A DNA stretch of 64,000 nt from Oscillatoriales cyanobacterium (GTDB taxonomy: Bacteria; Cyanobacteriota; Cyanobacteriia; Cyanobacteriales; Laspinemataceae), in contig JAABRM010000004.1 of NCBI GenBank assembly GCA_011390955.1, positions 124,001 to 188,000 on the forward strand, read 5' to 3'. The notes beneath the pieces were generated by a model, which saw only the letters and a program-made list of their open reading frames with translations, ran no database searches and was not told where the DNA came from. The position numbers and the translations under genes were made by a program. Position 1 is the stretch's first letter. Each line of letters begins with the position of its first letter. Shown here piece after piece: positions 1 through 64,000 of this stretch.

Positions 1-82
1 TATGACTGGTTGGATCAGTCCTCGTTTAGGCATTCGCTTTGACTTATCCGAGGAGCAATTACAACTTTTCCGTATTTTTTGA
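1..82 (+). CDS. C-terminal end of a Uma2-family (DUF820) endonuclease-like protein, 5' truncated by the window edge
   Basis: In the frame starting at base 2 the reading frame is open to a TGA at 80-82. The peptide ends GWISPRLGIRFD then LSEEQLQLFR. The 'SPRLGIRF' tail followed by a short polar end is typical of cyanobacterial Uma2-family proteins, which have a PD-(D/E)XK-like fold and mostly unknown roles. Only about 26 residues are visible, so the family call rests on that tail. A GGACACGGCAATGCC hairpin follows about 35 bases after the stop. Confidence 0.45.
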   Translation, partial: MTGWISPRLGIRFDLSEEQLQLFRIF

Positions 83-87
83 GATAT

Positions 88-170
88 TAATTGGTGGGCA
101 ATGCCCACCCTACACCCGTAGGGACACGGCAATGCCGTGTCCCTACATTTATTGCCGTGTCCCTACATTT
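88..170. repeat. Two dispersed palindromic repeats (GTGGGCAATGCCCAC and GGACACGGCAATGCCGTGTCC types)
   Basis: The palindrome around 90-108 (GTGGGCAATGCCCAC) and the one around 118-147 (GGACACGGCA/TGCCGTGTCC), with a partial second copy near 150-165, are members of repeat families found again elsewhere in the window, for example at 3321-3379, 25269-25340, 39733, 48721 and 58558. They can form hairpins just after the Uma2 stop codon and may act as its terminator. Confidence 0.75.
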
Positions 171-179
171 AATGTTAAT

Positions 180-1589
180 TTAATGTTGAAGATTTTTGAC
201 ATATTGCTGAAAAGCAGGAATAACTTGAAACACAGTTTCCTGGTTGTGAATCTTTTGTGCAATTAAACCGCGTCTGACTAAAGATTGAATGGCGGAAAAT
301 ACATCGGTTGGCGAACCTTGATAGGTTTTTAATAATTGAGGCAAATTAGCCGGGGCTGCTTGAGCGATCGATGCATTTAACACCTGTTTTTCTGTGGGGG
401 AAAGTCTCTGATACTGTTGCTGTAAAATTAGGGTTAATTCATCTCCTAAGATGGAGAACTCTGATTGATAACTGAGATAGGCAGCGACTCTCCCAGCAAA
501 TAAATTATTGATAGTCCGAGCGGTCAATTTTAAGTATAGGGGATTGGCTTGAAATAAGTTGATTAATTCTCCCCATTTATCTTGGTCTAATAAATCATTT
601 TGTTGGAGAATTTCTCTGGCAGCGGCTTCACTGACCCCGGTGAGATATAAAACCTGTACTCCCTGATAATCCGGTGGAAAAGTGAGAATTTCTAAAGCCG
701 GTTCCGAACTGGTGAAAATTAGACAACTATTATGATCCATTTCTCCCAGAAGTTTAAAAAAAGTGCCGTAATTTTCGTAACCTGTTTTATAAGTGCCGGA
801 AAGTTGCTCACCCTGAAAAAGTTGTTGCCCGTCGTCGCAAATGATTAGACACCGAGAATTGCGTAAATATTCCAGCAATATTGCCAGTTGAGCCTCTATG
901 CGATCGGGCAAGTCTGTAACTGGGCGATCGCAAATAAATTCAGTTAATTTTTTCAGGGTGGTTTCTAGGGGTGGAGAAGTGCGGAAGCTATGCCAGAAAA
1001 TGCAATCAAATTGAGTCTGAATTTGGGTAATTAAATGACGGGCGATCGCGCTTTTGCCAGTACCACTAATTCCCAAAATAGCTACGAGGCGACATTGTTT
1101 TTGGATAATCCAGTTTTCCAGGGTAGTGAGTTCACAAGTGCGACGATAAAATTTGGCGATCGCTGGTGCATCTCTTAAATTTAATCTGGGTTTGTCTTGG
1201 GGATTTTCTTCAGTTGCGGGTGGTGGAGGGGGTGAGTTTTGTTTAGCTTTTGAATGATGTAGGGGTTCGGTACAAACATTTAGGTGACTTTGTACAAAGT
1301 TAAAATCCCCGAAAGTTGAATGATAAACTTGATATCTTTCAATGGCGGATCTAAAACTAGACTTGGTGACATTTTCCTCTAATATCTCTGAAATCATTTG
1401 CCATAACTTTGAAGCCACATTACCCACATGGCGATCGCCACATTTAAATTCCTTAGCAATCTGGGAATATTTTTTCCCTTGCCAACTACCCCGCAATATT
1501 TTTTGTTGCAGATTATCTAAATGCTTGCCGGTTTTGGCTAAAACTAGCTCGTCAGCGACCCTTAAGGCTTCGTTAATATCCATATCCAA
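180..1589 (-). CDS. STAND (NB-ARC-like) P-loop ATPase with N-terminal HTH-like domain, paralogue 1
   Basis: 469 residues. Residues 1-85 are a helical domain resembling the N-terminal helix-turn-helix found on cyanobacterial NB-ARC and vWA-MoxR-associated (VMAP) proteins (LVLAKTGKHLDNLQQKIL, then YSQIAKEFKC). A Pro-rich linker (119-125) precedes an ATPase with Walker A GISGTGKSA (173-181), Walker B LIICDD (248-253), a sensor-like FTSS and a GxP-like NPLYLKL motif, then a C-terminal winged-helix-like region. There are no WD40 or TPR repeats, so it is short for a STAND protein. It is paralogous to the protein at 47312-48718. It may start at the third codon, matching the paralogue's MDI. It is divergent from 1807-2496, with a GTG-phased array between them. 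STAND proteins are signal-responsive switches in conflict and regulation; its target is unknown. Confidence 0.85.
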   Translation of the reverse strand: MDMDINEALRVADELVLAKTGKHLDNLQQKILRGSWQGKKYSQIAKEFKCGDRHVGNVASKLWQMISEILEENVTKSSFRSAIERYQVYHSTFGDFNFVQSHLNVCTEPLHHSKAKQNSPPPPPATEENPQDKPRLNLRDAPAIAKFYRRTCELTTLENWIIQKQCRLVAILGISGTGKSAIARHLITQIQTQFDCIFWHSFRTSPPLETTLKKLTEFICDRPVTDLPDRIEAQLAILLEYLRNSRCLIICDDGQQLFQGEQLSGTYKTGYENYGTFFKLLGEMDHNSCLIFTSSEPALEILTFPPDYQGVQVLYLTGVSEAAAREILQQNDLLDQDKWGELINLFQANPLYLKLTARTINNLFAGRVAAYLSYQSEFSILGDELTLILQQQYQRLSPTEKQVLNASIAQAAPANLPQLLKTYQGSPTDVFSAIQSLVRRGLIAQKIHNQETVFQVIPAFQQYVKNLQH

Positions 1590-1626
1590 GTAAATACAGA
1601 GACTGCGGGTATTATACCAAATTTTT

Positions 1627-1686
1627 GTGATATTTTGTGAGATTTTATTAAAAAATGTGATATTTTCTGAGATTATCTGACAAGTT
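1627..1686. promoter_or_regulatory. 10-bp-phased GTG array upstream of STAND paralogue 1 (candidate operator)
   Basis: Six consecutive 10-base units begin at 1627, 1637, 1647, 1657, 1667 and 1677. Units 1 and 4 are identical (GTGATATTTT), unit 2 is GTGAGATTTT and unit 5 CTGAGATTAT; unit 3 is degenerate. One unit per helical turn, 38-97 bases upstream of the STAND start and inside the divergent intergenic region, suggests cooperative binding on one DNA face. A similar array precedes the second STAND gene. That the protein's own HTH-like domain binds it is inference. Confidence 0.5.
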
Positions 1687-1806
1687 TTTAGTTTTTTTGT
1701 CTAAAAAAATAGAGTAAATTAATGATCAAAAATGATATTTAAAACTTGATGAAATTTATTATTTTTGGTTAGTATATAAGAAATGAGCCATAGAAAATAG
1801 CTATAA

Positions 1807-2496
1807 ATGAATTTAACATCTTTCATTCTTAACACGGCCAGTTCGGCGCTGTCTAACATCATAGCTAATATGGTCAACAATCAGACCAAAGCAGTAAACC
1901 AGGCAGAATTAGAGAGACAAGTCAGTCAGTTAGTGGCTGAAGAGATTAAAAAGCATAACCTAAGAACTCAAGATGAAGAATTAAAAAAAACAACTGCCGA
2001 AATCTTGAATCAAGTCAAGCGTTTATCATCAATAACTTCGGAGCAAAAATCAACCAATCCAAAAAGCAAATATCAATTTAACGAACCAATAACAGCTACT
2101 TATGCCCAAGCCAGAACTTACACTAGAATCGATTTAATCAAATCACAGGTCAGGATAGCACTGCGTAGAACAACGGATCTTAATGATTACACCATAGAAA
2201 ATTACATTTTGTCAGGAATAGCATATCAGAATATTAGTGAAGTCAATGTTTATGGATTAGATTTCTACAATTTGTGTCAAGCACAGTTAATTATCAAAAT
2301 TGACTGGGATCGATACCAAGCAAGGATGGCTAATGGTAAAGCGACTGTTGTCATCACGGAAGATGGCCAAACTTGGATAGATGGTACAGCAATTGAGTTA
2401 TCGGAAGCGATCAAATTATTTATGGACTATGCGGAGCGAAATTTCCTCACAGCTAAATGTTACACATCCTATAGGGGTAGATCGGTGGCACGCTAA
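1807..2496 (+). CDS. Unrecognised 229-residue protein divergent from STAND paralogue 1
   Basis: I do not recognise this family. Residues 1-20 are weakly hydrophobic (MNLTSFILNTASSALSNII) without a clear signal peptide. Residues 28-75 are charged and predicted helical or coiled (ELERQVSQLVAEEIKKHN). The C-terminal half looks like a mixed alpha/beta domain (YTIENYILSGIAYQN, then LIIKIDWDRYQ and ATVVITEDGQTWIDG). It shares a 217-base divergent region with the STAND gene, so the two may be co-regulated. The last dozen residues (CYTSYRGRSVAR) look out of character, and the adjacent frame continues with protein-like sequence to 2620, so the 3' end may be altered by a frameshift. Confidence 0.6.
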   Translation: MNLTSFILNTASSALSNIIANMVNNQTKAVNQAELERQVSQLVAEEIKKHNLRTQDEELKKTTAEILNQVKRLSSITSEQKSTNPKSKYQFNEPITATYAQARTYTRIDLIKSQVRIALRRTTDLNDYTIENYILSGIAYQNISEVNVYGLDFYNLCQAQLIIKIDWDRYQARMANGKATVVITEDGQTWIDGTAIELSEAIKLFMDYAERNFLTAKCYTSYRGRSVAR

Positions 2497-2620
2497 CAGT
2501 GTGTTGGGAATGGTTACCGCTGACCCGATTCAATGGGGTGGTCGTGCGGATGTAATGTTGCCATTTTTTTCGATTCCAGAAATTGATGAGGTTCGGGTGG
2601 GTTTTTATTGTGTGGGTTGA
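2466..2620 (+). pseudogene. Possible out-of-frame gene remnant downstream of the 229-residue gene
   Basis: A different frame from the upstream gene encodes GVDRWHANSVLGMVTADPI, then QWGGRADVML and PEIDEVRVGFYCVG before a stop at 2618-2620. The composition looks like evolved protein (DPIQWGGRA, PEIDEVRVGFY) rather than a random frame. It could be the original C-terminus displaced by a frameshift near 2460, or the tail of another lost gene. Tentative. Confidence 0.22.
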
Positions 2621-2797
2621 GGCTGATAAATTAGAGCAATTGGGTCGATTTCATAATTACTCAAAAAAATCGGTGCGTTACGCGGTCAGATAATTCACTT
2701 GACCCCCGTCTTCACGGGGGCAGGCTTTGCCCGAATATTTTGACCCGAATGGCGCACCCTACCGAAAATATTTTGCCTTGTGCAAATACCCCGTCAA

Positions 2798-3223
2798 TTA
2801 TTCAGCGGCACAATTTTCGGGAAATTGACAACAAGCGGCATATTTTTCTGAATGATAAGTTTCATTCCGTTTGCCAAATAAGATATAGCGATTGTCCCGA
2901 ATTTGCTCATAAAAGCGATCGCCCATCCATTTCATCCCTGGTAAAGCGCGATAAAACCCCACAAACCCATTGCCTCCGGGCAACAATCGGCCAATTTCTT
3001 CTGCGGCATCACTGCCTTGCCAGCGGTTTTCTGGGGCATTAGCATCAATCAAAATCATCCCCAACTCACAATCTTTCGGCGTAATCTGAAACTGACTCAG
3101 GGTGGCATTATCCTGCATAGGAATATAAGAAAATATTTGACCTTGGTCTAACTTTTCTAAAAATTGCACCAAGGTGACACAAAGATTGCAGTTGCCGTCA
3201 TAAATTACATAATATTTCATCAT
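2798..3223 (-). CDS. Thiol-disulfide oxidoreductase-like protein, DCC family (DUF393)
   Basis: 141 residues. The N-terminus YYVIYDGNCNLCVTLVQFL carries the family's DxxCxxC motif (DGNCNLC), followed by the expected 'GSDAAEEIGRLLPG' region and WMGDRFYEQIRDNRY near the C-terminus. Members are small soluble thioredoxin-like proteins, presumed redox-active and poorly characterised. The length is normal. A glutaredoxin gene lies upstream on the same strand 153 bases away, separated by repeats, so co-transcription is uncertain. Confidence 0.85.
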   Translation of the reverse strand: MMKYYVIYDGNCNLCVTLVQFLEKLDQGQIFSYIPMQDNATLSQFQITPKDCELGMILIDANAPENRWQGSDAAEEIGRLLPGGNGFVGFYRALPGMKWMGDRFYEQIRDNRYILFGKRNETYHSEKYAACCQFPENCAAE

Positions 3224-3280
3224 TAAAATGCTCTAATTTCTCTGTGTTCTCTGTGTCTCTGTGGTGAAAATTAACCAGAG

Positions 3281-3379
3281 TGGATTCCCGCATTCGCGGG
3301 AATGACAGGGCTAATAGCGGGTAGGGTGGGCAATGCCCACCCTACACCTTATTTTTCAGGTGGGCAATGCCCACCCTAC
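3281..3379. repeat. Dispersed hairpin repeats between the DCC and glutaredoxin genes
   Basis: At 3281-3306 a GATTCCCGC/GCGGGAATGAC hairpin, a family seen also near 35310, 35515 and 37115. At 3321-3379 two GTGGGCAATGCCCACC palindromes. The second abuts the glutaredoxin stop codon, so it probably supplies the end of that gene's 3' UTR. Confidence 0.75.
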
Positions 3380-3690
3380 GAAATTTCTGCCGCCAACAAC
3401 GGATCTAATTTGCCTTCACTATCTAATTGATAAAGGTCATTACAACCGCCAATATGTTGGTCATTAATAAATATTTGGGGCACCGTGCGACCGCCATTCG
3501 CCCGATCGCTCATTTTGCCTCTTGCGGCATCATCCCCATCAATTTTATACTCAATATAATTCACCCCTTTCCAACCCAGCAACATTTTGGCACGAATACA
3601 ATAGGGGCAAGTTTGCCAAGTGTAAATTTCCACTTTGGCTTTAACATTTTCTGGTTGACGACCCAATAGACGATTAATAAATCCAAACAT
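3376..3690 (-). CDS. grxC: Glutaredoxin 3
   Basis: 104 residues, a complete dithiol glutaredoxin. The active site is TCPYCIRAK (CPYC), followed by the GSH-binding RTVPQIFINDQHIGGCNDL motif (TVPQIF, GGCNDL). An N-terminal extension of about 15 residues (MFGFINRLLGRQPENV) precedes the domain. It catalyses GSH-dependent reduction of disulfides and ribonucleotide reductase in the cytoplasm. The gene stands alone here. Upstream lies a TTG-rich short tandem repeat. Confidence 0.93.
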   Translation of the reverse strand: MFGFINRLLGRQPENVKAKVEIYTWQTCPYCIRAKMLLGWKGVNYIEYKIDGDDAARGKMSDRANGGRTVPQIFINDQHIGGCNDLYQLDSEGKLDPLLAAEIS

Positions 3691-3696
3691 ATTTTA

Positions 3697-3904
3697 ATTT
3701 TGATTCTTGATTCTTGATTGTTGATTGTTGATTGTTGGTTGTTGGTTGTTGATTGTTGATTGTTGATTGTTGGTTGTTGATTGTTGTTTGTTGGTTGTTA
3801 ACAGGGTGAGAAAGGGAAGGAACGGTCAATGTATGGGCGAAGCATTCACGCATATATCTGATGGCTAAAACCACAATATTTCTACGGGAAATGCTTCGCC
3901 CCTA
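3697..3904. repeat. TTGATTGTTGGTTGTTG-type short tandem repeats and a GGGCGAAGCATT hairpin element
   Basis: 3697-3798 is a run of 7-10-base units of TTGATTGT and TTGGTTGT type, a cyanobacterial short tandemly repeated repeat. 3835-3904 is a dispersed element bounded by GGGCGAAGCATT and its inverted copy AATGCTTCGCCC. The same element is tandemly tripled at 8011-8213. Confidence 0.75.
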
Positions 3905-3932
3905 CAACAATGAACCAATAACCAATAACCCA

Positions 3933-5828
3933 TTAAAAAGGATTGGCAATGAGAGAGAAATAAAAGCCATTTTCTTGCCAGGTGCGATCGCGGGACTTGA
4001 AATCGATTAAAGGATAACCCCAATCAACTCTAGCGGTGAGGCGATCGCTCCATTGAAATTGTAAACCCAACCCCACAGAGGCCAAATTCTTATCTTCTGG
4101 ATCGGGCCCATCACTATTCCAACTGGTGCCCACATCCAAAAAAGGGGCCACCTGCACCACAATACTGCGGTCTTCGGTCCTAAATACAGGCAGGCGCACC
4201 TCTGCGGAAGCGAAAATAGCATTATCGGTCAACAAAGCATCCTGACGATATCCCCGGACACTTTGCTGACCCCCCAAACCAAACTGTTCCAGAGGCACCA
4301 GGGCATTCGGGGTTAGCTGCAAATCCGATCGCAGCAACAACACGGTATCTGGGGCTAACAAGCGCAACAACTGCATTTGACCGCGCCAGCCAAAAAACTG
4401 ACTATCCGGTTCATCATTATTCACCGTGGCATCAAACCAACCCACACCCACACTAAACTGAGAACGGGCGGCAAACACTTGTCGGGCATCACGGGCGGTC
4501 ACTTCTTGGAAGAAACGCAAAATCGAGAGTCGGGTTTCCCCGTTGTCATTCGCCCCAGGAGAGAGGGGGTAATTCACCCCTAATAATGATGTATCACTTT
4601 CGCGGCGCACCCCAGTAATCCCCAGAGAAAATTCTCTCGTCGGGGTTTCGATTAATGGTTGACGAAAGCTGAGTTCATAGTTGCGAGACTTAGCTTCAAT
4701 ATTTACGCGATCGAAGGGCGGCTCAATAATTTCACTATCCGTATTACTGTAGCTAAAAATTAAACGACCGTTGCGAGCATTAATGGGAACACTATAGTTA
4801 CCTTCCCATTGATCGCTGCCTTCGGTGCGAGTATAATTCACACTCAGGGCATCACCATAACCGAGAAGGTTGGCGTGACCAAGACTCGCTTGTTGGCGAA
4901 AAGTCCCCACACTCGGAGCCCGACCATTATCAATAGTGAAAGAACTGCGATAAGGGGATGCTTCTCGGACGGTGACATCAAGTAAACTTTGCCCGGGACG
5001 AGAACCCGCTGAAAGTTCCGCTGAGAGAGTTTCAATTAACGGATCGAGTTGTAGCATTTGCAACCCCGTCAGCAGGCGATCCACATTTAAAGCCCCGTCC
5101 GTGGCGACTTCCAAACGGTTTTTCACATAGTTGGGTTTTAAATGGCTGGTGCCCGTGACGGTGATGTCTTCGATCGCCCCTTCCAGGACTTGAATATTCA
5201 CCACCCCTTCAGACAGTTCTTGGGGAGGAATAAAAGCCCCAGAGGTGATGTATCCACTACTTGTATATAATTCGGTGACTTTAGAACGGGCTTGCAACAG
5301 TTCGGCAAACGATAACGGGCGATTAGTAAACTCGGCTAAAAGTTCCTGAAACCGTGACGGATCAAACACCGTACTGCCATTGACCAGGAATCTTTGCACT
5401 TCAATACTTCTGGGAATAGGGGCGCTGGAATCCGGTGTCGGGCTGGGTGCCGTGGGATCTTGGGGCGCCGGTTTTAACAGTTCTTCTGGGGGTGGCAGTA
5501 AGGTGGGAGTCGGGAGTTCCGGCTGAGTGGAAGGCAGCGGGTTGGGAATATTGCTAGGGGCAGAAGTTTGGGCGATCGCTCCCTGGGGCAGCAAACCGCT
5601 GCTGAGTACCAACAACGGTAATAACCCATAAGATCCGAATGAATTTATGAATTTTGCCCAGAGATGGTTTGCCCATATCTGGTTTGGGGGAGACAAGGGG
5701 GGACAGGGCAGGGTTTTGGCCTTCGCGCTGCGTACCGGAGGAAATCGTCGAGGCAAATTACCCCAGCGATCGGTGATTGGTAAAGATAAATCTGAAACTT
5801 TTGTAGTTGGTCGCATCTCAAATATCAA
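3933..5828 (-). CDS. Two-partner secretion outer-membrane transporter (ShlB/FhaC/HecB family, TpsB)
   Basis: 631 residues. An unusually long N-terminus (about 60 residues) precedes a hydrophobic signal segment (YGLLPLLVLSSGLLPQ, cleavage near GAIAQT). A Pro-rich linker (about 90-135) leads to POTRA domains (about 140-250) and a 16-strand-type barrel (about 290-631) with a GQQSVRGYRQD motif near residue 520, matching the conserved lid-loop VRGY. It ends in Phe, as outer-membrane barrel proteins do. It should export a TpsA partner across the outer membrane, but none is nearby. The N-terminal extension contains a small dispersed repeat (5721-5750), so the native start may have been later. Confidence 0.9.
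   Translation of the reverse strand: MIFEMRPTTKVSDLSLPITDRWGNLPRRFPPVRSAKAKTLPCPPLSPPNQIWANHLWAKFINSFGSYGLLPLLVLSSGLLPQGAIAQTSAPSNIPNPLPSTQPELPTPTLLPPPEELLKPAPQDPTAPSPTPDSSAPIPRSIEVQRFLVNGSTVFDPSRFQELLAEFTNRPLSFAELLQARSKVTELYTSSGYITSGAFIPPQELSEGVVNIQVLEGAIEDITVTGTSHLKPNYVKNRLEVATDGALNVDRLLTGLQMLQLDPLIETLSAELSAGSRPGQSLLDVTVREASPYRSSFTIDNGRAPSVGTFRQQASLGHANLLGYGDALSVNYTRTEGSDQWEGNYSVPINARNGRLIFSYSNTDSEIIEPPFDRVNIEAKSRNYELSFRQPLIETPTREFSLGITGVRRESDTSLLGVNYPLSPGANDNGETRLSILRFFQEVTARDARQVFAARSQFSVGVGWFDATVNNDEPDSQFFGWRGQMQLLRLLAPDTVLLLRSDLQLTPNALVPLEQFGLGGQQSVRGYRQDALLTDNAIFASAEVRLPVFRTEDRSIVVQVAPFLDVGTSWNSDGPDPEDKNLASVGLGLQFQWSDRLTARVDWGYPLIDFKSRDRTWQENGFYFSLIANPF
5721..5750. repeat. Small dispersed repeat (TTCCTCCGG type) inside the tpsB N-terminal codons
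   Basis: This 30-base stretch matches 23421-23450 and, on the other strand, 42474-42503, all sharing a GCG(C/A)(T/G)CG...CGGAGGAAATCG core. Here it encodes RRFPPVRSAKA upstream of the signal peptide. See findings. Confidence 0.6.
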
Positions 5829-6226
5829 AAAAAGCTTAAATGGTCAAACGGGAAATCGGCATCTATAACAACTACGAGTCCTACATGGGATTTTCCGTGA
5901 GTTTAATCGTTTCCTGGGGCGAGATGCACCTTTACCTTTATGTTATTTTGGATCTCCCCTAGAGTCAGATCGTCACGGTATTGAGCCTGGTAATCAGCAT
6001 TGTTCTACCCTTGGACACTAACACTGATTGCCTAATTCACACAAGCCAAGTAGGTAACAATTTAGGTAACAATTTAGGTAACAATTTAGATTGCTCTGGA
6101 TTTATCCGATGATTGGTAATGATTAAATCCTGATTATTTCCGATCTACTATCTATCTATTATATAGCTTTTACGGCCAATTTTCAATATAACTTCAACTT
6201 GTTTTTTTTTCGTTTTTTAAAGAAAA
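5829..6226. other. Non-coding gap between tpsB and the MBOAT gene, with a 12-bp tandem repeat
   Basis: No gene is visible. 6051-6090 holds three copies of a 12-base unit GGTAACAATTTA. The rest, AT-rich towards 6226, shows nothing I can name; the tpsB promoter is expected here. Confidence 0.5.
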
Positions 6227-6249
6227 AACGGCGCAATTATTGCGCCGTT
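6220..6249 (-). terminator. Intrinsic terminator of the MBOAT gene
   Basis: AACGGCGCAA (6227-6236) pairs perfectly with TTGCGCCGTT (6240-6249) around a 3-base loop. Read leftward it is followed by TTTTTTCTTT. It sits 41 bases after the MBOAT stop codon. Confidence 0.85.
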
Positions 6250-6289
6250 AGCCATAATAAATCAGTTTTGAGAAATAATTTTTATTTCA

Positions 6290-7822
6290 CTAGAAATCAA
6301 AATAAATATAAGCTTGTCCATTTTCCGGGGCGAATATCCAAGCCACATAAAGTAAGACCGGGACTAACATAATTTTCACCGGCCAATTAATTTGGAATTT
6401 TAACTGTTTATATAAAGTATAGGATAAGCCCATCAAAATCCCTAAAGCACCCAACAGAAAAGCCAAATCCAATCGGTCAATGCCCAAAGTTTCCTGATAC
6501 ACTTTTTGAGCAAATTGAATATCAGCGGAATGTCCCCACAAATGGGAAAATACCCAACTAGAATCTTTTAACACGGGTAGGCGAAACACCACCCAAGACA
6601 TAAATACCATGCTTTGAGTTAAAGCCCAAGCCAACACCACACCGGGAATACTTTCCCACCAAATTTTTAAGGCATTCACTTGTTCAGAAATAGCATCGGT
6701 AATCCGGTGAATTGCTAAGGCTAAACCATGTATTCCTCCCCAAATAATAAAGCCCCAAGCGGCCCCATGCCAAATTCCGGCAATTAGCATGACGATTAAC
6801 AAATTCAAGCAAGTTCTAATCAAGCCTTTGCGGGAACCCCCCAAGGGAAAATAAAGATAATTCCGCAACCAGTCTCCTAAGCTAATATGCCACCGCCGCC
6901 AAAAGTCCGCAATGTTGGTACTAAAATACGGAAAATCGAAGTTTTCCGGTAGATTAAATCCCAATAATAAGGCGGTGCCTCTAGCCAGATCCACATAGCC
7001 ACTAAAATCTAAGTAAAGTTGCAACCCATAGGCAAAAATTGCCAGCCATAAATCTCCACTGCCGGCCCTTTGTAAGTTATCAAAGGTCAAATTTACAAAA
7101 CTACCGAGGCGATCGGCGACGAGTCCTTTTTTCACTGCCCCGCCCGCAATTAACCAAAGCCCCTCAATAATTTGATGAGAGGCGGGAAAATGAAGAGTTT
7201 TCAGTTGTCTCACAAAGTTATGATATCGGGTAATTGGCCCAGAAATTAGTTTGGGAAAGAAAAATTTATAAGCCGCAAATCGGAGTAATTGACGACTCGG
7301 TGGGGCGCCCCGATAAACATCGACTAAATAAGCAATACATTCAAAACTAAAAAAGCTAATCCCTAGGGGTGGGGTAATATTTTCTGAGTACCAGGTGGCA
7401 ATTTCTCCCGCTATGGGCAAATTGAACAAAGTTTCAGCGGTGGTGCAGAAAAATGCCACATATTTAAAGCCAAATAAGAGTAATACATTGGACAGAATGC
7501 CAATGGACAAAATTAGATATTGGAAATTTACCAGGGTGAGAGAGGCGATTTTTCCGGCGATGGTTTCATGGAGGCTATCGACTTGTGCGGAGTTTAGTTT
7601 TCCGACTCGTAAGCTGTTACTCCAGCCCAAAACCCGGCCAAAGCTATAGTTAATTAAGATGCTGAATAAGAGCAGGGGAATGTACTTAACTTGTAGGGAT
7701 GCGTAAAATATCAAACTGGCAATCAGCAGCAACCACAGGCGCGATCGCTGTTTTTGCACCGTCCAGTAAATCACTAGAAGACTTAGCAGGAACAGGAAGT
7801 AAAAAATTGAGATAAATGTCAT
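6290..7822 (-). CDS. MBOAT family O-acyltransferase (AlgI/DltB-like)
   Basis: 510 residues, roughly 11-13 membrane segments. Family signatures are visible: PPLGISFFSFE and LVDVYRG, FPKLISGPITRY, YLDFSGYVDLARG, NIADFWRRWHISLGDWLRNY and LIAGIWHGAAWGF, whose His (about residue 351) is the MBOAT active-site residue. Such proteins move acyl groups, usually acetate, across the inner membrane to an extracellular polysaccharide or similar acceptor. Usually an SGNH-type acetyltransferase is adjacent; none is here, so the acceptor is unknown. Confidence 0.92.
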   Translation of the reverse strand: MTFISIFYFLFLLSLLVIYWTVQKQRSRLWLLLIASLIFYASLQVKYIPLLLFSILINYSFGRVLGWSNSLRVGKLNSAQVDSLHETIAGKIASLTLVNFQYLILSIGILSNVLLLFGFKYVAFFCTTAETLFNLPIAGEIATWYSENITPPLGISFFSFECIAYLVDVYRGAPPSRQLLRFAAYKFFFPKLISGPITRYHNFVRQLKTLHFPASHQIIEGLWLIAGGAVKKGLVADRLGSFVNLTFDNLQRAGSGDLWLAIFAYGLQLYLDFSGYVDLARGTALLLGFNLPENFDFPYFSTNIADFWRRWHISLGDWLRNYLYFPLGGSRKGLIRTCLNLLIVMLIAGIWHGAAWGFIIWGGIHGLALAIHRITDAISEQVNALKIWWESIPGVVLAWALTQSMVFMSWVVFRLPVLKDSSWVFSHLWGHSADIQFAQKVYQETLGIDRLDLAFLLGALGILMGLSYTLYKQLKFQINWPVKIMLVPVLLYVAWIFAPENGQAYIYFDF

Positions 7823-7891
7823 TGAAGGTCTTGATGATAAAAAATTAAGGATGCCAATACCATTTACAAAAACTTATAATAAATATTTATA

Positions 7892-7970
7892 TTGTAGGGT
7901 GGGCAAAATTCCACCATCATATATGGTAGGGTGGGTAATTTTTTTTGCCCACCCTACGAATGTTCGGGGC
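7892..7970. repeat. 77-bp hairpin repeat (GTAGGGTGGGCAAAA ... TTTTGCCCACCCTAC)
   Basis: Long imperfect inverted repeat with a CCACCATCATATATGGTAGG centre. Two further near-identical copies lie in tandem at 11721-11917. Probably a non-autonomous repeat element. Confidence 0.75.
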
Positions 7971-8010
7971 TGTTGGATGAATTTTTGTAAATGGTATTAT
8001 ACCTATAATA

Positions 8011-8213
8011 AGGGCGAAGCATTCCCGCATCTATCTTATCGGTTCGCGATCGCATATTTCTCCGCTCTGGCAAAGTAAGGGCGAAGCATTCCCGCATCTA
8101 TGTTATCGGTTTATGGCGCATATTTCTCCGCTCTGGCAAAGTAAGGGCGAAGCATTCCCGCATCTATGTTATCGGTTTATTCCGAATATTTCTACGGGAA
8201 TGCTTCGCCCCTA
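8011..8213. repeat. Three tandem copies of a 66-67-bp GGGCGAAGCATTCCCG element
   Basis: Units start at 8011, 8078 and 8144, each beginning AGGGCGAAGCATTCCCGCA. Units 1 and 2 end TTTCTCCGCTCTGGCAAAGT; unit 3 ends in the inverted motif CGGGAATGCTTCGCCCC. Unit 1 carries a HIP1 site (GCGATCGC) that units 2 and 3 lack. A single copy is at 3835-3904. Confidence 0.8.
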
Positions 8214-8227
8214 CAGCCCTACAGCCC

Positions 8228-11023
8228 TTAGTTAGATTGCAACTGGGCACTTAAAATTTGGCCAATGCGGGCATGAGTTTCTTGTAAATGAGCCACCGTT
8301 GCCAAGTCCAAATCATTTTGGCGCTTTTTCAGGGTGCTTTCTAAGGCTTTTTCTAGCTGATGCAAATTGTACCAAGCTAAGGTGCGGGCATCTTCCGGGA
8401 CTCGGGTTTGCCGCAAGACCATCGCCGATAAAAGATTTAAATGTTCCCGTTGCAACGATCGCCGGGTGGTAGAAATTTGGGTTAGTTGCTTAGGATCTTG
8501 GAGCACTTCTGTCCAAATTCCTTGCTTGAGGGTATCGAACAATTCGGGAATGGTCAAAGACTCGGCCCATGAGGTTTTCAGTTCCAGGTCACGCAGACGC
8601 ATTAAACGGGCAGGAGACAACAAGGAACTGAGGACGACTTGTTGCAGATACAGAATGCGATCGCCGATGGGATAATCCAAGGGAAAGACTAGGGTTCGAG
8701 TCCCCCAGTGAGACCAGCGTTGCGGGGCTAATTTATTCAGCAGTTCTGGGGAAAACTGAAAGGCATTTTCATCAAAAACATAAGACTGAATAACTTGCAG
8801 GGCTTCTCGTTGTTTTTCCACCGGAATAGGTTCAAAGGGCAAGCGACGGCCAACGCTTCCCGGTCGAATTCGTTGAAAAGACTGCCCCCCCACATATAGG
8901 GTAATATTTCTCACCTGACGGAGATAGTAAAAATAAAGACTATCAAAGCGATCGCGCACTTCAGTATAACTATCCCCACTAACTAAGTAGCGGCGATCCA
9001 AACGCTCCCATAAAGTGCGGGCATTTTCCAACTGCCATTGGGAATATTGCAACATATTGCTGCTTAAATCAAAGGCATTGGCGAATGGATCGAGAATATC
9101 AAAAGCATCCTCATCCGTAGAATAAGCTAACTCTGGTTCCACCGAAGATCGCTGGGCAATTTGTTCTAAGACCCGCCATTCCGCGTCTGGGGAAAATGCA
9201 TCTATCGGTTCATAACCATACTGAATCGCCCATTGATCGTAAGGCCCAACCACCTGAGAAAAATAGTCACCCTGTGCAATCCCAGGGGGGGCTAAATTAA
9301 CGGGCAAATAGTCCATCACTGATGATGCCAAACCTTTTTCCTGGGTAATGGTGCGATCGTTTAACTCTTCCGGGGTTAACATCGTACTGGCATGAAAATT
9401 ATGGCGCAGTCCCAGGGTATGCCCGACTTCATGGGCGGTCAAAAATCTTAAATATTGATGAATAAAATCTTCCATTTCCTGACTGCTGGGCAATACCTGA
9501 TTCACCATCGACAAAGACATGGCCGCGATCGCAAAATTTTGGGCTGATTCCATGCCATAACAGAGGTCATGTTTCCCCCGCAATTGAGAAAATAAGCCCC
9601 CAGCATTTGAGCCATTTTTAAATATAGCTTGACCGGGCGATAAATCAGCTAAATTATCAGAAAATTCTTGCCCCATACAGTTGGATAAATTGGCCAAATT
9701 GTTGAGTCCATCCGGTTGGCTGCTGGGACTTTCGATGTAGTTGCGATATTCTCCTTTCATAATTCTAATCACATTCGCATCCAAGATAATATCCGCATCT
9801 AAAATTTGTCCCGTCAGGGGGTTGACTCGTGATGGACCCAAACCCAAAAACCAAGGTTGAAATGAACTCGACCAGCGAATCGTGTTGTAGCGCACATCAG
9901 CGGGATCCCAGGTAGCATCGTCCGGCATTTGTTTGACCGCGATCGCATCTATAAAACCCGCTGCTTCAAAAGCTTTATTCCACATTAAAACCCCTTCCCG
10001 AATTGCCTCGCGATATTCCAGAGGCACCGTATTTTCGATCCAGAAAACAATCGGTTCTTTCGGCGGAGATAAGGGGGCATTCGGGTCTTGTTTTTCCAAA
10101 TGCCAGCGGTTAATATATCGGACAAAGGGTTCTTTTCTCTTTTCAGAAAAATCCCGATAAGCCGTCAAAAAATAACCGACTCTTTCGTCCGCTAACCGAG
10201 GTTGATAACCATTGTTCATCGGCATTTCTGAGAAACTATACCGCACTCGCAGGGTCAAGCCCCGGCTATCCGGCAGACTGGGAATAGAGACTAAAGGATT
10301 ATCACTTTTAAAGCCATAAACCGACTCAATTTCTAAGTTTAAAGGAAAAGCTTTGGTTTCGCCAAAATAAGACTGATTGTTATCTTTTTTATAGCTAGGA
10401 TCTAATAATATTGGTAAATAATCACTCAGTTGACTCAGATCCTTTTCCGTCATTAGCATTTCGTTCAGGCTAATTAACAGAGTTTGTCGGGTGGGATGAA
10501 TACTTTTAATCGGCAGCGAGTACAGCACCGAGTCACTAAAAGAAGTATCCAGCGATCGCTGCAAGGGGTCGCCCACTTCCGTCCTAAAGTTGACATTTTT
10601 CACCACAAAATGTACCCGATTTTGGACTTGCTGGAAATAAAACATGATATCTTGCAACGGCATCCCTCTTAACAGAGGCGCTTGGCCAATTCCTGAATTT
10701 AAGGTGATAATACAGAGAAAATTTTGATTCAGTTGCTCTGGCTTAACTTCTAAGTAAATTTGTGAAGAATCTTTTTTTCTATAGAGATTGAATAAACCCT
10801 CTACTTTTTCCGTATTTTTAATTACTTCATCAAAAGGAAGTAGTGGTTCAGACCCGGCCAAGGTGGAGTCTGAATTAGCATTTACTGACGCGGGAGAGGC
10901 TTGATTTAATGAGGTTTGAGCGGTGACTGCCCCAGCCCAAATTGCCGCCAAACCCAAACTAAGCCCTAAGCATAACAAGGACTTGAAAGGGTTGATATTT
11001 TTTTGGTTTCTTTGCTTGTTCAT
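8228..11023 (-). CDS. Large secreted zinc-dependent metalloprotease (DUF5117/DUF4953-type metzincin)
   Basis: 931 residues. An N-terminal signal segment (LLCLGLSLGLAAIWAGAVTAQ) marks export. Around residue 530 lies HEVGHTLGLRHN, the HExGHxxGxxH zinc signature of metzincins, followed by a Met-turn candidate (SSVMDYLPVN). The region before it (EKVEGLFNLYRKKDSSQIYLEV) matches the DUF5118/5117 N-terminus of this family. Length is typical (about 800-950). Function is probably periplasmic or extracellular protein degradation; substrates are unknown. The start is chosen at the first Met before the signal peptide. An 8-base-type repeat precedes the stop region. Confidence 0.9.
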   Translation of the reverse strand: MNKQRNQKNINPFKSLLCLGLSLGLAAIWAGAVTAQTSLNQASPASVNANSDSTLAGSEPLLPFDEVIKNTEKVEGLFNLYRKKDSSQIYLEVKPEQLNQNFLCIITLNSGIGQAPLLRGMPLQDIMFYFQQVQNRVHFVVKNVNFRTEVGDPLQRSLDTSFSDSVLYSLPIKSIHPTRQTLLISLNEMLMTEKDLSQLSDYLPILLDPSYKKDNNQSYFGETKAFPLNLEIESVYGFKSDNPLVSIPSLPDSRGLTLRVRYSFSEMPMNNGYQPRLADERVGYFLTAYRDFSEKRKEPFVRYINRWHLEKQDPNAPLSPPKEPIVFWIENTVPLEYREAIREGVLMWNKAFEAAGFIDAIAVKQMPDDATWDPADVRYNTIRWSSSFQPWFLGLGPSRVNPLTGQILDADIILDANVIRIMKGEYRNYIESPSSQPDGLNNLANLSNCMGQEFSDNLADLSPGQAIFKNGSNAGGLFSQLRGKHDLCYGMESAQNFAIAAMSLSMVNQVLPSSQEMEDFIHQYLRFLTAHEVGHTLGLRHNFHASTMLTPEELNDRTITQEKGLASSVMDYLPVNLAPPGIAQGDYFSQVVGPYDQWAIQYGYEPIDAFSPDAEWRVLEQIAQRSSVEPELAYSTDEDAFDILDPFANAFDLSSNMLQYSQWQLENARTLWERLDRRYLVSGDSYTEVRDRFDSLYFYYLRQVRNITLYVGGQSFQRIRPGSVGRRLPFEPIPVEKQREALQVIQSYVFDENAFQFSPELLNKLAPQRWSHWGTRTLVFPLDYPIGDRILYLQQVVLSSLLSPARLMRLRDLELKTSWAESLTIPELFDTLKQGIWTEVLQDPKQLTQISTTRRSLQREHLNLLSAMVLRQTRVPEDARTLAWYNLHQLEKALESTLKKRQNDLDLATVAHLQETHARIGQILSAQLQSN

Positions 11024-11175
11024 GGGTTTCTATCAGGCCAGCTACGCCAAATAATCTAAGATTAATTTTGCGAGAAATATCACACATAGAAACACCCTGA
11101 AATAAAAATAGATGAACGGTCATCCCTTTAACCCTGAGCCGTTAAACTCAGAATTTTTTAGACAGTTATCGTCTT

Positions 11176-11320
11176 ATACCAAATACGGTTGTCAAAACCC
11201 GTCTATAAAGCCATCTGTCATTCCCGCCGATGGCGGCCTTCGCGGGGGTAAACTCCTGCGGGAATCCACAAGCGTTTTAGGTGACGATCGTAGTCAGTCT
11301 ATTACAACCGGATTTGGTAT
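11176..11320. mobile_element. MITE-like element, family A, copy 1 (145 bp)
   Basis: Terminal inverted repeats: ATACCAAATACGGTT on the left and AACCGGATTTGGTAT on the right. The interior shares AAGCCATCTGTCATTCCCGC and GGAATCCACAAGCGTTTTAG with copy 2 at 37036-37173 in inverse orientation. A CGATGGCGGC decamer is nested at 11228-11237. Flanking TA dinucleotides fit an IS630/Tc1-type target, which is inference. Confidence 0.65.
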
Positions 11321-12191
11321 TATTTTTTAACTGAAAAAACGATTTACTTGATTGGAAAATATAGTAGATACCCGGCTTTGCGGAAAATTTGGGGTTCTCC
11401 AAATGTCGGTTAGCTGGTAATTTTTCCGTCAGAAGATCCCCTTTCCTTTGTTTATATTTTATCTTAAGCATTCAAAAGTCTGCCGGGAACTTCAGGATAA
11501 ATCCGCAGGAATTTATTTTTTTCAGAGAAAAATTTTCACAAAGAACTGTAGAGACTGATGGGTCTTCGGGATATTGCTCCGTAACGCGATCGCTGTCCGT
11601 AGGGGCAATTCCTTTGGCGCGGTGGTTGCCCCACCTTGGGTATTTGCTGTCACCCTGCGGAACCTTCACCCCCTTGCCCTTAGTTAGCCAAGTTATTAAA
11701 AAAAATCTTAAAAAAAAACTCGTGGCCAGCCTCCAATTGTAGGGTGGGCAAAATTCCACCATCATATATGGTAGGGTGGGTAATTTTTTTGCCCACCCTA
11801 CGAATGTTAGTATTATTAAAAAAAATCGTGGCCAGCCTCCAATTGTAGGGTGGGCAAAATACCACCATCATATATGGTAGGGTGGGTAATTTTTTTGCCC
11901 ACCCTACGAATGTTAGGGGCTTGCCCCTAGTTAGCCAAGCGATCAAAAAATTATCTAAAAATCATCAAAAAAATTATCAAAAAAATTATCAAAAAATCAT
12001 CAAAAAAATCATAAAAAAACCGCTCCCTAAATTTCCGGGATGGTTTCGTCAAAATACAATTAACCGCTCACTTTCGCTGATGGGTCAGTGAGTCGATCTA
12101 TTTAACAAAAAGAAATTATCCAGAATATTGGGGTAATTCTGGATATTTAGTTTGACATCTTTGAGGGATTTCATCATTAAAGTTCTAAATA
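11321..12191. repeat. Repeat-rich non-coding gap: tandem 106-bp hairpin units and an A-rich run
   Basis: 11321-11720 shows no gene. 11721-11826 and 11827-11917 are two tandem copies (period 106) of GTGGCCAGCCTCCAATTGT plus the 77-bp hairpin repeat seen at 7892-7970. 11941-12025 is a run of ATCAAAAAAATT-type units on the + strand. The open frames here are repeats read through, not genes. Confidence 0.7.
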
Positions 12192-13235
12192 TCATCGAGA
12201 CTGCTGACTTGCTTTCCAGGTGGTATAGCTGAGGATTCCCGTAGCCCCTAGAGCGAACCCCATCCCCGTGGGAACTCCGGCAACTGCGATCGCCAAACTG
12301 CCCACCCAAAGAGTTAAGGAGTAAATAAACAACACCGTTAATCGGTGAGATAACCCCGCGTCCAGTAAGCGATGGTGCAAATGACGTTTATCGGCCACAA
12401 ACGGTGATTTACCATTGCGTAAGCGGTCAAAAATCACCGCTGACATATCTAAAATTGGCACGGCCAAAATCAGATAAGGCAAAATCACTGCGGTTACAGC
12501 CGTAGTTTTCACCAACCCAATCACTCCAACTCCAGCTAAGGTAAAGCCCAGATAATAAGAACCGCCATCCCCCATAAAAATTTGCGCCGGATTGAAGTTA
12601 TAGCGTAAAAATGCTAGGGTCGCACCGGCTAAAGCCGCAGCAATTAACGCCGCTGCCGGTTGATTCATGGATAGGCTGACGATCATCATCACCATTGCCG
12701 CAATGCTACAGACCCCCGCAGCCAAACCATCCAAGCCATCAATCCAGTTAATCGCATTGGTTAAACCCACTAACCACAAAATCGTGATGGGAAAACTAAT
12801 CCACTCTGGTAAATTCACCAAGCCCACATAAGGAATGCTAACGAAGGCAATTTGAACCCCAACTTGCCAAGCAGCCCCGGCGACAATGGTTTGTAAGAAC
12901 AAACGCATAAAAGCCGATAACCCAAATAAGTCATCGGCCAAACCAATTAGGAAAAATAGTAACCCCCCGATGGTTACTCCCCAAATTTCATAGTCTTTTT
13001 CTGGAGGTAAAACCCCGAAACCACCAAGCCACCAAACGATTAATAGCGCCAATAAACTGCCCAAAAATATGGACACTCCGCCAAGGCGCACCATTGGTTT
13101 ACTGTGCAACTTACGGCCTCCTGGAAGGTCGAACCTTCCACTTTTGAGACCAATTTTTTTCACAATTGGGGTTGTCCAGAGGACAACCAGAGACGCAACT
13201 AAAAAGGCAACCAGGTGGTAAATCTGGTAAGGCAT
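12192..13235 (-). CDS. Polyprenyl-phosphate sugar-1-phosphate transferase (WecA/TagO/MraY-like, glycosyltransferase family 4)
   Basis: 347 residues, about ten membrane segments. Motifs: GGRKLHSKPMVRLGGVSIF near the N-terminus, GLADDLFGL (Asp-Asp, near residue 100), NAINWIDGLDGLAAG (about 165), FNPAQIFMGDGGSYYLGF and the cytoplasmic HLHHRLLDAGLSH loop. It transfers HexNAc-1-P from a UDP-sugar to a polyprenyl phosphate to start glycan synthesis. Because the HHR loop is of WecA/TagO type rather than MraY type, I expect an O-antigen or exopolysaccharide primer. Stands alone. Confidence 0.92.
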   Translation of the reverse strand: MPYQIYHLVAFLVASLVVLWTTPIVKKIGLKSGRFDLPGGRKLHSKPMVRLGGVSIFLGSLLALLIVWWLGGFGVLPPEKDYEIWGVTIGGLLFFLIGLADDLFGLSAFMRLFLQTIVAGAAWQVGVQIAFVSIPYVGLVNLPEWISFPITILWLVGLTNAINWIDGLDGLAAGVCSIAAMVMMIVSLSMNQPAAALIAAALAGATLAFLRYNFNPAQIFMGDGGSYYLGFTLAGVGVIGLVKTTAVTAVILPYLILAVPILDMSAVIFDRLRNGKSPFVADKRHLHHRLLDAGLSHRLTVLFIYSLTLWVGSLAIAVAGVPTGMGFALGATGILSYTTWKASQQSR

Positions 13236-13370
13236 ATCAAAAGTAGTTAGGGTACAAATGTCAAACGTCTTATTTTAACGTTTACCTACAATTACTATAT
13301 TTTAGACAATACTCCGCAAATAAACTTAAATTTATTTTTTCTCGAAGTTATGCTTTAAATAATTAACGTT

Positions 13371-13640
13371 ATTTGTTATTTGTTATTTGTTATTTGTTGG
13401 TTGTTGGTTGTTATTTGTTGGTTGTTGGTTGTTGTTTGTTGGTTGTTCTCCTCTGCTCCTCTGCTCCCCCGCTCCTCTGCTCCGGAAGCTCCCTGTTGTT
13501 GGTTGTTTGTTGGAAAGCTAGAGGTAGGGTGTGTTAGGCGCTGCTTTTATCCTGGGGATATCATCGATCGCTATTTTTCAGCGCCGTAACGCACCTTAGT
13601 TTGTTGTTTGTTGGTTGTTGGTTGTTGTTGGTTGGAAAGT
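13371..13640. repeat. Short tandem TTGGTTGT/TTATTTGT repeats with a CTCCTCTGCTCC block
   Basis: 13371-13450 and 13594-13634 are 7-8-base TTGTTGGTTGT-type runs; 13447-13483 is CTCCTCTGCTCC-type sequence, the same minisatellite as 56038-56205. Same repeat class as 3697-3798 and 63341-63378. No coding function. Confidence 0.7.
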
Positions 13641-13822
13641 TGCTTGCGAGAGAAGCACTTTTTATCGGAGAAACCGATATCAACCGATGCATCCCCCTAA
13701 GTCCCCATGATTAAGGGGGACTTCGGGGGATATTCTAGAGCGATCGCTGATGTATCTTTAACCTCAAAATCCTGGACTTATGCTAAAGCCGTTGCACGAA
13801 ACTGTAGAAAATTGGTTCTACT

Positions 13823-13945
13823 TTAACTACTCCGAAGAATAGAGAGTTCGCTTCCTGCTTCAACCAAAACTGTCGGCAGCACTCTGTCCACAGGCTTAAA
13901 ATCGGACGCAACTCGCCCTATATCGAATCAGACTCCTACATCAAA
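13823..13945 (-). pseudogene. Decayed C-terminal end of an IS605-family TnpB
   Basis: Read on the minus strand to a TAA at 13823-13825, the frame gives IGRVASDFKPVDRVLPTVL followed by VEAGSELSILRSS, very like the variable tails of cyanobacterial TnpB proteins ('P-VD...PTVLVEAGS'). An in-frame stop lies just upstream, and the RuvC and zinc-ribbon parts are absent, so it is a remnant. The remaining 13641-13822 and 13946-14146 hold a GGGGGACTTCGGGGGA-type hairpin and nothing else recognisable. Confidence 0.4.
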
Positions 13946-14146
13946 AAACTTTGGAGTCAATGGATTTGACAGCAAAGCTACTCTACTCCATTATTTTCAG
14001 GAAGTTTAAAATTGGTGGATATACCCAATTGCCTTGTTACAGGTCTCCCAAAGCGAGAAGAGTTTTGTTCCGGATGTCAAGCCGTTAAATTTTTAAGCTT
14101 GGTTTTTGCTTGTAAACCATTCTATAACATTTTCTACAGTTTATGG

Positions 14147-15448
14147 TTAACGGTAATCAACCCCCACGGGAATTTTTAGGTGAGGATACAGGGGGAAGCG
14201 ATCGCACAACTCAGTCACCCGACGACGACAATCAGCGGCCACGGATCCATCTTCGGGATTTTGCAGGCGATCGGCAATAATATTGGCAATCTCCTTAAAC
14301 TCTTCCGGTCCCATGCCGCGACTGGTGACAGCAGGAGAACCCAAGCGCAGACCACTGGTGACAAACGGAGATTCTGGGTCAAACGGCACCGTATTCTTAT
14401 TGGCGGTAATATTCACTTCGCCCAACAGCTTATCCGCTTGTTTGCCGGTCATGCCAATACTGCGTAAATCCACCAGCATCACATGATTATCCGTACCACC
14501 GGACACCATCTTCAAGCCGCGATCGCTCAATTGATGAGCCAATGCCCGGGCATTCGCAATCACCTGACTGGAATAAATGCTAAATTCTGGTTTCAGGGCT
14601 TCGCCAAATGCCACCGCTTTAGCCGCAATCACGTGCTCTAATGGACCACCCTGACTGCCGGGGAAAACCGCCTTATCCAATTTCTTACCCAATTCCACAT
14701 CATTACTGAGGATTAAACCACCACGAGGGCCGCGCAGGGTTTTGTGGGTCGTCGTCGTCACCACATGACAATGGGGCACCGGGTTGGGGTGATGACCTGT
14801 AGCCACCAAACCAGCGATATGAGCCATATCTGCCAACAAATAAGCCCCCACTTCATCTGCCACTTGGCGGAACTTGGCAAAATCAATGATCCGAGGATAA
14901 GCAGAATAGCCACAAATGATCAACTTTGGCTGATGTTCCTTCGCGATCGCCAAAATTTGGTCAAAATCCAACTGTTCTGTCTCTGGGGACACCCCGTATT
15001 GCTTAACCTTAAACCACTTACCGGACACATTCACCGGGGAACCGTGGGTTAAATGACCTCCGTGGGACAGATCCATCCCCATAATCGTGTCACCGGGTTC
15101 CAACAGCGCCAAAAACACCGCAAAATTTGCCTGGGCGCCAGAGTGGGGCTGCACGTTTGCCCATGCCGCGCCAAATAGCTGCTTTGCCCGGTCAATGGCT
15201 AACTGCTCAATTTGGTCGATATACTCGCAACCGCCGTAATAGCGTTTTTTCGGCAAGCCTTCCGCATACTTATTGGTTAAGACTGACCCTTGGGCGGCCA
15301 TCACTGCTGGAGAAGTAAAATTTTCACTGGCAATTAGTTCCAAGTGAGTTTGTTGGCGGTGCAGTTCTTGCTGAATCAAACCGGCAACAGCGGGATCGGT
15401 CATGGCTAGGAAATCTAAGTTAGTCTGAGTCACCGAATCATTCCTCAT
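14147..15448 (-). CDS. glyA: Serine hydroxymethyltransferase
   Basis: 433 residues, full length. [19 protein letters not shown], then [20 protein letters not shown] and [16 protein letters not shown], in which the Lys of THK (about residue 236) carries pyridoxal phosphate. It interconverts serine and glycine with tetrahydrofolate, feeding one-carbon metabolism and, in cyanobacteria, photorespiratory glycine use. The start is the Met of [14 protein letters not shown]. Upstream 15449-15683 shows no gene. Confidence 0.97.
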
Positions 15449-15683
15449 CTAGAAATTAATTATTGTAGTAGGTTGGGTTGAGGCAAGTTCACCAACCAAT
15501 CAGGATCGTCGGCATGATGACAAATTTAAGGGGACGCTTGCGGCAAGAGCGAACCAAAATGAAGCAAAAGATACGACATCCGGGGTTTAATTTACATTAA
15601 GCTATGTTTCAAATTGCCCGATATTCCCTGGGGTTTGACCTAAAATATATGTATGGTCATAAGGGATCAACTGGAGGTGTGCA

Positions 15684-15881
15684 ATGCTGGTCATTGTGAT
15701 GGACGATCGGATCCTAAGTCCGCAAGCCATTTGTCAAAACTGCTTACTTGCCGATCGCACAGGACAACCTCGCTGGCGACATGGACAACTTAGCTGTGGT
15801 CATGCAGTGAGAAACTTTGCCGAGGGCAAACCCACCCAATATGAATGCGAGATGGGCTTTCGCATCAGCAATATTGATTAA
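15684..15881 (+). CDS. Small conserved-looking Cys-rich protein (65 residues)
   Basis: Preceded by AGGTGTGCA upstream of the ATG; the start could also be the Met at 15699 (MDDRILSPQAICQNC). Cys pattern: CQNC at 18-21, C38 in SCGHAV and C55. The CxxC plus CGH arrangement could bind zinc, which is inference. The family is unknown to me. A typical promoter-free leader and a HIP1-like site precede it. Confidence 0.6.
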   Translation: MLVIVMDDRILSPQAICQNCLLADRTGQPRWRHGQLSCGHAVRNFAEGKPTQYECEMGFRISNID

Positions 15882-16362
15882 TCGGAATTACGCATCAACC
15901 GTTGACGTAGGGTGGGCAACGCCCACCAAAACCCGATCGCTCAGATTGTAGTAGATTCTTGATTGAATAATTTCACTGAATCTTCAGATTAAAATAGCAT
16001 ATCCCACCCAATAAATCATTCCCTGCGATGATTAGGTCTTGACAAAAAACTGATTCAGGACGGATTCACGGTGGATTTTGCACTGCCATCACCGCCCTAT
16101 AAATAGACATATTGCTTTCATACTGATATCGATCCCCCCAACCCCCCTTAAAACCGCCATCGGCTTTTTGACTTGGGAAAGCACTCGTGTCTAATATCTC
16201 ACCCATGAGAAATCATCTTTGCACCGTTCTGTAACCTGGGTGATCTGATGCCCTGTCATCCCAGGAGATTAGGCAATTAGATTCTCAGTACGTTATCCTA
16301 AATCAGATGCTAGACCAATTTGAGCATCTGATTCTTGATTCACGAACCCAGGAGATCCGAAC
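15882..16362. other. Non-coding gap upstream of the first Tic20 gene
   Basis: Contains a GTGGGCAACGCCCACC palindrome (about 15907-15930) and, at 16133-16196, a dispersed repeat (ACCCCCCTTAAAACCGCCAT followed by AAAGCACTCGTGTCTAAT) that recurs at 48830-48888 beside the HD gene. A CCGCCATCGGC motif lies at 16154-16164. A TTGACA hexamer near 16037 could be a promoter element. No gene seen. Confidence 0.5.
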
Positions 16363-16875
16363 ATGACTTGGCGCGGTTCCACCACTACCGGCGATCGCCT
16401 ATTGGCTTGCTTGCCCTATATTTTACCCTTAGTTAGTGTTTTAGGTTTTGGCTCTTATTTATTCGCCACTTTCCCCGTATTAATGGCTTTGCTGATTCCT
16501 TTTTTCCCTTTCATATTGTTATATTTTAATATTGTAGGCACTATTCCTTATGGAGAGTTAATTCTTTTCTTTGCCCTATTTTTATTGGTAGTGAGAAACT
16601 ACAAAATTAAGCATTTTATCCGCTACAATACGATGCAGTCGCTCTTATTATCAATCTTTCTCAGCTTATGCCATTGGACTTTGGAACTGCTAGGCTTTCC
16701 CCTGGCAGTTATTCCCGGTAGTAGCGTCACTTCAAATTTATTGATTAATATCATTAATACCACCATTTTCTTGGGAATATTCGGAGCAATTGGGTATTCT
16801 ATAGTTCAAACAATTAGAGGAAAATATGCGGAAATACCCGTTGTTTCCGAGGCCGCTTATACGCAAATTCGTTGA
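16363..16875 (+). CDS. Tic20-family membrane protein, paralogue 1
   Basis: 170 residues, four hydrophobic segments. Core motif FFALFLLVVRNYKIKHFIRYNTMQSLLLSI is the family hallmark (VRN, HFIRxNTMQ). The N-terminal DRLLACLPYILPLVSVLGFG matches Tic20 helix 1. In chloroplasts Tic20 is part of the inner-envelope import channel; the cyanobacterial role is unknown. The ribosome site AGGAGA is 8 bases from ATG. A second paralogue is at 17296-17772 with a small membrane protein between them. Confidence 0.9.
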   Translation: MTWRGSTTTGDRLLACLPYILPLVSVLGFGSYLFATFPVLMALLIPFFPFILLYFNIVGTIPYGELILFFALFLLVVRNYKIKHFIRYNTMQSLLLSIFLSLCHWTLELLGFPLAVIPGSSVTSNLLINIINTTIFLGIFGAIGYSIVQTIRGKYAEIPVVSEAAYTQIR

Positions 16876-16937
16876 TTTTTGAACAAATAATCGAAAATTA
16901 ATTCCATTTTCAACTATGATTATATGGAGGATAAAAA

Positions 16938-17126
16938 ATGTGTCCACTGTGTTATTTGCTGAGTTTATTAATGATTTTTGGCACTTATTTAAAAATCGAT
17001 GCTTTCTGGAATAGCGAACAAGTACATCAAGTGAGACGGTGGTTTGGCGATCGCGGCGCGAGTATTTTTTATTATTCCATTGGCGGGGCAATTCTGGCCT
17101 TTGGCTTATTTGTCTCTACGCAATAA
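16938..17126 (+). CDS. Small two-helix membrane protein (62 residues) between Tic20 paralogues
   Basis: TATGGAGGATAAAAAATG gives a strong ribosome site, 7 bases spacing, supporting a real gene. Two hydrophobic stretches (CYLLSLLMIFGTYLKI and FYYSIGGAILAFGLFV) flank a charged middle (HQVRRWFGDRGAS). The RWFGxRGA pattern recalls Imm17-type small membrane proteins, but I cannot assign a family. Confidence 0.6.
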   Translation: MCPLCYLLSLLMIFGTYLKIDAFWNSEQVHQVRRWFGDRGASIFYYSIGGAILAFGLFVSTQ

Positions 17127-17295
17127 AATGAATTTGTGCTAAATTGATTGCATATATCGTGGCATCACAAACGACAAAATCAGGGAAGCGATCGCCGGTT
17201 GGTTCTCCCCAGAAAACAATTTAATGCCGTGAATACGCTATCCTAAAATAATTAGTCAAATTAACCGTTTAAACCTAAAAAACAGGAGATTTCCG

Positions 17296-17772
17296 ATGAA
17301 TGGACGGGACACCGCCCCTGGTTTAGAGCGATTTTACGCCAGCCTGCTCTATCTGCTGCCTTTATTAGATGGCATCGTCTTTGGCGTTTTCTTATTCAAG
17401 CAAATTCCCCAATTACAACTGCTGTTTCTGCCGCTGCTACCACTGCTCCAGATTTATAACTCTTTCCCCTTTGCTGGACTGATTATTTTCTTTGCGCTCT
17501 TATTCGGAGTGGTGAGAAACGACAACATCAGTCATTTCATTCGGTTCAACACCATGCAAGCAATCTTATTAGACATCGTATTAATTTTATGTCGTCTAGT
17601 ATTACAGCTTGTGAAAACAGCCATCCCCGTTGAGTTGGTAGTGGAAACTTTTTACAACACTGTTTTCTTGGGAATTATTGCCGCAGTAGTCTATGCAGTG
17701 GTTCAGTCTGCCAGAGGAATTTATGCGGAAATTCCCGCCATTTCTGATGCGGTCAAAATGCAGGTGCGTTAA
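17296..17772 (+). CDS. Tic20-family membrane protein, paralogue 2
   Basis: 158 residues with the same architecture as the gene at 16363: RFYASLLYLLPLLDGIVFGV, then FFALLFGVVRNDNISHFIRF and FNTMQAILLDIVLIL, ending EIPAISDAVKMQVR versus EIPVVSEAAYTQIR in paralogue 1. This is a local tandem duplication. Ribosome site CAGGAGA 8 bases from ATG. The 3' side converges on the FAH gene, with a C6/G6 hairpin at 17902-17920 between. Confidence 0.9.
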   Translation: MNGRDTAPGLERFYASLLYLLPLLDGIVFGVFLFKQIPQLQLLFLPLLPLLQIYNSFPFAGLIIFFALLFGVVRNDNISHFIRFNTMQAILLDIVLILCRLVLQLVKTAIPVELVVETFYNTVFLGIIAAVVYAVVQSARGIYAEIPAISDAVKMQVR

Positions 17773-17901
17773 TCATTTTGGTTCCTCCTCACGCGATCGG
17801 CATCGTTAGTAGGGTAGGCTTTCCAGAAATCCCACCCTACCTTTTTCTGTTGAATAGTTAGTTGAATAATTATTAGACAATTCTGGCAAAATTCCAAAAA
17901 G

Positions 17902-17920
17902 CCCCCCTTTTTAAGGGGGG
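17902..17920. repeat. CCCCCCTTTTTAAGGGGGG hairpin repeat in a convergent gap
   Basis: A dispersed hairpin (again at 39698-39727) lying between two converging genes. It could terminate transcription from both sides, though the T-tract is inside the stem. Just before it, 17809-17841 has GTAGGGTAGG/CCCACCCTAC. Confidence 0.55.
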
Positions 17921-17956
17921 TTGGGGGGATCGATCTGTTATGCAAGCCAGAATTGT

Positions 17957-18742
17957 CTATTGTTTTGATTGTCTGAGGATAACGCTATTTTCCAAACTGC
18001 CGATCCCTTCGATTTCCACACGGACGCGATCGCCCACTTGCATTGGCCCAATCCCTTCAGGAGTTCCGGTTAAAACCACATCTCCGGGCAACAAAGTCAT
18101 CACCTGAGAAATATAAGAAACGAGGACATCTGGGGGAAACACCATGTCATCAATCAGAGACGATTGCACGGGTTGCTCCCGGTCATTCAGAAACGTTTGC
18201 AACCGTCCCCCCGGACTCAGTTCACGCACAATCCAAGGCCCAAGGGGACAGAAAGTATCAAAACTTTTGGCTCTAGTCCATTGTCCATCTCGTTGTTGTA
18301 AATCTCTAGCGGTGACATCATTGGCGATCGTATAGCCCCAAATTTTTCCCTGGGCTTCTTCTGGGGTGCAGTCCACACAACGCTCCCCAATCACTAAAGC
18401 CAATTCCCCTTCATAATCGACCCTTTCTGACTGGGGAGGATAGCGAATCTCATCGCCATGAGCAATCACCGCTGTGGGTGGTTTCATAAACAGTAAAGGT
18501 TCATCCGGTACAGGGGTGCCCATTTCTGCCGCGTGTTTGCCATAATTTTTCCCCACGGCGACAATTTTGGCCGGAGTAACCGGAGCCAGTAATTTGTAAT
18601 TGTCAGGTTCCAAAGACTTTTCCGTTGGTTGACCCCCTAGCCAAGGGGGTGCATCCAACACCTGAACCCCACGGCTTAGTTGTAATAACCCGTAGTAAAT
18701 CTTGCCTTCGGGGGTTTGAATGCGGACATAGCGCTGTGCCAT
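17957..18742 (-). CDS. Fumarylacetoacetate hydrolase (FAH) family protein
   Basis: About 261 residues from MAQRYVRIQTPEG (an upstream Met adds 5). Motifs: KIVAVGKNYGKHAAEM, DEPLLFMKPPTAVI, the metal ligands in VDYEGELALVIGERC (E-x-E) and the Asp in GYTIANDVTARDLQ, and VLTGTPEGIGPMQVGD. FAH-superfamily members hydrolyse or decarboxylate beta-diketo-like acids (for example acylpyruvates). Exact substrate unknown. Single gene. Confidence 0.92.
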   Translation of the reverse strand: MAQRYVRIQTPEGKIYYGLLQLSRGVQVLDAPPWLGGQPTEKSLEPDNYKLLAPVTPAKIVAVGKNYGKHAAEMGTPVPDEPLLFMKPPTAVIAHGDEIRYPPQSERVDYEGELALVIGERCVDCTPEEAQGKIWGYTIANDVTARDLQQRDGQWTRAKSFDTFCPLGPWIVRELSPGGRLQTFLNDREQPVQSSLIDDMVFPPDVLVSYISQVMTLLPGDVVLTGTPEGIGPMQVGDRVRVEIEGIGSLENSVILRQSKQ

Positions 18743-19425
18743 AACGTTAAAATGCAAAGAATAGTGGATTTTTGTTTTGTCGGAATGAAATCAAGGCTTA
18801 GGAGGAAATTCTGATTCTGATGATTCCTCCAGCCTTAGCTAAATTCAGCCCGGATATTTTGGATTTTTACCGGCCTTCAGCCGCACCCTGGTATTGGCAA
18901 AATCATAAGGTTTAACCTAGTCAAAAATATCGATTTTGGCATCGGTATGCAGAAATAATCTGAAATAATCATCTGAAATAATTTGCTACACATCTCTCCC
19001 TCTCGTCCCACTGTGTTGCTACTTAATGAACAGAAATGAATCGATCGCCACAGTTCCACAGGTTTTAGGCTTCGGTTGCATCCGCAACCCATGAACCGCG
19101 ATCGCACAGTCGCACACCAGACTATCGGTACTGGCAGAATCAGACCCCGATTTAGCCTAAATCCTCTTTATTTGCGGCAGTCCTGACTTTTGCCAAAACG
19201 ATTTCGAGTACCGCTGGACTTATCGCCTTCGATCCGATACAATAGTATATTTGCGGAGATTTTTCTAGAAAAATCTTGGCAGGGGTCAACAATCCCCAAC
19301 AAAATCAAACCTTACTTCTTGGGTGGTAATGCTTGGCGATCCAGTCGGCTGACCAGCCGTAGGCGGCAAACAAACAAAGCCACAAAAGCCAAAGAAGTCT
19401 TAATGTCCAAAAGGAGAATTGGAAG
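18743..19425. other. Long leader region before rpsF, no gene seen
   Basis: Divergent gap between the FAH gene and rpsF. The last 100 bases include a small GCCG/CGGC hairpin (about 19357-19367) and a purine-rich stretch before the AGGAGAA ribosome site. An S6:S18-type autoregulatory leader is possible but the conserved core is not evident to me. The open frame ending at 19429 is probably spurious. Confidence 0.4.
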
Positions 19426-19755
19426 ATGAAAAATTTCATGTACGAAACCATGTACATCCTGCGCCCCGACATGGGAGAAGAGCAAACTGAGTTGGCGATC
19501 GCCACCTATCAAAACCTCTTGCGGGAAAGTGGCGCAGAAATCATCGAAACTCAGCATCGTGGCAAGCGTCGTTTGGCCTACGAAATCGGCAAGTATCGCG
19601 AAGGCATTTATATCCAAATGAATTACCAAGCCCCTGGGAAATTGATCGCCATTCTCGAACGCACCATGCGGATTAGTGAAGATGTGATTCGCTACCTGAC
19701 CATTAAGCAACCCGTAACCGTGACTCCAGCCGAAGCTGCAACCGCTCAGGCTTAA
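19426..19755 (+). CDS. rpsF: 30S ribosomal protein S6
   Basis: 109 residues. [18 protein letters not shown], then [19 protein letters not shown] and IRYLTIKQ are typical of bS6, which binds S18 on the small-subunit platform. The ribosome site AAGGAGAATTGGAAG precedes ATG. In many bacteria rpsF is with rpsR and ssb, whereas here it stands alone about 230 bases before rplU. Confidence 0.96.
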
Positions 19756-19988
19756 TCTGGGTTTGGGATAGTTGATGAATGATTTTTTAGTCATCAAAAA
19801 ACCCCCATCTTCCTATCCTCAACTCCCCATATATACTTAGGTTTGACATCAAAGCAACAACTAAGTAATAATTAAAGGTTGGCTGTCTATTTTTGCTCGG
19901 ATCAGGTTGAAAAAAACGCTGAAACATCGCCAGCATTCATAGAGCAACCAGCTACAGCTACCTGTACGGCAACTATCAAAACAATTCT

Positions 19989-20354
19989 ATGACTTACGCA
20001 ATTATCGAAATGAGCGGCACACAACTCCGGGTGGAGCCTGGTCGCTTTTATGATGTGAATCGGCTGCCGGTAGAAGCTGACGGCACCATGAGTATTGACC
20101 GGGTTTTACTGGTCAAGCACGAAGACAATATTCATGTGGGCCAACCCCTCGTGGAAGGGGCTACCATCGAAGCCACGGTCATGCAACATATGCGGGGCCG
20201 TAAAGTGCTGGTGTACAAAATGAAGCCGAAAAAGAAAACTCGGAAAAAACGGGGACATCGGCAGGAACTCACCAGAGTGATGATTACTTCTATCAGTCTC
20301 AATGGTTCCGTGTTGGCCGCCGCCAATTTAGAGACCGAAGAAGACGATAGCTAA
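19989..20354 (+). CDS. rplU: 50S ribosomal protein L21
   Basis: 121 residues. [40 protein letters not shown] and [19 protein letters not shown] are bL21 hallmarks. Binds 23S rRNA near L20. Upstream of rpmA, the usual rplU-rpmA pair, separated by a 14-bp tandem repeat. The acidic tail ETEEDDS is a short extension. Confidence 0.97.
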
Positions 20355-20363
20355 AATATTGAG

Positions 20364-20419
20364 TATCAGCGCGAAAATATCAGCGCGAAAATATCAGCGC
20401 CGAAATATCAGCGCCAAAA
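20364..20419 (+). repeat. Four 14-bp tandem repeats (TATCAGCGCGAAAA) between rplU and rpmA
   Basis: Units start at 20364, 20378, 20392 and 20406. The first two are identical and the last two differ at one or two positions. The unit count could vary between strains. It falls in the rplU-rpmA transcript 10 bases after the rplU stop. Confidence 0.85.
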
Positions 20420-20553
20420 TATTCCATTCCTATTCATGGTTGGCAGTGGCGGATCGATCTTTCACTGCCAACCATCAACATTCAAGTATTCACTGCTCAG
20501 GATCAAACCTCAACGGTTTACACTCGGATCATTCACAAAAGTCGAGGGAAAAA

Positions 20554-20823
20554 ATGGCTCATAAGAAAGGAACAGGTAGCACTCGTAACGGTCGTGACTC
20601 AAATGCCCAGCGCCTTGGGGTGAAACGTTACGGAGGTCAAGTGGTTAAAGCTGGCAATATTTTAGTCCGTCAGCGGGGAACTAAATTCCACCCAGGTTCA
20701 AATGTGGGTCGGGGCAAAGATGATACTCTGTTTGCCTTAATTGATGGTGTTGTGACTTTTGAGCATAAAACCAAATCCCGCAAAAAAATCAGTGTTTATC
20801 CTGTGGGTCAAGAAACCGCCTAA
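20554..20823 (+). CDS. rpmA: 50S ribosomal protein L27
   Basis: 89 residues from [19 protein letters not shown], the conserved bL27 N-terminus, so this start is preferred over upstream in-frame codons that run through the 14-bp repeats. [21 protein letters not shown] is the usual core. L27's N-terminus reaches the peptidyl-transferase centre. Ribosome site GAGGGAA precedes ATG. Followed by an intrinsic terminator. Confidence 0.96.
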
Positions 20824-20860
20824 ACAGCAGATATCCTTGACATCAAGGCAAAAATCTATG

Positions 20861-20894
20861 AAAAAGGCACACTCGGATCGGGTGTGCTTTTTTT
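20861..20894 (+). terminator. Intrinsic terminator after rpmA
   Basis: AAAAAGGCACAC pairs with GTGTGCTTTTTTT around CTCGGATCGG-type loop; the stem runs directly into seven T. Ends the rplU-rpmA transcript. Confidence 0.9.
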
Positions 20895-21024
20895 GGCATA
20901 TGGCCAGAGCATTTTTTCCGGCTTGGGGACTTTGTAACGAATCGTTACCAAATTAATGATTTGGAAGTCAACCAGAAGTTTTACACTGGATTTTACTTAA
21001 GATTATTGAACAAAGTTAACTCAT

Positions 21025-22011
21025 ATGTTTCCAACTCATCGCCCCCGTCGTCTGCGTAGTCATCCTCAATTACGCCGGATGGTTAGAGAAAATATCGTGA
21101 CGATCAATGATTTAATTTACCCCCTGTTTGCCGTACCGGGAACTGCGATCGCCAACGAAGTGAAATCCATGCCCGGAGTTTATCAGCTTTCCGTGGACAA
21201 AATTGTTGAAGAAGCGAAACAAGTCTATGACTTAGGCATTCCCGCGATTATCCTATTTGGCATTCCCGAAAGCAAAGATGCGGAAGCAACCGGCGCGTGG
21301 CATGATTGCGGCATTGTCCAAAAAGCCGCCACTGCCGTCAAAGAGGCCGTACCCGATCTGATTGTGATTGCCGATACTTGTCTCTGTGAATATACCAGTC
21401 ATGGTCACTGTGGTTATTTGCAAGTGGGTGACTTGACCGGACGGGTGCTGAATGACCCCACCTTAGAATTGCTAAAGAAAACCGCCGTGTCTCAAGTGAA
21501 AGCCGGGGCGGATATTATTGCCCCTTCCGGGATGATGGATGGGTTTGTGCAAGCCATTCGATCTGGTTTGGACGAGGCGGGATATGAAAATATTCCCATT
21601 ATGGCTTATTCGGCCAAGTATGCCTCCGCTTATTATGGGCCGTTCCGGGATGCGGCAGATGGGGCGCCCCAATTTGGCGATCGCAGCACTTATCAAATGG
21701 ATCCGGGCAATGGCACTGAAGCCCTCAAAGAAATTGAACTGGACATTGCTGAGGGCGCCGATATGCTGATGGTCAAGCCAGCTTTAGCCTATATGGATAT
21801 TATCTGGCGCGTCAAACAAGCCACCAACTTGCCGGTAGCCGCTTACAACGTTTCTGGTGAATATTCTATGGTCAAAGCCGCTGCCCTCAACGGCTGGATT
21901 TCGGAAGAAAAAGTGGTGATGGAGACTTTAACCAGTTTTAAACGATCCGGTGCTGACTTAATTCTGACCTATCATGCCAAAGATGCTGCCCGATGGTTGC
22001 AAAATGCTTAA
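21025..22011 (+). CDS. hemB: Delta-aminolevulinic acid dehydratase (porphobilinogen synthase)
   Basis: 328 residues. The zinc-binding run [14 protein letters not shown] is intact, as are both Schiff-base Lys regions, [18 protein letters not shown] and [13 protein letters not shown]. It condenses two 5-aminolevulinates to porphobilinogen for haem and chlorophyll. Zinc-type Cys ligands mark it as the zinc class. Single gene with a strong terminator at 22118. Confidence 0.97.
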
Positions 22012-22117
22012 TCATTAGCCGCTGATTGTTAAGATTTTACGAGTTCTAGAGATTGGCGAGGCGCGAAAACTTGGCGATCGCGGCAGCGGTGCGGCGCACT
22101 TTCATCCGCACAATTGG

Positions 22118-22157
22118 GGCGGGTTTCTATTCCCAGAAACCCGCCCGGGTTTTTTTT
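22118..22157 (+). terminator. Intrinsic terminator after hemB
   Basis: GGCGGGTTTC (22118-22127) pairs with GAAACCCGCC (22136-22145), loop TATTCCCA, followed by GGG and eight T at 22150-22157. Confidence 0.9.
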
Positions 22158-22321
22158 CAGGCAGCAGTCCAGCGAAATATCAGCTAAATATCAATGATCT
22201 TCGGATCGATCGCCCTCTGTCAACAGAAGGCGATCGCGATTCTGCGGCGGAGTCCATGTTATAAAATATAGACAAAAAAATCGCTGAAAATTCATTCATC
22301 TGTGTTATCAAGTTAATAACA

Positions 22322-23166
22322 GTGCGATTCGTTCACGCGGAAAGCGGAGGGAAAACCCGAAGTGTGCGCGTGGTAATGGTTTCGGCAGACGTAGTGTACA
22401 CAGGGCTCCCGCCTGGACTCGTAGTCACAAACCATTATAACTGTGGATTTGTTGTCCTAAATGGAAGACAAATACCCGGATTTTCTGGCAAGTAATTGCC
22501 AGGGGTAATTAGGCATCAGCCCCACCCAGAGACTCACTTTTCACTGGCGTGAAGCGGGCTTTCCAGGAGGTAACTCTTAACCAGTAAAGGAATCCCTTCA
22601 AGCCAATTAGTCAAGGTCAGCCGTGAGGCGAATGTCCGACTTGAACCCTCTCAAACTTTAAGCAGCGAAATCTGGTTGATACGCTACGATCCATATGGTC
22701 ATGGGGAATAGCTACAGAATTTGTTATTTCATGTAGTATCAAAATCCCGAAAGTACCCAGGGGGATAGGGCAGCATCCTAAAACTAATAATCCCAAGTCC
22801 ACGGAACGAAGTAACCCCCATACTGGCTCTCAGCAATGAGTAGTGATAAGTGTAAGCGTATGCCTATATGGGAAAGGGATGCCCTAAGAAGCCAAAGACC
22901 AGGGTAATGCCTGGTATATGCTGACGTGGGGCGGCTGTGAAGTAGGAACAGCGAATAACCCCTAGGATTCGACCTCCTAGACAATGCCATCCGCAAGGAT
23001 AGGAAAATGGGTGAAAGCAAAGAATTCCGATGCCGAAATGGATGTCGAAAGACGCCTTAGTAGGAGCAAGTTAAAGCACGCGCAGCCAGGAGCGGAGTGC
23101 CGTGAAAGTGGCACGCTCCGTTCTGAATGGGAGGTGGGGGGAGCGATTCCCCCATCGACCCCTAAC
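22322..23166 (+). ncRNA. Group II intron without an internal reverse-transcriptase ORF
   Basis: The 5' end GTGCGATTCGTTCACGCGGA has the conserved group II start of chloroplast-like (CL) introns. Domain V is at 23090-23123: GAGCGGAG and CTCCGTTC strands around a GTGAAAGT tetraloop-side, 34 nt. Domain VI follows, with a GGGGG/CCCCC stem and the 3' end near CTAAC at about 23162-23166. Total about 845 bases, the size of an ORF-less intron. The domain IV site holds no frame over about 80 codons. It would need maturase from elsewhere. It lies about 165 bases after the hemB terminator, so insertion was neutral. Exact 3' boundary is uncertain by a few bases. Confidence 0.85.
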
Positions 23167-23420
23167 GTATAAAAGAATACAATCCACCTAACACTTAATG
23201 CGGTTAAAATCCAGAAATCCAATTAGTTTTGACGATTTTCAGCCCAAAATGTGTCATCATCCAACTGACTTGGACAATCGTTACAGATGATTGGTTTTCC
23301 GGAAAAATAATTGTGATATCATTATTACAATTGTTTAGAGCTACGTTTGGTTTATTTGACCAGCCTCAACCCCTGGTAAGTCTAGTTTTGTTTCCCTAAA
23401 GAATATTGAGCCATTTAGTC

Positions 23421-23450
23421 CGTTCGCCCAGCGTCCCGGAGGAAATCGCC
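23421..23450. repeat. Small dispersed repeat, TTCCTCCGG type
   Basis: Intergenic copy of the repeat seen at 5721-5750 and 42474-42503: read on the minus strand it gives GGCGATTTCCTCCGGGACGC then TGGGCGAACG. The rest of 23167-23640 shows no gene or known element. Confidence 0.6.
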
Positions 23451-23640
23451 ATTGATATTAAGCACAGAGATATTCAGCACAGAAATCCTCAGAACATCCT
23501 CTGAATGATTTCTCGATGCGACGCCAAATGCCAAATTAATTATCCGGTCAAACAGTGGCGCTTGAAGCTAAACAGCAAAATTTAGCAAGTGTTTGACTTA
23601 GTAATTTTTCTAACTCACTTGAGGTTTAACCATTAAAAAG

Positions 23641-24120
23641 ATGACAAGGGATTGCAGTCACATTCAATTTCGCGAAGGTCACGCATCAGTTGATCTGAAT
23701 CAACTGAAATTGTTATTTGAAATTACCGCTTTTTGGGCAAAAAAACGAGAATTAGAAGGGTTAGCGGTGGCGATCGCCAATAGTAACCCCGTCGTCACCG
23801 TCTGGGATCGCCAGCGTTTGATTGGATTTGCCCGGGCTACCTCCGATGGAGTCTACCGAGCCACCATTTGGGATGTAGTGATTCACCCAGAATATCAAGG
23901 GGTGGGTCTGGGACGAAAGCTAGTGGAAACAGTCCTCAGTCACCCCTTGATGAATCGAGTAGAACGGGTATATTTAACGACCACTCATCAACAGCGTTTC
24001 TACGAACGGATTGGATTCGAGGAAAATTCGACCACCACAATGGTTCTATACAATCAGCCTGAGTTTAATCCAATTCCGGCGGTGGAGGCACCAAGGGAAG
24101 TGAGCATTGAATCCTGGTGA
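23641..24120 (+). CDS. GNAT family N-acetyltransferase
   Basis: 159 residues. TIWDVVIHPEYQGVGLGRKL carries the acetyl-CoA loop (QGVGLG, QxxGxG) and YERIGFEENSTTTMVLY the C-terminal strand. GNAT enzymes acetylate amines; the substrate is unknown. Its 3' end overlaps by 56 bases the 3' end of the converging histidine-kinase-like gene. Start is the ATG at 23641, and a start a few codons later is possible. Confidence 0.88.
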   Translation: MTRDCSHIQFREGHASVDLNQLKLLFEITAFWAKKRELEGLAVAIANSNPVVTVWDRQRLIGFARATSDGVYRATIWDVVIHPEYQGVGLGRKLVETVLSHPLMNRVERVYLTTTHQQRFYERIGFEENSTTTMVLYNQPEFNPIPAVEAPREVSIESW

Positions 24121-25192
24121 GATTAGGATCTTCAGCATCCGCTGGGGTTTCGAGAATTTCTAACCGCCCCTGCATCAAATCTAGGATGCTACAAGTCATC
24201 ACTAAGTTAAGACCCGCAGAAACATGGGGATTAAGTTCTAAAGGGTATTGAGGATTAAACTCGATCGGCGGCTGCCCAGTTTCCGTTGTGACTTGGGATG
24301 TAGCCGCCTCCTCCCCCTTTTTATGATATTGAACGTTGGATCTAACCTTAGATCGAACGCTGGCTCGATTCAGTTCTTGGGTCAGTAAATCCACCGCCTC
24401 GGTCCAACTTTCATGGGGACGAGGGGCAGAAATCAAAATGTGAACATTGTCAGAATCTCGATCGACTTGGGCTGATACAGAAATACTACCGAGTTCTTCG
24501 GGGGTAATGGCGCTTTCTACCAGATTGACCAGCACTGGGGTCAGCCATTGCTCATCGGCAAGGACATAAATATTCGGGTCTGGAAGGACGATTTTGAGAG
24601 GAATATTCCGATTGGCCGCTTGCATCTCGCTTAAATAACGCACTTCCTCAAAAACTTCGGCTAGTTGCAGCGATTCCAGTTCGATCGGACTTTTACCCGA
24701 TTCAGTCCGGGAAACATCCAATATCTTATCGAGCATATCGATCATTTTGATGGCGGAGAGATTGGCATTGGCCAAAAACTCTCGTTCTTCTTCTGGTGAG
24801 TCACACAGATCCGACAATATTAGCTGATGGGCACCAATTAAACCATTCAGGGGCGATCGCAACTCGTGCGTCACCCTGGCCAAAAAACCCGCTTTAAATT
24901 GGCACATCTGCTGGGCCATATAATAATCCAGGGTCAGTTGCTTAATCTGCGCTTTTAGATCGGAAATTAATTGACTTTGTGACTGATCTTGTGAGTAATT
25001 CATGGAAGGGGATGAAGCTTGGGGTGCTAATAATGGGCTAACGTGCTGGGCAATTGAGACTGGGTTTGATGAATCTACCATCTTGTTTGGTTTTCTTGGG
25101 TTGACCAAGCGCCTTTGAGCCAACAGCCGGCCCAGGCTAAAGCCGACTCCCATACCCACAGCTAGATTCACCAAGTTACTCCAATCCATCAT
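24065..25192 (-). CDS. Histidine-kinase-like protein with a degenerate ATPase domain
   Basis: 375 residues. N-terminal membrane segment (LVNLAVGMGVGFSLGRLL, 7-24), a coiled-coil-like region (about 65-100), then HisKA: FLARVTHELRSPLNGLIG with phospho-acceptor H109. After it the HATPase region is weak: the N box reads LVNLVESAIT (second Asn replaced by Ser) and no DxGxG G1 box is present. So it may keep the dimerization/phosphotransfer part but lack ATP hydrolysis. No response regulator is adjacent. Its 3' end overlaps the GNAT gene. Confidence 0.8.
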   Translation of the reverse strand: MMDWSNLVNLAVGMGVGFSLGRLLAQRRLVNPRKPNKMVDSSNPVSIAQHVSPLLAPQASSPSMNYSQDQSQSQLISDLKAQIKQLTLDYYMAQQMCQFKAGFLARVTHELRSPLNGLIGAHQLILSDLCDSPEEEREFLANANLSAIKMIDMLDKILDVSRTESGKSPIELESLQLAEVFEEVRYLSEMQAANRNIPLKIVLPDPNIYVLADEQWLTPVLVNLVESAITPEELGSISVSAQVDRDSDNVHILISAPRPHESWTEAVDLLTQELNRASVRSKVRSNVQYHKKGEEAATSQVTTETGQPPIEFNPQYPLELNPHVSAGLNLVMTCSILDLMQGRLEILETPADAEDPNLTRIQCSLPLVPPPPELD

Positions 25193-25264
25193 CGATTTAT
25201 CCTAGATAATTTTAGATAATTTAATTTGCGGCTACTTTTGACAACGGTTATCTGAGCGATCGGG

Positions 25265-25364
25265 TTTTGGTGGGCATTGCCCACCCTACGTCTGAGCGAA
25301 ATGCACAGATCCTTTTTTGGTGGGCATTGCCCACCCTACGTCTGAGCGAAATGCACAGATCCTT
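25265..25364. repeat. 50-bp direct duplication spanning the end of the YrdC gene
   Basis: 25265-25314 and 25315-25364 are nearly identical copies, each with a GTGGGCATTGCCCACC palindrome. The second copy contains the stop codon and last seven codons of the YrdC-like gene; the first lies downstream of it. A short direct duplication is the simplest reading. Confidence 0.8.
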
Positions 25365-25917
25365 GACGCAAAATTTGCCAACCCTCACCCGTCCACTTAG
25401 TGACCGTAGAAGGTAATCCCGATCCGAATTGGCTATTGTCTTCCAGGGTAAAAACTTCTGGGAATGCGGCGGCAATTTCTGCCATCGTTGTGAGGGGCGG
25501 TTCGCCGCTTCGATTGGCGCTGGTGGTGGCCATTGGACCCGTTGCCGCTAGAATTTGACAAGACCAGGTACAGTTGGGGACTCTAATTCCCAAGGTACTG
25601 GGATCGATTGGGTTCATCGCTTTTGGCGCGATCGCTGATGCCGGTAAAACCAAAGTCAGGGATCCGGGCCAGTAAGTTTTGGCGATTTGCTGCCAAATCT
25701 CTTTTTCTGCCGCTGTACCACTAACATAAGGCCAAAGGTCTTCCGCACTTGCCCCCATTAAAATTAGCGGTTTATCCGCAGGACGCTGTTTCGCCGCGAA
25801 AATCAACTCGGATCGATGGGGAAGGGTGGCTAATGCCGGGACCGTATCCGTGGGAAAGCTAACCAGATGTCCCGATTTGGCTAGATTAATCAGTTCAGTT
25901 AGACAAACTTGAGTCAT
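25336..25917 (-). CDS. Sua5/YciO/YrdC/YwlC-family threonylcarbamoyl-AMP synthase-like protein
   Basis: About 193 residues from MTQVCLTELINLAKSG (the longer frame adds 31 residues of unlikely sequence). Motifs: GHLVSFPTDTVPALA, KQRPADKPLILM (the KxR motif of the substrate site), LTLVLPASAIAPKAM and SANRSGEPPLT. The family makes L-threonylcarbamoyl-adenylate for t6A37 in tRNA. Next gene upstream is prmC, the usual prmC-sua5 neighbour order. Stop codon lies in the duplicated repeat. Confidence 0.88.
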   Translation of the reverse strand: MTQVCLTELINLAKSGHLVSFPTDTVPALATLPHRSELIFAAKQRPADKPLILMGASAEDLWPYVSGTAAEKEIWQQIAKTYWPGSLTLVLPASAIAPKAMNPIDPSTLGIRVPNCTWSCQILAATGPMATTSANRSGEPPLTTMAEIAAAFPEVFTLEDNSQFGSGLPSTVTKWTGEGWQILRQGSVHFAQT

Positions 25918-26044
25918 CAATCGAGGATTAATCAAGGATTTTTGGTTTACTGTTCGATCATAATGGGCTTTTTGCGATGAAAAATTAGTTATGAGCGAAA
26001 AATTTAACAATTAGGGGTCTAGATAAAATCATGTTTGTTTTGGT

Positions 26045-26965
26045 TTATTGGCGATAAGCTAGGGCAAATCTTTCGATGCCTGCAAGATCCGGGTGAATGC
26101 TAATTTTTTGATAGCTGCCTTGGCTGTTTAATAATTGTGTCACTTCCGGTGCCTGACCCGCCATCATTTCAAATAGCAAAATGCCCCCAGGTTGTAAGTA
26201 GTCTGGGGCTTGGTTAATTAAATGGCGAATACAATCCAATCCATCCGCACCGCCATCAAGGGCTAGGTGCGGTTCATGGTGGGCAACTTCCGGTTGCAGT
26301 CCGCCATCGACGATCTGACTGGGAATATAGGGGGGATTGCTGATAATGCCATGAAGTTGCCCTTGATGTCCTTGTAGCGGTTCAAACCATGAGCCTTGAT
26401 GAAAGTGAATCCGGTTCGCCCAGCCCAGGCTTTGGGCATTTTGTTGGGCGATCGCCAATGCTTCTGGGGAAATGTCTATAGCATAAATTATGCCATTTGT
26501 CAATAGTTCCGCTAGTCCAATGGCGATCGCGCCACTGCCGGTGCCCAAATCTGCCCACTGTTCGGGAATTCCGGCGGTAGTTCGAGGATAAACTGGGTCT
26601 TGACTGGCGGCGATCGCCAGGTCGATTAAACATTCGGTTTCTGGACGGGGAATCAGTACCGCATTGCTGACGTGCAAAGAAAAGTTGCGCCAGGGGGCGA
26701 TCCCGGCGATGTACTGAACGGGCAAGCGTTCTTCCAGTCGTCGTTGCCAAAGTTGAGTTAACTGGATTAGAGGGATTTGGAGATGAATCTGCGATCGCTC
26801 TTTAAAAGATTGCAACCGCAACTCCAACTTAGCCAAATCCGCAACAGTTTGAAGTAGCCAATCAACTTCGTGCAGGGGTACATCAAACTCTCTGGCTTTG
26901 GCAACCGCTTCTTGGCGCCACTGCCAAAGTTCTAACCCAGATACAATTACCACAGGCGATCGCAT
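26045..26965 (-). CDS. prmC: Release factor glutamine methyltransferase
   Basis: 306 residues. SAM-binding WADLGTGSGAIAIGLAELL and the catalytic HGIISNPPYIPSQ with NPPY, which binds the Gln side chain. It methylates Gln in the GGQ motif of RF1 and RF2. The family's helical N-terminal domain precedes it. Runs in the same direction as tic22 (10 bases upstream) and the YrdC gene. Confidence 0.95.
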   Translation of the reverse strand: MRSPVVIVSGLELWQWRQEAVAKAREFDVPLHEVDWLLQTVADLAKLELRLQSFKERSQIHLQIPLIQLTQLWQRRLEERLPVQYIAGIAPWRNFSLHVSNAVLIPRPETECLIDLAIAASQDPVYPRTTAGIPEQWADLGTGSGAIAIGLAELLTNGIIYAIDISPEALAIAQQNAQSLGWANRIHFHQGSWFEPLQGHQGQLHGIISNPPYIPSQIVDGGLQPEVAHHEPHLALDGGADGLDCIRHLINQAPDYLQPGGILLFEMMAGQAPEVTQLLNSQGSYQKISIHPDLAGIERFALAYRQ

Positions 26966-26974
26966 GGAGATAAA

Positions 26975-27724
26975 TTAGTTAGATTGATTTTGCAGAGAGC
27001 GAATATAGTCTATAGATTCTTGGGGGGGAATCAGCACAATCTGATTTAATTGCCGATCGTTGCTAGTTTCCAAAAGATTAATCACTCCCTGAAGATTCAC
27101 CACTTGAATTTTCACCGAAGCAGCCAAATCTGGCTGGGTTTCGCCTAAGCGATTCAACATTGTTTGCAACTGTTCTTTTTGGAAAAACAAGGGAATGATT
27201 TGATTGTTGCCCTGTTGAATCGTCAAATAACCGTTGTCAGAACCACCTGTGGCCAAAAACAAAGGAACTCCACTGAATTTATCGGTAGATTCACCGTTAT
27301 TCTGAAGCACTTGTAACGCTGACTGAACTTGTGACTGTGTGGGCACATAGTCAAAGACAACCGCTTCATCAGGATTATTTTCACTGGCTTGTTCCATCTG
27401 GTAAACCTCTGCCAGAGAAACCGGAGTCACCTGCACATCACGCAAATTCGGATTGTTTTGACTTAGTAGTTGCTGGACAAAATTATCCGCATCTTGTTTG
27501 CTAATAAATACTCCAGCTACCGATGTATTGCTATCATTATTTAAAGAAGCTAACAACGGTGAGCCTTGGGAGTTGGTAATGGTAAATACTGGCACCGGAA
27601 TCAGTTTTTTGATAATCTCCTCTTCCGGCAAAGCGATCGCCCGCTGAGAACTGAGAAAAGAAGACCCGACTAATGTGCTGGTCAAGAGACTCAACATGAC
27701 GCCCCATCGCAGTAATTTCTTCAT
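26975..27724 (-). CDS. Tic22-family protein
   Basis: 249 residues. Signal segment (WGVMLSLLTSTLVGSSFLSS), then KLIPVPVFTITNSQGSPLLA, the Tic22 repeat start, and VAGVFISKQDADNFVQQLL. The second repeat (VPLFLATGGSDNGYLTI, IPLFFQKEQLQTMLNRL) mirrors it. Cyanobacterial Tic22 is a periplasmic or outer-envelope-related protein, implicated in outer-membrane biogenesis. Separated by 9 bases from prmC. Confidence 0.92.
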   Translation of the reverse strand: MKKLLRWGVMLSLLTSTLVGSSFLSSQRAIALPEEEIIKKLIPVPVFTITNSQGSPLLASLNNDSNTSVAGVFISKQDADNFVQQLLSQNNPNLRDVQVTPVSLAEVYQMEQASENNPDEAVVFDYVPTQSQVQSALQVLQNNGESTDKFSGVPLFLATGGSDNGYLTIQQGNNQIIPLFFQKEQLQTMLNRLGETQPDLAASVKIQVVNLQGVINLLETSNDRQLNQIVLIPPQESIDYIRSLQNQSN

Positions 27725-28173
27725 AATTTTACCTAATTTTGATAACGACTGTTCGAGAACTTGAATCTAGTTCAATGTGTGATTTGGTTGAAACTATCAG
27801 ATTTTTCCGATAGTTCCTTTTCTTAAGACATCAGTTGTTTAAAGATTGATTCCGGATTTCGGAGTAAATTTTTTGGAGAAAGCCAAAAAAGATTCCCGAT
27901 AAAATGCCTTCGATGATGAAATTTTATCCCCAGATTTTTGTTAATGTTGAGAGTCATGGCCAATTTAATTTTATTAATTTAGAGTTAAATTTCTCTAATG
28001 AGCGGCGAAATCTAGACATAGATAATTGTCCCATCAGGATGGCAGATATCTCAGGGATTCACTACAATTGGGCAGACTGATGTGATTTAGACAGAGTTCC
28101 AAAGGGTGTGAGCGAAAAAAGGATTTGAACGAGAACAGACTCGTCACCAGTCCGATTTCTACCATTCGCTTGG
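27725..28173. other. Non-coding region upstream of tic22
   Basis: No gene or known element was recognised. The gap holds the tic22 promoter (minus strand) presumably. 28100-28170 has a tRNA-like GGATTTGAAC stretch, considered and rejected. Confidence 0.4.
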
Positions 28174-28211
28174 GCGATGCCGCTTGACTCGGATCCAGAG
28201 ACGGGCATCGC
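28174..28211. repeat. Small dispersed repeat nested in a HIP1 site (GGATCC-cored type), copy 1
   Basis: GCGAT (28174-28178) and CGC (28209-28211) are split by a 30-base insert with a GGATCC core. With the insert removed, the flanks join as GGGCGATCGCCCC. The insert's own ends are complementary, so it forms a GGGCGATGCC/GGCATCGCCC hairpin. Confidence 0.65.
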
Positions 28212-28454
28212 CCCACAAGGATCGGGTTTTCCCTGCCTCCCCCAACCATGAGAGCAATCAACCATTAAGAACTTATCGGCGATCGCACTAGCGACGGCTG
28301 ATGATTCATGCCGATCGGTCAACTTATCCATTGGTGGATCTTCATCTTAATATATATTGAATCGGGATGGCAGAATCGCCGCCGGAGATCGATCTGCCTG
28401 CATTTTGCAATTGAGTCAGATTTGAGTGAATCGATACGTTTTAGGCCAAAGCTA

Positions 28455-28484
28455 ATCCCCTATAAGCCTTAGCCTATAGGGGAT
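28455..28484 (-). terminator. Hairpin downstream of tRNA-Pro
   Basis: ATCCCCTATA (28455-28464) pairs with TATAGGGGAT (28475-28484). It is 10 bases 3' of the tRNA gene. No strong T-tract follows on the minus strand, so it may work as a processing or weak termination signal. Confidence 0.45.
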
Positions 28485-28493
28485 GATTTAAAA

Positions 28494-28567
28494 TCGGGAT
28501 GACAGGATTTGAACCTGCGACATCCTGCTCCCAAAGCAGGCGCGCTACCAAGCTGCGCTACATCCCG
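28494..28567 (-). tRNA. tRNA-Pro (anticodon UGG)
   Basis: 74 nt read on the minus strand. Acceptor CGGGATG pairs with CATCCCG; D-arm GCGCAGCTTGGTAGCGC; anticodon arm CCTGCTTTGGGAGCAGG with TGG; T-arm GCAGGTTCAAATCCTGT. Discriminator A; CCA not encoded. Confidence 0.97.
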
Positions 28568-28772
28568 TAGTCAACTTATCTATCATATCATAGGTGTGGG
28601 AAAATTGACAAGCGATCGCCAGTTTTTTTTTCTCGACTGCCAGAAACAGGGGTTGGCTCCCACGATCCCATCTATTGCGATCGCGATATCTCACGAAAAA
28701 GTTTAGCACTTGCGGCATTCCAGGGAAAAATAGAATGCATGTTTTGGATCTTTATACGATTTAGCTACATTG

Positions 28773-29585
28773 ATGAAATCCTATTTAGCTGCCGCAGTTC
28801 AAATGACCAGTGTCCCTGACCTGGAAAAAAACTTAAAAGAAGCGGAAGAACTGATTGACTTGGCCGTGCGTCAGGGCGCGGAGTTGGTCGGCTTGCCAGA
28901 GAACTTCTCTTTTTTGGGAGAAGAAGAGGAAAAATTGGCCCAAGCCGAACGAATCGCTGCCGAAAGCGAAAAATTCCTGAAAACAATGGCGCAGCGATTT
29001 CAAGTCACCCTACTTGGGGGAGGCTTCCCGGTGCCAGTGAATAATGGCAAAGTGTATAACACCGCTTTGTTGGTGGATCCGACCGGGAGTGAACTTGCCC
29101 GCTATGAGAAAGTTCACCTATTTGATGTGAATGTTCCCGACGGCAATACTTATCGGGAGTCCGCCACCATTGAACGGGGTGAACATTTACCGGGAGTTTA
29201 TGTTTCTGAAGAGCTAGGAAATTTGGGTCTTTCGGTGTGCTATGACGTGAGATTTCCCGAACTCTACCGTCATCTATCTCAGAACGGGGCAGAAATCTTG
29301 TTTGTGCCAGCGGCTTTCACCGCTTATACGGGCAAAGACCATTGGCAAATATTGCTACAAGCGCGAGCGATTGAAAATACTTGTTATGTGATTGCTCCAG
29401 CGCAAACGGGTTGTCACTACGGACGGCGCCAAACTCACGGTCATGCCACGATCGTCGATCCGTGGGGCATGGTTTTGGCGGATGCCCTAGACCAACCCGG
29501 AGTGGCGATCGCGGAAATTAATCCCGCTCGTCTCAAACAAGTGCGGCAGCAAATGCCTAGCTTGCAACACCGGGCATTTTTCTAA
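28773..29585 (+). CDS. Nitrilase-superfamily amidase (Nit1/deaminated glutathione amidase-like)
   Basis: 270 residues from MKSYLAAAVQMTS. Catalytic triad: Glu in LVGLPENFSFLG, Lys in RYEKVHLFDVN, Cys in LGLSVCYDVRFPELYRHL. The closest family is Nit1/Nit2, which hydrolyses deaminated glutathione or omega-amide acids. Single gene; a 30-bp perfect palindrome follows 22 bases later. Confidence 0.92.
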   Translation: MKSYLAAAVQMTSVPDLEKNLKEAEELIDLAVRQGAELVGLPENFSFLGEEEEKLAQAERIAAESEKFLKTMAQRFQVTLLGGGFPVPVNNGKVYNTALLVDPTGSELARYEKVHLFDVNVPDGNTYRESATIERGEHLPGVYVSEELGNLGLSVCYDVRFPELYRHLSQNGAEILFVPAAFTAYTGKDHWQILLQARAIENTCYVIAPAQTGCHYGRRQTHGHATIVDPWGMVLADALDQPGVAIAEINPARLKQVRQQMPSLQHRAFF

Positions 29586-29606
29586 GCCTGATTTGACTTA
29601 AAGGCC

Positions 29607-29636
29607 AACCTAAGTAGGCGATCGCCTACTTAGGTT
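29607..29636. repeat. 30-bp perfect palindrome centred on HIP1
   Basis: AACCTAAGTAGGCGA is followed by its exact reverse complement, the centre being GCGATCGC. It lies 3' of the amidase and 5' of the antiporter; no T-tract follows. Confidence 0.75.
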
Positions 29637-29748
29637 AAAAAATAATCATCGTAATGATAAGAAATTGATCGGTATGTTGTTGAGGCAAATTTTGTTAAGA
29701 AAATCTATAAACCAGGTAAATTAGACAGAATGAGTTCCTGGACAATCA

Positions 29749-31167
29749 ATGACAAATTTCTTGACAGGGGTGAGTGAACTCACCTCAAACTTATACTCGC
29801 CAGTGCTAGGCGGTGCAAAATTTTTGATGGGTATGCCACTACTGGCAACGGCAACGGAAGTAGAAGCCGATGAAGGAATTGTGGTTGCCGGGGTGCTGCT
29901 GAGTCTGGTTGTGATTTACCTAGCCAGTAAAATTGGCGGCGAAATTTGCGTCAAAATTAACTTACCTCCGGTGTTAGGAGATTTAGTCGGCGGTGTGATT
30001 GTTGGGGTATCGGCGCTGAAACTCTTGGCATTTTATGAGCCAGGAGACGAGAGTGCTACCTCCTTAATTATCAATCTTTTAGAAAAAACCACCCGTTTGG
30101 AGCCAGAAGCGATCGCGGCTACGTTTCAAGCCCAAAGTGAAGTGATTACAATTTTGTCCGAACTGGGTGTAATTATTTTGCTGTTTGAAATTGGCTTGGA
30201 ATCAGAATTAAAAGAACTGATTAAATACGGGCCGCAAGCAGCGCTCGTCGCGGTGGTGGGAGTTGTCGCGCCTTTTACTGCCGGGACAGTGGGATTAATT
30301 TACATCTTTCATACTCCCTTGATTCCGGCAATTTTTGCTGGGGCAGCCCTCACCGCGACCAGTATTGGGATTACCGCAAAAGTTCTGGCCGAACTCGGAC
30401 TCTTAAGTGCCAAGGAAGGTCAGATTATTATTGGGGCGGCGGTACTAGACGATATTTTGGGCATTATCGTACTGGCTGTGGTCGCGAGTTTAGTCAAAAC
30501 TGGTGAAGTCCAAGTCAGCAATATCATCTATTTAATCATCAGCGCTGGAGTCTTTTTAGTCGGTGCGATTTTATTAGGTCGCTTTTTGGCTCCGTACTAT
30601 GTCAGCTTGGTGAAAAATCTGAAAACTCGCGGGCCGCTATTGATTTCTGCCCTGATTATTGCCTTTTTGCTCTCTTATGTGGGCGCAGCCATTCAGCTAG
30701 AAGCAATTTTAGGGGCGTTTACCGCAGGCTTGGTGCTAGGGGAAACAGAACTGCAACAAGAACTTGAAGAGCAGGTAGTGCCGGTGGCGGATGTTTTCGT
30801 ACCCATTTTCTTTGTGGTGGTTGGGGCGAAAACTAACCTGGGAGTCCTGAATCCCTCCATTCCCAGCAATCGAGAAGGTTTGATTATTGCCGCGTTTCTG
30901 ATTACCGTGGCCATTATCGGCAAAGTTATCGCTGGATTTACCGTGTTTCAAGAACAGACCAACCGCTTGGGGATTGGTGTGGGGATGATTCCGCGAGGCG
31001 AAGTAGGACTGGTCTTTGCGGGAGTGGGTGCCGCCAGTGGCGCTTTGTCAGACTCTTTACAAGCGGCGATTATTATGATGGTGATTTTAACCACGTTTGT
31101 GGCTCCACCATTACTCCGGGTGGTATTTCGCGAACCTGCCCCCGAACCAGAAAAAGCTGAAGGCTGA
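29749..31167 (+). CDS. nhaS3: Cation:proton antiporter, CPA2 type, NhaS3-like
   Basis: 472 residues, about 12 membrane segments. The Asp-Asp motif of CPA2 antiporters is seen in GAAVLDDILGIIVLAVV. INLPPVLGDLVGGVIVGVS (the usual N-terminal core), SELGVIILLFEIGLES and ALTATSIGITAKVLAELG are family segments. NhaS3 of Synechocystis is a thylakoid Na+(K+)/H+ exchanger, and this protein resembles it strongly; the symbol is by resemblance. Confidence 0.85.
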   Translation: MTNFLTGVSELTSNLYSPVLGGAKFLMGMPLLATATEVEADEGIVVAGVLLSLVVIYLASKIGGEICVKINLPPVLGDLVGGVIVGVSALKLLAFYEPGDESATSLIINLLEKTTRLEPEAIAATFQAQSEVITILSELGVIILLFEIGLESELKELIKYGPQAALVAVVGVVAPFTAGTVGLIYIFHTPLIPAIFAGAALTATSIGITAKVLAELGLLSAKEGQIIIGAAVLDDILGIIVLAVVASLVKTGEVQVSNIIYLIISAGVFLVGAILLGRFLAPYYVSLVKNLKTRGPLLISALIIAFLLSYVGAAIQLEAILGAFTAGLVLGETELQQELEEQVVPVADVFVPIFFVVVGAKTNLGVLNPSIPSNREGLIIAAFLITVAIIGKVIAGFTVFQEQTNRLGIGVGMIPRGEVGLVFAGVGAASGALSDSLQAAIIMMVILTTFVAPPLLRVVFREPAPEPEKAEG

Positions 31168-31450
31168 TTTTGGGCGATCGATTGAAGGAAGGCTAACCCT
31201 AACCTTCAGTCGATTCGTTACAGCGAAACGCAACTTTCTAATAAGATCCTGAAAAAACCGCACTCAGTCCGTCTCAACAAGCTAAAATACACCCAGAAGA
31301 GGGGACGTTCGCCCGAAAATTTAGGCGGCGGAGGAGGCGCACAAGGGAGGCAAGCTTTGACAACGGCGCTTTCTCAACGTTCAGGCCGAATGCCGATGTC
31401 TTGATGCTTGGCCTGGATCTCCTGTCTTAAAATATGAACCGTTTTAAATT

Positions 31451-31972
31451 ATGAAACACACATTGTCAGTTTTAGTCGAAGATGAAGCGGGAGTCTTGAC
31501 CCGAATCGCCGGTTTGTTTGCGCGGCGCGGTTTTAATATTGAAAGTCTGGCGGTTGGGCCGGCGGAAAAGTTAGGTGTTTCCCGAGTTACGATGGTAGTT
31601 CCTGGGGATGACCGAGTGATTGAACAATTGACCAAACAACTCTATAAGCTGATCAATGTACTGAAGGTGAACGATATCACTGATGTGCCTTGTGTTGAGC
31701 GGGAGTTGATGCTGATGAAAGTAAATGCGACATCAAGTACCCGATCGGAAATTATTGAGTTAACCCAAATTTTCCGGGCGCGAGTTGTGGATGTCGGTGA
31801 AGATTCTGTCACTATTGAGGTAGTGGGCGACCCCGGTAAAATGGTGGCGATCGTTCAGGTACTTAATAAGTTTGGCATTAGAGAAATTGCTCGAACTGGC
31901 AAGATTGCTTTGACTCGTGAATCTGGGGTCAATACTGAGTATCTTAAGTCTTTGGAAGCCAAGATTCAATAA
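31451..31972 (+). CDS. ilvN: Acetolactate synthase small (regulatory) subunit
   Basis: 173 residues. N-terminal ACT domain [20 protein letters not shown], then [10 protein letters not shown]; the C-terminal domain has [10 protein letters not shown] and [15 protein letters not shown]. It binds valine and activates the large catalytic subunit of branched-chain amino-acid synthesis. The catalytic subunit gene is not adjacent. The 283-base leader (31168-31450) has a GAAGG/CCTTC hairpin near 31185 and no gene. Confidence 0.95.
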
Positions 31973-32056
31973 GTGGTTAAACTCGTATTTCGCTATAGGT
32001 AAATCCGCCGGAATGCGGAATATCTCAGTGATTTTATTCGATTTTATTCTATGCAG

Positions 32057-32094
32057 AACCGGCGAGGGATCGATCGCGTATCTCTCGCCGGTTT
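32057..32094 (+). terminator. Likely terminator of ilvN
   Basis: AACCGGCGAGGGAT (32057-32070) pairs with ATCTCTCGCCGGTT (32080-32093) with one G-T pair, followed by T-rich sequence. 85 bases after the ilvN stop. Confidence 0.6.
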
Positions 32095-32244
32095 AATGTT
32101 TTGACTGGTTTGGCAGACCCCAAAAAAATTTTGAAGTATGATGAGGTTTTTGGCCGATTTCGGGAAAAATTCTATCATTTACTCGGTGGGCAATCCGCCC
32201 ACCAGAGATAAATTAGACAAGTAATCTACTAAGTAATCTACCGT

Positions 32245-32280
32245 GCGATTCCCGTCTCTGGATCCGCTTTGCGGAATCGC
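32245..32280. repeat. Small dispersed repeat nested in a HIP1 site (GGATCC-cored type), copy 2
   Basis: GCGAT (32245-32249) and CGC (32278-32280) are separated by a 28-base insert carrying GGATCCGCTTTGCGGAAT. It lies 17 bases beyond the dnaN stop, in the ilvN/dnaN convergent gap. Confidence 0.65.
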
Positions 32281-32296
32281 CTCTGAAGATATTCCC

Positions 32297-33442
32297 TTAA
32301 TTACGCAACTGCACCGGCATAAGTAAATGAGTCATTTTTGCCCCACTTAAGGGATTCAAAACTACTGGAGAAGTTGCCGAATTAAGCTGAATTTGAATTT
32401 CATTCGCTCCCAGATTTTTCAACGACTCCATCGCATATTTCACATTAAATGCAATTTCCAGATTTCCCCCAGAAACTTGGGCAGGAATGGACTCTTGCCC
32501 ACTGCCCACATCTTGAGCTTCTACGGATAACGAAAGCTGCTGATTATCGCTATCGATCGTAAATTTAACGATATCATTTTTCTGGGATGCTAAAATTGCA
32601 ATCCGTTCCAATGCCGCGAGTAACTGTTTCCGTTCCACGTTCACTTGACGTTCAAACTGGGTGGGAATCAGTTGCCGATAAGCGGGATATTTCCCTTCTA
32701 AAGTCCGACTGGTCAGCCGTTGATCCGCCAACTCAAACACTACTTGACCGGGATCTAAGTAAACGACCAGAGATAAAGCTTCGTCTTGAGATTGTGCCTG
32801 ACGCTGGGTAATCATGCGCTCTAATTCCCGCAGGGCTCTAGCCGGAACCGTAACTTCAAAGGGTTCTTCATCGGACTCCTTCGGGTTTTCGGTTTCCACC
32901 AAAGCCAAGCGATGACCATCGGTGGCGGCAAATTCCAGGGTTTCTGGTTGGACAATAATATGTAACCCGGTGAGGACTTGCTTGGTTTCATCATTGCTGG
33001 TGGCAAACAAAGACCCCCGCAACCCTTCGATTAACGCTTCTGCCGAAAGATAAACCGCTTCCCGATTGGCAATTTCTGGCAGGGAAGGAAATTCTTCTGC
33101 CCCCATCCCCCGGACTTGATACTTTCCGGTTTGGCTGGTTAATGTCACCATTGCCTGTGCGGTTTCATCATCGATGGTAATGTCCCCGTTTGATAGACGG
33201 GAGACAATATCATTGAGTAATTTCGCGGGCAGGGTGAGTTGGCCACCCACTTCGATTTCAGCGGAGAAACTGGTACAAAGTCCCAGACTGAGGTCAAACC
33301 CGGTGAGTTGAACTCGTTGATGTTCTCGATCGGCGGTGAGTAGCACATTGGCGAGAATGGGATGATTAGGCCGAGAGGGCACCGCGCGACTGACTAATGA
33401 TAGGTTGCTGTGGAGGTCGCTTTGGCTACAAGTAAATTTCAT
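32297..33442 (-). CDS. dnaN: DNA polymerase III sliding clamp (beta subunit)
   Basis: 381 residues. KFTCSQSDLHSNLSLVSRAV at the N-terminus, LTGFDLSLG, the middle FAATDGHRLALVE and the terminal LSGAKMTHLLMPVQL match the beta clamp (typically ATDGHRLA and MPMRL). It tethers polymerase III to DNA as a ring-shaped dimer. Transcribed away from oriC, with dnaA upstream, the common order dnaA-oriC-dnaN. Confidence 0.97.
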   Translation of the reverse strand: MKFTCSQSDLHSNLSLVSRAVPSRPNHPILANVLLTADREHQRVQLTGFDLSLGLCTSFSAEIEVGGQLTLPAKLLNDIVSRLSNGDITIDDETAQAMVTLTSQTGKYQVRGMGAEEFPSLPEIANREAVYLSAEALIEGLRGSLFATSNDETKQVLTGLHIIVQPETLEFAATDGHRLALVETENPKESDEEPFEVTVPARALRELERMITQRQAQSQDEALSLVVYLDPGQVVFELADQRLTSRTLEGKYPAYRQLIPTQFERQVNVERKQLLAALERIAILASQKNDIVKFTIDSDNQQLSLSVEAQDVGSGQESIPAQVSGGNLEIAFNVKYAMESLKNLGANEIQIQLNSATSPVVLNPLSGAKMTHLLMPVQLRN

Positions 33443-33476
33443 GGCAATTAAATAGTCGGGATATCAATCATACGAT

Positions 33477-33505
33477 AAGCCTAAGTAAAAATTTAGGCTT
33501 TTTTT
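33477..33505 (+). terminator. Terminator-like hairpin just upstream of dnaN, reading antisense
   Basis: AAGCCTAA (33477-33484) pairs with TTAGGCTT (33493-33500), followed by TTTTT to 33505, so the T-tract is on the + strand. It lies 34 bases before the dnaN start codon and points towards oriC. Termination of antisense transcription from dnaN or protection of oriC is possible. Confidence 0.55.
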
Positions 33506-33545
33506 GGCTGGACGTTTGAATCATTGCATTTAATCAGGGCGCGAT

Positions 33546-33790
33546 CGCCGAGAGTGCGGCTCTCGGCGACCTGTGGAAACTGTGGAAAACTTTCCAGGTG
33601 ATTCCCTGATTTGAGAGTTGAATTGGGAAATATCTGTGGAAAACCTGTGGAAAAATTGGGGAAAACTGGGGTAATCTACCAGAGCTTTGAGAAAATTTGT
33701 CGCCTAGACTACAAATAGTTGGGCGGTAAACTCAGGGTGGATGGCCAAAAACCCATCGGTTTTCCACAGAATTAGGGTGAGTTTTCCACA
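33546..33790. other. Chromosomal replication origin candidate (oriC) with DnaA boxes
   Basis: Six DnaA boxes of the TTTTCCACA type: TGTGGAAAC at 33572, TGTGGAAAA at 33581, 33635 and 33646 (minus orientation), and TTTTCCACA at 33760 and 33782. A strong CGCCGAGAG/CTCTCGGCG hairpin (33546-33568) borders the cluster. The location between dnaA and dnaN matches the known origin of Anabaena sp. PCC 7120. An AT-rich unwinding region is not obvious, so the exact edges are open. Confidence 0.8.
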
Positions 33791-33797
33791 GGATATG

Positions 33798-35195
33798 CTA
33801 GGGGTTTGGACGACCGCGATCGCGTCCTTGACGATTAGCTAAGTGAATGCGATCGTTTAATTGGCGTAACATATTGGCTAAATCCGGGTCTTGCTGTATC
33901 CGGTGGGCAATTTTTTCGCAACTATAAAGTACCGTAGTATGATCTTTGCCGCCAAATTCTTCCCCAATCTTTGGCAAACTTAAATCCGTATGTTGCCGCA
34001 TCAAATACATGGCAATTTGACGGGCTTGACTAATTTCTCGGCGGCGAGAATTACTTTTTAACTCTTCCATAGAAACCCCAAATACAGAAATCACCGCATT
34101 CATAACCACATCTGGAGTGGCCTCTAGTTTTTCCGTTTGCGGATTTAAAATTGGGGCAATATTCTGTACCGTCATCGGTAATCCAGAAATAGAAATATAC
34201 GCCACGGTGCGAATTAATGCTCCTTCTAATTCCCGAATATTTGAAGTGAACTGTCTGGCAATATATTCAATCACATCCCTGGGCAAACGCATATTTTCAT
34301 ATTCGGCTTTTTTCTGCAAAATTGCCATGCGAGTTTCTAAATCAGGGAGTTGAATATCCGCAATTAATCCCATAGAAAAGCGCGAACATAAACGGTCTTG
34401 TAATCGCGGAATTTGATTTGGGGGACGATCTGCCGCTAAGACCACTTGCTTGCCCGCTTCATGTAAGGTATTAAAGGTATGAAAAAATTCTTCTTGGGTA
34501 TATTCTTTTCCTTCAATAAACTGAATATCATCGACTAATAATACATCCGCTGCCCGATAATGTTCGCGGAAACTTTGCATACTATCTTTGCGGATCGCTA
34601 CAATTAAATCATTGGTAAATTGTTCCGTAGAGACATAAAATATCCGGGTGTTGGGCGAAATTTCTAAGCGATAATGCCCGATCGCCTGCATTAAATGAGT
34701 TTTGCCCAAACCCACTCCCCCACAGAGAAATAGGGGATTAAATTCCCGTCCGGGAGACTCAGCCACGGCCAAAGATGCCGCATGAGCCATGCGATTATTA
34801 GAACCGACCACAAAACTAGAAAAATTATATTTAAGATTTAGTTCTGACGGGCGGGGTTGATGGTTGGCAGTGGCTTCCACTGCGCCTCCAGGAGTGGGTG
34901 AAGGCCAAATATATTCGGCGGCTTCGGTCCCAGAGGCACTTGCGGCCTGATCCGTTGTGATATAAATTTCCACGGGATGTCGCAAAATCTCTTCCACTAC
35001 TTCGGCAATGGTTTTGATGTAATATTTCTGCAACCAATTCCGCGCAAAAGGATTCGGAGTTCTAATCACTAAACAGTAATTTTCTAATTGCTCCGCCTTT
35101 GCTGTCTTAATCCAGGTTTCAAAGGTCGGACGACTCAATTGCAGTTGTAAGCGTTCGAGCACTTGATTCCACAGATTTTCCAGGGCAGTTTCCAC
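33798..35195 (-). CDS. dnaA: Chromosomal replication initiator DnaA
   Basis: 465 residues. Domain III Walker [16 protein letters not shown], Walker [11 protein letters not shown], and the domain IV DNA-binding signature [17 protein letters not shown]. Domain I is at the N-terminus ([17 protein letters not shown]). ATP-DnaA binds the boxes at 33572-33790 and opens the origin. Its 3' end abuts the last box. Confidence 0.98.
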
Positions 35196-35250
35196 CTATT
35201 ACCTCGCAATGTTTAGTGAGTGATAAACCTTTTTGAGTTTAGCTCATAGC

Positions 35251-35379
35251 TAAGTAGGTGGGCAGAAATAAATGCACTACAGACCATATCAGAAGAAAAA
35301 CTGTCATTCCCGCGAAGGCGGGAATCCAAGGATTTACGGTGGGGAACGAAAAGTGCAATTAATTATGTTCACCTACTTA
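35251..35379. mobile_element. MITE-like element, family B, copy 1 (129 bp)
   Basis: Ends TAAGTAGGTG and CACCTACTTA are exact inverses; subterminal TGCACT/AGTGCA match too. The interior has a GATTCCCGC/GCGGGAAT hairpin. Copy 2 is at 45295-45447. The element is 56 bases upstream of the dnaA start, so it may alter dnaA transcription. Confidence 0.65.
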
Positions 35380-35499
35380 TTAGCCGTCAGCTTTTAACTT
35401 TCAGTTTTTGGCCTTCAGGGGTGAGACAGCTTTCTCACCCCAACGGGTGCGGGCTGGCATCAGTTTCGCGCCTATATAGCGGTTATTGTCCGAATTACA

Positions 35500-35690
35500 G
35501 AGGTTTTCTGGATTCCCGCCTTCGCGGGAATGACAAATTTTTTTTGTCCTTCATAACTATGACAATCGCTATATCTACGAAGAGAAGCGATCGCTGCTCC
35601 TCTGCTCCGGGGCGACCACCGCCATCGGATCGCCCCTACACCGGCACCTCTGCTCCCCCGCACCCGATGGCGGCCTCTGCTCCCCCGGGG
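35500..35690. repeat. Repeat cluster: GATTCCCGC hairpin and CTCCTCTGCTCC minisatellite
   Basis: 35511-35535 GATTCCCGCCTTCGCGGGAATG hairpin (native copy of the repeat interrupted at 11228). 35595-35690 mixes CTCTGCTCC units with GGGGCGA/TCGCCCC and two CCGATGGCGG-type decamers (35620-35630 and 35664-35674). Between 35380 and 35500 there is nothing to name. No gene. Confidence 0.6.
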
Positions 35691-36140
35691 TCACGTTGCG
35701 GATGCCATATCGCTGACTTCCCCGACTTGGGTTAATTCTTGCATCCCAAAAATCGCCGCATCGTGAAAATAATATTTAAACTCCAGCAAATTATCAAACG
35801 GGTCTTGCAAAAAGAAGGTGCGATGTTCCAAGGGTTCGCCGGGGAACCGATGTTTTGGCTGCTGATAAAAGGTAAGCTGTTGCTGTTTCGCCCGGTTTAG
35901 CAATGCTTCCCAGTCCTCTTTTTGGCTAAAAATTAGGCCAAAATGTCGCGGATAAATGCCATTTTGGGGCGCGAGTGGTTCTTTAGTCACATGGGCCACG
36001 AGTTGATGACCGCATAAGTTCAGAATCATGGAGTTGGGGGTCTGACGACCCACGGCACAACCCAAACCATCGACGTAAAATTCTGATGTTTTGGCTAAAT
36101 CAGCGACGGGAAAGGCAAGATGGAAGATAACTTGATTCAT
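35691..36140 (-). CDS. VOC-family (glyoxalase/bleomycin-resistance fold) protein
   Basis: 149 residues. FHLAFPVADLAKTSEFYVDG at the N-terminus (metal His in FHLAF), HFGLIFSQKEDWEALL in the middle and FFLQDPFDNLLEFKYYF at the end (Glu ligand) trace a complete single VOC unit pair. Substrate unknown. The start is 11 bases from the divergent DUF92 gene start, so they share a promoter region. Confidence 0.88.
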   Translation of the reverse strand: MNQVIFHLAFPVADLAKTSEFYVDGLGCAVGRQTPNSMILNLCGHQLVAHVTKEPLAPQNGIYPRHFGLIFSQKEDWEALLNRAKQQQLTFYQQPKHRFPGEPLEHRTFFLQDPFDNLLEFKYYFHDAAIFGMQELTQVGEVSDMASAT

Positions 36141-36151
36141 CGAATGTAAAA

Positions 36152-36928
36152 ATGTCAGAGTTTCTCTCTTATTATCCGGTTTTGCTTAATCCTTGGGTGA
36201 TGGCGATTCTACTAAATACGGTTTTAATTGGCGGCGCTTCACCTTTTTTGAAAAAATTACTCACCCCAGGGGGAATTTTCCATGCTTGGATTTTGGGGGT
36301 ATTGATTTGGGGCAGTTTGAATTGGCCCGGATATCTGGTGGTGGTGTTTTATTTTCTGGTTGGTTCTGGTGTGACCCGCATTGGTATGGCGGAAAAAGAA
36401 GCGGCAGGCATTGCGGAACAACGCCAGGGGGCTAGAGGCCCAGAGAATGTTTGGGGTTCGGCGTTGACGGCGACGGTTTGTGCTTTGGGAGTGGCGATGC
36501 CGCAAAGCGGATCCGGAAAGGGAATCGCTGCCTTATTAATGCTGGGCTATGTGGCCAGTTTTAGCACTAAACTGGCGGATACTTGTGCCAGTGAAGTGGG
36601 CAAAGTTTACGGCCAGCGGACATATTTAATTACGACGCTGCAACCTGTCCCCAGAGGCACCGAGGGCGCGGTTAGTTTAGAAGGCACTTTGGCGGGAATT
36701 GTGGGGTCAGGGGCGATCGCTTTGGTCGGTTGGGCTGTGGGTTTAATTAGTCTGCCGGGAATATTCCTCTGTATGATTGCCGCTTTTATTGCCACCAATT
36801 TAGAAAGTGTGATTGGGGCTACTTTGCAATCCCGTTACACCTGGTTAACCAATGAAATCGTCAATATCATTAACACTACTATTGGCGCGATCGCGGTGAT
36901 TCTGTTGGCTTTGGTTTTACCGTTCTGA
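36152..36928 (+). CDS. DUF92/TIGR00297 membrane protein, VTE6-like (phytyl-phosphate kinase)
   Basis: 258 residues, about seven membrane segments. HAWILGVLIWGSLNWPGYLV, YVASFSTKLADTCASEVGKV (conserved KLADTxxSE) and GAVSLEGTLAGIVGSGAIAL (conserved GAVSxEGT) are family marks. In plants and cyanobacteria VTE6 phosphorylates phytyl phosphate for tocopherol and phylloquinone synthesis. A 27-base repeat is inserted in frame (36499-36525), adding residues MPQSGSGKG near 112-120. Start: MSEFLSYYP. Confidence 0.88.
   Translation: MSEFLSYYPVLLNPWVMAILLNTVLIGGASPFLKKLLTPGGIFHAWILGVLIWGSLNWPGYLVVVFYFLVGSGVTRIGMAEKEAAGIAEQRQGARGPENVWGSALTATVCALGVAMPQSGSGKGIAALLMLGYVASFSTKLADTCASEVGKVYGQRTYLITTLQPVPRGTEGAVSLEGTLAGIVGSGAIALVGWAVGLISLPGIFLCMIAAFIATNLESVIGATLQSRYTWLTNEIVNIINTTIGAIAVILLALVLPF
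36494..36528. repeat. Small dispersed repeat nested in HIP1, copy 3, in frame inside the DUF92 gene
   Basis: GCGAT (36494-36498) and CGC (36526-36528) flank a 27-base insert with the GGATCC core. Without it the codons would read V-A-I-A-A through an intact GCGATCGC. Confidence 0.7.
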
Positions 36929-37035
36929 TTTTTATCGCAAATTACCAACTACTAATCATGCAAAAAAATTTCGTCAAAAAATAAGTCACGCTACAATAAA
37001 AGTCAAGGTGCGAAGGTAGCCCCTCGGTGCTACTG

Positions 37036-37173
37036 ATACCAAATCCGGTTCTCCTGTACGGGCGAGACAGCGAATTGCCCCTACGATCATCCTCTAAAAC
37101 GCTTGTGGATTCCCGCATTCGCGGGAATGACAGATGGCTTTATAAACGGGTGCGCGAGAACCGGATTGGGTAT
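37036..37173. mobile_element. MITE-like element, family A, copy 2 (138 bp)
   Basis: Ends ATACCAAATCCGGTTCT and AACCGGATTGGGTAT. The interior matches copy 1 (11176-11320) in the opposite orientation (CTCTAAAACGCTTGTGGATT, then AGATGGCTTTATAAACGGGT). It sits in the gap between the DUF92 gene and the gene at 37209. Confidence 0.7.
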
Positions 37174-37208
37174 GACCAGTAAGTTGATTGATTGGAGGAG
37201 AAAGATAA

Positions 37209-37634
37209 ATGAGTACCGAATCGAATACCCCGAAAGATTCCGCAATTGTGGAAGTGGTCCGAGAAGGTCAGGAGATGACTACTACCCCTGAAGCCAAACC
37301 CAAATCAGCGGATGAACTAAAACAGGCGACGGAAGCGCTGATTTCGGCGATTAAGAATCTGGCGAAGTCAGAAATGGAAGCAGCGGGAGACTTTAGTCGG
37401 GAGGCGTATCTGAAAGCGGTGGGTCAAGCTAGGAAAAATATTGAACAGATTAAACTGATTGACCCAGACGAGTTTGAAAAATCCTTTGTCCAGGTTCAGA
37501 CCGAAGCGGATAAAAACTGGAAGGGGGTGCTAAAGGAAATGCAAGACTTTGGCGATCGCTTCACCAAGGCTGCCCAAGCTGCTTGGGACGTGCTGACCGC
37601 GCCGAAAAAGGATGATGAAGCGCCCAAGGAATAG
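37209..37634 (+). CDS. Conserved-looking helical protein of unknown function
   Basis: 141 residues, almost all helical and charged, with an acidic N-terminus (MSTESNTPKD) and a middle of ADELKQATEALISAIKNLAK. No membrane segment. I do not recognise the family. Ribosome site GGAGGAGAAAG precedes ATG, and a strong terminator follows, so it is a real single gene. Confidence 0.7.
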   Translation: MSTESNTPKDSAIVEVVREGQEMTTTPEAKPKSADELKQATEALISAIKNLAKSEMEAAGDFSREAYLKAVGQARKNIEQIKLIDPDEFEKSFVQVQTEADKNWKGVLKEMQDFGDRFTKAAQAAWDVLTAPKKDDEAPKE

Positions 37635-37698
37635 ACTCTTGGGGGAATTTTAGATAGCTGATTGCGAATCTTGCGTTAAAATTTCCAGATAAAGCGAT

Positions 37699-37729
37699 CG
37701 GGGCAATTCTTAAATTGCCCCGATTTTTT
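37699..37729 (+). terminator. Intrinsic terminator of the 141-residue gene
   Basis: CGGGGCAATT (37699-37708) pairs with AATTGCCCCG (37713-37722), then ATTTTTT. 65 bases past the stop. Confidence 0.9.
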
Positions 37730-37851
37730 CTGTTGACTGTAGTCAGGAATGCTAGATAATGATTAAGCTTATGCCCGATCTAAAGATCGGATAAGTGTTC
37801 ATTGGCAAAAAAAGCCTACCGTTTACCGTTCACTAACCCAGATCCACAACC

Positions 37852-39639
37852 ATGAGAACCCACTATTGCGGCCAACTCCATAGCGAACATATCGGAGAAA
37901 CTGTCACCCTCTGTGGATGGGTAGACCGTCGCCGCGATCATGGGGGCGTTATTTTTATCGATTTGCGCGATCGCACCGGCGTCGTTCAGATCGTCAGCGA
38001 CCCCGAACGCACCCCAGATTCATACGCCGATTGCGAGCGCCTTCGCAACGAATATGTGGTCAAAATTACGGGTCGAGTCACCGAACGCCCCGAAGAATCC
38101 CGAAATCCCAGATTACCCAGCGGCGAAATAGAAATTTACGCCGATCGAGTCGAAGTGCTCAATGCGGTTTACAAGTCTTTGCCGTTCCAAGTTTCCAGTG
38201 CTGATAATGAGTCGGTGCGTGAAGAGTTGCGCTTAAAATATCGCTATTTGGATTTGCGGCGCGAACGGATGGCGCGGAATATGCAGCTTCGTCACCAAGT
38301 GATTAAAAGTATGCGCCGGTTTTTAGAAGACCAGCAACACTTTATGGAGGTGGAAACTCCGATTTTGACTCGTTCCACTCCCGAAGGGGCTAGGGATTAT
38401 TTAGTCCCTTCCCGCGTTAACCCTGGAGAATGGTATGCTTTGCCCCAGTCGCCGCAATTATTTAAGCAATTATTAATGGTTGCTGGGTGCGATCGCTACT
38501 ATCAAATTGCTCGCTGCTTCCGGGACGAAGACCTCCGCGCCGATCGCCAACCAGAATTTACCCAATTGGACATGGAAATGAGTTTCATGTCCTTGGAAGA
38601 AATCCTCGAACTCAACGAATCTTTAATTTGTCATATCTTCAAAACCGTTAAAGATATCGACATCCCCCGACCTTTCCCGCGCCTTACCTATAAGGAAGCG
38701 ATGGATCGCTATGGGACCGACCGACCGGATACTCGTTATGGGTTGGAATTAGTCGATGTTTCTGACTTAGTAAAAGATTCTGGTTTCAAAGTCTTTTCTG
38801 GTGCCGTGGCATCCGGTGGCAGCGTCAAAGTTTTACCCATTCCGGAAGGGAACGCCGCGATTTCTAATGTGCGGATTAAACCCAAAGGCGACTTATTCCA
38901 AGAAGCGACTGAATCCGGGGCGAAAGGGTTAGCTTATATTCGGGTGAAAGAAGATGGTGAACTTGACACCATTGGCGCGATTAAAGATAACTTAACTCCA
39001 GAACAAAAAGCGGAATTACTGGCGCGTACTCAGGCAAAACCAGGCGATTTACTATTATTTGGGGCAGGAGAAACGGCGATCGTGAATAAAACCCTCGATC
39101 GCCTACGTCAAGTAATTGCCCGTCAACTGGGCATGGTTGACCAAAATAAAATTAACCTGCTTTGGATTACCGAATTCCCGATGTTTGAGTGGAATGCCGA
39201 TGAAAAACGCCTGGAAGCATTGCACCACCCATTTACTTGCCCCAATCCTGATGATTTGCACGATATCAAAACGGCCAGAGCCCTGGCTTATGATGTGGTG
39301 TACAATGGCTTAGAAATTGGTGGCGGCAGTATGCGGATTTATCAGCGGGAAATTCAGGAAAAAGTCTTTGAGGCGATCGGTTTATCCCCGGAAGAAGCCT
39401 ATAATAAATTTGGCTTTTTACTCGATGCCTTTGACTTCGGCACACCCCCCCATGCTGGTATTGCCTACGGCTTAGATCGCCTAGTTATGTTATTAGCTGG
39501 GGAAGAATCCATTCGCGATGTGATTGCCTTCCCGAAAACTCAACAAGCCCGCTGTTTGTTAACCAGTGCTCCGGCTTCTGTAGATACAAAGCAATTGAAA
39601 GAATTGCACGTTGCTTCTACTTATAAACCGAAAAGTTAA
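37852..39639 (+). CDS. aspS: Aspartyl-tRNA synthetase
   Basis: 595 residues. N-terminal anticodon-binding OB domain ([20 protein letters not shown]), class II motif 2 [19 protein letters not shown], a GAD insertion domain (about 300-410), motif 3 [15 protein letters not shown]. Length is typical of bacterial AspRS. Charges tRNA-Asp in the cytoplasm, possibly tRNA-Asn too, as many cyanobacteria do. Confidence 0.97.
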
Positions 39640-39697
39640 GTAGTTTTAACTAGCTTTAACTAGATTAAAACCACAGAGACAAAGCGCACACTTTTGA

Positions 39698-39756
39698 TCC
39701 CCCCAACCCCCCTTAAAAAGGGGGGCTTTAGTAGGGACACGGCATTGCCGTGTCCT
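39698..39756. repeat. Two dispersed hairpin repeats after aspS
   Basis: 39698-39727 CCCCCCAACCCCCCTT/AAGGGGGG type; 39731-39756 GGACACGGCATTGCCGTGTCC type. Together they could terminate aspS. Confidence 0.7.
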
Positions 39757-39855
39757 AAGAAAAATCTATTCGTGTCTTAAAAAAATCTCTTTGTGTCCTT
39801 TGTGTCTTTGTGGTAAAATTAGCCGCGATCGCCACCAACCATGATATCTCAAATT

Positions 39856-39956
39856 ACGATGAAGCACACTCGTGGCTAATTGAAGATGACTACGAGTGCG
39901 TGGATGGTCGTCTTTTATCTGGAGAAATTTTTTAATTTAAGATCGCCCCAATGGAA
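39856..39956 (+). pseudogene. Truncated copy of the 3' end of the small gene at 43187-43444
   Basis: About 100 bases match 43365-43465 with only a few differences, including the in-frame tail DEAHSWLIEDDYECV and DGRLLSGEIF, the stop and the sequence after it. Residue R becomes C in one spot. The 5' two-thirds is absent. A duplicated fragment. Confidence 0.85.
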
Positions 39957-39965
39957 AATAGAAGA

Positions 39966-40002
39966 GCGATTCCCGCAAGGGATCCGATCAAAGCGGAATC
40001 GC
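39966..40002. repeat. Small dispersed repeat nested in HIP1, copy 4
   Basis: GCGAT (39966-39970) and CGC (40000-40002) flank a 29-base GGATCC-cored insert. The 3' flank (CGCCTTTCTGCTAAATAAA) has an uninterrupted relative at 42447-42472 (GCGATCGCTTTTCTGC, then TAAATAAA). Confidence 0.7.
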
Positions 40003-40052
40003 CTTTCTGCTAAATAAAATAGCGATCGCATGAATGCCACAAAAACGAGCAC

Positions 40053-40122
40053 ACAGAAACCGGGTTTCTTTGAAAGCTGCCACAGTACAGGTTATTTCTA
40101 CCAAAGAAACCCGGTTTCTTTA
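40053..40122. repeat. AGAAACCGGGTTTCT palindrome-pair repeat, unit 1
   Basis: Palindromes near 40054-40071 (AGAAACCGGGTTTCTTT) and 40104-40122 (AAAGAAACCCGGTTTCTTT) flank a middle ending TTATTTC. Six more units occur at 41317-43589. Confidence 0.75.
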
Positions 40123-40209
40123 TGCGGGAATAAAAGAGCGGTAAGCGGAGCTATGCCGTCAGGCTTATCGCCCTATGAAGAATTAAAGAGCGATCGCCCT
40201 GGGAAATCA

Positions 40210-41187
40210 TCAAGAATTACCGCGAAAACGAGCAATTAACTCCTCACGAGATAACTGCATCAACAAGGGGGTAAATTCTGACGGCGGTAAACTCAGTACC
40301 GAGTCAATAATCAAGGTTAATTCCGGGTCAACCGTCCCAAAACGAAAACGCAGTAAATTCTCAACAACCAGACGTTCTCCCTGTTGAAGTCCTTGTTGGA
40401 CTCCTTGTTGGACTCCTTGTTGGACTCCTTGTTGGATTCCTTGTTGGATTCCTTGTTGGATTCCTTGTTGTAGACCCGACAGTTTTGCAGCTTCTAACTG
40501 CCGATCAAAAAGAGGAGATAAGCGCATAATTAATTCTCTATCCTCCAAATTACTACTTTGCTTAGATTCTAAATCGGCTTTTAGTCGATTCAACAGAATA
40601 AACGCATTAGCTCGAAAAGGATTATCTGGGGAAAGTTGTTCGATTTCATCAATAGCTTGTGCTTGAACTTTACCCCGTCCTAAAATCCGCAGCCAAAGGG
40701 TGTCTAAGTTACGGGGTAATTGGTGAATTACCACAATTGCGGTTCGCCATTGTGGGGATAAGAAGTAAATCCCCATTGGCCAAGATTCTAAGTCTAGGGT
40801 AGCACCAAATTCCGCTAACAGGTTCTTAGAAGCTGTTGGAGTGATAATCCACAATCTCGGTTTTATTTGTTCTGGTATCTTACCCCGGTTGCGGTTGGCT
40901 TCCCGTTGTAGTTCTCCTCGGATTTCTAGCAGTTTTAACACACAATCGCAGATTTCATCGGCGGTGGCGGGGTTGCGGAACGGTTCAAATATCGCGGGGG
41001 TTTGGATCGCACGGGCTAAAATTCCCAACGGTTCGGGGGCAGCGGTAGATTCAGGATTAGGCGAAAACCACAGATCAATTTGTCTGACTTCTCCTGCCAC
41101 CCGACGGGGAGATTGAATGGTTCCATAAGGGGTGAGAAGTTCTTCTAAGTAGTCCTTGGCGAACTGGTCATGGATAAAGCGAGTCAC
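40210..41187 (-). CDS. Unrecognised 325-residue protein with a QQG repeat stretch
   Basis: Cyanobacterial Rpn/DUF4351-like or 'flagellar-assembly-like' proteins have this overall order: an N-terminal nuclease-like part (FIHDQFAKDYLEELLTPYG), a central region and a C-terminal helical tail. No catalytic residues can be assigned with confidence. Residues about 234-266 are Q-Q-G-(I/V/L) repeats, encoded by a 12-base TTGTTGGACTCC/ATTCC tandem run (about 40381-40472). Alternative annotation: putative PD-(D/E)XK transposase-like. No neighbour clue. Confidence 0.6.
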   Translation of the reverse strand: MTRFIHDQFAKDYLEELLTPYGTIQSPRRVAGEVRQIDLWFSPNPESTAAPEPLGILARAIQTPAIFEPFRNPATADEICDCVLKLLEIRGELQREANRNRGKIPEQIKPRLWIITPTASKNLLAEFGATLDLESWPMGIYFLSPQWRTAIVVIHQLPRNLDTLWLRILGRGKVQAQAIDEIEQLSPDNPFRANAFILLNRLKADLESKQSSNLEDRELIMRLSPLFDRQLEAAKLSGLQQGIQQGIQQGIQQGVQQGVQQGVQQGLQQGERLVVENLLRFRFGTVDPELTLIIDSVLSLPPSEFTPLLMQLSREELIARFRGNS

Positions 41188-41316
41188 TGTTAATTAATCA
41201 GGGGAAATAACCATTTTAACTTACCATAAAACCGGCGTAATTTGTGATAGTATTTATTGGGGATAACCCCTTTTGGCATAGCGCTTTTTATCGCCTCTTG
41301 CCACAGAAACTGGTAC

Positions 41317-41480
41317 ACAGAAACCGGGTTTATTTTTGTGCTTCCGCAGTTAACTGTTATTTCCACCACAGAAACCCAGTTTCTTTTTCGGGGCAAAGAA
41401 ACCAGGAAGACAGAAACCGGGTTTCTTTTTGTATTGCCACAGTTAACTGTTATTTCCACCACAGAAACCCGGTTTCTTTT
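41317..41480. repeat. AGAAACCGGGTTTCT palindrome-pair repeats, units 2-3
   Basis: Units at 41317-41387 and 41410-41480, each with outer AGAAACC(C/A)GGTTTCT palindromes and a central CAGTTAACTG palindrome. They lie head to tail between the QQG-repeat gene and the gene ending at 41534. Confidence 0.8.
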
Positions 41481-41533
41481 TCGGGGCAAAGAGGCGATCG
41501 CTGCCTGATTTCTCCTAACTCATTTAAGTCTCA

Positions 41534-41986
41534 TTACTGACTGGTATCATCAACAGGTCGCTTCAGGATTTGTCCGACAATTCCATAGCGATCGCCCGTC
41601 AAAGCATCAAGCTTATGATCGATATCTTCCAGCCAACCTAGCTTGCTAGTCCACTTGCCGTTGGGTAACTGTCTCGCGGCGTGAGTTGGGGTATTTTCTG
41701 AATCGACATAGAGCGCGATTTTTTCAAATCCGGGTTCTAAATCATCGCGATCGCAAGGTTCGTATCCCACGGTTTGATAAGCTTGGATATATGCTTCTAA
41801 AGTTTCTTCTTGAGGAACGCCGTCAGGCCAATAAAAAAAATCACCTGGTGTGGCTTGCCACCAGCGATCGGTCTCTCCTGCTGCATAAGCAAAACAGTTA
41901 TATTCTTGAGATTTGGGGCTAGTCACTCTGTAGTCAGTGCCAGATAAATTCGGCCATTTAAACTCTAGTTCCGGTCGTCGATACAT
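41534..41986 (-). CDS. Conserved cyanobacterial protein, DUF7689-like
   Basis: 150 residues. YNCFAYAAGETDRWWQATPG and then FYWPDGVPQEETLE, with THAARQLPNGKWTSKLGWLE and DIDHKLDALTGDRYGIVGQI, match a family pattern with conserved N-C and H residues. A papain-like Cys/His pair (Cys in NCFAY, His in THAARQ) is possible, which is inference. Paired with the gene at 41996 (9 bases upstream). Confidence 0.65.
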   Translation of the reverse strand: MYRRPELEFKWPNLSGTDYRVTSPKSQEYNCFAYAAGETDRWWQATPGDFFYWPDGVPQEETLEAYIQAYQTVGYEPCDRDDLEPGFEKIALYVDSENTPTHAARQLPNGKWTSKLGWLEDIDHKLDALTGDRYGIVGQILKRPVDDTSQ

Positions 41987-41995
41987 TTAATATGT

Positions 41996-42358
41996 TTAAA
42001 CTGTATAACCTTGTTTTTTGCCCCACTCTAACCAAGCTTCTGCCATTTGTTTAATTCGACCTCGTTGTTCTGGTTGGATGGGATTTTCTCCGGTAATTTC
42101 CTGCAAAGCTGACAACCAGTATAGGGGATTTCGGGTCAATTCTTTGAGTAACAAAGGCACGATTTTATCTCCCATTTGGATAATTTCTTGGTATGCAGGA
42201 TGCTGAGACATTCGAGCAGTAGATGACATTCCTTCTACTGCGGTTTCCCACTGTTCGGCAAGGCTAGAGAATTTTTCAACTATTTCGGAGTCTAGTTCTG
42301 GGTTTTGTTTTGATCTAGTGGGTGGTTCTGCTTCTGTTAACGTTGGGTTCTGGTTCAT
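41996..42358 (-). CDS. Conserved partner of the DUF7689-like gene
   Basis: 120 residues. FSSLAEQWETAVEGMSSTA, HPAYQEIIQMGDKIVPLLLK and YWLSALQEITGENPI, then AEAWLEWGKKQGYTV: a helical protein with a HPAYxxI-MG core that usually appears next to DUF7689-like genes in cyanobacteria. Together they form a two-gene leftward module of unknown function. Upstream lie palindrome-pair repeats. Confidence 0.65.
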   Translation of the reverse strand: MNQNPTLTEAEPPTRSKQNPELDSEIVEKFSSLAEQWETAVEGMSSTARMSQHPAYQEIIQMGDKIVPLLLKELTRNPLYWLSALQEITGENPIQPEQRGRIKQMAEAWLEWGKKQGYTV

Positions 42359-42473
42359 GGATTCTCTCCAAATTGTCTTGGTTGTATATTAGCGTTTAAT
42401 TAGGTGCTTTATAGTGGACTGGTCAAATAGCCCTAAAACAAGAGAGGCGATCGCTTTTCTGCTAAATAAAAGA

Positions 42474-42503
42474 GCGATTCCCTCCGGGACGCTGCGCGAA
42501 CGC
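42474..42503. repeat. Small dispersed repeat nested in HIP1 (TTCCTCCGG-related type)
   Basis: GCGAT (42474-42478) and CGC (42501-42503) are separated by a 22-base insert, TCCCTCCGGGACGCTGCG and then CGAA. The uninterrupted version, AGAGCGATCGCCTCTTGCC, is at 43472-43490. Confidence 0.75.
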
Positions 42504-42527
42504 CTCTTGCCACAGAAACCAGGGAGA

Positions 42528-42780
42528 CAGAAACCGGGTTTCTTTTTGTGCTGTCACAGTTAACTGTTATTTCCACCACAGAAACCCGGTTTCTTTTTCG
42601 GGGCAAAGAAACGGGCACACAGAAACCGGGTTTCTTTTTGTGCTGCCACAGTTAACTGTTATTTTCACAACAGAAACCCGGTTTCTTTTTCTCCGCACAG
42701 AAACGGGTACAAAGAAACCGGGTTTCTTTTTTGCTTTCACAGTTAACTGTTATTTTCACAACAGAAACCCGGTTTCTTTG
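42528..42780. repeat. AGAAACCGGGTTTCT palindrome-pair repeats, units 4-6
   Basis: Units at 42528-42597, 42620-42689 and 42711-42780, in tandem at about 92-base spacing. Each holds two outer palindromes and a central CAGTTAACTG. This is the gap between the DUF7689 module and the gene at 42865. Confidence 0.8.
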
Positions 42781-42864
42781 ATGCGGGAATAAAAAAGCGA
42801 TCGCTGCAACGATTAAAGATGAAAATTATGTATAATCGATGGTTAAGCTTAAATATAAGTGTAG

Positions 42865-43227
42865 ATGAGTGGTATTAATAGAGAATTAACCCCCCATCCA
42901 AGAAGTAGCTTATTTGACAAACACCTTCCTGGTACACCTGAAGTCGCAAGACTGGTGAGAAAAGAGGGAAAGGCTCATGTTTTTAAAGACCGTGCTACAA
43001 TGGATTTTGTTGTGCAGGCTATTATAGAAAGAGGCGAACTTACAGGAGTTGAAGATCAAAATGATGATTACGATCGCTATGGGCTATATTTTGACGAACC
43101 AATCGGGTATCAGATAAAATCTGATGGTAGCCTGCTGGCACTTTATTACGCTGAAATTAAAATTGTTAAAGGAGATAATAAATACCATGTTATCCCTCGC
43201 ACAAAACCTCGTCGCCAAAAGCGATGA
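42865..43227 (+). CDS. DUF6972-like protein of unknown function
   Basis: 120 residues: PRSSLFDKHLPGTPEVARLV, then YGLYFDEPIGYQI and YHVIPRTKPRRQKR. It resembles the DUF6972 family of cyanobacteria; the compact YGYRFDxPIG and YHVIPRTxP motifs recall nuclease-toxin-like folds, an inference only. Its 3' end overlaps the next gene by 41 bases, suggesting translational coupling. Confidence 0.55.
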   Translation: MSGINRELTPHPRSSLFDKHLPGTPEVARLVRKEGKAHVFKDRATMDFVVQAIIERGELTGVEDQNDDYDRYGLYFDEPIGYQIKSDGSLLALYYAEIKIVKGDNKYHVIPRTKPRRQKR

Positions 43228-43444
43228 TTGGGAATTTATCGAGTTATGGGTAGATCCGATTATTTTTCCACCTCGGATTTTGATGTTAGTCGGCGGCAAA
43301 CAAGGAAATTGTTGTATTTATGATGCAACTGCTAACTACAAGCCTTTGTTTGAAAGCGCTATTTATGATGAAGCACACTCGTGGCTAATTGAAGATGACT
43401 ACGAGCGCGTGGATGGTCGTCTTTTATCTGGAGAAATTTTTTAA
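43187..43444 (+). CDS. Small unknown protein (85 residues) overlapping the DUF6972-like gene
   Basis: MLSLAQNLVAKSDDWEFIE starts at ATG 43187 with AAAGGAGATAATAA upstream, preferred over an earlier Met that runs through the upstream gene. C-terminus: DEAHSWLIEDDYERV and DGRLLSGEIF. Acidic, no membrane segment. A partner of the DUF6972-like protein (possible antitoxin or immunity, inference). Its 3' end exists again at 39856-39956. Confidence 0.55.
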   Translation: MLSLAQNLVAKSDDWEFIELWVDPIIFPPRILMLVGGKQGNCCIYDATANYKPLFESAIYDEAHSWLIEDDYERVDGRLLSGEIF

Positions 43445-43505
43445 TTTAAGATCGCCCCAATGGAACATATAAGAGCGATCGCCTCTTGCCCAAGAAACGG
43501 GTACA

Positions 43506-43589
43506 CAGAAACCGGGTTTCTTTTTGTGCTGCCTAGGGGCGAATGGCCATTCGCCCCTACATATTCACAACAGAAACCCGGTTTCTTTA
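43506..43589. repeat. AGAAACCGGGTTTCT palindrome-pair repeat, unit 7, with a nested hairpin
   Basis: The outer palindromes are as in the other units, but the central CAGTTAACTG is replaced by TAGGGGCGAATGGCCATTCG then CCCCTA (about 43534-43560), a different dispersed hairpin. One repeat nested inside another. Confidence 0.75.
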
Positions 43590-43624
43590 TGCGGGAATAA
43601 AAAAGCGATCGCAGTAAATTAACC

Positions 43625-44143
43625 TCAAAGACCTATTGTAAAACTAAATTTTCTTGTATTTGCCCATACACTGCCGCAATAAGCTGTTACGTGCCCCTTA
43701 TAGCTTCCCCGATTGAAATACTTGTTGGGAATATATAAGGTAAAATCTTCGTATGTGCTATATTCATACCCTGGTCGAAAATCTTCGCTAGTTGATAGTT
43801 GATTATTTTTTGTCTGATAACCAGAGATAGTGCTTCTGACCTTGCGGCCATTTTTGTAGTAGAAATAAGCAACAGCCCGACAATTACTATTTTTCAGATG
43901 GGCAGTATCAAAGTCCAGAACCATTTTTATGCTCTTATTTGATGACCTATTAACATTGTGGTAAATGTCGAGGTCTGTTATGTTGATTCGGGGCTGGCTT
44001 TCCCAAATAAAAAAACCTACAACAAAAAAACCAGCGATCGCCGAAAAAATTAAGCGGCTGGGGTCAAAAAGTTTTGGCCTTTGGGATCTTTCCAAAGCCC
44101 GGAGAATTCTTCGGCTAATTTCTTTTTCATCATCATGTCTCAT
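43625..44143 (-). CDS. Single-pass membrane protein with an extracytoplasmic domain, unknown
   Basis: 172 residues. Charged N-terminal cytoplasmic part (MRHDDEKEISRRILRALERS), one membrane segment (LIFSAIAGFFVVGFFIW, about 31-47), then a beta-rich domain (NITDLDIYHNVNR, YFYYKNGRKVRSTISGYQ, HVTAYCGSVWANTRKFSF). Its start overlaps the end of the upstream AAA+ gene by 11 bases, so they are co-translated. Unrecognised family. Confidence 0.65.
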   Translation of the reverse strand: MRHDDEKEISRRILRALERSQRPKLFDPSRLIFSAIAGFFVVGFFIWESQPRINITDLDIYHNVNRSSNKSIKMVLDFDTAHLKNSNCRAVAYFYYKNGRKVRSTISGYQTKNNQLSTSEDFRPGYEYSTYEDFTLYIPNKYFNRGSYKGHVTAYCGSVWANTRKFSFTIGL

Positions 44144-45263
44144 CAGTATTTTCTTCCTTGGCTATGGCTGCTTTAACTTTTTCCCCGATTTTCTTCTTCT
44201 CTTCGGGAGTTAAACTTCTGGATTCATCCTCGGAAGACACATTAATACGAGCTTTTTTAATGGCTTCGATAGAATTGATGAAATCCGTTAATTCAAGCTG
44301 ATTTTTGCCTTTGCGAGCCGCTCTCATGGCCGCATCAATCACGGCATTTTTAATATCTCGACCGCAAACATCATCAACTTTAGCTAATTCTGCTAAGGAC
44401 ACATTTCCTGCTTTTGGCATCTTGTCGGGAAGATGTTTCGCCCAGATTTTTTGACGGCAAGTTTCGTCTGGCATGGGAAAGTTGACATGACGAACTCTGG
44501 TTTCAAAGGCTTTATCATAGTTTTGCACCAGATTAGTGGAAAAAATAACCACGCCGCGAAATCTTTCTAAGCAGATAAGTAACTGACTCCGCATGGAGTT
44601 AATCGCTTGTTCTGACCCTTGATTAACGTTTGTGAGTCGTTTGGAAAGTAAAGAGTCAGCTTCATCGATAAACAACAAAGAATTTTCTCGCTCTGCTGCC
44701 ATGAAAATTGCCTCAACATTTTTCGGCCCTTCCCCGTGATACATACTCTCAATCTGAGCGTAACTGGCGACCAAAATCGGGCGGTTGATTTTAGAGGATA
44801 TCGCGTGTGCAGCTAAAGTTTTACCCGTTCCCGGTTTGCCATGAAAGTTGAGGGCGGTACGAGGAAACGGCTCAATTTGTCGCAAACCCCAGTCATCAAA
44901 AACTTTGGATTCTAACTCAATTAAGTCAACCGCCAACAGTAAATCTTCTTCTACTTGTTTGGTGATAACTAATTGCTCGAAAGTAAATAAAGGTTGGGTG
45001 GGTTGATATTTTTTGGCGCGATCTTCAGGGGACAGATCGTAGTTAGATTTGTTTTCCGCAGCATCTTTAGATCCGTCCGATGATTTTTGACCGTTTTTCT
45101 GATTTGCCGATTGAGTCCCTACAGTAATCTGGATATCCTCAAGATTGGTTTCATCCAGTAGCTTATTGACTGCATTAAAAAGTCTAGAACGACAAACAGC
45201 AGCAACCGCTTCAGGAACTCGATCGGGAATACCTTGTACAATAAGAGAAGAAGCTTTATTCAT
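44133..45263 (-). CDS. AAA+ ATPase (classical AAA, FtsH/spastin-like clade)
   Basis: 376 residues. N-terminal about 90 residues are an extra helical/acidic domain. Walker A GKPGTGKT (142-149), pore-like loop YHGEGPKNV (175-183), Walker B LLFIDEAD (196-203), sensor 1 FSTN (241-244), Arg finger in FETRVRHV (253-260), a four-helix lid to about 350 and a charged tail. Single AAA module, likely hexameric. The gene overlaps the membrane-protein gene. The substrate is unknown; genes around it suggest a membrane-associated remodelling function. Confidence 0.85.
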   Translation of the reverse strand: MNKASSLIVQGIPDRVPEAVAAVCRSRLFNAVNKLLDETNLEDIQITVGTQSANQKNGQKSSDGSKDAAENKSNYDLSPEDRAKKYQPTQPLFTFEQLVITKQVEEDLLLAVDLIELESKVFDDWGLRQIEPFPRTALNFHGKPGTGKTLAAHAISSKINRPILVASYAQIESMYHGEGPKNVEAIFMAAERENSLLFIDEADSLLSKRLTNVNQGSEQAINSMRSQLLICLERFRGVVIFSTNLVQNYDKAFETRVRHVNFPMPDETCRQKIWAKHLPDKMPKAGNVSLAELAKVDDVCGRDIKNAVIDAAMRAARKGKNQLELTDFINSIEAIKKARINVSSEDESRSLTPEEKKKIGEKVKAAIAKEENTDET

Positions 45264-45294
45264 TTGTTCAAAAGTATATCAATGTATAATGTAT

Positions 45295-45447
45295 TAGGTA
45301 GGTGGGCATAAATAAATTGAGTATATACCCGTGAAATAAAAATCTGTTATTCCCGCGTTAGCGGAAGCATACGCGCAGCGCGTTTTATGCAGGAATCACA
45401 ATATTTTTGCTGGGTAATAATGCGATTAATTATGCCGACCTACCTAG
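45295..45447. mobile_element. MITE-like element, family B, copy 2 (about 153 bp)
   Basis: TAGGTAGGTGGGCATAAATA at the left end and TAATTATGCCGACCTACCTA at the right are imperfect inverses and resemble copy 1 at 35251. The interior GTTATTCCCGCG/GGAATCAC hairpin is broken by a GCATACGCGCAGCGCG insert. It separates the AAA+ gene from the gene ending at 45469. Confidence 0.6.
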
Positions 45448-45468
45448 CTATATCAGCGATTTGTCTGA

Positions 45469-45819
45469 CTAACTCCAAAAGACAAGTTCTTTTTTCCCAA
45501 AATCGTGAGCCTTTAGTATTTGTGAATCTACCGAACTTGCTTCGATAACTCTAGCATTATAAACTTCACTGTCTTTTTGAGCGAAGATTCCCTGAACGAA
45601 TTGGTAATTTTCGCTTTCAGTCTGTTTTAGTAAAGTAAACCCTAGATAATCCCTATCTTTTATGTCTCGGCGATCGCTCTCAACCATCAAATAGGCAAAT
45701 TGCCTAAACCAACTTACTAAAGAAGATAAGCTTAGATGGGCAAAGTAAACCTTTGTTGGCCATAGAGCACTCCAAGCATCCCAAGGATAGTCCGAAGCGC
45801 TCATAACCTTTACGCTCAT
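45469..45819 (-). CDS. Small protein of the cluster, paralogue of 45947-46324
   Basis: 116 residues. YFAHLSLSSLVSWFRQFAYL is a hydrophobic N-terminal region followed by VESDRRDIKDRDYLGFTLLK, then EVYNARVIEASSVDSQILKA and HDFGKKELVFWS. This parallels the next gene: WFQNFAYLIVNNDRRSLRNR, then ARYIKTRQVDPEIKEAHRYR. A cluster-specific family, unrecognised. Confidence 0.6.
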   Translation of the reverse strand: MSVKVMSASDYPWDAWSALWPTKVYFAHLSLSSLVSWFRQFAYLMVESDRRDIKDRDYLGFTLLKQTESENYQFVQGIFAQKDSEVYNARVIEASSVDSQILKAHDFGKKELVFWS

Positions 45820-45827
45820 AAGTTTGA

Positions 45828-45940
45828 CTATGTATAAATTGCTACTTCTTTTCTCCCATAGTCATGGGCTTGAAGTATGTCTGAATCAACATCAGAAGCT
45901 TTAAGAAATATAGCCTTTTTGAACTCCCCAGAATAACAGG
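45828..45940 (-). pseudogene. Remnant of a third member of the 116/125-residue family
   Basis: Read on the minus strand, the frame ending at the TAG of 45828-45830 gives CYSGEFKKAIFLKASDVDS then DILQAHDYGRKEVAIYT. It aligns with ARVIEASSVDSQILKAHDFG of the neighbour. There is no start and the N-terminal half is missing. It is the scar of a tandem duplication. Confidence 0.6.
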
Positions 45941-45946
45941 GGTGGT

Positions 45947-46324
45947 TTACGACCAAAAGGCTACCTCACGGTAACGATGTGCTTCTTTGATTTCTGGATC
46001 GACCTGTCGAGTTTTAATGTATCTGGCGTCATGGATGTCTTCTGTTTGGTTGTTAAAAATAATCTGGGCATACTCTCCACTATCAAGAGCATTTTTTATA
46101 GTAGCTCTAAGATATTCTCGGTTTCTTAGTGACCTCCGATCATTATTAACTATCAAATAAGCAAAATTTTGGAACCATTGATATAGTATGCTAACTGTTA
46201 AATCTATGAAATAAACAGTTGTGTAAATACCAGCAGCAACCCCGGCCATGACAGCCGTCCACATTAAAATTGAGAATGGATCCACTGTTTTTCTCCTTGT
46301 TACACAATAATTAGAAAGTGGCAA
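45947..46324 (-). CDS. Small membrane protein of the cluster, paralogue of 45469-45819
   Basis: 125 residues. Hydrophobic segment (MWTAVMAGVAAGIYTTVYFI, about 22-41), then WFQNFAYLIVNNDRRSLRNR, and a soluble tail DARYIKTRQVDPEIKEAHRY. The start overlaps the 3' end of the upstream gene by 14 bases, so the pair is coupled. Membrane anchored with a small cytoplasmic domain. Family unrecognised. Confidence 0.65.
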   Translation of the reverse strand: MPLSNYCVTRRKTVDPFSILMWTAVMAGVAAGIYTTVYFIDLTVSILYQWFQNFAYLIVNNDRRSLRNREYLRATIKNALDSGEYAQIIFNNQTEDIHDARYIKTRQVDPEIKEAHRYREVAFWS

Positions 46325-47048
46325 TAATTAAATCTTTGTCACCAAAGCAATCTTGCAACTCTTCGTCTAACTCTCTAGCAACAAACTGGCGACCATAGGG
46401 TTTACCAAATGAGTCACAAACCAATTCATTGTTTTTGTCCAGAAACATTTGGACGATATGATAGCCTTGGAAATGAGCCTTACGCAGGATCGCGCCTTTC
46501 TTGATTTTTGAATTTCGGGGTCGATCGCTCACGAAATATTTTATGGCCTCATCATAGGTAATCAAGGGGATAACTTCTGGTAATCTCAGCAGATCGCGCA
46601 ACAAATCCCCAAATTGACTAAAAACATCCTGTTCAATGCGATCGCCCGATAGATTTTTCTCTCTTAATTGGACAAACACAAAATCTCGATCGCCGAAAGC
46701 ATTGGTCAATTTTCGGTCTAATGTTTTCGCAACTATCTGACGACCGTAGGGACTACGATCTTGACGGCAAACAATCTGGTTATATCGATCTAAAAATATC
46801 TGCCCTAACACTTGACCTTCAGCGTGTGCTTGACGGATAATTGCTCCATTCTTGACCGCAGAATTTGGGGGGCGATCGCTCTGTAAATAACTAATCACCT
46901 CATCAAAAGTTATCACTGCCTGTACTTCCGGCACTGCCAGAATACGCGGCGACCATTCCTTAAACTGAGCAACTATTCGCCGTTCATCCTCGCGGGTGAT
47001 TTTTTGATCGCCATCAGAGGAGTCTTTAGAAAACCAGCTTAGAATCAT
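46311..47048 (-). CDS. Soluble protein made of two tandem repeats of a 90-residue domain, unknown
   Basis: 245 residues. Domain 1 (about 60-150) and domain 2 (about 160-245) align: ITFDEVISYLQSDRPPNS with ITYDEAIKYFVSDRPRNS, GAIIRQAHAEGQVLGQIFLD with GAILRKAHFQGYHIVQMFLD, and YGRQIVAKTLDRKL with YGRQFVARELDEEL. No catalytic signature was recognised. First gene of the leftward cluster; its divergent neighbour is the second STAND ATPase. Confidence 0.65.
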   Translation of the reverse strand: MILSWFSKDSSDGDQKITREDERRIVAQFKEWSPRILAVPEVQAVITFDEVISYLQSDRPPNSAVKNGAIIRQAHAEGQVLGQIFLDRYNQIVCRQDRSPYGRQIVAKTLDRKLTNAFGDRDFVFVQLREKNLSGDRIEQDVFSQFGDLLRDLLRLPEVIPLITYDEAIKYFVSDRPRNSKIKKGAILRKAHFQGYHIVQMFLDKNNELVCDSFGKPYGRQFVARELDEELQDCFGDKDLIIATF

Positions 47049-47176
47049 TGCATAATTCCCCTTATGGTAAAGCTTACATAGCGTTTATAGTCAAGAAACC
47101 CTATATGTGCGAATTGCTTCTTTGGCTACATATCTATTATTTTGCCACGCAATTTTTGTTCCTCACCGGATAAGCG

Positions 47177-47280
47177 GTGGCATTTGGTGGGGGATTTTTC
47201 AACTTTTTTGGCTCCGACTTGGTGACAAAAAGTGGCATAAGGTGGCAAAAGTGGCATTTGGTGTGATAAAGTAACGTCAA
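47177..47280. promoter_or_regulatory. GTG-phased array upstream of STAND paralogue 2 (candidate operator)
   Basis: From 47222 on, units begin at 47222, 47232, 47242, 47251, 47261 and 47271 (steps of 10, 10, 9, 10, 10), for example GTGGCATAAG, GTGGCATTTG and GTGTGATAAA. An isolated pair, GTGGCATTTG then GTGGGGG, is at 47177-47193. The array ends 32-35 bases before the STAND start, in the shared region with the leftward cluster, so it could control both. Consensus GTGRYATWWK. Confidence 0.55.
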
Positions 47281-47311
47281 ACCTTAACTACAATGATGAC
47301 CTTACCCCACA

Positions 47312-48718
47312 ATGATGGATATCCAAGAGGCGATCGAGTGGACCGACGATCGCGTTTTTGCTAAAACCGGAAAGCGCCTCGACTCACTGCAACGGACTAT
47401 ATTAGAAGGGACTTTAGAAAATCAAAGTTACAAGCAGGTGGCGGAGGATTATCACTGCACTAAAGACCATACTAAAAGAGTCGCTGCGGAATTATGGAAG
47501 CTCCTGTCGGATGTGTTGGGTGAAGAGGTAAAGAAAGCAAATTTTAAATCTACATTAAAACGAATAAAAAATTCTAATATCTCAAATTTTGGGTCTGACT
47601 ATATACAAATTATGGGTGACATTAACTTCTGTAACGAACATTGCCCCTATCCCAAAGTAAAGAAAGCCACAAAAACCCGATCGCCCTCTGCCAATTCCTC
47701 CACAAATTCCCCTAGCAAACAACCAGAACAACGCCACAATTTAACCGAAGCCCCGGAATGGGAGCATCATAACAACCGCCTTGCAGAAATAACCACCTTA
47801 AAAAAGTGGATTTTGGCCGAAAAAATCCGCCTGGTCACTATCTTTGGCTTGCCGGGAATGGGCAAAACCACCCTCGGTCGAGAACTGGTAGAACAAATTA
47901 AAGATAACTTTGACTATATCCTTTGGCGCAACTGTAGCGAAACTCTCACCCGAAAATCTTTCCAAACCAATTTAATTGAGTTTTTTTCCCAAAATCAGGA
48001 AACCAAATCATCATCCCTCATCGACTATTTGCGTTTAAATCGTTGCCTAATCATTCTCGACGACTTACAAGAACTGTTTGCCCCTGAAAAATTCGCAGGC
48101 ACTTATCTGCCAGAAGCCGAAAGTTATGGTAAGTTCTTAAAAGAAATGGCGCGATCGCCTCACAACAGTTGCATCCTCATCCTGAGTTGGGAAAAACCCA
48201 CAGAAATTGCCACCTTAGAAGGAGAAAACCGTCATTGCCGCAGCTTACAAATGGGTGGTTTGGGAGAAGCAGCAGCGGAAATATTAAGCAACAAAGGGTT
48301 AAAGGATGACGATAAATGGGGGGAACTAATCCAACTTTATAGCGGCAACCCGTCCTGGTTAAATATTATTGCGGCTACTATCGCAGACTTATTTAACCGC
48401 AGCGTCGATCGCTACCTATCCTATCCCGGTTTATTTCTCGGAGACTTAGAGCCCATATTAGAAGAATATTATCAACGGTTATCCGCACCAGAGAAAAGCG
48501 TCATCCTCTGGTTAGCCAACCAAAAAGCAGTAGATATTTCCCAAAAACCAGGAGTAGGGGCGATTCACGAATCGCCCCTACCTTTATCGGAAGCTGACTT
48601 TATCAAAGCCATCAACTCTTTAAGAAAACGGGGTTTAATCGAAAAAGCCACGGATAACGAATCGTCCCTTTTCGATATTCCCGCTTTGGTTAAAAATTAT
48701 GTGAAAAATTACTCATAA
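47312..48718 (+). CDS. STAND (NB-ARC-like) P-loop ATPase with N-terminal HTH-like domain, paralogue 2
   Basis: 468 residues. N-terminal helical/HTH-like domain (1-88: RVFAKTGKRLDSLQRTI, then KQVAEDYHCTKDHTKR), Ser-rich linker (120-140), Walker A GLPGMGKTT (179-187), Walker B CLIILDD (245-251), a GxP-like GNPSWLNI motif, and a C-terminal winged-helix-like part. Shares the whole architecture with 180-1589. A 28-base palindromic repeat is inserted in frame near its 3' end (48554-48581), adding GVGAIHESPL. The start may be the second Met. It is divergent from the membrane/AAA+ cluster. Confidence 0.85.
   Translation: MMDIQEAIEWTDDRVFAKTGKRLDSLQRTILEGTLENQSYKQVAEDYHCTKDHTKRVAAELWKLLSDVLGEEVKKANFKSTLKRIKNSNISNFGSDYIQIMGDINFCNEHCPYPKVKKATKTRSPSANSSTNSPSKQPEQRHNLTEAPEWEHHNNRLAEITTLKKWILAEKIRLVTIFGLPGMGKTTLGRELVEQIKDNFDYILWRNCSETLTRKSFQTNLIEFFSQNQETKSSSLIDYLRLNRCLIILDDLQELFAPEKFAGTYLPEAESYGKFLKEMARSPHNSCILILSWEKPTEIATLEGENRHCRSLQMGGLGEAAAEILSNKGLKDDDKWGELIQLYSGNPSWLNIIAATIADLFNRSVDRYLSYPGLFLGDLEPILEEYYQRLSAPEKSVILWLANQKAVDISQKPGVGAIHESPLPLSEADFIKAINSLRKRGLIEKATDNESSLFDIPALVKNYVKNYS
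48554..48581. repeat. GTAGGGGCGATTC palindrome inserted in the STAND coding sequence
   Basis: GTAGGGGCGATTC pairs with GAATCGCCCCTAC around AC; the same repeat type occurs at 62664-62692 and elsewhere. It reads in frame. Confidence 0.7.
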
Positions 48719-48720
48719 AT

Positions 48721-48747
48721 AAGGACACGGCATTGCCGTGTCCCTAG
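48721..48747. repeat. GGACACGGCATTGCCGTGTCC hairpin just after the STAND stop codon
   Basis: Palindrome immediately 3' of the STAND gene, a likely terminator hairpin. 48830-48888 holds the ACCCCCCTTGAAACCGCCAT repeat (compare 16133-16196). Confidence 0.65.
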
Positions 48748-48886
48748 GGGTATGATAGCGCTAGAGAAAAAATTTCAGCAAAATCCCTATTTAATACCAA
48801 TTTCAATCAATTATGCCACAAACGAAATCTTCAACCCCCCTTGAAACCGCCATCGGCTTTGCACGAATGAAAGCACTCTTGTCTAA

Positions 48887-50308
48887 TTAAGAGCGGCTTA
48901 AGGCTTCTCGGCGACTATCAAAGACTTTTAAAATCCCATCAGTCACCTCATCCGTCACCGTAGAATTAAACCCAGTAATAAATACTTTCGCCGCCGAAAT
49001 CTTAGAGGGTAAGTCTCCAGCAGAATCGAGTTGTTTAAAAAATTCCTTGGCATGGCTTAGTTGATGATTAAGTTCATCAAAGCCCATTGTTTTGACAAAA
49101 AATGTGGCTAAAGGCGAATGCTTGATATCGTAGGCGGAACTTTTCGTCCGTCCTTTTTCCAATAAGTTCAAAACCGTGGTTTCTAACTCATTTTTCGGGT
49201 GATAGGCTTGCTCGTCTAAATTCGGCAAAAAGTCTTCTAACTTTTTCGCGCTGGTGGTGCCTTTTTCCGGCAGTTCTCCCATCATGGTGGAGAGGGGAAT
49301 ATCTAAGCCAACTCGTAAAGATATCGCTTCGATAAAGGCAATGGTGACTACTTTTGCTCCCAGATACAGTCGAGCCACTTCAATATTTTTGCGAGATCCA
49401 TTGACAAAATTCTGGTAGGTTTCTTCGTCCGGTTCTCCGGCAAACTGACGAAAGACTGATTCCGGTTTCAGGAAATTCATAAATCCTTCCATTTTTTGTA
49501 AGGAAACCCGGTATTCCTGAACCGTATAAGTGCTGGAGTTGATTAAATTATGATTAGTTTCTGGCAGTAGATTCCAGGTATTATCTAAAAAACTAGCGGC
49601 ACTGGGGGTGGCAAACCCTTCTACGTCTCGGTTGGCCATCCGAACCGCTCTTTTAACCGAGTTTACCATTTCCTCCTCCGTAAACTGGAGGTTAAACTTA
49701 TTGTTGGTTTCTTGTATGCGTTTGTAGAGCCGATCGCTTGCGGTTAAGCCGTCTGGACTTGGCATTTGAAAAGGAATGGTGGCTTCGATACAAGCGCAGA
49801 TTTGAACTAAGATTTTTTTAGCGACAAATTCTTGGAGAGCTTTCGCCGCTACCAGCGCACTTAAAAACTCATTTTGTCCCGCAAAGGGAGACAATTGCTG
49901 ACCGGAGACAAACCCAAATACTGAGATGACAATATCAAAAATATCATCTTCAGGAATTTCGGCGCGATCGCGAATTTTTAAATGTTCTTTGCCGCCACCT
50001 CGCAAAGGTTTGACCTCTTTGATCAGCCCACTAATATAGTAAGCCAGATTAAAATTTACACTTTGATCGACCTGGACATAGACGAGATCGTGAAATAGTG
50101 CGGCTAAAACTTCTATCGGATCTGTAGAGCCACCGACTTCAAATATATGATCCGGAGTATGGAAATAGCGCCAAGGGCCGGTCATCGGTTGGACGATGAG
50201 TTCAGCGATCTGCTCAAGTTTCGTTTGTGAGACTTCAACTTGTAGATGATTAGTCGCCCAGACTAGCTTATCTAGGCATTTTTGATACTCCTGTTCAAAA
50301 TTCATCAC
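48887..50308 (-). CDS. HD-superfamily metal-dependent hydrolase-like protein
   Basis: 473 residues. N-terminal WRYFHTPDHIFEVGG, then VLAALFHDLVYVQVDQ: the H...HD pattern of HD-domain phosphohydrolases, and a following H/D region is not certain. The long C-terminal part (VKRAVRMANRDVEGFATPS, then RLYLGAKVVTIAFIEAISL) is helical and unassigned. The family's substrates are nucleotides or nucleic acids. Next to the STAND gene, convergent, so membership of the same module is only positional. Confidence 0.75.
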   Translation of the reverse strand: MMNFEQEYQKCLDKLVWATNHLQVEVSQTKLEQIAELIVQPMTGPWRYFHTPDHIFEVGGSTDPIEVLAALFHDLVYVQVDQSVNFNLAYYISGLIKEVKPLRGGGKEHLKIRDRAEIPEDDIFDIVISVFGFVSGQQLSPFAGQNEFLSALVAAKALQEFVAKKILVQICACIEATIPFQMPSPDGLTASDRLYKRIQETNNKFNLQFTEEEMVNSVKRAVRMANRDVEGFATPSAASFLDNTWNLLPETNHNLINSSTYTVQEYRVSLQKMEGFMNFLKPESVFRQFAGEPDEETYQNFVNGSRKNIEVARLYLGAKVVTIAFIEAISLRVGLDIPLSTMMGELPEKGTTSAKKLEDFLPNLDEQAYHPKNELETTVLNLLEKGRTKSSAYDIKHSPLATFFVKTMGFDELNHQLSHAKEFFKQLDSAGDLPSKISAAKVFITGFNSTVTDEVTDGILKVFDSRREALSRS

Positions 50309-50586
50309 GACCTCTGCACCTTTAATTTAGCCCGATCATACTTTATCATACCAACAAGGGAGAAAATCCTATCCCGATCTGGAAAATCGCGATTCGCCCC
50401 AGGGAGTCACCATGACCCCATCAGAGAATAGACTGGTTCTATCTAAGGATAATTTAACCCAATAGTTAACCCAGATACTTCCTTTTATTCAATATCAATC
50501 CGCGAAAATGTTTTAGATTCTTGAAAATTGGGCGAAAATTCAGCCAACAGCGTCCTGAGATCGCATCACATTAAATAAAATTGACC
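50309..50586. other. Divergent gap between the HD gene and the hydrolase gene
   Basis: No gene and no repeat found. Promoters of the two divergent genes are expected here. Confidence 0.35.
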
Positions 50587-51528
50587 ATGCAATCCCCAAC
50601 CCTGACCCCGAAATTTCCCACCCATCTGGGTTACCAGAGAAATTGGATTTGGCGTGGCTGGCACATCCGCTACACCTATATTAGACCAGGGTCGGCTGAT
50701 GCCACTCCGGGAAATTCCCTGAAAACCAATGGCGAACCTACTCCCATCCCCAAGCCACTGTTATTCTTACATGGATTTGGTTCGGGTTTGGGGCAATGGC
50801 GATATAACTTACAGCCTTTGAGTCAACACCATTGTGTCTATGCCCTGGATTTTCTGGGTTTTGGCGCATCGCAAAAAGCACCGGCTCATTATAATTTCAG
50901 CCTGTGGAGTGAGCTAGTCTATGATTTCTGGCGTTGTATGATTGGGGCGCCTGCGGTGACCATCGGGCATTCTTTGGGGGCATTGGTGGCTTTAAATACT
51001 GTCGCCCATCATCCAGAAATGGCCTCGGATCTCGTATTGCTGACCCTCCCGGATACCCAGAGTAGTCAACCCCCCGCTTTTGCCAGATATTTGGAAAAAC
51101 TTTTTGCCAATCCCTTGCTATTATCCCCGTTCTTCCGGTCGATCCGTCGTCCGGCAGTGCTGCGATCGGTGCTGAAAAAAATTTATCGTCGTCCTGAATT
51201 AGTGGATCGAGAATTAGTGGATTTATTTGCCACTCCCCCCCAAGATCGCGGGGCTTTAGATGTATTTTGTCGCTTGGCGCGATCGCGTAATGACCCCGAC
51301 TATGGCAGCAAATCTCTCCAAGATTTACTCTCGAAAGTAGCCATGCCAATTTTGGTCATTTGGGGTGAAGAAGATAAAGTTGTTCCCCTCAGAGGTTTTC
51401 GGCGCTATCTTCCCTTAAATCCCCAGTTAAATTTAGTGGAAATTCCCCAAGCTGGTCATTGTGCTTATGATGAGTATCCCGAACAAATCAATCAAAAAAT
51501 CTTAGATTGGATTGCTGAGGAGAAATAA
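50587..51528 (+). CDS. Alpha/beta-hydrolase fold protein
   Basis: 313 residues from MQSPTLTPKFPTHLGYQRN; an upstream TTG is less likely. LFLHGFGSGLGQWRYNL (oxyanion HGFG), nucleophile Ser in VTIGHSLGALVALN, acid Asp in IWGEEDKVVP and His in QAGHCAYDEYP. Complete triad; lid residues vary, so esterase, haloalkane dehalogenase-like or lyase are possible. Confidence 0.9.
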   Translation: MQSPTLTPKFPTHLGYQRNWIWRGWHIRYTYIRPGSADATPGNSLKTNGEPTPIPKPLLFLHGFGSGLGQWRYNLQPLSQHHCVYALDFLGFGASQKAPAHYNFSLWSELVYDFWRCMIGAPAVTIGHSLGALVALNTVAHHPEMASDLVLLTLPDTQSSQPPAFARYLEKLFANPLLLSPFFRSIRRPAVLRSVLKKIYRRPELVDRELVDLFATPPQDRGALDVFCRLARSRNDPDYGSKSLQDLLSKVAMPILVIWGEEDKVVPLRGFRRYLPLNPQLNLVEIPQAGHCAYDEYPEQINQKILDWIAEEK

Positions 51529-52564
51529 ATCTGGTCAAAGCAAACAGAGGCAAGCTATGCAGGCGATCGCCTCTCCCCAGCATTTGTAGGCAAATATGTT
51601 AGGCAAGATTTTCACGATCGATCCCCAGGGGTCAATAGGGGTCAATTTTTCGGCGATCGCGCTTGCAAAAGCCTTGATGGGGATTAACCGGGCAGAAAAT
51701 ATCGGACAAACTTAGATGCCATACAGGATAAAGCCGCCTGGGATCGGAGGAAAAGCGATCGCCCAACCTTGGGCGATCGCTTTTCCTGGGATAATTGCAT
51801 CAAATTTTTTAATAATTTTGGGATCAAATGTAGGCTGGCAAAATTTCCGATCGCTCCCTCCAACCCCCCTGACAAAGGAGTATTTTTAGAATTATTCCAG
51901 AATTCTAATTTAATCCGCGATCGATACCGCTCTAAAAATTCGTGACAAATCCTGACATCCCTGAGTCTCCAGATTTTTGCCAAAAATTATCGCAGGCTTA
52001 ACCTATTTTTTAATTTTTGTCAATAGCCCAGCAATTAAAAGTGGTAATTTACAATACTTTTAAACAAACTTTGTCAAAACTTTAAAAAAATATCTTGTCA
52101 ATGGGAATATTCATCGCTTAAGATGAAAATAATTAAACTTATGGTAGAATACTGACTTAAAAAATATCAGGGAGTTTACTCTAGAACGTCAAATCTAAAG
52201 GCTAAATTGATTGACTACTCCGTATAAATACGGAACTCGTCAAGCTTAAACATAGCAACTTATGGTTAATTTGCTGGCAATCAGAGGAATCTACTGAAAA
52301 TCTGGCGATCTTCTTGAAAAATCTGCCTGATCTCGTCTATATGGCAACGAATCAAGCAGGACTAGACTTTGGTTAACCAAGATAGATCTCCGGAAAACTG
52401 CGACTATCATCGATTGACTGTGGGTTGAATCATTCATTTGAACTCCCACTGATTCCAATTCAGGGTTTGAGTGCATTTTGATTTTCAGGATAGTCGCAAA
52501 AGAATCAAATCTTTATTAATCAAGGCAGTTGATTGTCTTGAGGATACCTCTGAGGTAAAAAAAC
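51529..52564. other. 1-kb non-coding region upstream of the M23 peptidase gene
   Basis: 51751-51784: AAAAGCGATCGCCCAA is followed by CC and its exact reverse complement, a 16-bp stem holding two HIP1 sites and ending in TTTT, a bidirectional terminator-like hairpin. A 98-base structured leader domain is at 52400-52497. No gene recognised. Confidence 0.55.
52400..52497 (+). promoter_or_regulatory. Structured 5' leader domain of the M23 peptidase gene
   Basis: GCGACTATC (52400-52408) pairs with GATAGTCGC (52489-52497), closing a 98-base domain. Inside, GTGGGTT (52420-52426) pairs with AACTCCCAC (52441-52449). The domain ends 67 bases before the start codon, as a riboswitch or regulatory leader would. 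c-di-AMP (ydaO) riboswitches are known upstream of cell-wall hydrolase genes, but I do not see the ydaO core motifs. Confidence 0.5.
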
Positions 52565-53674
52565 ATGAAATCAGGAATTTTAGCTACCACCACTCTCTTA
52601 GTCATCCTTGGTGCGGTAGAGCAGGTGCAAGCTCAAGTTAACACCGATGAAGACTTTGAGTTTGATGTAACCGAATTTGCCGAGCCGTCGGCGGATGCTT
52701 TTGTCGCCACAATGGTCGCAGGGAACATGGTCGCAGAGAAAAGCGATGCATCGATAAATTTAGCTGGGCAATTAGCTTGGCAAACAGACTTTGGCCTCCC
52801 ATCAGAGGCGATCGCGCCCACCATCACGCCCACAGAGGAACTCGAACCATTATCCCCTGTCACCGAAGCAGCAAATCCGATGTTGGCAGATTTTCGCACC
52901 GAGGCAACTGAAAATAGCCTGGGTCAAAAAAATTTCTTGAACCGATCGAACCAATTCCGCCCCCATGTACCGCCTCGCACTGCTACCCCTACAGGCAAAC
53001 CGCCAACGGCTTCCGTGGGACGGGAAAATCGTTCCCGTACTGCTACCAGAAATTATTCCGATCGCAACCACCAAGAATCACTCGCCCATCCCCAAAGAAA
53101 CCTAGACCCCAACTACGACACCAACTACGACCCCAACTACCCTTTGAGTGCATCCACCACAGCCCTAGAGGTAGCACTCTTATCCCCTGACTCCGTTCAT
53201 AACCCAGCAATTCCCCCCCTCGCGTCGGCGACGGCTTACTTGCCAGAATTGCACCCAGAACGCCCGGTTTTTAATGGCTATAATTGGCCTGCCCAGGGCA
53301 TAATGACATCAGGCTATGGCTGGCGGTGGGGCAGAATGCATCATGGCATCGATATTGCCGGCCCGATTGGGACGCCAATTGTAGCCGCTGCTGATGGGGT
53401 GGTGATTACCTCCGAATGGCATAGTGGCGGCTATGGCAATTTCGTGGAAATTGAACATCCCGATGGCAGTATTACTCTTTATGCTCATAATTCTGAGAAT
53501 CGGGTCGAGGTTGGTCAGGTGGTGAAACAAGGCGAACTGATTGCATTCATGGGTTCTACCGGATACAGTACGGGGCCTCACTTACATTTTGAGATCCGTC
53601 TCCCCGGACAAGGCACGGTCAACCCGATGGTTTATTTGCCTTCTAGTAATTCTGTCGCTAACCAGCATTGGTAA
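52565..53674 (+). CDS. Secreted M23-family peptidase (LytM-like)
   Basis: 369 residues. Signal peptide GILATTTLLVILGAVEQVQA (cleavage near VQAQ). A disordered region rich in Thr, Asn and Pro (about 100-215) leads to the peptidase: GYGWRWGRMHHGIDIAGPIG (His and Asp ligands), and YSTGPHLHFEIRL (HxH ligand). It cuts peptidoglycan cross-links. No SH3 domain is seen. Leader described above; strong hairpin after the gene. Confidence 0.92.
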   Translation: MKSGILATTTLLVILGAVEQVQAQVNTDEDFEFDVTEFAEPSADAFVATMVAGNMVAEKSDASINLAGQLAWQTDFGLPSEAIAPTITPTEELEPLSPVTEAANPMLADFRTEATENSLGQKNFLNRSNQFRPHVPPRTATPTGKPPTASVGRENRSRTATRNYSDRNHQESLAHPQRNLDPNYDTNYDPNYPLSASTTALEVALLSPDSVHNPAIPPLASATAYLPELHPERPVFNGYNWPAQGIMTSGYGWRWGRMHHGIDIAGPIGTPIVAAADGVVITSEWHSGGYGNFVEIEHPDGSITLYAHNSENRVEVGQVVKQGELIAFMGSTGYSTGPHLHFEIRLPGQGTVNPMVYLPSSNSVANQHW

Positions 53675-53730
53675 TGATGCGATCGCAAATAAGCCCTTAA
53701 CCTTGACCGAACATTAAAGAAAATAAAGAA

Positions 53731-53766
53731 GCCGAGGGACAGAGGATTACTCTGTCCCTCGGCTTG
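53731..53766. terminator. Strong hairpin after the M23 gene
   Basis: GCCGAGGGACAGAG (53731-53744) pairs perfectly with CTCTGTCCCTCGGC (53750-53763). T-rich on both sides, so it can terminate both ways. Confidence 0.8.
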
Positions 53767-53825
53767 ATTGATTCGATCGGAATACTAGGTAAATTAGTTA
53801 TTTCTTAATTTTTGGTAAATCTTCC

Positions 53826-54296
53826 ATGCCCCTTCTTGCCCCACTTGCAAAAATGATTCCCGTTAGTGTTTTGCTGACTGTGGTTGTATCCAGTTGTACT
53901 CACAGACCTTTGCCCGAATGTCGTCCCCTAATGACGATCCTCAACCAAGGTAACGATTTGTTAAAGAATATTGACCTCAATGATGGCAAGGGGATTTCCC
54001 AAACAGCGAATAGTTTAAAGCTTCTTAGGGAAGAATTAGAAAAGTTGCCGGTGACAGACAAAAAACTGCAAGAGTTTCGCTCCGAATTTGTGGAGATTTA
54101 TCAAACATTAGGGGATGCTTTTGCTCAGACCAGTGAGGCGATCGCCCTAGTTAATAAATCCACCGTAGAAGTCACCCTGCCGCAAGTCAAACAAGCCCAA
54201 GTCAAGGTGAATCAAGCGCGGTTATCCATCAGTCAAGCCTCCGAAGAAGCTGAGTTACGCTCTAAGCAAATTAATGACTATTGTCAGGTGGAATAA
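53826..54296 (+). CDS. Lipoprotein with coiled-coil domain, unknown
   Basis: 156 residues. N-terminal hydrophobic run ending in lipobox VVVSSCTHRP (Cys acylation), then helical, charged sequence (LREELEKLPVTDKKLQEFRS) to QINDYCQVE. It is probably anchored to a membrane. Unrecognised family. Confidence 0.75.
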   Translation: MPLLAPLAKMIPVSVLLTVVVSSCTHRPLPECRPLMTILNQGNDLLKNIDLNDGKGISQTANSLKLLREELEKLPVTDKKLQEFRSEFVEIYQTLGDAFAQTSEAIALVNKSTVEVTLPQVKQAQVKVNQARLSISQASEEAELRSKQINDYCQVE

Positions 54297-54540
54297 CCGT
54301 AAATCGGGAAATTTGCTGCGCCTCTCACTAATGACCAAAGATAAGGGCAAAAAGGAGATACAAATCAGCTAAAAAATAACATTAGGATATTTGGTTATTT
54401 TCTGCTTAAATATTCCCCTGTGGATGCGGTAAAAACCTTCTTTTAAATTGGATGTTTGGGATTAAAAATATTCATGCCGCTTCAGATTCGCTGCCACTCA
54501 AGACAAATTTATGTCCGAAAAATCAGCCGGATTTTCTTTA
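54297..54540. other. Gap after the lipoprotein gene
   Basis: No gene, no element found. AT-rich. Confidence 0.35.
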
Positions 54541-54760
54541 TTATTCTTGCCCTCCAGCTTGCAACACTTGGGCGGCATTTAATGGCAACTTTTGGGCTAA
54601 TTTTTGTAATAAAATAGAGAGAATTTCCGCGTTTCCTTCAAATACTTTTTCCTGATAAAGTCCGGCGACCAAAGTTAATCCGGTAATTCTTTGCTCTATG
54701 GGGTCAACTATCCAATATTCACTAATACCTCGTGATTCATATTGCGATCGCTTGTAGAGG
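54541..54760 (-). pseudogene. C-terminal remnant of a Uma2-family (DUF820) gene
   Basis: From the TAA at 54541-54543 the minus-strand frame runs back through LYKRSQYESRGISEYWIVDP and IEQRITGLTLVAGLYQEKVF to the tail LAQKLPLNAAQVLQAGGQE, a Uma2 C-terminal half. The 5' half is missing: upstream come CTTCAGGTG repeats (54762-54790). The first feature of this window is another Uma2 fragment. Confidence 0.75.
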
Positions 54761-54810
54761 AGCTTCAGGTGCTTCAGGTGCTTCAGGTGCAGAGGAGATG
54801 AGGGGAGAGT

Positions 54811-54906
54811 GAATAATTGATAATTGATAATTGATAATTGATAATTAATAATTGATAATTATTGTTAATTGTCAATTATCAATTGTTAATTGTTAATTGT
54901 TAATTG
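54811..54906. repeat. ATTGATAATT/AATTGTTAATT repeat run
   Basis: Runs of TTGATAATT units, with inverted partner TTAATTGTTAATT, forming AT palindromes. Same family at 63388-63421 and 63574-63660. Followed at 54911 by a CCGATGGCGGC decamer. Confidence 0.75.
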
Positions 54907-55015
54907 TTTTCCCGATGGCGGCCCCCGCACAAGACGCTCCCCTGCATCATTTAGGCGATCGCGAAAAATTTTGTGCGATAATCAAAAATCTATATCAATT
55001 CATCACTTTATATCT

Positions 55016-55972
55016 ATGCAAGCAAAACTCAAGCCAGACTGGGCTGGTGAAGACTTACTCTCTCGGTTTGTCAATCTCCTGATTCAAATCAAACCGATTT
55101 ACGGCCTGATGAAACATCAAGCCAGACAGGTACTCATTAAAACAGCGGAGAAAAAGGGTATTCCCTGGCGAGAAAATTGCCAAAAGCTAGATAACTCAGA
55201 AACCAAAGCACTTTTAGCGCAAATCACCAATCCACAAGTCACCTACCCTGACTATTACCAGGTGCCTTTTCATGCTTACGATCGAGGCAACCTTTGCTGG
55301 CAAGCGGCTTTTGAGGCTGCTTCCGCTACCCAGTCAATGGCTTTGCGAGTTTGGCCAAAAGAAAATATCTCTTGGCAAACCGCCCAAGAACGATTACGCT
55401 CTAGTTTCCACCAGGTTTTGGGACAATATAGCCCCAACCATGTCCAAGATGTCTTAGATATTGGTTGTTCCGTCGGAATGTCTACTTTGCCCCTACACCG
55501 TTATTTTTGCCAACAACAAAACCGGCAGATTAGAACCGTGGGTTTAGACTTATCTCCTTATATGTTGTCCGTGGCAAAAATTCAGGATTCTCAGGGAGAA
55601 ATTACCGAATGGGTACATGGTCAAGCGGAAAAAACCCCGTTTGGGGATAATTCCTTTGATGTGGTGACACTCCAGTTTGTTTTGCATGAACTGCCCGGTC
55701 ATGCTACGGAGGAGATTTTTCGGGAAATTTTGCGAATTTTGCGACCGGGTGGCTGTTTGGGCATTGTGGATAATAATCCGCGATCGCCGGTCATCCAAAA
55801 CTTACCTCCCGCCCTATTTGTATTGATGAAAAGTACCGAACCTTGGAGTGATGACTATTATACCTTTGATGTAGAAGCCACCCTGCAAAAAGTCGGCTTT
55901 GACTACAAAACCACCATCGCCACGGATCCACGTCATCGCACGATTATTGGGATGAAGCCAATGAGGGGATGA
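55016..55972 (+). CDS. SAM-dependent methyltransferase (class I)
   Basis: 318 residues from MQAKLKPDWAGEDLL, chosen because the upstream in-frame region crosses AT repeats. SAM motif I VLDIGCSVGMSTLPL, motif II TVGLDLSPYML, motif III VVTLQFVLHELPG. The N-terminal 120 residues are outside the domain (helical, LIQIKPIYGLMKHQARQV). Substrate unknown. The 3' end meets a CTCCTCTGCTCC minisatellite. Confidence 0.9.
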   Translation: MQAKLKPDWAGEDLLSRFVNLLIQIKPIYGLMKHQARQVLIKTAEKKGIPWRENCQKLDNSETKALLAQITNPQVTYPDYYQVPFHAYDRGNLCWQAAFEAASATQSMALRVWPKENISWQTAQERLRSSFHQVLGQYSPNHVQDVLDIGCSVGMSTLPLHRYFCQQQNRQIRTVGLDLSPYMLSVAKIQDSQGEITEWVHGQAEKTPFGDNSFDVVTLQFVLHELPGHATEEIFREILRILRPGGCLGIVDNNPRSPVIQNLPPALFVLMKSTEPWSDDYYTFDVEATLQKVGFDYKTTIATDPRHRTIIGMKPMRG

Positions 55973-56220
55973 GGAGCAAAGGAGCAGGGGCGCAGGGGCG
56001 CAGGGGCGCAGGGGCGCCCGCCATCAGAATTTTTTTCTCATCTCCTCTGCTCCTCCGCTCCTCTGCTCCTCCGCTCCTCTGCTCCTCCGCTCCTCTGCTC
56101 CCCCGCTCCTCTGCTCCTCTGCTCCTCTGCTCCTCCGCTCCTCTGCTCCTCCGCTCCTCTGCTCCTCCGCTCCTCTGCTCGATGGCGGCTCCCCCGCTCC
56201 CCAAAAGCCCCCACAAATAA
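55973..56220. repeat. CTCCTCTGCTCCTCCG minisatellite with a nested decamer
   Basis: 56038-56205 is a run of CTCCTCTG/CTCCTCCG units (15-16 bases) in direct repetition; 55981-56010 is GGGGCGCA x4 type. A CGATGGCGGC decamer is nested at 56180-56189. No coding role; frames on both strands are open because the repeat avoids stops. Confidence 0.8.
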
Positions 56221-56440
56221 CCGAGTCGGTGATAAAATTAAAATCTCTTTAGGAGATGCACAAATTTTGATACAATAATTTATAATTGTTAATAATTTAG
56301 ATGAAAATCTTTAGAAGAATTGCCACCTCTAAAGTATTTTCTATAAATTCCCATCAGTGCTGGTGACAACAGCCGCACTGATCGTCTCTGAAGCCCACTT
56401 GAGAGAAAACCCTTATGGGTTGTAACACCTAGTTTAAATT
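56221..56440. other. Leader region of the EF-G gene
   Basis: AT-rich with a CTCTTTAGGAGA-type hairpin near 56250 and no gene. AGTTTAAATT precedes the start codon; no strong Shine-Dalgarno. Confidence 0.35.
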
Positions 56441-58534
56441 ATGAAGAAAGACCTCGCTCGTTACCGAAATATCGGCATTTTTGCCCACGTTGATGCTGGC
56501 AAGACCACGACAACTGAACGCATCCTGAAACTCACTGGTAAAATTCACAAAATCGGTGAGGTACATGAAGGTGCTGCAACCACAGACTTCATGGAACAGG
56601 AGCAAGAGCGGGGAATTACCATTCAGTCTGCGGCTACCAGTTGCTTCTGGAAGGATTATCAACTGAATATTATTGATACTCCAGGTCACGTTGATTTCAC
56701 TATTGAAGTGTATCGCTCTCTGAAAGTGCTTGATGGTGGGATTGGTGTGTTCTGCGGCTCTGGTGGTGTGGAACCTCAGTCCGAAACGAACTGGCGCTAT
56801 GCTAATGATTCTAAAGTTGCTCGGATTATTTATGTCAATAAGCTAGATCGTACCGGGGCTGACTTCTTCAGTGTAGTCAAACAGGTTCAAGATATTCTGA
56901 AGGCTACACCCTTGGTGATGGTACTCCCCATTGGCATTGAGACTGAATTTAAAGGCGTTGTGGATCTGCTGACCCGGAAAGCTTGGATTTGGGATGATTC
57001 TGGAGATCCGATGAACTACACCATCGAAGATGTTCCAGCAGATATGGTGGATGATGTCGAAGCTTACCGCGAACAGTTGGTTGAAAAAGCGGTTGAGCAA
57101 GACGATGCCCTGATGGAAAAATATCTCGAAGGAGAAGAGTTATCCATCGAAGAAATTATGTCATGTATCCGTAAAGGCACTCGTGACCTGGCTTTCTTCC
57201 CCACTTACTGCGGCTCTTCTTTCAAAAATAAAGCGGTGCAGTTGGTTCTCGATGCCGTGGTTGACTATCTGCCTGCTCCCAATGAAGTGAACCCACAACC
57301 AGAAGTCGATTTAGAAGGTCACGAAACCGGAAATTTTGCGATCGTCGATCCGGAAAGACCATTGCGGGCTTTGGCTTTCAAAATCATGGACGATCGCTAC
57401 GGGGCGTTAACCTTTACTCGGATCTATTCCGGTACGTTAAGCAAAGGCATGACTGTGCTGAATACTGCCACCGGCAAGACTGAGCGGATCGGACGCTTGG
57501 TGGAAATGCACGCCAATGACCGCGAAGAAATTGAATCTGCCCAAGCTGGGGATATTGTGGCGATCGTCGGCATGAAAAATGTGCAGACAGGTCATACGCT
57601 TTGCGATCCCAAAGATCCAGCGACCTTAGAACCAATGGTCTTCCCAGATCCCGTGATTTCCATCTCTGTTAAACCCAAGCAGAAAGCTGGGGATGAGAAA
57701 ATGGTCGCGGCACTGACCAAGATGGTGCAAGAAGACCCCTCATTCCATGTGGAAACCGACCAAGACAGCGGTGAAACCATTATTAAAGGAATGGGAGAAC
57801 TGCACCTGGATATTAAGGTTGATATCCTGAAGCGGACTTATGGGGTTGAGGTGGAAGTTGGTAAGCCTCAAGTGGCTTATCGTGAGTCGATTACTAAGGT
57901 CGTTCAAGATAGCTATACCCACAAGAAACAGTCCGGGGGTTCCGGTCAGTTCGGCAGAATTGATTATATTGTCGAACCGGGCGAACCGGGTAGCGGCTTC
58001 CAGTTTGTGTCCAAAGTCACAGGTGGCAGTGTTCCCAGAGAATATTGGCCTGCTGTGGAAAAAGGATTTAAACAAAGCATTGTCAGAGGTGTTTTGGCTG
58101 GGTTCCCTTGTGTGGATCTCAAAGTCAGTTTGACTGATGGTGGATATCACCCAGTTGACTCCTCGGCGATCGCTTTTGAAATTGCGGCGAAGGCTGGCTA
58201 TCGTCAGTCGATTCCCAAAGCTGGTCCACAGTTGCTCGAACCCATTATGAATGTGGATGTATTTACTCCCGAAGATAATATGGGCGACGTGATTGGGGAT
58301 TTGAACCGACGTCGGGGCATTATTAAGTCTCAGAGCAAATCCCTCATGGGTGTTCGCGTTAAAGCGGATATTCCTTTGAGTGAAATGTTTGGTTATATTG
58401 GCGACTTACGGACGATGACTTCCGGTCGGGGTCAGTTCTCGATGGAATTTTCTCACTATGCTCCTTGTCCTAATAATATTGCCGAGCAAGTGATTAAGGA
58501 AACTAAAGAACGCGAACTGGCTATGGCTAAGTAG
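56441..58534 (+). CDS. fusA: Elongation factor G, redox-sensitive Slr1463-like type
   Basis: 697 residues. GTPase motifs AHVDAGKT (15-22), DTPGHVDF (79-86), NKLD (133-136); switch region [13 protein letters not shown]-terminal domains complete. Cys105 and Cys242, the residues oxidised in Synechocystis Slr1463, are both present at the same numbers (FCGSGG and IMSCIR). Stand-alone, not in an rpsL-rpsG-tuf operon, like slr1463. It catalyses ribosome translocation. That it is redox regulated is inference. Confidence 0.95.
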
Positions 58535-58557
58535 CAATTAGTTTTCGCCTAAAAAAG

Positions 58558-58583
58558 GACACGGCATTGCCGTGTCTTTTTTT
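58558..58583 (+). terminator. Dispersed GGACACGGCATT hairpin acting as the EF-G terminator
   Basis: GACACGGC pairs with GCCGTGTC around ATT and runs straight into seven T. 25 bases after the EF-G stop. It belongs to the repeat family also seen after aspS and the STAND gene, so here a repeat appears to serve as terminator. Confidence 0.8.
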
Positions 58584-58986
58584 GTTTTAGAATCCCGCGT
58601 CTAACTAAATAAAAATCGACGAAAACAAAAGAATAAAAGACACAGAAACCCAGAGAACCAAAACTCCGCGATCGCGATCGCCTTTCACGGGTGACGCGGA
58701 TCATCCCCACCCGCGCTCAAATTGTTAATCTAGAAGGTGAGCAAAAATACTTAACTAAATCATCTGTGCTTGAAACCGCGATCTGAAACATCACATCACT
58801 GAAGCAAAGATAGAGCAGAAATAGGGATAATTTCTACCAAATTTATCCCCAAATTTTCGCCAAATTGCTGGGTTAATGGTGATATCTAGTGGTTTTATGC
58901 TTTGGGCTTTTTTGTTGGATAGATAGTTATACACATAAGTTATTCTGGCCGATCTATTTGTCAATATGGCCAGAAAGGAAGTTTGT
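58584..58986. other. Gap between EF-G and the EEP-family gene
   Basis: Includes GCGATCGCGATCGC (double HIP1, about 58668-58681). No gene seen. Confidence 0.35.
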
Positions 58987-60054
58987 ATGAAACGATATTT
59001 GCTGCGAATATTAAAGGCGATCGCCCAACTGTTAAGCTATAGCTATTGTGGCTTGCTGATTGCCTATTTTATCCTGAGAGTGTTATTTTGGGATCGCCTT
59101 TGGATTGTCGCTTTCTTGAGTAGCTTCATTCCTTGGCTATTCTTCCCCATATTCCTCCTGCCATTAGGGGGATTGATCCCCCGCAAACAAAAATGGTTTT
59201 CTATTGGCTCATCTATTGCTTGCCTGATATTAATTGGTTGGCTGCATCATCATTATTTTTCCCCAGAATCAGGCCAATTTAAGTCAAATAGCCATGATTC
59301 ACTAACTGTTAAAGTTTTATGCCTTAATGCTAGTTGGTGGCATACCACAAAAGAGGCTTTAGTTGATTTAATTAACCGCGAAAAACCCGATATAATTTTT
59401 TTACAAGAAACGACTCGAGGAAATACCCATGACGTATTACCGGAAATTGAAGAATCCTATCCCTATAAATTTTTTTCCCCTCGACTAGGGATGTTCAGTC
59501 GCTATCCTATTGAGGCTAAAGAAAAAATTAATTTGGCCAATCATCAAGAATTTCAGCAACGGGTAATTGTGAACATAAACCAACAACCTGTGGTGTTGTA
59601 TAATATGCAAACCACCGCCCCTTGGATTCGTCCCCAGAAGATTGGGCCGGGGCTGACTATTCCGGTTTATCAATATGGCGATCGCACCGCAGAAATTGCT
59701 GATTTTCTCCAACGCATAGAAACAGAAACTCTGCCGGTAATTGCTGCCGGAGACTTGAATTTTACCGACCAATCTCAAGACTATGCCTTAGTAGCCAGCC
59801 GGTTGAAAGATGCTTTTAAAATCTCTGGTTTTGGCTTTGGATTTACCTGGCCGCACGGTTGGCCATTAAGTGATTTAATTAAAGTCACCAACTGGAAATT
59901 AAAAGTTCCCTTATTCCGTATAGATTATATTTGGTATTCTCCCCATTGGCAATCTCATTCTAGTCATGTGTTAAAACCTGTGGGTTCAGAACATCTGCCC
60001 ATTACCACTCAGCTAACTTTACTCACTCCCAGAGAAACCTCGAAAAAATCATAA
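58987..60054 (+). CDS. Endonuclease/exonuclease/phosphatase (EEP) family membrane protein
   Basis: 355 residues from MKRYLLRILKAIAQ, preceded by AAAGGAAGTTTGT. Three membrane segments (about 10-90), then the EEP fold: IIFLQETTRG (Glu), AGDLNFTDQS (Asp-Asn), DYIWYSPHW and GSEHLPITTQ (His). It may act on phosphoesters at the membrane's outer face, as bacterial DUF-type EEP proteins do. Substrate unknown. Precedes the ARH gene by 21 bases, possibly one operon. Confidence 0.88.
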   Translation: MKRYLLRILKAIAQLLSYSYCGLLIAYFILRVLFWDRLWIVAFLSSFIPWLFFPIFLLPLGGLIPRKQKWFSIGSSIACLILIGWLHHHYFSPESGQFKSNSHDSLTVKVLCLNASWWHTTKEALVDLINREKPDIIFLQETTRGNTHDVLPEIEESYPYKFFSPRLGMFSRYPIEAKEKINLANHQEFQQRVIVNINQQPVVLYNMQTTAPWIRPQKIGPGLTIPVYQYGDRTAEIADFLQRIETETLPVIAAGDLNFTDQSQDYALVASRLKDAFKISGFGFGFTWPHGWPLSDLIKVTNWKLKVPLFRIDYIWYSPHWQSHSSHVLKPVGSEHLPITTQLTLLTPRETSKKS

Positions 60055-60075
60055 ATAACCAAGTAACCAAAGACT

Positions 60076-62475
60076 ATGAACACCAAACGTGAAATATTAG
60101 ATTACCTATTCCAAACGGGTCAAATTGATATTAACCGAAGCCAAATATTTGACCTAGATTTATCTCCCATGCCTCCATCTTTTTTTGACTTTGACCGAGT
60201 TGAAGGGATGATGTTAGGGTTGGCGATCGGCGATGCTTTGGGTGTGACCACAGAAGGAATGCTGCCCCGACATCGCCACACGATTTCCGGTTCCTTTCAA
60301 CGCACCCAACAACAAATTGATAAGTCTCATCAGAGAAATATTCGGGACTATGCTAACCAACCCTTGCAGAAACCAAATAATCATTATTGGGAAATTCGCG
60401 ATTATTTGCCTAACAAATATGCGAATAATCAGTGCATTGGGATCCCATCAGATGATACTCAAATGGCTTTCTGGACTTTGGAACAAGCGATCGCTGATGG
60501 GGGATTTAATCCAGAAAACCTGGCAGAACGATTTAACCAAAATCGCATCTTTGGCATCGGTTCTACGGTGAGAAAATTTCTGATTAATTATCAATGTCAT
60601 CAACCTTGGTTTGAATGTGGGATTAAGTCCGCTGGCAATGGGGCTTTAATGCGGATTGCCCCGATGCTAATTCCCCATTTAAAATTCGGTAAATCTGACC
60701 TTTGGGTGGATACGGCATTGTCAGCCATGTTAACTCACAATGACTCTGGATCGATTGCGGCTTGCTTATCGTTTATCTATATGCTTTGGCAGCTTTTAAA
60801 GATGAAAAATCCGCCTAAACCTGAGTGGTGGTTGAATACTTATATAGAAATTGCTCGTGATTTGGAAATTGACAGTAGTTATTGTTTCCGGGGCGGCGCT
60901 TTTCTGAATTATCAGGGGTCTATTTGGCAGTTCTTGGATGAACAAGTCCGCGAGGCTTATCGGCAAAATCTTTCGGTGATTGATGCTTGTAATCAATGGT
61001 ATTCTGGGGCTTATTTACTGGAAACTGTTCCCACGGTTATTTATATTTTAATGAAACATGGGGATAATCCAGAAGAAGCGATTGTGAGAGCGGTCAATGA
61101 TACTATTGATAATGATACGGTAGCGGCAATTGTTGGGGCAGCAGTCGGGGCTTTACACGGGAAAGATCGACTGCCCCAACGCTGGATCGCTAATTTATCA
61201 GGTCGGACGAAAGAAAATGATGATGGACGAGTGTTTGAGTTGTTAAAAATGGCACGAAAAGTTTGGTGGGATTCTCAACCTCCAAATCCGTCAATGAATG
61301 TGTTAGTCAAGACGGCTCAACTTCTAGCAGTAAAAACCGCTAAATTATCAGAAAAATCATCAGAAAAAACCCCGAAAGTTCAGCCGCCATTATCCCAAGA
61401 TTTAACGGCGAAAGCACCGGAAAAAACTATCTCAGAATCGGCCAAAAATACCGAGGATGCGGCGTTAGGTTGTTTTCTGGGGGCTGTGGTTGGGGATGCT
61501 GCCGGTGGCGTGTTGGAATTTATCAATCGGTCAGCAACTCCCGAAGAAGTAGATCGGGCGATGAAAATGTCCGGCGGTGGTATTTGGCACCTCACCCCAG
61601 GACAAGTTACAGATGATACGGAATTAGCGCTTTGTTTAGCGCGGGCTTTGTGCTTGAGTCCGACTTTTGACCGGGAAAATATTGCCCGCAGTTATGCGAA
61701 ATGGATCGAGTCTGAACCCTTTGATATGGGTTTAACCACTTATCGCTCGTTGGGCTGTTTCTCTCAAAGTCCTACCTGGCGAGAAATTTGCCAAAAACAA
61801 GGTTATGCAGCGGGAATGAGTCAGGCAGCAGCTAAGTTTTGTATGGAGTCAAAAGCAAATGGCAGTTTGATGAGAATTGCCCCTTTGGGGATTTGGGGAT
61901 ATCGGTTAGATGATGCAGAATTAGCCCAGTATGCTCAAGAAGATTGTCGGTTATCTCATCCTCATCCAACTTGTTGTGATGCGGTGGCTTGTTATACGAT
62001 CGCGATCGCTTCTTTGATCCGCGAACCAGGCGATCGGCAAACTGCTTTTGAACGGGCAGAACGTTGGGCGATTTCTTATGCTAATGCGGAGGTGCGCGGT
62101 TGGCTAGAAAAAGCCCGTTTAGATGTGCAAATTCCCTATTATCCTCAAGCGGGTTTTGTGAAAATTGCCTTTACTCATGCTTTCCGACATTTAATTAAAG
62201 GCAGTAGTTTTGTGGAAGCAATTCAAGAAACCTTATTTGGTGGGGGAGATACGGATACAAATGCCTGTATTGTTGGGGGTTTACTGGGGGCAGCTTGTGG
62301 GGCTGATTCTATTCCTAAAACGGCGATCGCTCCGGTTTTGAATTGCGATACGGAACAAGGAATTCATCCTCGACCGGCATTTGTTCATCCCCGTCAAGTT
62401 CCCGAATTGGTGACATATTTATTGCGCGATCGCGCATCCGCGCCGCTTCGCGAACGCTCTACCAGAATAAATTAA
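60076..62475 (+). CDS. Fusion of two ADP-ribosylglycohydrolase (ARH/DraG-like) domains
   Basis: 799 residues. Domain 1 (about 35-400): GMMLGLAIGDALGV, IPSDDTQMAFW, GNGALMRIAPML and NDTIDNDTVAAIVGA. Charged linker (about 410-460, KLSEKSSEKTPK). Domain 2 (about 465-785): GCFLGAVVGDAAGG, VTDDTELALCLA, NGSLMRIAPLG and GGDTDTNACIVGG. Both halves keep metal-binding Asp residues. ARH enzymes cleave ADP-ribose from proteins or small molecules. The C-terminus has an in-frame repeat (ASAPLRER) at 62431-62454. Confidence 0.9.
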   Translation: MNTKREILDYLFQTGQIDINRSQIFDLDLSPMPPSFFDFDRVEGMMLGLAIGDALGVTTEGMLPRHRHTISGSFQRTQQQIDKSHQRNIRDYANQPLQKPNNHYWEIRDYLPNKYANNQCIGIPSDDTQMAFWTLEQAIADGGFNPENLAERFNQNRIFGIGSTVRKFLINYQCHQPWFECGIKSAGNGALMRIAPMLIPHLKFGKSDLWVDTALSAMLTHNDSGSIAACLSFIYMLWQLLKMKNPPKPEWWLNTYIEIARDLEIDSSYCFRGGAFLNYQGSIWQFLDEQVREAYRQNLSVIDACNQWYSGAYLLETVPTVIYILMKHGDNPEEAIVRAVNDTIDNDTVAAIVGAAVGALHGKDRLPQRWIANLSGRTKENDDGRVFELLKMARKVWWDSQPPNPSMNVLVKTAQLLAVKTAKLSEKSSEKTPKVQPPLSQDLTAKAPEKTISESAKNTEDAALGCFLGAVVGDAAGGVLEFINRSATPEEVDRAMKMSGGGIWHLTPGQVTDDTELALCLARALCLSPTFDRENIARSYAKWIESEPFDMGLTTYRSLGCFSQSPTWREICQKQGYAAGMSQAAAKFCMESKANGSLMRIAPLGIWGYRLDDAELAQYAQEDCRLSHPHPTCCDAVACYTIAIASLIREPGDRQTAFERAERWAISYANAEVRGWLEKARLDVQIPYYPQAGFVKIAFTHAFRHLIKGSSFVEAIQETLFGGGDTDTNACIVGGLLGAACGADSIPKTAIAPVLNCDTEQGIHPRPAFVHPRQVPELVTYLLRDRASAPLRERSTRIN
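62426..62457. repeat. Small dispersed repeat in HIP1 at the end of the ARH gene
   Basis: GCGAT (62426-62430) and CGC (62455-62457) flank a 24-base insert that ends CGCTTCGCGAA, related to CGCTGCGCGAA at 42490-42500. Removing it restores GCGATCGC and the codons D-R-S-T-R-I-N. Confidence 0.65.
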
Positions 62476-62872
62476 TCCCAAGCATCGAAAATTATGGCTA
62501 AAATTACGAGCCGAATGCCGGTAATAACCGAATTAGTCCGATAATTTGGACTAATTTATCCGTTTTTTTCTTAAATCCTAGATGTTGTTTTATCTAAGGA
62601 GGCGATCGCACCTGTGACGGCTAAATTGCTGTTGGTATAGTAATTTCAAAAAAAAGTGATGCTGTAGGGGCGATTCGCTTGCTCGCCCCTACTTGGAGAG
62701 CGCTATATGTGACAAAAACCGATTTATTGCCTGTAATGATTGTAATGTTGGGTTTCGTTCCTCAACCCAACCTACAAAGTAATGTATCATTGTTATCTAA
62801 AAATACTATATTGTACCGGAAAATGCGCTAGGATAATTATCAATAATAACTCTAAAAACCTTGGTAATCATC
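62476..62872. other. Gap between the ARH and VOC genes with a GTAGGGGCGA hairpin
   Basis: 62664-62692: GTAGGGGCGA pairs with TCGCCCCTAC; the same repeat type is inside the STAND gene (48554). 62590-62610 has a HIP1 site. Otherwise no gene. Confidence 0.45.
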
Positions 62873-63325
62873 ATGTCTAATCCAACTCTGACCGGGATTG
62901 CTGCTGGAAATTTACGGCGCGTTCACCATATTGCTTTTAACGTCAAAGATTTGCAGGTTTCTCGCCATTTTTACGGCCAGATTCTTGGCTTGCGTGAACT
63001 CACGGGAGCGGATATTCCCTCAACCTTGAAAAAGTTAGTGGACGAGGGAAAAGTTGCTAATTTTATTATGCCAGATGGCACCGTAATCGATCTATTTTCT
63101 GAACCGGATTTATCTCCAGCAGATCCAGATCCGAGAAAAGCATTTACTCGGGCGAATCATCTGGCATTTGATATCGATCCAGGGTTATTTGACGAAGCGG
63201 TAGCCGTGTTGCGATCGCATGAAGTTTCCATTGACCACGGCCCAGTAAGTCGCCCTACAGGAAGAGGCATTTACTTTTACGATCCCGATGGGTTTATGTT
63301 AGAAATTCGCTGCGATCGCTCTTAG
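62873..63325 (+). CDS. VOC-family protein, second of the window
   Basis: 150 residues from MSNPTLTGIAAGN. RRVHHIAFNVKDLQVSRHFY (His), RANHLAFDIDPGLFDEAVAV (His) and GIYFYDPDGFMLEIRCDRS (Glu) give three metal ligands, a complete VOC protein of glyoxalase or ring-cleavage type. It differs from 35691-36140 in having an intact His pair. Substrate unknown. Confidence 0.9.
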   Translation: MSNPTLTGIAAGNLRRVHHIAFNVKDLQVSRHFYGQILGLRELTGADIPSTLKKLVDEGKVANFIMPDGTVIDLFSEPDLSPADPDPRKAFTRANHLAFDIDPGLFDEAVAVLRSHEVSIDHGPVSRPTGRGIYFYDPDGFMLEIRCDRS

Positions 63326-63340
63326 CAAATACTCAGATAT

Positions 63341-63652
63341 TATTGGTTGTTGGTTATTGGTTGTTGGTTGATTGTTGTTGGTTCGTAGTAATTGATAATT
63401 GATAATGGATAATTGATAATTGATACAGCCTGTTCAGAAATAATCCGCGCTTTGCCCTCACCCCGTACCCCTCTCCCAGCCCCCCTTTCAAAGGGGGAGG
63501 TAGGGGGGATGGGCCGCCGTCGATTTAGGGTGAGGGCAATGTGTTAAGCGATTGGTGAACAAGCTGTAACTTGGTTTAATTATCAATTATCAATTATCGA
63601 TTATCAATTATCGATTATCGATTATCAATTATCAATTATCAATTATCAATTA
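63341..63652. repeat. Tandem TTGGTTATTGG, ATTGATAATT and CCCCCTTTCAAAGGGGG repeats
   Basis: 63341-63378 TTGGTTGT-type; 63388-63421 and 63574-63652 TTGATAATT-type; 63479-63500 a C/G hairpin. The last run continues into the lepB stop codon. Confidence 0.7.
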
Positions 63653-64000
63653 TCAATTATCAGCGGAATCAATGCCACCTATGCGATGAAAAGGGAAAAA
63701 ACGAATCACTGCCTGACCAATAATATTTTCGCGAGGGACAAATCCCCAATAGTGGCTATCATAACTATTATTGCGGTTATCTCCTAACACCAAATATTGA
63801 TTTTCCGGTACGACCACAGGACCGTAATCATAGTTAGGTTGCTCTTTAATATATTCTTCTGTAAGCAGTTCATCGTTAACATACACCTTTCCTCCTTTAA
63901 CCTCTACGGTATCACCAGGTAAACCAATCACCCGCTTAATAAAAGCATCTTTAAAGTTTTCCTTTTGTAACGCAGCCGTGGGGTTAAAGACGACAATATC
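63653..64000 (-). CDS. lepB: Signal peptidase I, 5' truncated by the window edge
   Basis: The frame stays open to 64000. [15 protein letters not shown] and then [15 protein letters not shown] contains the catalytic Lys box (KRVIGLPGD); [20 protein letters not shown] is the box E SDSRxWG equivalent. The catalytic Ser is outside the window. It removes signal peptides on the outer face of the membrane. The stop codon overlaps the TTGATAATT repeat. Confidence 0.93.

What the first reader, a model, noticed from the sequence alone, without database searches (positions are those of the whole stretch)
47177..47280. Matching GTG-phased array before the second STAND ATPase and its divergent membrane cluster
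Units start at 47222, 47232, 47242, 47251, 47261 and 47271; consensus GTGRYATWWK. The distance to the STAND start (about 32-90 bases) matches the other array. The region is shared with the leftward cluster, so one regulator could control both an ATPase switch and a membrane effector set.
Basis: partly seen in the sequence, partly recalled or inferred. Interest (0 to 1): 0.72.

Follow-up and report, generated by a model that had tools for sequence, protein, structure and literature searches.

The report
Private promoter repeat arrays of STAND proteins
In filamentous cyanobacteria, dozens of related ATPase "switch" genes each carry their own ~10-base repeat array at their promoter, and the repeat spelling changes together with the DNA-reading helix of the protein the gene encodes, so each protein very probably reads and controls its own gene through a readable recognition code.

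Summary
The array is real: five units GTGACA/GTGGCA/GTGGCA/GTGGCA/GTGTGA at 47222-47266 in 10/10/9/10-bp steps, abutting a -10 (TAAAGT, 47267-47272); 0 of 1000 shuffles match it.

What it is: the downstream gene has an N-terminal LuxR/sigma4-like HTH plus an NB-ARC STAND ATPase. The genome holds about 31 such HTH genes. Across 308 loci 64% have a phased array upstream (0.9% of ordinary segments), each with its own unit, RT-NNN-A. The unit covaries with the HTH recognition helix (residues 51, 52, 55), hardly with the rest of the domain (r 0.40 against 0.11). In phylogenetically independent pairs residue 55 ranks first of 415 tests (P = 7e-7). The GTGGCA array occurs only at this promoter in its genome.

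So the array is most probably the gene's own operator: private autoregulation by a STAND protein. The sign is undetermined: the geometry (no -35, array on the -10) resembles SARP/AfsR activator promoters; repression is also possible. Control of the leftward cluster is unsupported. No earlier description was found in the open-access library searched.

The parts
47222..47266 (+). proximal array: 5 units GTGACA, GTGGCA, GTGGCA, GTGGCA, GTGTGA (starts 47222, 47232, 47242, 47251, 47261)
   Evidence: score 32.6 against shuffle maximum 18.5; conserved in L239, L069 and L115
47177..47190 (+). distal pair of units (GTGGCATTTG GTGG), 74 bp = 7 helical turns from the last strong unit
   Evidence: sequence; conserved in L239 and L069
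47267..47272 (+). -10 element TAAAGT directly abutting the last unit; no -35 consensus
   Evidence: unit-to-minus-10 distance of exactly 6 in 63 of 99 family cases
47315..48718 (+). HTH-NB-ARC STAND protein (467 aa); alternative start at 47312
   Evidence: Pfam NB-ARC 1.9e-10 and NACHT 2.3e-8; Walker A GLPGMGKTT; A2 alignment
47315..47563 (+). N-terminal HTH domain (residues 1-83); recognition helix from residue 50, specificity residues D51, H52, K54, R55
   Evidence: AlphaFold2 mean pLDDT 95.6; covariation
180..1583 (-). second HTH-STAND paralogue in the window
1611..1693 (-). its own, different array (ATATCACA/ATCTCACA) and -10 TATAAT (1616-1611)
46311..47048 (-). divergent gene, two repeats of an uncharacterised domain; syntenic in L069, L239, L240; not shown to be controlled by the array

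Best explanation
The array is the operator of the gene it precedes and is read by that gene's own product. The N-terminal HTH of the STAND protein binds one unit (RT-NNN-A) per helical turn, head to tail on one face of the DNA; the NB-ARC domain can couple neighbouring protomers, so occupancy of the array should depend on the ATPase switch. Residues 51, 52 and 55 of the recognition helix set the NNN bases (for example D51 with G, G51 with C, D55 with G), so each paralogue, or small class of paralogues, has its own operator. Shown here: the array, its position on the -10, its recurrence in the family, and covariation of unit with helix. Inferred: binding, cooperativity, ATP dependence, and the sign. 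For the sign I lean slightly to activation (about 50%, repression 40%), because the arrays replace a -35 as in SARP/AfsR promoters.
For: Arrays upstream of 64% of 308 HTH loci against 0.9% of 786 ordinary segments and 1 of 37 other window promoters. Own-genome period-10 score 15.96 against 5.43, with harmonics at 20 and 30. Last unit abuts the -10 (63 of 99). Distal units stay in helical phase: spacings drift to 52, 62, 72-74, 84, 94 bp. Covariation: residue 51 D with G 9/10, G with C 26/30; 55 D with G 32/36; 52 H with G 41/47, N never with G; 54 A with A 4/4. Motif similarity correlates with helix identity (0.40), hardly with the rest (0.11); in 500 permutations no best column matched residue 55 overall or residues 51 and 55 at p2. 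Independent pairs: residue 55 P = 7e-7, first of 415 tests. Prediction from helix residues among proteins under 50% identical: 66% of NNN bases right, 39% from the rest of the domain, 61% from the commonest base. Held-out genomes: p2 19/28 right, commonest base 13/29. Neighbouring case: L240 (divergent gene kept) has helix HDRIKQ and array GTGTAA, the window KDHTKR and GTGGCA; D51 kept with G, 52 and 55 changed with the other two bases. Array private in its genome.
Against: No binding or expression data. About a third of loci show no significant array, including NB-ARC-WD40 relatives of Nostocales and Synechocystis pSYSG. Several paralogues share GTCGGA, so privacy is by class, not absolute. 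Held-out gain at p3 is small (21/29 against 19/29) and at p4 the rule did worse than the commonest base (24/29 against 27/29). The link of residue 54 to p0 is not significant after permutation. Residue 64 also ranks high at p4, which a simple contact model does not explain.
Confidence: 0.82

Rival explanations
1. One shared regulator (a global factor or alternative sigma factor) reads both STAND arrays and also drives the leftward membrane/AAA cluster.
For: Divergent arrangement conserved in three related loci; all arrays share the R-T-NNN-A frame and the -10 register.
Against: Units differ between paralogues and follow each gene's own recognition helix; the two window arrays differ in gene orientation; no leftward array, and the leftward proximal region is not conserved.
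Confidence: 0.07
2. A variant of the best explanation: the same self-reading array, but as an autorepressor. Units next to the -10 and over the -35 region occupy the grooves sigma would use and block RNA polymerase.
For: Array covers the whole spacer up to the -10; the HTH fold resembles sigma region 4; a repressor would keep a potentially costly switch protein low.
Against: Promoters lack a -35 (20% with at least 4 of 6 matches, 14% in shuffles), as expected of activated promoters; AfsR/SARP precedent is activation (PMC10936776).
Confidence: 0.4
3. Hitchhiking: array and HTH are simply inherited together and the array has another role (for example recombination or phase variation by repeat slippage).
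For: Bodies of paralogues are mosaic: in SR001 two paralogues share about 90-95% of much of the ATPase but differ in HTH and array.
Against: Motif similarity hardly depends on identity outside the helix (r 0.03 to 0.11) and helix columns top the ranking, also in independent pairs. Unit number is nearly constant among close orthologues while unit letters change (L008, L043, L044), unlike slippage.
Confidence: 0.06

Closest known systems
SARP activators with NB-ARC (AfsR and other medium/large SARPs, Streptomyces)
   Same: N-terminal DNA-binding domain before an NB-ARC/NOD; sites are direct repeats one helical turn apart, just upstream of the -10, with a poor -35; side-by-side protomers (PMC10936776, PMC10972967).
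   Different: SARP domain is an OmpR-type winged HTH plus BTAD with 11-bp repeats on target genes; here a LuxR/sigma4-like HTH, no BTAD, 9-10-bp units in longer arrays, on the gene's own promoter, with units diversified per paralogue.
MalT (STAND transcription factor)
   Same: STAND ATPase with a DNA-binding domain; multimerisation drives cooperative binding to MalT boxes (PMC4381067).
   Different: From my own knowledge: MalT has its HTH at the C-terminus, has a repeat-type sensor, and regulates maltose genes. Here the HTH is N-terminal and the 467-aa protein shows no sensor repeats.
Cyanobacterial 'sigma factors' with NB-ARC accessory domain (PMC11119718)
   Same: Region-4-like HTH with NB-ARC in cyanobacteria; these HTH domains match Sigma70_r4 weakly.
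   Different: No region 2/3 in the window protein, so it is not a sigma factor; that paper describes no promoter arrays in the passages read.

Membership tests
STAND NTPase (NB-ARC/AP-ATPase) | NB-ARC domain with Walker A and Walker B | tested here: met
   Pfam NB-ARC 40.9 bits (cut-off 23.5), NACHT 34.5 (26.7); GLPGMGKTT and CLIILDD in the translation; plant NLRs are the nearest solved relatives
STAND NTPase (NB-ARC/AP-ATPase) | C-terminal repeat sensor (TPR, WD40, LRR) | tested here: not met
   no repeat family in Pfam scan of the window protein; some relatives elsewhere are annotated as WD40 proteins
SARP | OmpR-type winged HTH and BTAD domain | tested here: not met
   no Trans_reg_C or BTAD match; the AlphaFold2 model is all-helical, LuxR/sigma4-like
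SARP | helically phased direct repeats next to the -10, poor -35 | tested here: met
MalT/LAL | C-terminal LuxR HTH after the NOD | tested here: not met
   the HTH is at residues 1-83, NB-ARC at 160-252
sigma-70 factor | region 2 (-10 recognition) | tested here: not met
   no Sigma70_r2 match
autoregulator of its own gene | product binds its own promoter | not testable with these tools
   only covariation is available

The most novel reading that the evidence does not exclude
Filamentous cyanobacteria run tens of parallel, largely insulated self-reading STAND switches per genome. ATPase bodies are interchangeable by recombination, while HTH and operator co-diversify as a specificity cassette under a simple residue-to-base code, and promoter arrays serve as scaffolds on which the NB-ARC oligomer assembles.
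Probability: 0.4. Interest if true: 0.85.

Novelty: new variant of a known kind. Interest (0 to 1): 0.72.

Why it matters
It gives a large, natural set of protein-DNA specificity pairs (tens per genome) that are readable from sequence, a promoter-level handle on cyanobacterial STAND proteins whose function is unknown, and possibly a ready-made set of separable regulators. It also shows how an expanded NB-ARC family could limit cross-talk.

Tried and rejected
(2) A leftward array: none. (3) Known HTH family: no Pfam or NCBIfam family above its cut-off for the window HTH, only weak sigma-r4/GerE likeness in relatives; PDB sequence search nothing significant. (4) A first -10-anchored chain finder mis-registered A-rich loci and was replaced by the core-fit model. 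(5) AlphaFold2 of the full protein was poor (pLDDT 51.6) and is not used for argument beyond the HTH. (6) Arrays upstream of NB-ARC-WD40 relatives on plasmids (Synechocystis pSYSG, Calothrix, Nostoc, Chroococcidiopsis, Acaryochloris) and in phage PaV-LD: none significant. (8) Five searches of open-access papers found no description of the arrays.

Full report
Observation. The sequence 47222-47266 holds five units GTGACA, GTGGCA, GTGGCA, GTGGCA, GTGTGA in 10/10/9/10-bp steps, followed without a gap by TAAAGT (47267-47272), which fits a -10. A distal pair lies at 47177-47190. A model that fits a 5-base core plus A/T-rich spacers gives 32.6 for this promoter; 1000 dinucleotide shuffles reach at most 18.5. 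Only this place in the genome holds three consecutive GTGRCA units with AT-rich spacers; the two other hits have spacers GCCG and CTCA, which look like other repeats.

The gene. 47315-48718 encodes 467 aa: an N-terminal domain of 83 aa, then an NB-ARC STAND ATPase with Walker A GLPGMGKTT and Walker B CLIILDD, without sensor repeats. AlphaFold2 gives the N-terminal domain a mean pLDDT of 95.6: helices 3-18, 24-34, 39-46, 50-68, 74-82, a LuxR/GerE/sigma-region-4-like HTH (best Z 8.1, which is not high), with 50-68 as the recognition helix. The named relatives nearest in sequence are from Planktothricoides sp. SR001.

The family. The genome has about 31 copies of this HTH, among them the window's other STAND gene (start codon 1583, minus strand). 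Their upstream regions show a striking signal: mean period-10 repeat score 15.96 against 5.43 in control windows, with harmonics at 20 and 30 bp. The genes have their own units, for example GTGGCA here, GTCGGA, GTACGA, GTAGGA, GTGGGA, ATCGGA, GTTCGG in others. Genomes of the same family carry 6 to 55 copies; 129 of 195 genomes of the class have the HTH. Over 308 loci 64% have a significant array; in ordinary segments 0.9%, in other window promoters 1 of 37.

Geometry. Where a -10 is recognisable it starts exactly 6 bases after the start of a unit in 63 of 99 cases, so the array touches the -10. The -35 position shows no consensus (20% with at least 4 of 6 matches, 14% in shuffles). Distal units extend to about 100 bp, and their spacing drifts to 52, 62, 72-74, 84 and 94 bp, which is close to the 10.4-10.5-bp helical repeat. 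The sites therefore lie on one face of the DNA.

Covariation. In 77 non-redundant loci the similarity of units correlates with identity of the recognition helix (r = 0.42) and not with the rest of the domain (0.03); the best columns are 55, 51 and 52. With 110 loci: 0.40 and 0.11; in 500 label permutations no best column reaches residue 55 for the whole unit, residues 51 and 55 for base p2, or residue 55 for p3. In 55 phylogenetically independent pairs residue 55 against base p4 gives P = 7e-7 and against p3 2e-4, the top two of 415 tests; 51 against p2 gives 0.009. Helix residues predict the NNN bases among proteins under 50% identical (66%), where the rest of the domain does not (39%; always guessing the commonest base gives 61%). 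On genomes fetched afterwards, rules fixed beforehand predict p2 in 19 of 28 loci (commonest base 13 of 29); p3 gains little and p4 nothing. From my own knowledge, 51 and 55 correspond to the positions of sigma region 4 that read the -35; this was not tested here.

Locus-level evidence. Orthologues L239 and L069 keep the GTGGCA-type array and the helix KDHTKR. L240, beside the same divergent gene, has helix HDRIKQ and array GTGTAA: residue 51 and its base are unchanged, 52 and 55 and their bases have changed. Two SR001 paralogues share about 88-96% of the middle of the ATPase DNA yet only 51-60% in the HTH, with different arrays, as if the HTH and array formed a cassette.

Mechanism. I conclude that each array is read by the product of its gene. 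Binding, cooperativity through NB-ARC, ATP dependence and the sign are inferred. SARP/AfsR promoters, with turn-spaced direct repeats next to the -10 and a poor -35, are activated by an N-terminal DNA-binding domain whose attached NOD responds to ATP (PMC10936776). That favours activation; occupancy of the whole spacer would equally allow repression.

What is not supported. The two window arrays are not alike in gene orientation. A leftward array is absent, and the DNA next to the leftward gene is not conserved in L239. The leftward gene is syntenic, so a functional link remains possible.

Limits. All evidence is sequence-based. About a third of loci have no detectable array, including NB-ARC-WD40 relatives. 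Classes such as GTCGGA are shared by several paralogues. The papers library holds open-access papers only, so absence of a report there is weak evidence of novelty.

Noticed in passing
44133-45263 (-): AAA ATPase of the leftward cluster resembles the IetA component of the IetAS anti-phage system (PADLOC E 1.7e-24), with small putative membrane proteins (43625, 45469, 45947) and no protease gene seen beside it.
   Followed up: partly
46311-47048 (-): Protein of two tandem copies of an uncharacterised ~110-aa domain, no Pfam hit, conserved divergently from the HTH-STAND gene in three loci.
   Followed up: partly
window 47315-48886 compared with L239 and L245: Mosaic: the window gene matches L239 in HTH and array but L245 at its 3' end and downstream gene; the middle of the ATPase is near-identical to both, suggesting gene conversion between paralogues.
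   Followed up: partly
L003:1501-1968, L020:1501-2100: Short HTH proteins (156-220 aa) without ATPase also carry arrays; L020 seems to hold a second sigma-r4-like HTH at its C-terminus.
   Followed up: no
L255:1183-1500 (Planktothrix phage PaV-LD ORF120L): A cyanophage encodes a stand-alone 105-aa protein related to this HTH; possibly a regulator taken from a host.
   Followed up: no
upstream regions of L011, L013, L025: Some subfamilies use 9-bp rather than 10-bp steps, which on B-DNA would wind around the helix.
   Followed up: no
32297-35195 and 33571-33671: dnaN and dnaA lie about 350 bp apart with repeated CTGTGGAAAA (DnaA-box-like) between them: probably near the replication origin.
   Followed up: no
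41317-41492 and 42527-42779: Tandem ~92-bp repeats containing ACAGAAACCGGGTTTCTTTTT, with copies also near related loci in SR001.
   Followed up: no
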